DNA from: Phytoactinopolyspora endophytica
GTDB taxonomy: Bacteria > Actinomycetota > Actinomycetes > Jiangellales > Jiangellaceae
Assembly: GCF_004138495.1 (NCBI RefSeq)
Contig: NZ_ML142865.1
Coordinates: forward strand, 130,509 to 143,960
Reading direction: 5' to 3'
Length of the DNA stretch: 13,452 nt
Numbering within the stretch: the first letter of the stretch is position 1; every line of letters starts with the position of its first letter. The notes under the pieces were generated by a model. That model saw nothing but the letters and a program-made list of their open reading frames with translations, did not search any database and was not told the origin of the DNA. Of this stretch, positions 1-13,452 are shown piece by piece. Position numbers and translations under genes: made by a program.

Positions 1-1106
1 GTGAGCTGGGCGGCGAGCGTCCGGGACTCGGCGGATCCTTCCCGGATCGTCTCCTGGCCGGTGACGTCGACGACCGGCCGCGGCGGCGCGTTCCGGCGGG
101 CGGCGTCTCGGCGGAATGCGGGGGTGTCGACCGGTGCCGTCCAGAGCCGTTCCAGCTCGTCGTCGAGGAAGGTCACGGTCAGGGAGAGCCCGGCCATGTC
201 GAGACTGGTCACATGCTCGCCGACCTCCGGGTCCACGATCTGCAGACCGGCCTCGCCCAGGCGATCCGCAACGCGGGAGTAGACGACGAACAGCTCCTCA
301 TATTTCGAGGCACCGAGGCCGTTGAGCAGCACTGCCACCCGCCCGACGTAGCCGTCCTCGCCGCGTTCCGGTTCCTCGGCCAGCACTCCGTCCACCAGAA
401 CGTCGGCGATATCCGCCGCGCTGCCGCGCGGCCGGGTCTCGATGCCGGGCTCACCGTGGATGCCGAGACCGACGCCCATCCCGCCATCCGGGACGGCGAA
501 CAGCGGATGGTCTGCTCCGGGCAGCGTGCATCCGGAGAAGGCCACCCCGAGCGACCGGGTCCGGTCGTTGGCGCGCCGGGCCAGCCGCTCGACCTCGTCC
601 AGGGTCTGGCCTTCCGCGGCGGCGGCACCCATAATCTTGAAGACGAGTAGATCACCGGCGATTCCGCGCCGGTCCAACGCCCGGTCCGGTGGTCCGGAGG
701 CGACGTCATCAGTGGCCGTGACGGTGCGGACATCGATCCCTTCGGCCCGCAGCCGTTCCGCGGCCTGGCCGAAGTGCAGGACGTCGCCGGCGTAGTTGCC
801 GAAACCGAAGATGACACCGCCGCCGTTGTCGGCTGAGCGTGCCACCGAATAGATCTGCGACGCCGACGGCGATGCGAAGATGTTCCCGCAGGCCGCGCCA
901 TGCGCCATCCCCGGCCCCACCCAGCCGGCGAATGCGGGGTAGTGCCCGGAGCCTCCGCCCAGCACGACGGAGACCTCGCCGTGCGCAGAGCGGTCGGTAC
1001 GGACGACGCCGCCGTGCACGCGCTGGACGTAGCTGGAATTCGCGGAGGCGAATCCGGCCAGAGCCTCGTCACAGAAGTTTCTCGCGTCGTTGCTGAGTCT
1101 GGTCAT
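1..1106 (-). CDS. dhaK: Dihydroxyacetone kinase family protein (DhaK domain), 3' end outside window
   Basis: The 368 visible residues form a complete DhaK ketose-binding domain. DhaK binds a short ketose covalently so that its hydroxyl can be phosphorylated, using ATP on a DhaL domain or PTS phosphate. Visible residues are GGGSGH at 50-55 (His55, general base), Asp108 in GNYAGD, and His217 in GIHGEPG, the hemiaminal histidine. These match E. coli His56, Asp109 and His218. Lys104 of E. coli, a substrate contact, is Gly103 here. The reading frame is still open at the window edge, about 30 residues beyond the usual end of DhaK, in a linker-like stretch. A fused DhaL domain is therefore likely (inference). 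The ATG lies 3 nt after the stop of the isomerase-like gene, and GGAGGG across that stop is the RBS, so the two are probably translationally coupled. The natural substrate could be dihydroxyacetone or erythrulose. The family assignment is secure. Confidence 0.9.
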   Translation of the reverse strand, partial: MTRLSNDARNFCDEALAGFASANSSYVQRVHGGVVRTDRSAHGEVSVVLGGGSGHYPAFAGWVGPGMAHGAACGNIFASPSASQIYSVARSADNGGGVIFGFGNYAGDVLHFGQAAERLRAEGIDVRTVTATDDVASGPPDRALDRRGIAGDLLVFKIMGAAAAEGQTLDEVERLARRANDRTRSLGVAFSGCTLPGADHPLFAVPDGGMGVGLGIHGEPGIETRPRGSAADIADVLVDGVLAEEPERGEDGYVGRVAVLLNGLGASKYEELFVVYSRVADRLGEAGLQIVDPEVGEHVTSLDMAGLSLTVTFLDDELERLWTAPVDTPAFRRDAARRNAPPRPVVDVTGQETIREGSAESRTLAAQL

Positions 1107-1109
1107 CTC

Positions 1110-2048
1110 TCACCCTCCGAGCTTGGCGGTCAGGATCTGACGCACGTAATCCCGGTTCCGCGCCGAGACACTCAGGCCGTCGCCACCGTAGTGCTCGACG
1201 CAGAACGGACCGCTGAAGCCGGCCTCCAGGGCCATCCCGATGGCGCGGCGATAGTCGATGTATCCGAGCTCCAGCGGAGCCGGGGCGGAGAAGTAGGCGC
1301 CGGTGGCCGGGTCATGGTCGCGGAAGTAGTTCTTGACGTGCCAGTAGTTGGCATAGGGGAGCATCTTGCGCAGCATCTCGTCCCAGTCCTCGATACCGCG
1401 GTGCAGGCGGACGATGTTCCCGATGTCGGGGTTGAGGCCGACGTTGGGCAGGCCGATCTCTTCGACCAGGTGGACGGCGCTGTCGGCGGTGCCAAGGTAC
1501 GTGTCCTCGTACATCTCCAGGGAGATCTGTACGCCTAGTTCGGCAGCCCGTTCACCGATGCGGCGGAAGCCTTTGACAGCCGCGGCGCGGACGTCGTCAT
1601 CGGCCGGGTCCGTGGCGCCCTCGGCGAGCCAGAACCACAAGGCGCGCTGCTGGGCCGGGGTGAGGGGGCGGTGCAGGCCGAGGCAGACGACCGGGATTCC
1701 CATGTCGGCAGCGGCATCCATTGTGCGCAGCGCGTACCCGAGGTTCATCTCGGCACGGGCGGGATCCGGGTCGATGATGCTCTTGCGCGTGACGGATATG
1801 GCACTGAACGACAGGCCGAGGTCGGCCCCCAGCGCCTTCAGGTCGCCCCGCTGTGAGCCGGTCAGGTCGCCGGGGCGCACCCACGAGTCGGTCAGATCGA
1901 CGTGACTGAAGCCGGCGAGGGCGACCTCGCGGAGGGTGCCGCGCCAGTCGTCGACGTCACCGTCGGTGATGTCCGTGCCGTCCGCACGCGTGCCGGGGAA
2001 CTGAAGCAATGCGGCACCTATCGGCCACGTGTCCGGGCTGAACGGCAT
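1110..2048 (-). CDS. Sugar phosphate isomerase/epimerase-type TIM-barrel protein (AP endonuclease 2 fold)
   Basis: This 312-residue protein has the size and motif pattern of the xylose-isomerase-like TIM barrel / AP_endonuc_2 family, which covers hydroxypyruvate isomerases, ketose 3-epimerases, dehydratases and some sugar-acid decarboxylases. The divalent-metal tetrad is visible: Glu178 (ISLEMYED), Asp208 (NPDIGN), His237 (WHVKN) and Glu285 (CVEHYG). There is no signal peptide, so it should be cytoplasmic. The ATG at 2048 was chosen because AAGGAG lies 8 nt upstream; the frame is open much further upstream but crosses the promoter and the opposing gntR. It is the first gene of a leftward operon with the DhaK-type kinase, so it probably makes or rearranges the kinase's substrate. 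Possible roles are a ketose isomerase, an OtnI-like 2-keto acid isomerase, or an OiaC-like 3-oxo-isoapionate decarboxylase. Sequence alone does not decide between them. Confidence 0.85.
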   Translation of the reverse strand: MPFSPDTWPIGAALLQFPGTRADGTDITDGDVDDWRGTLREVALAGFSHVDLTDSWVRPGDLTGSQRGDLKALGADLGLSFSAISVTRKSIIDPDPARAEMNLGYALRTMDAAADMGIPVVCLGLHRPLTPAQQRALWFWLAEGATDPADDDVRAAAVKGFRRIGERAAELGVQISLEMYEDTYLGTADSAVHLVEEIGLPNVGLNPDIGNIVRLHRGIEDWDEMLRKMLPYANYWHVKNYFRDHDPATGAYFSAPAPLELGYIDYRRAIGMALEAGFSGPFCVEHYGGDGLSVSARNRDYVRQILTAKLGG

Positions 2049-2094
2049 ACGGAACTCTCCTTGCGTCTGCGGCTTTGAGGTCCTGGTGGTAAGT

Positions 2095-2112
2095 ATCGAA
2101 GATCCTATAGGA
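2095..2112. promoter_or_regulatory. Candidate operator in the divergent ISO/gntR promoter region
   Basis: The perfect palindrome TCCTATAGGA occupies 2103-2112. Read on the minus strand, 2109 to 2095 is TATAGGATCTTCGAT, which matches the pdxA upstream site at 14 of 15 positions. The embedded TAGGAT (2107-2102, minus) also fits an actinobacterial -10 box for the leftward operon, with TTGTTC 17 nt upstream as a weak -35. It sits just upstream of the gntR -35 box, so a bound regulator could affect both directions. The likely ligand is the adjacent GntR/FCD protein (inference). Confidence 0.55.
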
Positions 2113-2115
2113 CAT

Positions 2116-2150
2116 TTGCTACCGGAACAACGGTGCGCTAACCTCCGTCC
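2116..2150 (+). promoter_or_regulatory. Candidate leaderless promoter of the gntR regulator
   Basis: TTGCTA at 2116-2121 is separated by 17 nt from TAACCT at 2139-2144, a good sigma-70-type pair in an actinomycete (TAnnnT -10). Six bases lie between the -10 box and the ATG at 2151, so transcription would begin at or next to the A of the start codon. No Shine-Dalgarno sequence precedes that ATG, which agrees with a leaderless transcript. Confidence 0.5.
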
Positions 2151-2891
2151 ATGGCGCTCGCGGGTTCGGATATGGCACCGGCACGGCTCAAGCGGCAGAT
2201 GCTCCGGGACGACGTGTACAAGACGTTGCTCGACATGCTCCTGGAGGAGCGATTGAAGCCGGGGGCGTCGTTGAGCATCGACGGGCTGGCCCGCGATCTG
2301 GGCGTCTCGCCCACTCCCGTCCGGGAGGCGCTGGTCTTTCTCGAGCACACCGGATTGGTGGCGCGGGCCGCGCTGAAGGGGTACAAGGTGGCGCCGCGCC
2401 TGTCCGCGGCGCAGATGAGCGATCTGATCGACGCACGTGCCGTGGTCGAGCTGGCTGCCATCCGGCGGGCGGCAGAGCGTGGCCAGGAGCTGCTGCCCAG
2501 GCTCCGGGAGGCGCACGAGGGGCACCTGGCGGCGACGAACGAGCTGGTACGGTCTGCCCGCGCGGGGACCGTGCCGTCCGGCCCGGCGATCCGGGCCTAC
2601 TTCGAGGCCGACTGGGAGTTCCACTTGGTCGTGGTGGATGCGAGCGGCAATACGTTCCTGCGGCAGATGCTCGACGGCCTGGGTGCGCACCTGCATCGCA
2701 TGATGCAGTCGGCCGGGCGGGGCGTCATGGACTGGGAGGTCGCCCTCAGCGAGCATGGCCGGGTGCTCTCCGCGATCGAGGCGGCCGAGCCGGACCGGGC
2801 GGTCGAAGCGATGCGTCAGCACCTCGCCGGAGTGCAGGGGCGCGCCCTGGCGGAGTTCGCTCCGGACGACGAGCGCGACCAGATGTCCTGA
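2151..2891 (+). CDS. GntR family transcriptional regulator, FadR/FCD subfamily
   Basis: This 246-residue regulator has an N-terminal winged helix (about residues 20-82, with the recognition segment GVSPTPVREAL at 51-61) and an all-helical C-terminal FCD ligand domain (about 90-232). FCD domains bind small carboxylates, usually through a metal. Candidate ligands here are Asp154, His158, His202 and His224, spaced as in other FCD proteins. The gene lies between the leftward ISO-dhaK operon and the rightward pdxA-tct operon, and near-identical sites occur at both metabolic promoters. It is thus the likely local regulator, probably a repressor released by the imported acid or a catabolite (inference). 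The ATG at 2151 has no RBS, but a -10 box ends 6 nt before it, so leaderless translation is the best explanation. A second in-frame ATG at 2172 also lacks an RBS. Confidence 0.9.
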   Translation: MALAGSDMAPARLKRQMLRDDVYKTLLDMLLEERLKPGASLSIDGLARDLGVSPTPVREALVFLEHTGLVARAALKGYKVAPRLSAAQMSDLIDARAVVELAAIRRAAERGQELLPRLREAHEGHLAATNELVRSARAGTVPSGPAIRAYFEADWEFHLVVVDASGNTFLRQMLDGLGAHLHRMMQSAGRGVMDWEVALSEHGRVLSAIEAAEPDRAVEAMRQHLAGVQGRALAEFAPDDERDQMS

Positions 2892-2943
2892 CCGACCCTT
2901 GTCAGCGGCTGTGAGCTATGGCACAGTCCTTAATCACATTCCA

Positions 2944-2958
2944 TATAGGATCTTTGAT
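2944..2958 (+). promoter_or_regulatory. Candidate operator / -10 region upstream of the pdxA-tctCBA operon
   Basis: TATAGGATCTTTGAT differs at one position from the motif in the divergent ISO/gntR promoter, and in both cases it points toward the controlled gene. The preceding bases are also similar (CACATTCCA here, CAAATGTCC there). TAGGAT at 2946-2951 can serve as a -10 box, placing the transcript start near 2958 and giving a leader of about 32 nt before the ATG at 2991. No convincing -35 box was found, which would suit an activator or a weak promoter. Confidence 0.5.
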
Positions 2959-2990
2959 CTACGGAGATCGTCGTGTCCGAAAGGAGTCCC

Positions 2991-3995
2991 ATGTCCGGGA
3001 TACGTGGGCACCGTCCGCGCATCGCCCTCACACCGGGCGATCCATCCGGTATCGGTTTCGAGCTCGTGGCCAAGCTTCTCGCCGAGCCGTTCAACTTGGC
3101 GCGGGCGGATGTATCCGTGCTGGCCAGTGCTGAGGAGCTCAGTGCCGCCGCGGCCGAGACGGGGGTCGTGGTCCCGCTGGCCGGCGAGCCGCACGCCGAA
3201 GCCGCCTCAGCGGTCGGCAGTGCGCTGGCCGACCGGCCGTTCGTGCGAGGCGAGGTGACCAGGCAGGCAGGCGAGCGTGCTCTCGCCGACCTGCGGTCTG
3301 CGGTGGAGATGTACCAGCGGGGCGAGATGGATGCCATCGTCTTCGCCCCGTTGAACAAGTCGGCGCTGTCGCTGGCGGGCATGGAGGACGAGGATGAGCT
3401 TCGCTGGTTCGCCCGTGGACTCGGCCATGACGGCACCACGTCGGAGCTGAATCTGGTCCCTGGCTTGATGACGTCCCGCGTTACCTCCCATATACCCCTG
3501 CGCGACGTGGCGCAGCACATTAGCGCCCGTCGTGTCGCCGCCGCCATCCGGCTCCTCAATGACGTCGTCCGTGCCTCCGGCGTCGAGCGGCCGCGGCTGG
3601 CGGTCTGCGCCCTCAACCCGCACGCCGGTGAGAACGGGAAGTTCGGCACCGAGGAGGGCGATCACATCGCTCCCGGCATCGCGCTGGCCGCGCACGAGGG
3701 GATCGACGCGGCCGGCCCCTACCCGTGCGACACCGTCTTCATCCGGGCGCGTGACGGTGGCTTCGACGGCGTGGTGACCATGTACCACGACCAGGGCCAG
3801 ATCGCGATGAAGCTCATGGGGTTCGACCAGGGCGTCACGGTCCAGGGCGGATTGCCGGTCCCGATCGTCACGCCGGCGCACGGCACCGCGCACGAGATCG
3901 TCGGTCAGGGGATCGCCAAGACCGGGCCGATCCAGCGCGCGTTCGACGTCGCACTCACCCTGGCCGGCACGCGCCCTGTATCCGAAGGGCACTGA
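2991..3995 (+). CDS. PdxA-family NAD-dependent dehydrogenase/decarboxylase, divergent substrate site
   Basis: This 334-residue protein aligns along its whole length with PdxA, a metal- and NAD-dependent enzyme that oxidises a hydroxy acid to an unstable 3-keto acid, which then loses CO2. The start ITLxPGDPSGIG-like motif is present at 11-22. All three metal histidines are present: His167 (SHIPLRD), His211 (NPHAGE) and His266 (YHDQG), plus Lys274. In contrast, the E. coli PdxA substrate contacts His136, Thr137, Asn283 and Arg292 align with Glu136, Leu137, Thr283 and Ile292. Pyridoxine synthesis is therefore unlikely. A catabolic role on a different, perhaps unphosphorylated, acid fits the adjacent carboxylate transporter. 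TphB, the terephthalate-diol dehydrogenase, is a precedent for a PdxA-fold enzyme with such a substrate. The ATG at 2991 follows AAGGAG with a 4-nt gap; GTG at 2973 (GGAG, 6-nt gap) is an alternative that adds 6 residues. Confidence 0.85.
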   Translation: MSGIRGHRPRIALTPGDPSGIGFELVAKLLAEPFNLARADVSVLASAEELSAAAAETGVVVPLAGEPHAEAASAVGSALADRPFVRGEVTRQAGERALADLRSAVEMYQRGEMDAIVFAPLNKSALSLAGMEDEDELRWFARGLGHDGTTSELNLVPGLMTSRVTSHIPLRDVAQHISARRVAAAIRLLNDVVRASGVERPRLAVCALNPHAGENGKFGTEEGDHIAPGIALAAHEGIDAAGPYPCDTVFIRARDGGFDGVVTMYHDQGQIAMKLMGFDQGVTVQGGLPVPIVTPAHGTAHEIVGQGIAKTGPIQRAFDVALTLAGTRPVSEGH

Positions 3996-4070
3996 CCACC
4001 CGAGACATGCCGACTCCTGAACCTTCCCAGCCGCCCGTGCGGCGCTCGCCGCCTTCTCGAGGAGGAGAAG

Positions 4071-5048
4071 ATGATCGATCGACGGACTACTGCTTCCCTG
4101 CTGGCCCTGGCCGCCACCGGCCTACTCGTGCTGTCCGGTTGCTCAGGCAACGCGCAAGGCGGTGAGGGCGATGGTGGCTCGCCCGGCCGGAACATCACCA
4201 TGATCGTGCCGTTCTCCGCGGGTGGCGGCTCTGACCTTGCAGGTCGCGCCATCGCGCAAGGGCTGGAGGACGTCACCGGCTCCACGGTCACCGTGGAGAA
4301 CATCGTGGGCGGTTCGGGCGCGGTCGGCTACTCTGACCTGCTGGCCAAGGAGGGCGACGGCACGACCCTGCTGGCCAGCGAGACCGCCCTGATGACATTG
4401 CCCGTGGTCCAGGACGTCCAGTTCAGTCACGAGAGCTTCACACCGATCATGAAGGTCGGCGAAGATTACAACATCGTCGTCGTGGCGGCCGACGCATCGT
4501 ACGAGACATGCATGGACGTCGTCGACGCCGCCGCCGAGTCGAGCCTGACCGCAGCCGTCTCCGGGGCCACCGGGCCGGACCACATCGCGTGGAGCCTGAT
4601 CGAGGATCAGCATGACATCTCGCTGGAGCGGGTGACCTTCGAGTCCAGCGCAGAGGTGACCGCAGCGTTGCTGGGGGGTCACATCGACGTCGCCGCCACC
4701 AGTCCGGGGGAGATCGTCGGACAGCTCGAGTCGGGCGATGTGAAACCGCTGTGCGCGCTCGCCCCGGAGCGTTACGAGTACGAGCTGCTGGCGGACGTTC
4801 CCACCGGAGCGGAGCAGGGCATCGATGTGACGTTCGCGCAGTGGCGAGGGTTCATCGCCGCCGGCGGTGTGTCGGAGGAGCACGAGCAGTACTGGATCGA
4901 CGCCGCCCGCGAATACGCCGAGACCGATGCCTACGAGACCTACATCGAGGACAACATGCTCCAACCGCAGGTCCTCTACGGTGATGAGTTCCGCCGCTAC
5001 CTCGACGAGTACCGCCAACAGGTGGAGGCGGTGCTCGGTGATGAGTGA
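4071..5048 (+). CDS. tctC: Tripartite tricarboxylate transporter substrate-binding lipoprotein (TctC family)
   Basis: This 325-residue protein is an extracytoplasmic solute-binding protein of the TctC/Bug family, which captures carboxylates and delivers them to the TctAB membrane pair. The N-terminus is a lipoprotein signal: charged MIDRR, a hydrophobic core, then lipobox LSGC with Cys24 as the lipidation site, as expected for a Gram-positive cell. Family motifs include MIVPFSAGGGSD at 44-55 and GGSGAVGY near 80-87. The RBS is a strong GAGGAGGAG just before the ATG. It lies 75 nt after pdxA, and its stop overlaps the tctB start in ATGAGTGA, so all four genes are probably one transcript. The ligand cannot be read from sequence because the family binds many organic acids. 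Context suggests a hydroxylated sugar acid or similar carboxylate (inference). Confidence 0.92.
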   Translation: MIDRRTTASLLALAATGLLVLSGCSGNAQGGEGDGGSPGRNITMIVPFSAGGGSDLAGRAIAQGLEDVTGSTVTVENIVGGSGAVGYSDLLAKEGDGTTLLASETALMTLPVVQDVQFSHESFTPIMKVGEDYNIVVVAADASYETCMDVVDAAAESSLTAAVSGATGPDHIAWSLIEDQHDISLERVTFESSAEVTAALLGGHIDVAATSPGEIVGQLESGDVKPLCALAPERYEYELLADVPTGAEQGIDVTFAQWRGFIAAGGVSEEHEQYWIDAAREYAETDAYETYIEDNMLQPQVLYGDEFRRYLDEYRQQVEAVLGDE

Positions 5049-5577
5049 GGCGGGACAACCGGTCCGGCGCGCACCCACGAAGTCCGACGCGGTCGGGACC
5101 GCATTCCTCGCCGCAATCGGCGCGGTCGCCCTCGTCATGGGGCTCGGCTACGGCATGTTCGGCGACGGTGGCCAGGTCGGGCCGGGGTTCCTGCCGTCGG
5201 TGGCGGGCGCGTTCATCGTCGTGGCGTCTGCGGCCGAGCTCCTTCGGATGTACGTTGCCGCAGACAGGATCCGCGCTGCGGCAGCACAGGAACGTCCGGC
5301 CGGCGATGAACGCGACACGTTCGGCCGGACCGCGAACGAGCGGACTTTCGCGGTGACCCAGGTGTTCGGGATCGTCTTCGCGGCCCTGCTGCTGGTTCCG
5401 GTGGCCGGGCTGCTTCTGTCGCTGGCTGCGATGGTCCTGGTCATCACGGTGTGGGTGGAACGTAAGCCGGTGCTTCCGGCCGTGCTCTGTACCGCCGGCT
5501 CGCTTGGACTGGCGTACGCCGTCTTCGTCCAGTTCCTTGGCGTGCCGGTCCCCACGGGCACGCTCGGGCTGCTCTGA
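5041..5577 (+). CDS. tctB: Tripartite tricarboxylate transporter small membrane subunit (TctB family)
   Basis: This 178-residue protein is the small, poorly conserved membrane subunit of the TTT transporter. Four to five hydrophobic segments are visible at about residues 19-39, 49-69, 104-138 (long, possibly two passes) and 143-167. The motif GQVGPGFLP at 44-52, between the first two, is the usual TctB signature. A charged cytoplasmic loop (about 72-103) separates the two halves. The ATG at 5041 overlaps the tctC stop by 8 nt, and GGAGG at 5024-5028 inside tctC is a plausible RBS; GTG at 5038 is a possible alternative start. It partners TctA in the membrane in a sodium- or proton-driven importer. 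Confidence 0.88.
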   Translation: MSEAGQPVRRAPTKSDAVGTAFLAAIGAVALVMGLGYGMFGDGGQVGPGFLPSVAGAFIVVASAAELLRMYVAADRIRAAAAQERPAGDERDTFGRTANERTFAVTQVFGIVFAALLLVPVAGLLLSLAAMVLVITVWVERKPVLPAVLCTAGSLGLAYAVFVQFLGVPVPTGTLGLL

Positions 5578-5589
5578 CTGGGAGGACCC

Positions 5590-7104
5590 GTGTTCGACAA
5601 TCTTCAACTCGGACTCGAGACCGCGATCAGTCCCGAGAACCTGCTGTGGTGCTTCGTCGGTGTGATGCTGGGCACGGTGATCGGGATGCTGCCGGGCTTG
5701 GGCTCGGCCACCGGCGTCGCCATCCTGCTCCCGGTCACCCTCGGCATGGAGCCGGTGACGGCGCTGATCATGCTCGCCGGCATCTACTACGGCAGCCAGT
5801 ACGGCGCATCGACCAGCTCCATCTTGATCTCAACGCCGGGTGATTCCTCGAGCGTTGTGCTGACGCTGGACGGCTACCAGATGGCAAGGAAGGGGCGTGC
5901 CGGTGCCGCCCTGGCCGTCGCCGCGCTGTCATCGTTCCTGGCAGCGGTCATCTCGCTCATCGGCCTCATGGCGCTGGCGCGGCCGATCGCGGATCTCGCG
6001 CTGGAGTTCGGGCCACCGGAGAACCTGGCGGTGATCCTGCTCGGCCTCGCCACGATCGTCTCCTTCGCCGGCGAGAACATGCTGCGCAGCCTCATCATGG
6101 CGGCTGTCGGGCTGCTTATCTCGATGGTCGGCGTGGCGTCGGGCTTCACGACGGCGCGGTTTACCTTCGGCAACGTCAACCTGCTCAGCGGGCTGGACTT
6201 CGTCGCCGTGATGATCGGGATCTTCGCCATCGGCGAGGTCCTCCAGCAGATCCATCGAGGTGGTGATCCGCCGATCCGGGCGCGGTTCCGTGACCTGATG
6301 CTGACCAAGGACGAGTTCCGCCGGTCGATCGCTCCGGCGTTCCGCGGCACCGGGCTGGGCTTTGGTCTCGGCGTGCTGCCGGGTGCGGGGGCGACGCTGG
6401 CCACATTCATGTCCTACGGCCTGGAGAAGCAGGTCAGCAAGAACCGGAAGGAGATCGGCAAGGGCGCGGTCGAGGGGGTGGCCGCACCAGAGGCGTCGAA
6501 CAACGCGGCGGCCAACGCCAGCTTCATTCCGACACTCTCGCTGGGCATCCCGGGTAGTGGAACGACCGCCGTCTTGCTGGGGGCGTTCGTCATCTTCGGC
6601 CTCCAGCCGGGACCCCAGCTGTTCGACCAGCAGCCGGACCTGGTCTGGGGACTGCTGGTGTCGTTCTTCTTCGGCAACTTGCTGCTGCTGATCCTGAACC
6701 TGCCGCTGGCGCCGGTGTTCGCCCAGGTTCTGCGGGTGCCGTACAGCTATCTGTATCCGATCATCCTGTTCATGGCCCTCATCGGCGCGTTCGCCATCGG
6801 CAACAACACGTTCGCGCTCTGGGTCGTCTTCGGAGCCGGGGTGTTCGGCTACTTCATGAAGCGATTCGACTTCCCGGCTGCGCCGCTGGTTCTGGGGCTG
6901 GTCTTGGGGCCGCTGCTGGAACGGTCATTGGTGCAGACGTCATCGATGGGACGGGGAAACCTGCTGATCCTCTTCGAACGGCCGATCTCTGCGACGTTGA
7001 CCGTCGCCGCGATCCTGGCCATCCTCGCGCCGGTCCTGCTCCGAGCTGTGCGCAGACGGCGCCGGTCAGCGCTGACGTCGGAGCGGGAAGAGATTCGGCA
7101 GTGA
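5590..7104 (+). CDS. tctA: Tripartite tricarboxylate transporter large permease subunit (TctA family)
   Basis: This 504-residue protein is the main permease of the TTT system and has the normal family length, with about 10-12 hydrophobic segments. The two pseudo-symmetrical substrate-site motifs are intact: GMLPGLGSATGVA at 32-44 and GVLPGAGATLATF at 261-273. EGVAAPEASNNAAA at 295-308 and LGIPGSGTTAVLLGA at 318-332 are also typical. The C-terminus is Arg-rich and cytoplasmic. Translation starts at GTG 5590 with GGAGG 4 nt upstream, 12 nt after the tctB stop. It is the last gene of the pdxA-tctCBA operon. Nothing appears truncated, so the transporter should be functional. Confidence 0.95.
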   Translation: MFDNLQLGLETAISPENLLWCFVGVMLGTVIGMLPGLGSATGVAILLPVTLGMEPVTALIMLAGIYYGSQYGASTSSILISTPGDSSSVVLTLDGYQMARKGRAGAALAVAALSSFLAAVISLIGLMALARPIADLALEFGPPENLAVILLGLATIVSFAGENMLRSLIMAAVGLLISMVGVASGFTTARFTFGNVNLLSGLDFVAVMIGIFAIGEVLQQIHRGGDPPIRARFRDLMLTKDEFRRSIAPAFRGTGLGFGLGVLPGAGATLATFMSYGLEKQVSKNRKEIGKGAVEGVAAPEASNNAAANASFIPTLSLGIPGSGTTAVLLGAFVIFGLQPGPQLFDQQPDLVWGLLVSFFFGNLLLLILNLPLAPVFAQVLRVPYSYLYPIILFMALIGAFAIGNNTFALWVVFGAGVFGYFMKRFDFPAAPLVLGLVLGPLLERSLVQTSSMGRGNLLILFERPISATLTVAAILAILAPVLLRAVRRRRRSALTSEREEIRQ

Positions 7105-7118
7105 CGGATCAGTATCGT

Positions 7119-7169
7119 GGCCCGTTGCCTGGCGTTGTTACTTTAGCTATCAAGCCGCTCTAACGGGTC
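7119..7169. terminator. Weak imperfect hairpin between convergent tctA and VOC genes
   Basis: CCCGTT at 7121-7126 pairs with AACGGG at 7162-7167, and GGC at 7131-7133 can pair with GCC at 7154-7156 inside it. The loop is long and no T-tract follows on either strand. It lies in the 103-nt gap between two convergent stops, where a bidirectional terminator would be expected. The assignment is tentative. Confidence 0.2.
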
Positions 7170-7207
7170 ATCAGGCATTATCGCCGCTCATTTTCACGTC
7201 TGGGTAG

Positions 7208-7669
7208 TCAGGTGATGCAGAACTCGTTGCCTTCGACATCCTGCATGACGAGGTGCGACGTGCCGTCCTCGTTGTTTACCCGTCCGATCAAGGTGGCGCC
7301 GGCAGCGATCAGCCGCTTCGCCTCGTCGTCCTGGCGGGCGGCCCTCTCTTCGGGTTCGAAGCCTCGCCCCACCCTGATATCCAGGTGCATCCGGTTCTTC
7401 ACGACCTTGTCTTCGGGTACGGCCATGAAGAAGATGTCCGGACGCGTGCCGGTGGTGTCGATGATGGCGCGAGACTGATAGCGCAGGTTCTCCGGGAGGT
7501 TGTTGGCGTCGGCCCAGTCCTCCCAGGTCGCGAAGCCTGCCGGCGGACTTCCAGGCGGTCCGGCGGGATCGCTTCCCGGGTAGTCGTATCCCTCGAGCGC
7601 CGTGAGCCAGAACCTCGACAACTTGTCGACGTCCTTGCAGTCGAAGCCGAAGCTGATCTCGTAGACCAT
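7208..7669 (-). CDS. VOC superfamily (glyoxalase/bleomycin-resistance-like) protein
   Basis: This 153-residue single-domain protein has the look of the Glyoxalase_6-type VOC proteins common in actinomycetes. It opens with a typical first beta strand (YEISFGFDCKDVDKLSRFW), has the central NRMHLDIRV at 92-100 containing His95, and ends with QDVEGNEFCIT, where Glu149 is at the usual second metal position. Not every metal ligand of a classical glyoxalase can be assigned, so catalysis is uncertain. Such proteins range from metal-dependent isomerases and dioxygenases to plain ligand binders. The ATG at 7669 is preceded by GGAAGGA with an 8-nt gap. The gene is divergent from a WYL-type regulator and probably belongs to its regulon. 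Confidence 0.8.
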   Translation of the reverse strand: MVYEISFGFDCKDVDKLSRFWLTALEGYDYPGSDPAGPPGSPPAGFATWEDWADANNLPENLRYQSRAIIDTTGTRPDIFFMAVPEDKVVKNRMHLDIRVGRGFEPEERAARQDDEAKRLIAAGATLIGRVNNEDGTSHLVMQDVEGNEFCIT

Positions 7670-7771
7670 GGATGTGTTCCTTCCCTAGGCGGCCCGGACC
7701 TGGACGTTCCGGTCTGCTGCCGATGTTGCGATATGCGCGCGGCATGCCAGACTCCAGTCTCGGCTATCCAC

Positions 7772-7805
7772 GGTGACACCAGCATGTCACCATTTTGATG
7801 ACATG
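7772..7805. promoter_or_regulatory. Three-arm TGACA/TGTCA operator candidate between VOC and WYL genes
   Basis: GGTGACA (7772-7778) and TGTCACC (7785-7791) form a perfect inverted repeat with a 6-nt spacer. The middle arm also belongs to a second inverted repeat, CATGTCA (7783-7789) with TGACATG (7799-7805), spacer 9 nt. The group ends 21 nt before the GTG start of the regulator, a good position for autoregulation and for control of the divergent VOC gene. Confidence 0.5.
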
Positions 7806-7826
7806 CCATTCGCTTGGAGGCAGGCA

Positions 7827-8549
7827 GTGAACCGCACGGATCGGCTTTACGCGCTGACCGAGGAACTGCGCCGCGCCGGTACCAAGGGCCGCACCTCCGC
7901 GCAGCTTGCGGTGTTGTTCGAGGTCAGTCTGCGGACCATCAAACGAGATGTGCTTGCCCTGCAGGAATCGGGCCTACCGATCTGGGCGCAGCCGGGACCG
8001 GGTGGCGGGTATGTGCTGGACGCCGCGGCGACGCTCCCGCCGGTCAACTTCACTCCGTCGCAGGCGATCGCGGTCGCCGTCGCGCTGGCCTCAGTCAAGG
8101 ACGCACCGTTCTCCGCAGATGGCGCCAGCGCGCTGGCCAAGGTCTTCGATGTGCTGGACGACGAGTCACGACGGCGTGCCGAGGCCCTGAGTGCCAGGCT
8201 CTGGATCAACGACGACCCGGCCGAACCTCCACCAGGCGCGACAGACGGCCCTCGCGCCGGCGCGCGTGCGATCGAGGAGGCACTACACCGCCGAGTCGTT
8301 GTGGTGCTGGACTACACCGACGCCCAGGGCGCGCAGACCCGGCGCCGGGTCGAGCCGATGATGATGGCACTCACCTATGGCCACTGGTACCTGATCGGCT
8401 GGTGCCGGGAGCGCGATGGAGTCCGCTGGTTCCGGTGGGACCGGGTGCGCGACGCTCGGCTCACTCCCGAACCGGCATCGGAGCGTGACCTCGCGGTCAT
8501 CGGTGAGTTCCCGCCCACCGCTCGATCGATCGGACTTCGACCTGAATGA
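7827..8549 (+). CDS. WYL-domain helix-turn-helix transcriptional regulator (YafY type)
   Basis: This 240-residue protein has an N-terminal HTH_11-type winged helix (about 3-60, with VSLRTIKRDVLALQESGLPI as the recognition region) followed by a wing GPGGGYVL. A C-terminal WYL domain spans about 145-215, and the Trp-Tyr-Leu itself is at 187-189 in GHWYLIGWCRERDG. WYL domains sense small ligands or nucleic acids. The length is somewhat short of the usual 310-330, so the C-terminal WCX extension is absent. GTG 7827 was chosen because GGAGG lies 6 nt upstream; the frame stays open to 7773, but that stretch contains the operator-like repeats. It is divergent from the VOC gene, its likely target. 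The stop is 35 nt from the convergent oxidoreductase gene. Confidence 0.87.
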   Translation: MNRTDRLYALTEELRRAGTKGRTSAQLAVLFEVSLRTIKRDVLALQESGLPIWAQPGPGGGYVLDAAATLPPVNFTPSQAIAVAVALASVKDAPFSADGASALAKVFDVLDDESRRRAEALSARLWINDDPAEPPPGATDGPRAGARAIEEALHRRVVVVLDYTDAQGAQTRRRVEPMMMALTYGHWYLIGWCRERDGVRWFRWDRVRDARLTPEPASERDLAVIGEFPPTARSIGLRPE

Positions 8550-8584
8550 GGCAGAGTGTCAGGAGCGGCTTATCTGCGGTGAAG

Positions 8585-9211
8585 TCAGAAGGCCTTGGCG
8601 ACCTCCCGAGCGTGAGCCTGCGCGGTGCGACGGTCCGCATCGACATCGGCAGTCACGAGGTCGGGGCGCAGCTCGATCGTGGTGATGTCGGCGACGCCGG
8701 CCCAGCGCAGCCAGTCCTCGAGGTAAGGCGCCTGGAAGTCGTTGCCGAAGCTCGGGCCTCGGCCTTCACCGTAGACGCCGCTGGTGTAGATGACGGCGGC
8801 CTTCTTCCCCTGAAGTAAGCCGCTGTAGCCCTGCTCGGGATCGAACGAGAAGGCCATCCCCGGCTGGCTGACCACGTCGATGAACTGCTTGAGGATGTAG
8901 GGCACACCATGGTTCCACATCGGGACGCTGAACAGGTACGTCTCGGCGCTGTCGAACCGCTGGAACGCCGCCTCGACGGTCTTCCACGCCCCGGCCTGCG
9001 CGTCGTCGAACTCCTGGCCGCCGAACACGGCCATCTTGGCGCCTGCCTCAGTCGGGCCGAACGCCGGCAACGTCCCGTCCCACAGGTCCCAGTGGGCGAT
9101 CCGGTTGTTCGGGTGGGCGTCGCGGTAGGCGTCGAGGAAGACGTCCGCCAATGCGAGCGACTCAGAGGATTTCCCTCGCGGCGACGCGGAGATGTGAAGC
9201 AGTGCGGTCAT
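8585..9211 (-). CDS. azoR: FMN-dependent NADH-azoreductase-like oxidoreductase
   Basis: This 208-residue flavodoxin-fold protein has the normal size and layout of the AzoR/AcpD group, which reduces quinones and azo or nitro compounds with NAD(P)H by a two-electron route. The FMN-phosphate loop SASPRGKSSES is at 8-18. The flavin-edge motif PMWNHGVP at 97-104 corresponds to PMYNF.IP in AzoR, and TSGVYGEG at 143-150 is the second flavin contact loop. There is no signal peptide, so it should be cytoplasmic. The ATG at 9211 follows AAGGGAA with a 7-nt gap. It is divergent from a TetR regulator whose promoter contains a palindromic operator, so expression is probably induced by an electrophile or quinone (inference). 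Confidence 0.85.
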   Translation of the reverse strand: MTALLHISASPRGKSSESLALADVFLDAYRDAHPNNRIAHWDLWDGTLPAFGPTEAGAKMAVFGGQEFDDAQAGAWKTVEAAFQRFDSAETYLFSVPMWNHGVPYILKQFIDVVSQPGMAFSFDPEQGYSGLLQGKKAAVIYTSGVYGEGRGPSFGNDFQAPYLEDWLRWAGVADITTIELRPDLVTADVDADRRTAQAHAREVAKAF

Positions 9212-9274
9212 GTGCTGTTCCCTTTCGATCGAGTCCGTCTGGTCGCCGGCGCGGTGGTTCGCGCTCGGCCAACT

Positions 9275-9294
9275 ATCTGGACTACAGTCCGGTT
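9275..9294. promoter_or_regulatory. Candidate TetR operator A, overlapping the tetR -10 box
   Basis: GGACT (9279-9283), an AC spacer and AGTCC (9286-9290) form a palindrome with additional outer matches at C9277/G9292 and A9275/T9294. TACAGT at 9283-9288 fits a TAnnnT -10 box and ends 6 nt before the ATG at 9295, so the tetR transcript may be leaderless. No good -35 box was seen. The site lies between the two divergent genes. Confidence 0.5.
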
Positions 9295-9972
9295 ATGACT
9301 GAAAGCGAGCTTACCGGACCACGGTCCGGTTATGCCAGCGGTGCGGACGAACTCCTCGTGCTGCGGACGTCTCCGCCGAAGGAGCGGGCCGACGCCGCGC
9401 GCAACAGGTCGGCCGTGCTCGAGGCAGCCGCGCGTCTGTTCGGCAGCCGCGGCGTCGACGGAGTATCCATGGACGCGATCGCGTCCGCGGCGGGGGTCGG
9501 CAAGGGGACGCTGTTCCGGCGCTTCGGTGACAAGGCGGGCCTCGCGACGGCGCTGCTCGATGAGCGTGAGCGGGAGCTGCAGGAGAATATCCTGTTCGGG
9601 GATGCCCCTCTTGGCCCCGGACGTGTCGACGATGCGCCGTCGCCCGGCGAACGCCTCCACGCGTTCGTCGAGGCCTACCTTGACTACGCCCTGACCCATC
9701 TCGACCTGGTCCGGATGTCGGAGACCGCATCTCCAGGGGCGCGCTACCGGATCGGTGCGTACCGTTTCTGGCACCGGCACGTCGCCCTGCTGCTCACCAG
9801 GGCCACACGCGACTCAGGCGTCCATGCGGATGTCGATGCCTTCGCGCACGCGTTGCTGGCACCGCTGGGTGCGGAGCACCTGCATGCCATGGTGGCGGAG
9901 CAGAGGCCGGAGCGCGTCCGGGATGCCACGCTCGCGGTGGTCAACGCGCTGCTGGCATCGCTCACTCCATGA
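9295..9972 (+). CDS. TetR family transcriptional regulator
   Basis: This 225-residue protein carries a TetR_N DNA-binding domain at about residues 34-82: RNRSAVLEAAARLFGSRGVDGVSMDAIASAAGVGKGTLFRRFGDK in several recognisable blocks, including the GVGKGTLFRRFGDK recognition helix region at 67-80. The helical ligand-binding part (about 85-225) is family-specific and gives no ligand hint. A 33-residue N-terminal tail precedes the HTH. The ATG at 9295 has no RBS but sits 6 nt after a -10-like TACAGT, consistent with leaderless translation. GTG at 9358 is an alternative start and would put a second palindrome in the leader instead of in the coding sequence. It is divergent from the azoR-like gene, its probable target. 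Confidence 0.88.
   Translation: MTESELTGPRSGYASGADELLVLRTSPPKERADAARNRSAVLEAAARLFGSRGVDGVSMDAIASAAGVGKGTLFRRFGDKAGLATALLDERERELQENILFGDAPLGPGRVDDAPSPGERLHAFVEAYLDYALTHLDLVRMSETASPGARYRIGAYRFWHRHVALLLTRATRDSGVHADVDAFAHALLAPLGAEHLHAMVAEQRPERVRDATLAVVNALLASLTP
9313..9330. promoter_or_regulatory. Candidate TetR operator B, inside the 5' end of tetR
   Basis: ACCGGACC (9313-9320), AC, then GGTCCGGT (9323-9330) is a perfect 8-bp inverted repeat. It shares the GGAC-n-AC-n-GTCCGGTTA layout of operator A, with centres 37 bp apart. The resemblance continues into the TATG after each site. A second site just downstream of the promoter would suit a roadblock or cooperative repression. Confidence 0.5.
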
Positions 9973-10284
9973 CGGTGCGCTGGAGTGGTCATCGTTGTTG
10001 GCGACTCTACGAAGGTGGTCTATCTGGACAGGGTTGAGATGAGCGCTTCAGGCCGGAAGTGGTTTTTATAACGAAGTGGTGATTCCGCGGCATTTACGTT
10101 GGTGCGAACCTGCCGTCACCAATAGCGTGCCAGCAGTCAAAGCTGATCACCGTCGCCTCAGGGCCGCTAGGAGGGCCTTGTCCGCGCGTTCGAATGACCG
10201 CCGTCCCCGATGAGGGGACTGGCTCAGATCGGTCGTGTGGCGAGGAAGTGGCAAAGGCGTCGTCAACTGTGAGAGGGGAACATA
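9973..10284. other. Gene-free interval of about 310 bp with two inverted repeats
   Basis: No convincing reading frame was found on either strand. Roughly 10020-10110 is visibly less GC-rich than its surroundings and includes a TTTTTATA run at 10064-10071. TTGGTG (10099-10104) and CACCAA (10117-10122) form an inverted repeat. GTCCCC (10203-10208), loop GATGA, GGGGAC (10214-10219) form a perfect short hairpin about 65 nt before the lipoprotein start. The interval must hold the tetR 3' end signals and the lipoprotein promoter, but neither could be fixed. Confidence 0.4.
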
Positions 10285-10974
10285 TTGGACATCACATCGT
10301 CATGTCTGCGCACCGTCGTGCGGACGGCCACGTCGATCGGCATCGCGGCAGGAGTGATCTTCGGCGCGGTCGCGTGCGGGGACGGCGAGCCTTCCGGGTC
10401 GGCGTCGGTGAGCGAGTCCGCCTCGCCGACGCCGACCGCCACGCCGACGTCGAACACTCCGGAGCCGGTGGAGACACCGACGCCCACCGAGACTCCCACG
10501 CCGACGCCCGTGATCACCGTGAAGACGGTGACGGAGACGGAAGCCATACCGTTCGAGCAGGTGCAGCGCGATGACCCCGAGATGGAGGAGGGGGAGACCG
10601 CCGTCGTCGACGAGGGCGTGGACGGGGTCAAGACATTGACCTTCGAGGTCACGCTCACCGACGGCAAGGAGACGTCTCGCGAGCTGGTCGGCGAGGAGAT
10701 GACGACGGAGCCGGTGGACGAGGTCCTCGCCGTGGGGACCTACGTGGAACCTGAACCGGAACCTGAACCGGAGCCGGAACCAGAGCCGGAACCAGAGCCG
10801 GAGGCTGGGTGCGATCCCAACTACGAGGGGGCGTGCGTGCCCATCGACAGTGACGTGGACTGTGCCGGTGGAAGCGGCAACGGCCCGTCCTACGTCCGAG
10901 GGCCCGTGACCGTGACCGGCACAGACATCTACGGTCTCGACGCTGACGGTGACGGGGTCGGCTGCGAGAGCTGA
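10285..10974 (+). CDS. Secreted lipoprotein with G5-like region, Glu-Pro repeat and excalibur motif
   Basis: This 229-residue exported protein begins at a TTG preceded by AGGGGA with a 5-nt gap. Residues 1-31 resemble a lipoprotein signal ending in GAVAC (Cys31), although -3 is Ala instead of the usual Leu, so lipidation is probable but not certain. A Ser/Thr/Pro-rich linker (about 35-76) resembles wall-spanning spacers. Residues about 76-154 match the G5 pattern (ITVKTVTETEAIPF, then EGVDGVKTLTFEVTLTDGKE), a domain thought to bind glycans or N-acetylglucosamine-containing material. Next is a Glu-Pro dipeptide repeat at 155-173. The C-terminus (about 176-228) has four Cys and ends in DADGDGVGCES, an excalibur-type calcium-binding signature. 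The whole suggests a cell-surface protein tied to wall or matrix. The substrate is unknown. Confidence 0.8.
   Translation: MDITSSCLRTVVRTATSIGIAAGVIFGAVACGDGEPSGSASVSESASPTPTATPTSNTPEPVETPTPTETPTPTPVITVKTVTETEAIPFEQVQRDDPEMEEGETAVVDEGVDGVKTLTFEVTLTDGKETSRELVGEEMTTEPVDEVLAVGTYVEPEPEPEPEPEPEPEPEPEAGCDPNYEGACVPIDSDVDCAGGSGNGPSYVRGPVTVTGTDIYGLDADGDGVGCES
10748..10803 (+). repeat. Tandem Glu-Pro codon repeat within the lipoprotein gene
   Basis: About nine to ten GAA/GAG-CCN units repeat in frame, with mixed third positions (CCT, CCG, CCA; GAA, GAG). Larger sub-repeats such as GAACCTGAACCG and GAGCCGGAACCA are duplicated, which implies growth by slippage or unequal exchange. The encoded rod-like, acidic stalk links the G5-like region to the excalibur motif. 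Length variation between strains is likely. Confidence 0.8.
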
Positions 10975-11028
10975 CCCGAGGTCCAGGCCGGTTCGTCGTA
11001 TCCGGACAGGACTGGCAGACTGCGCGGC

Positions 11029-11949
11029 GTGGCTGGAGATGCTCGTACCTGGATTGTGATGGCGCGCGACGTGTCCCATGCGGTTCGTGTCCGAGATGCA
11101 CCGGTGGTCGTCCTGAGCCTCGTCTTCGACGTGGGCACCGGTCTCACGTTGGCGACATCGGTGGCGCCGACGCGCCGAGATGCGTGTGTCCGGGCGTTCA
11201 AGGCGGCGTTGTCCGAGGACGACGCGCCGTTGCCTCCGCAGCGGCCCGGTCGCGTGCTCAGCGCTGCCGCTCACATCGAGGACGTGACGAGTGCGCTCGA
11301 GGACCTGCTGACAGACGCCGAGATGCCCGTGATCGACGAAATAGTCCCCGGGCCCGACATCGAGGACGTCGTCGACTCCCTGGTGGGGCATATGTCTGGA
11401 CGCCGTCAGCCCGAAGAGCGCCCGACCCCGGATGACTGGCAGCTGCTCATGACACTGGCTCTCGACTACTACCGGTCCGAACCATGGACGCGATGGTCCG
11501 ACACGGACCATCATGACCTCGTCGTCAGGGTTGACCGCGTCGCCGCGCGCTACGTCGCCGTGGTCTTCGGCAAAGAGGGCATCGAGCGTGGTCTTGCCCT
11601 GCATCCCGGCGCCGTGCTGCCCGACGAACTGCTGACGTGGCAACCCGGTCAACCGGCGACGCCTGCCCAGGGCACGCTGATGTGTTACTTCGACGCGCCG
11701 TCCAAGACACCCAGCGAGTGCGCGGCGAAGGCGTACCGCTACGGCTGGCCCGCTGACGCGGACTCCGTGCCGGTGCTGCTGGTGACCGGGCCAGAGGGCG
11801 TCGCCGATATCGGACGCAGGGACAGCCAGCACGTGGCGTTGGGGCTGGCAGCCGTTCTCGGTCGTGAGTACGGGACCGAGGCCGGCGTGACAACCGCCGG
11901 TGGGTTGGACCTGGCCGATGGTGTCCCGGGTGAGTACACCGTCAGGTAA
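11029..11949 (+). CDS. Uncharacterised protein, 306 residues
   Basis: I do not recognise this protein with confidence. It has no signal peptide or membrane segment and is acidic and probably cytoplasmic. Residues 20-50 look like a beta-rich N-terminal piece. The middle (about 136-200) has the pattern DDWQLLMTLALDYYRSEPW followed by Val/Arg-rich strands and VAVVFGKEGIERGLALHPG. This resembles the PW...VMG..G...GL..Y.G pattern of DUF6930/DUF7309-type proteins, from memory and at low certainty. The remainder has a long Gly/Pro linker and strands ending at YTVR. The GTG at 11029 has no RBS; GTG 11056 or ATG 11059 are alternative starts. It follows the lipoprotein by 54 nt on the same strand. Its stop is only 5 nt from the convergent regulator gene, leaving no room for a separate terminator. 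Confidence 0.7.
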   Translation: MAGDARTWIVMARDVSHAVRVRDAPVVVLSLVFDVGTGLTLATSVAPTRRDACVRAFKAALSEDDAPLPPQRPGRVLSAAAHIEDVTSALEDLLTDAEMPVIDEIVPGPDIEDVVDSLVGHMSGRRQPEERPTPDDWQLLMTLALDYYRSEPWTRWSDTDHHDLVVRVDRVAARYVAVVFGKEGIERGLALHPGAVLPDELLTWQPGQPATPAQGTLMCYFDAPSKTPSECAAKAYRYGWPADADSVPVLLVTGPEGVADIGRRDSQHVALGLAAVLGREYGTEAGVTTAGGLDLADGVPGEYTVR

Positions 11950-11954
11950 GCCGG

Positions 11955-13127
11955 CTACTTCGACGGCGTGGGGCGGGCCGTGGACTCGCGCACCACGAGC
12001 CGAGGCCCGATGACGACGCGATGGTTCGGGCGGTCTTCGGCCGGGTCGTGCAGGCGTGCGGTGAGTAGCTCGACGGCGGTCCGGCCGATCGCCTCCCGGT
12101 GCGGGCGCACCGCGGTCAGCGGCGGATCGCAGAGTGCCGCCACCTGGTCGTCATAGGCGAGCACGGATAGGTCACCGGGGACGTCGATGCCTCGCTCCTG
12201 ACACCGCTCGACCAGAGAGATCGCCTCCGGATCCGAATGCACCAGCAACGCCGACGTCTCGCTGGCCAGGCAGGCGTCGAGGATCTCGTCCACGGTCGTC
12301 GGCCATGCGCTCTCCCGGTGGTCCACGGTCTGCATGTCCGGTACGTCGTCGGTCGGTAGCCCCAGTTCGTCGCAGGCCTCTCGCCAGCCTCGGCGTACTC
12401 GCGGCGTGTGCGGGCTACCCAGTGTCGTGATCAATCCCACCCGCCGGTGTCCCAGCGCGGCGAGGTGCCGTACCGCCACGCTCGCGCCGAGCGGATGGTC
12501 GCTGACCACCGACTCCATCGGTTCCAGGTAGGGCCCGATCGCGGCGGCGCGTTCGACCAGAACAACGGGAACGGTGGCGGACTGCAGCCATCGCACCAGC
12601 TCCTCACCTTCGGGCCCGGTCGTGGTCGGCGCGACGAGCAAGCCGTCCACGCCGACAGCCTCGACGAGCCGATCGAGCTGGCGCCGCTCGTCGGACGCCT
12701 CATAGGTGGCTCCCCGCAGGACCACCCTGACGTCCGTCTCCGCTGCTGCCTCGCGCACTCCACGGATGACATCCGGCCAGTAGTAGTCGAGAGACGGCAC
12801 CACCATGCCGAAGGTGAGATGATGCGACGTCGGTGCTTGCGGCTCGCCCAGGGTGTCGGCGGTCGCGCTGTTCGATGCCGAGTTCTGGCCGTGTGCGAGA
12901 TGAGCAGCCTCGGCGGCGTCCTCGTCGCGTACCGTGGCGCCGCCGTGCACACGCCGCAGCCGGCCCTGCTGTGCGAGCAGCGCGATGTCCCGGCGGACCG
13001 TGATCGGCGTGACGCCGAGGATCTCCGCCAGGTCGTTCACCCGCACCGTCCCTCGGCGGTGCAACACCTCGAGCACGCGGTCCCGGCGCTCCTCCGGAAG
13101 CAGCACCGGTGGCTCAGCCGACGTCAT
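11955..13127 (-). CDS. Chimeric regulator: DeoR-type HTH fused to LacI-type sugar-binding sensor
   Basis: This 390-residue protein joins two parts normally found in different families. Residues 12-66 are a DeoR/GlpR winged helix (NDLAEILGVTPITVRRDIALL, then the wing RLRRVHGGA). After a low-complexity linker (about 68-100), residues about 104-385 form a periplasmic-binding-protein-like sensor of the LacI/GalR type, with FGMVVPSLDYYWPDVIRGV at the start, HLAALGHRRVGLI in the middle and DLSVLAYDDQ near the end. DeoR proteins usually carry a sugar-phosphate sensor, so this one should instead respond to a free sugar or oligosaccharide. The ATG at 13127 has GGAGG 6 nt upstream and overlaps the end of the preceding heparinase-like gene by 14 nt. 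The regulator is therefore probably co-transcribed with a polysaccharide-utilisation gene, which it may control. Confidence 0.9.
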   Translation of the reverse strand: MTSAEPPVLLPEERRDRVLEVLHRRGTVRVNDLAEILGVTPITVRRDIALLAQQGRLRRVHGGATVRDEDAAEAAHLAHGQNSASNSATADTLGEPQAPTSHHLTFGMVVPSLDYYWPDVIRGVREAAAETDVRVVLRGATYEASDERRQLDRLVEAVGVDGLLVAPTTTGPEGEELVRWLQSATVPVVLVERAAAIGPYLEPMESVVSDHPLGASVAVRHLAALGHRRVGLITTLGSPHTPRVRRGWREACDELGLPTDDVPDMQTVDHRESAWPTTVDEILDACLASETSALLVHSDPEAISLVERCQERGIDVPGDLSVLAYDDQVAALCDPPLTAVRPHREAIGRTAVELLTARLHDPAEDRPNHRVVIGPRLVVRESTARPTPSK

Positions 13128-13452
13128 GCGACACCTCCAGTGTGAGAGTGAGTCTGCCGTGTACGTCGTCGCGCACGTGCAGGTCGAGCCGGGTCAGCCG
13201 CTCTCCCCAGACCTCGGCGAGCATCGGGTCGTCCAGACCGCGCTCGGTCAGCCGCCCCGTCGCCAGGTCATGGTCCCAGGTGAGGGTCACGGACCGGGCG
13301 CCGGCGAGCGGCTGAACGACGGCGCGGCCGGGCTCGGGCATCCGTACCTCGCCCGCCACCATGTACCGGACCGTGGTGTCCGCTTCGCCGCCCGCCGGAT
13401 CCGTGAACGTCCAGGCGTCGTCGACGATCACACGCCGGGCGGTGCGCTCGAG
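13114..13452 (-). CDS. C-terminal fragment, probable heparinase II/III family protein (5' end outside window)
   Basis: Only the last 112 residues are visible, and the frame is open at the right window edge. The fragment is beta-rich with no membrane segment. Its pattern, VIVDDAWTF near the start, then VRYMVAGEV, a GARSVTLTWD strand, and LDDPMLAEVWGERLTRLDLHV before the end, resembles the C-terminal beta-sandwich of actinobacterial heparinase II/III-like lyases as I remember them. The catalytic alpha/alpha toroid would lie outside the window, so the enzyme class is inferred. Such lyases cleave acidic polysaccharides by beta-elimination. The stop lies within the start region of the DeoR/LacI chimeric regulator, implying a shared transcript. 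Another carbohydrate-active enzyme with a similar C-terminal sandwich is possible. Confidence 0.6.
   Translation of the reverse strand, partial: LERTARRVIVDDAWTFTDPAGGEADTTVRYMVAGEVRMPEPGRAVVQPLAGARSVTLTWDHDLATGRLTERGLDDPMLAEVWGERLTRLDLHVRDDVHGRLTLTLEVSHDVG

Follow-up and report, generated by a model that had tools for sequence, protein, structure and literature searches.

A PdxA-like protein grouped with a ketose kinase and a carboxylate importer in Phytoactinopolyspora endophytica: possible catabolism of a free sugar acid with phosphorylation last

Closest Described Systems

A PdxA-family enzyme is employed in the D-threonate route, which Zhang et al. are said to have described in 2016 and in which a DUF1537 kinase is paired with PdxA2. 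The locus considered here resembles that route in directing, presumably, a PdxA-family enzyme at a sugar acid, but differs from it in having no DUF1537 gene, in the altered residues of its phosphate site, and in the presence of a ketose kinase within the gene set. TphB (4aty, 8zhy, and others), that is, the terephthalate cis-dihydrodiol dehydrogenase/decarboxylase, represents instead a precedent within the family for use of unphosphorylated acids, although its substrate is that of an aromatic pathway and its identity with the protein studied here is just 26-28%.

A route from D-apionate to L-erythrulose, reportedly described by Carter et al. in 2018 and involving ApnO, OiaC, LerK, LerI, and DerI, has its back end in common with the locus, namely a TIM-barrel AP_endonuc_2 protein, DAK, and isomerases resembling TpiA and RpiB. 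In the P. endophytica genome itself, contig C2 carries a DAK-RpiB-TpiA-AP_endonuc_2-PGDH_C protein-GntP module, which I take to match that route, with the PGDH_C protein presumably of the ApnO type. The locus differs in its entry enzyme (PdxA-like rather than PGDH_C type), in its importer (TctCBA rather than GntP), and in its AP_endonuc_2 protein, which has only a remote similarity to its C2 counterpart (34% over 99 residues, E 1e-5). The genome provides an internal control, having two copies of pdxA as well as a pair of DAK-RpiB-TpiA modules that differ in their front ends.

The Locus

The window, meaning the whole stretch of DNA analyzed, consists of 13,452 nt from Phytoactinopolyspora endophytica (GCF_004138495.1, NZ_ML142865.1, positions 130,509-143,960 of the forward strand). 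It was considered along with the 15.5 kb to its left (L003), its right flank (L004), and further contigs of the same, 94% complete genome (C1, C2, C11, C16, and C22).

On the minus strand is found a gene for a xylose-isomerase-like TIM barrel (AP_endonuc_2, 1110..2048; PF01261), the product of which is a candidate 3-oxo-acid decarboxylase or instead tetrulose/acid epimerase. It is followed at 3 bases by DAK (3..1106, minus strand), a putative L-erythrulose (tetrulose) kinase, here seen as its DhaK domain (PF02733, 375 bits; NCBIfam PRK14479 above cut-off). The DAK gene extends past the left edge of the window, where it encodes a DhaL-like domain, ending at L003 position 14895, and is incompletely readable because of two assembly N-runs within it. 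In addition to the DhaL domain, the left flank supplies RpiB, 22 bases beyond DAK, and an overlapping TpiA gene. DAK, RpiB-like, and TpiA-like genes are thus arranged in a single operon, as in a LerK-LerI-DerI tetrulose module.

On the plus strand, diverging from AP_endonuc_2, is the gene for a GntR/FCD transcriptional regulator (2151..2891; PF07729 and PF00392), followed by that for a PdxA-like dehydrogenase of 334 aa (2991..3995), proposed to be a free-aldonate 3-dehydrogenase that possibly decarboxylates as well. Then come the solute-binding protein TctC (4071..5048; PF03401), TctB (5041..5577; PF07331), and the permease TctA (5590..7104; PF01970), all on the plus strand. The seven scanned window proteins, DAK through TctA, all exceed Pfam cut-offs, and the DhaK-type kinase, TIM-barrel protein, and complete carboxylate importer of the original prediction are thereby confirmed (Dak1, AP_endonuc_2, TctC/TctB/TctA). 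No ApnO-type (PGDH_C) protein was found among these seven (Pfam), nor among RpiB and TpiA (NCBIfam).

Proposed Pathway

The reading preferred here, to which I would assign a probability of roughly 0.57, is of free hydroxy acid catabolism with phosphorylation last, that is, of an aldonate undergoing 3-oxidation to yield a tetrulose, upon which DAK and then isomerases act to give erythrose 4-phosphate. TctCBA would import an unphosphorylated aldonic acid, most likely C5 (a pentonate), with its C3 hydroxyl then oxidized by the PdxA-like enzyme using NAD. The 3-oxo acid would lose CO2, either on PdxA or on AP_endonuc_2, the latter acting like 3-oxo-isoapionate decarboxylase, yielding a tetrulose that is probably L-erythrulose. 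From this, the fused DAK kinase would generate an erythrulose phosphate, which the TpiA-like and RpiB-like isomerases would turn into D-erythrose 4-phosphate, to enter the pentose phosphate pathway. If true, then this is a new entry into erythrulose metabolism. No title or abstract naming this PdxA subfamily or route was found in the literature, mostly that outside of subscription journals.

The order of free acid, then ketose, then kinase had been predicted, and this order is supported by the lack of a DUF1537 partner, by linkage of DAK to PdxA in 11 of the 80 loci encoding this PdxA subfamily, by a box common to both transcription units, and by a 3HCDH-family dehydrogenase in three of five clusters that are free of PdxA. 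Against it is the presence of DUF1537 near PdxA in 4 of the 80.

The PdxA-like Protein and Its Subfamily

Counting from the ATG at 2991, the predicted residue numbering is exact: E. coli PdxA H136, T137, N283, and R292 correspond by alignment, and by the same columns in the HMMER alignment, to Glu136, Leu137, Thr283, and Ile292. In addition, Asp replaces G135 and Ala replaces D296. Retained are the metal histidines, H167, H211, and H266, as well as K274, D247, and D267. The four altered residues nevertheless are not, as might have been supposed, a mark of this one locus but instead are common to a whole subfamily, with E136/T283/(I,V)292/A296 found in 81 of 81 subfamily rows versus H/Q136 along with R292 in the canonical PdxA rows (n=32). 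The protein also misses the cut-off of the NCBIfam equivalog for PdxA2, i.e., D-threonate 4-phosphate dehydrogenase (NF002891; 192.2 versus 583), and scores 247.4 versus 290.35 in a further NCBIfam comparison.

A role of the locus in vitamin B6 synthesis can be rejected, since PdxJ is not found (no PF03740 match in the 94% complete genome) while PdxS is. Should the subfamily act on free sugar acids, then a group of proteins now annotated under vitamin B6 synthesis would have another job, a misnaming across actinobacteria and proteobacteria that could be recognized at one position, by Glu136 rather than His136. Going further, it is conceivable, if rather unlikely, that the whole E136/T283/A296 subfamily consists of free-aldonate 3-dehydrogenases, with AP_endonuc_2 decarboxylating at this locus, as part of an undescribed route from an L-pentonate via L-erythrulose to erythrose 4-phosphate. 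Candidate L-pentonates would be, for example, L-xylonate or L-lyxonate, both of which form in plant ascorbate breakdown.

Presence and Absence of DUF1537

That no DUF1537 gene is visible had been noted from the sequence, and this holds for the ORFs of the window, of L003, as searched left of position 1, and of the right flank; that is, no DUF1537 adjoins this pdxA, as it would with PdxA2. A whole-genome PF07005 search yields one DUF1537, on C16, which is beside the genome's other, canonical PdxA. Loss of DUF1537 at a contig edge is an explanation that the flank and whole-genome searches together reject (genome 94% complete).

The difference extends to relatives. Of 30 canonical pdxA genes, these being the best-scoring PdxA matches, 29 have DUF1537 no farther than about 1.5 kb away, with some of the DUF1537 matches weak (lowest best match 36 bits), versus 3 of the 73 subfamily loci that possess sufficient flank, i.e., leaving out 7 of 80 with less than 1.5 kb on one side; a Fisher test on this comparison treats related sequences as independent. 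The signature goes with few DUF1537 neighbors, but not with none. On the same strand and within 4 kb of a signature PdxA, DUF1537 is present in the four loci noted above, adjoining PdxA in L016, L025, and L028, and near to it in L039. The L016 and L039 PdxA proteins nest in the tree among DAK-linked rows, with that of L016 81% identical to the PdxA of DAK-linked L018. L022, a DAK locus, shows that one operon can hold both DAK and DUF1537, its DUF1537 gene coming immediately after TpiA in the same orientation; in L064 a partial DUF1537 gene is located on the opposite strand, 3.4 kb away from DAK. Mutual exclusion of DAK and DUF1537 is valid only within 4 kb of PdxA, and otherwise is contradicted by L022. 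Given these loci, as well as the breadth of the signature, neither the residues nor the missing kinase prove an unphosphorylated substrate.

An order in which the kinase instead acts first is improbable though it too finds some support here. In that case, the C16 DUF1537 or an unrecognized kinase would act on the acid, and phosphate would be bound differently in the altered pocket of PdxA, as would be consistent with the DUF1537 genes found next to or near this PdxA type and after TpiA in L022. In all 81 rows, however, an acidic residue replaces His136 and arginine 292 is gone, the C16 DUF1537 is next to a PdxA of its own, and the ketose kinase would stand idle. Some DUF1537 kinases (OtnK, OiaK) moreover act on 3-oxo acids following a dehydrogenase, so that the presence of DUF1537 need not mean that the kinase comes first.

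Kinase and Isomerases

DAK, RpiB, and TpiA of the locus are extra copies. Besides those of the C2 module, other RpiB and TpiA copies are found on C11 (32% identity) and C1 (38%), respectively, while DAK is 57-69% identical to the DAK of other such modules versus 40% to the DhaK that the genome has on C22. RpiB does not reach the cut-off of the NCBIfam rhizobial D-erythrulose-4-phosphate isomerase (NF051858; 155.7 versus 240) and above that of TIGR02133 RPI_actino. Two types of TpiA gene, only 37-41% alike, occur among these modules. According to PMC10733421, LerI and DerI convert L-erythrulose 1-phosphate to erythrose 4-phosphate.

The original prediction gave dihydroxyacetone and erythrulose as examples of the ketose. 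With RpiB and TpiA beside DAK, erythrulose is favored, and dihydroxyacetone less so. A C4 acid, giving dihydroxyacetone that DAK would convert to DHAP and the TpiA-like enzyme then to glyceraldehyde 3-phosphate, is doubtful as the substrate. DAK and TpiA would be classical for a dihydroxyacetone route, and D-threonate/D-erythronate chemistry is close to such a scheme. RpiB, however, would be left without a role despite being present in 10 of 11 DAK loci, and DAK, as just noted, is nearer to the copies of other modules than to DhaK.

Relatives and the TIM-Barrel Protein

Actinobacteria account for 21 of the 80 loci, with AP_endonuc_2 in 15 and DAK in 11. In the other 10 there is no DAK within the available stretch, some of these stretches being short; L024 and L027 combine PdxA with Tct and AP_endonuc_2 yet lack DAK. 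Five sister clusters contain AP_endonuc_2 while lacking PdxA within the stretch. The 3HCDH-family gene adjoins AP_endonuc_2 in L095 and L096 and lies beyond DAK and RpiB in L094, whereas the run in L101 includes AP_endonuc_2, DAK, and RpiB with none of 3HCDH, Iso_dh, and PdxA. Matches of the L096 protein include 3f3s and 3ado, presumably L-gulonate 3-dehydrogenase/lambda-crystallin, a likeness involving a family that is unrelated to PdxA. As many 3-hydroxyacyl-CoA dehydrogenases outscore these two, free-acid activity of the L096 protein is something that I infer.

By sequence, the solved structure closest to AP_endonuc_2 is 5tnv. In the AP_endonuc_2 protein, E162, D192, and E269 are present in 23 of 23 rows and H221 in 20 of 23 (numbering of window:1113-2000), which by family I take to be likely metal-site residues. 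Its only NCBIfam matches, all weak, are to 3-epimerases, and among the best 120 of 2956 homologues those named bear general names such as sugar phosphate isomerase/epimerase. If, as may be, the protein is a decarboxylase and not an isomerase, then decarboxylation need not be performed by PdxA.

The first view taken of the locus, by contrast, had PdxA alone oxidize and decarboxylate the free acid, with the TIM barrel an epimerase or isomerase of acid or ketose. This is a tentative but serious possibility: canonical PdxA decarboxylates, the terephthalate enzyme's title is dehydrogenase/decarboxylase, the weak AP_endonuc_2 matches are to epimerases, and L101 does without PdxA and the other dehydrogenases. 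A decarboxylase role nonetheless better fits the company of AP_endonuc_2 with a 3HCDH-type dehydrogenase in three of the five PdxA-free clusters, and such dehydrogenases are not known to decarboxylate. In the C2 module, likewise, an ApnO-type protein accompanies another AP_endonuc_2. The kinase-last order is common to this view and to the preferred reading, so that the two overlap.

A Shared Promoter Box

Two exact copies of AAGATCCTATA are found in the window versus 0.03 expected (one mismatch allowed), with at least two in 1 of 200 shuffles. One copy (2099..2109, plus strand) occupies the intergenic region from which AP_endonuc_2 and GntR diverge and the other (2944..2954, minus strand) upstream of pdxA, thus one ahead of each transcription unit, i.e., the AP_endonuc_2-DAK operon and the pdxA side. 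GntR may control both units via this box.

It is very improbable that these units are unrelated neighbors, with pdxA-tct serving another acid, e.g., a cyclic diol as with TphB, and the DAK operon serving erythrulose. Suggestive of that is pdxA-tct without DAK in the available stretch in L011, L013, L014, L019, and L020, several of those stretches being short. The gene set nevertheless stays together across many genera despite varying order and orientation, and the box is common to both units; a chance neighborhood is rejected on these same two grounds.

In relatives, with one mismatch allowed, L009 and L012 have related boxes at both corresponding promoters, and L024, L038, and L064 have them at some promoters of the module. 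The match that L010 shows between its AP_endonuc_2 and GntR genes is weaker, and single weak matches occur at PdxA in L016 and at TctC in L021. None was found at these genes in L015, L017, L018, L022, L027, L039, L041, or L042. Among the PdxA-free clusters, L096 has weaker matches only, and the box immediately precedes both AP_endonuc_2 and GntR in L094, as it does DAK in L095.

Gene organization and a shared box

The window (G000:C17:130509-143960, from a genome assembly of 7.6 Mb in 64 contigs that is 94% complete and, to judge from its phylum sample and relatives, actinobacterial) carries, on its minus strand, AP_endonuc_2 (1110-2048) and a DAK gene running leftwards from 1106. The latter continues past the left window edge, through two N-runs, and into what is, as judged by eye, a DhaL-like domain. 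Left of DAK, in the left flank (L003), are RpiB (14402-14872) and then TpiA (13629-14405). AP_endonuc_2 and DAK are separated by 3 bases and DAK and RpiB by 22 bases, while RpiB and TpiA overlap; the first gene left of TpiA uses the opposite strand. On the plus strand are found GntR/FCD, PdxA-like, TctC, TctB, and TctA genes, in that order. Inspection of the ORFs of both flanks revealed no DUF1537 gene, i.e., the kinase of known kinase-first routes.

The sequence AAGATCCTATA is present in exactly two exact copies within the window, one ahead of each transcription unit: at 2099-2109 and, in inverted orientation, at 2944-2954. This arrangement links the importer and PdxA genes with the kinase operon. 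By chance 0.03 copies are expected with one mismatch allowed, and two were reached in 1 of 200 shuffles. Box-like sequences are seen as well at both promoters in two other loci with PdxA of the window type (L009, L012); in three more (L024, L038, L064) some of the module promoters have one, and the corresponding genes of eight other loci examined have none.

Two further genes may be described by eye: a regulator (11955-13127, minus strand) which fuses a DeoR-type helix-turn-helix to a LacI-type sugar sensor domain, and a lipoprotein-like protein (10285-10974, plus strand) that contains a Glu-Pro repeat and whose C-terminus is Excalibur-like.

The PdxA subfamily

Given an ATG at 2991, the residue numbering of the original prediction is exact: E136, L137, T283, and I292, with H167, H211, H266, K274, D247, and D267 retained. 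In E. coli PdxA, we take substrate binding to involve H136, T137, K274, N283, and R292. The differences are not an oddity of this locus. Among 81 aligned sequences (the window plus the best 80 of 514 relatives), positions 136, 283, and 296 are Glu, Thr, and Ala without exception, position 292 is Ile (54) or Val (27), and position 137 is not conserved (Leu 50, Met 16, His 13, Thr 2). Among 32 canonical sequences, i.e., E. coli, the genome's other copy (contig C16), and those of 30 canonical loci, position 136 instead is His (31) or Gln (1), 283 is Asn (29), Ser (2), or Thr (1), 292 is always Arg, and 296 is Asp (31) or Gly (1). D135, E136, and T283 occur also in all 119 further protein matches examined from the 120 listed. 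One fully supported branch (100/99) parts the two types in a tree, the E. coli row being long-branched there. At the level of sequence, these residues mark out a subfamily.

A parallel module and the likely ketose

A stretch on contig C2 of the same genome (L143, about 9759-16260) encodes DAK, RpiB, TpiA, AP_endonuc_2, a PGDH_C protein, and a GntP permease; N-runs interrupt both the DAK and the RpiB gene. The PGDH_C protein is nearest to 5t57, which presumably belongs to the D-apionate oxidoisomerase family, and on that basis the set corresponds to the route from D-apionate to L-erythrulose as we understand it. This module thus probably is a D-apionate route, and the window cluster appears to be the same machinery fitted with a different front end. 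Window DAK is 57-69% identical to module copies versus 40% to a copy on C22, and RpiB 61-79% versus 32% to a copy on C11. TpiA is 57-67% identical to those of four modules and 37-41% to those of other modules and the C1 copy. In window-type TpiA, Ser replaces the Asn of the GNWKM motif, which the C1 copy keeps. Comparable modules in fact contain two TpiA types, ~38% identical (L003 13629-14405 versus L143 12296-13069).

As described in PMC10733421, LerI, a TpiA homologue, together with DerI converts L-erythrulose 1-phosphate to erythrose 4-phosphate. The TpiA-like protein beside an RpiB-like one suggests L-erythrulose 1-phosphate here, and a tetrulose is the somewhat favored ketose. An acid that is L-configured at C4 would lead to L-erythrulose 1-phosphate. 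Ascorbate breakdown yields L-xylonate and L-lyxonate (PMC11066805), so these may be guessed at as natural candidate substrates.

Clusters without PdxA

AP_endonuc_2 homologues are scarce at a cut-off of E 1e-40, being present in 4 of the 396 genomes in a sample of the phylum and, counting the own genome, in 7 of 148 relatives; the four other genomes of the genus have none. Six other genomes supplied five wide stretches and one of 3.4 kb, the last holding AP_endonuc_2 and DAK. Three of the wide stretches (L094, L095, L096) have a 3HCDH-family dehydrogenase in a gene run with AP_endonuc_2, DAK, RpiB, and TpiA; it adjoins AP_endonuc_2 in L095 and L096 and lies beyond DAK and RpiB in L094. Box-like sequences precede AP_endonuc_2 and GntR in L094 and DAK in L095. 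The L096 AP_endonuc_2 is 91% identical to 5tnv, presumably from Mycobacterium smegmatis. In L100, TctA/TctC and an isocitrate/tartrate-dehydrogenase-like gene are present but DAK is absent. The best comparative case for oxidation of an unphosphorylated acid is the exchange of the dehydrogenase with AP_endonuc_2 and ketose kinase retained. AP_endonuc_2 itself is only tentatively the decarboxylase, at a little under even odds.

The fifth stretch, L101, combines AP_endonuc_2 and DAK with RpiB but lacks TpiA; its neighborhood is one of nucleoside uptake, and no 3HCDH- or isocitrate/tartrate-type dehydrogenase was seen in the run. Genes adjacent to the set (6742-19500, genome G416) encode a nucleoside hydrolase, an adenosine-deaminase-family protein, and an ABC importer of the PnrA type, and it may be that nucleoside-derived ribose or ribonate enters as D-erythrulose.

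Reaction order and counter-examples

Neighbors were counted using single-query searches (>60 bits). DUF1537 lies within the ~1.5 kb flanks of 29 of 30 canonical loci (the exception is L136). Among the 80 subfamily loci it occurs anywhere in the stretch in 8, in the orientation of PdxA and no more than 4 kb from it in 4 (L016, L025, L028, L039), and within 1.5 kb in 3 of the 73 whose two flanks each measure 1.5 kb or more. DAK (11/80) and AP_endonuc_2 (15/80) are confined to the 21 actinobacterial loci; RpiB is found in 10/80 and TpiA in 12/80, L020 and L010 counted on search match alone. In all 11 DAK loci, the 4 kb around PdxA are free of DUF1537. The unusual residues and missing DUF1537 partner are real, and that PdxA acts before the ketose kinase has a probability of roughly 0.7. 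This order has more support than when first proposed but also faces real counter-examples.

The main ones are L016, with DUF1537 immediately upstream of a PdxA 81% identical to that of DAK-linked L018, and L022, in which DUF1537 is part of the DAK operon, directly after TpiA on the same strand and 1.2 kb from DAK. Either substrates differ between loci, or DUF1537 serves a second acid, or it phosphorylates an oxo acid once PdxA has acted, just as OtnK and OiaK work following a dehydrogenation step, or these genomes do place the kinase first. In L064, part of a DUF1537 gene is found on the opposite strand, 3.4 kb away from DAK. The L022 arrangement (63-1951, minus strand; Nocardiopsis) consists of DUF1537 plus one small gene, straight after the TpiA of an AP_endonuc_2-DAK-RpiB-TpiA run. 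L016 (8363-14179; Curtobacterium) and L039 (9200-14595; Mycetocola) possess sets of DUF1537, PdxA, Amidohydro_2, and a galactonate-type MFS protein, with Amidohydro_2 there possibly a lactonase or decarboxylase.

Amidohydro_2 is found in 23/80 subfamily loci, actinobacterial ones among them. Proteobacterial companions include mandelate-racemase-family proteins (37/80), DHDPS-type aldolases (19/80), and aldehyde dehydrogenases (15/80), a set that looks like non-phosphorylative sugar-acid breakdown. In eight alphaproteobacterial loci (L046, L049, L052, L053, L059, L072, L073, L075), within which no kinase was seen, subfamily PdxA stands beside mandelate-racemase-family, DHDPS-type, and aldehyde-dehydrogenase genes, a putative and unexplored sugar-acid route.
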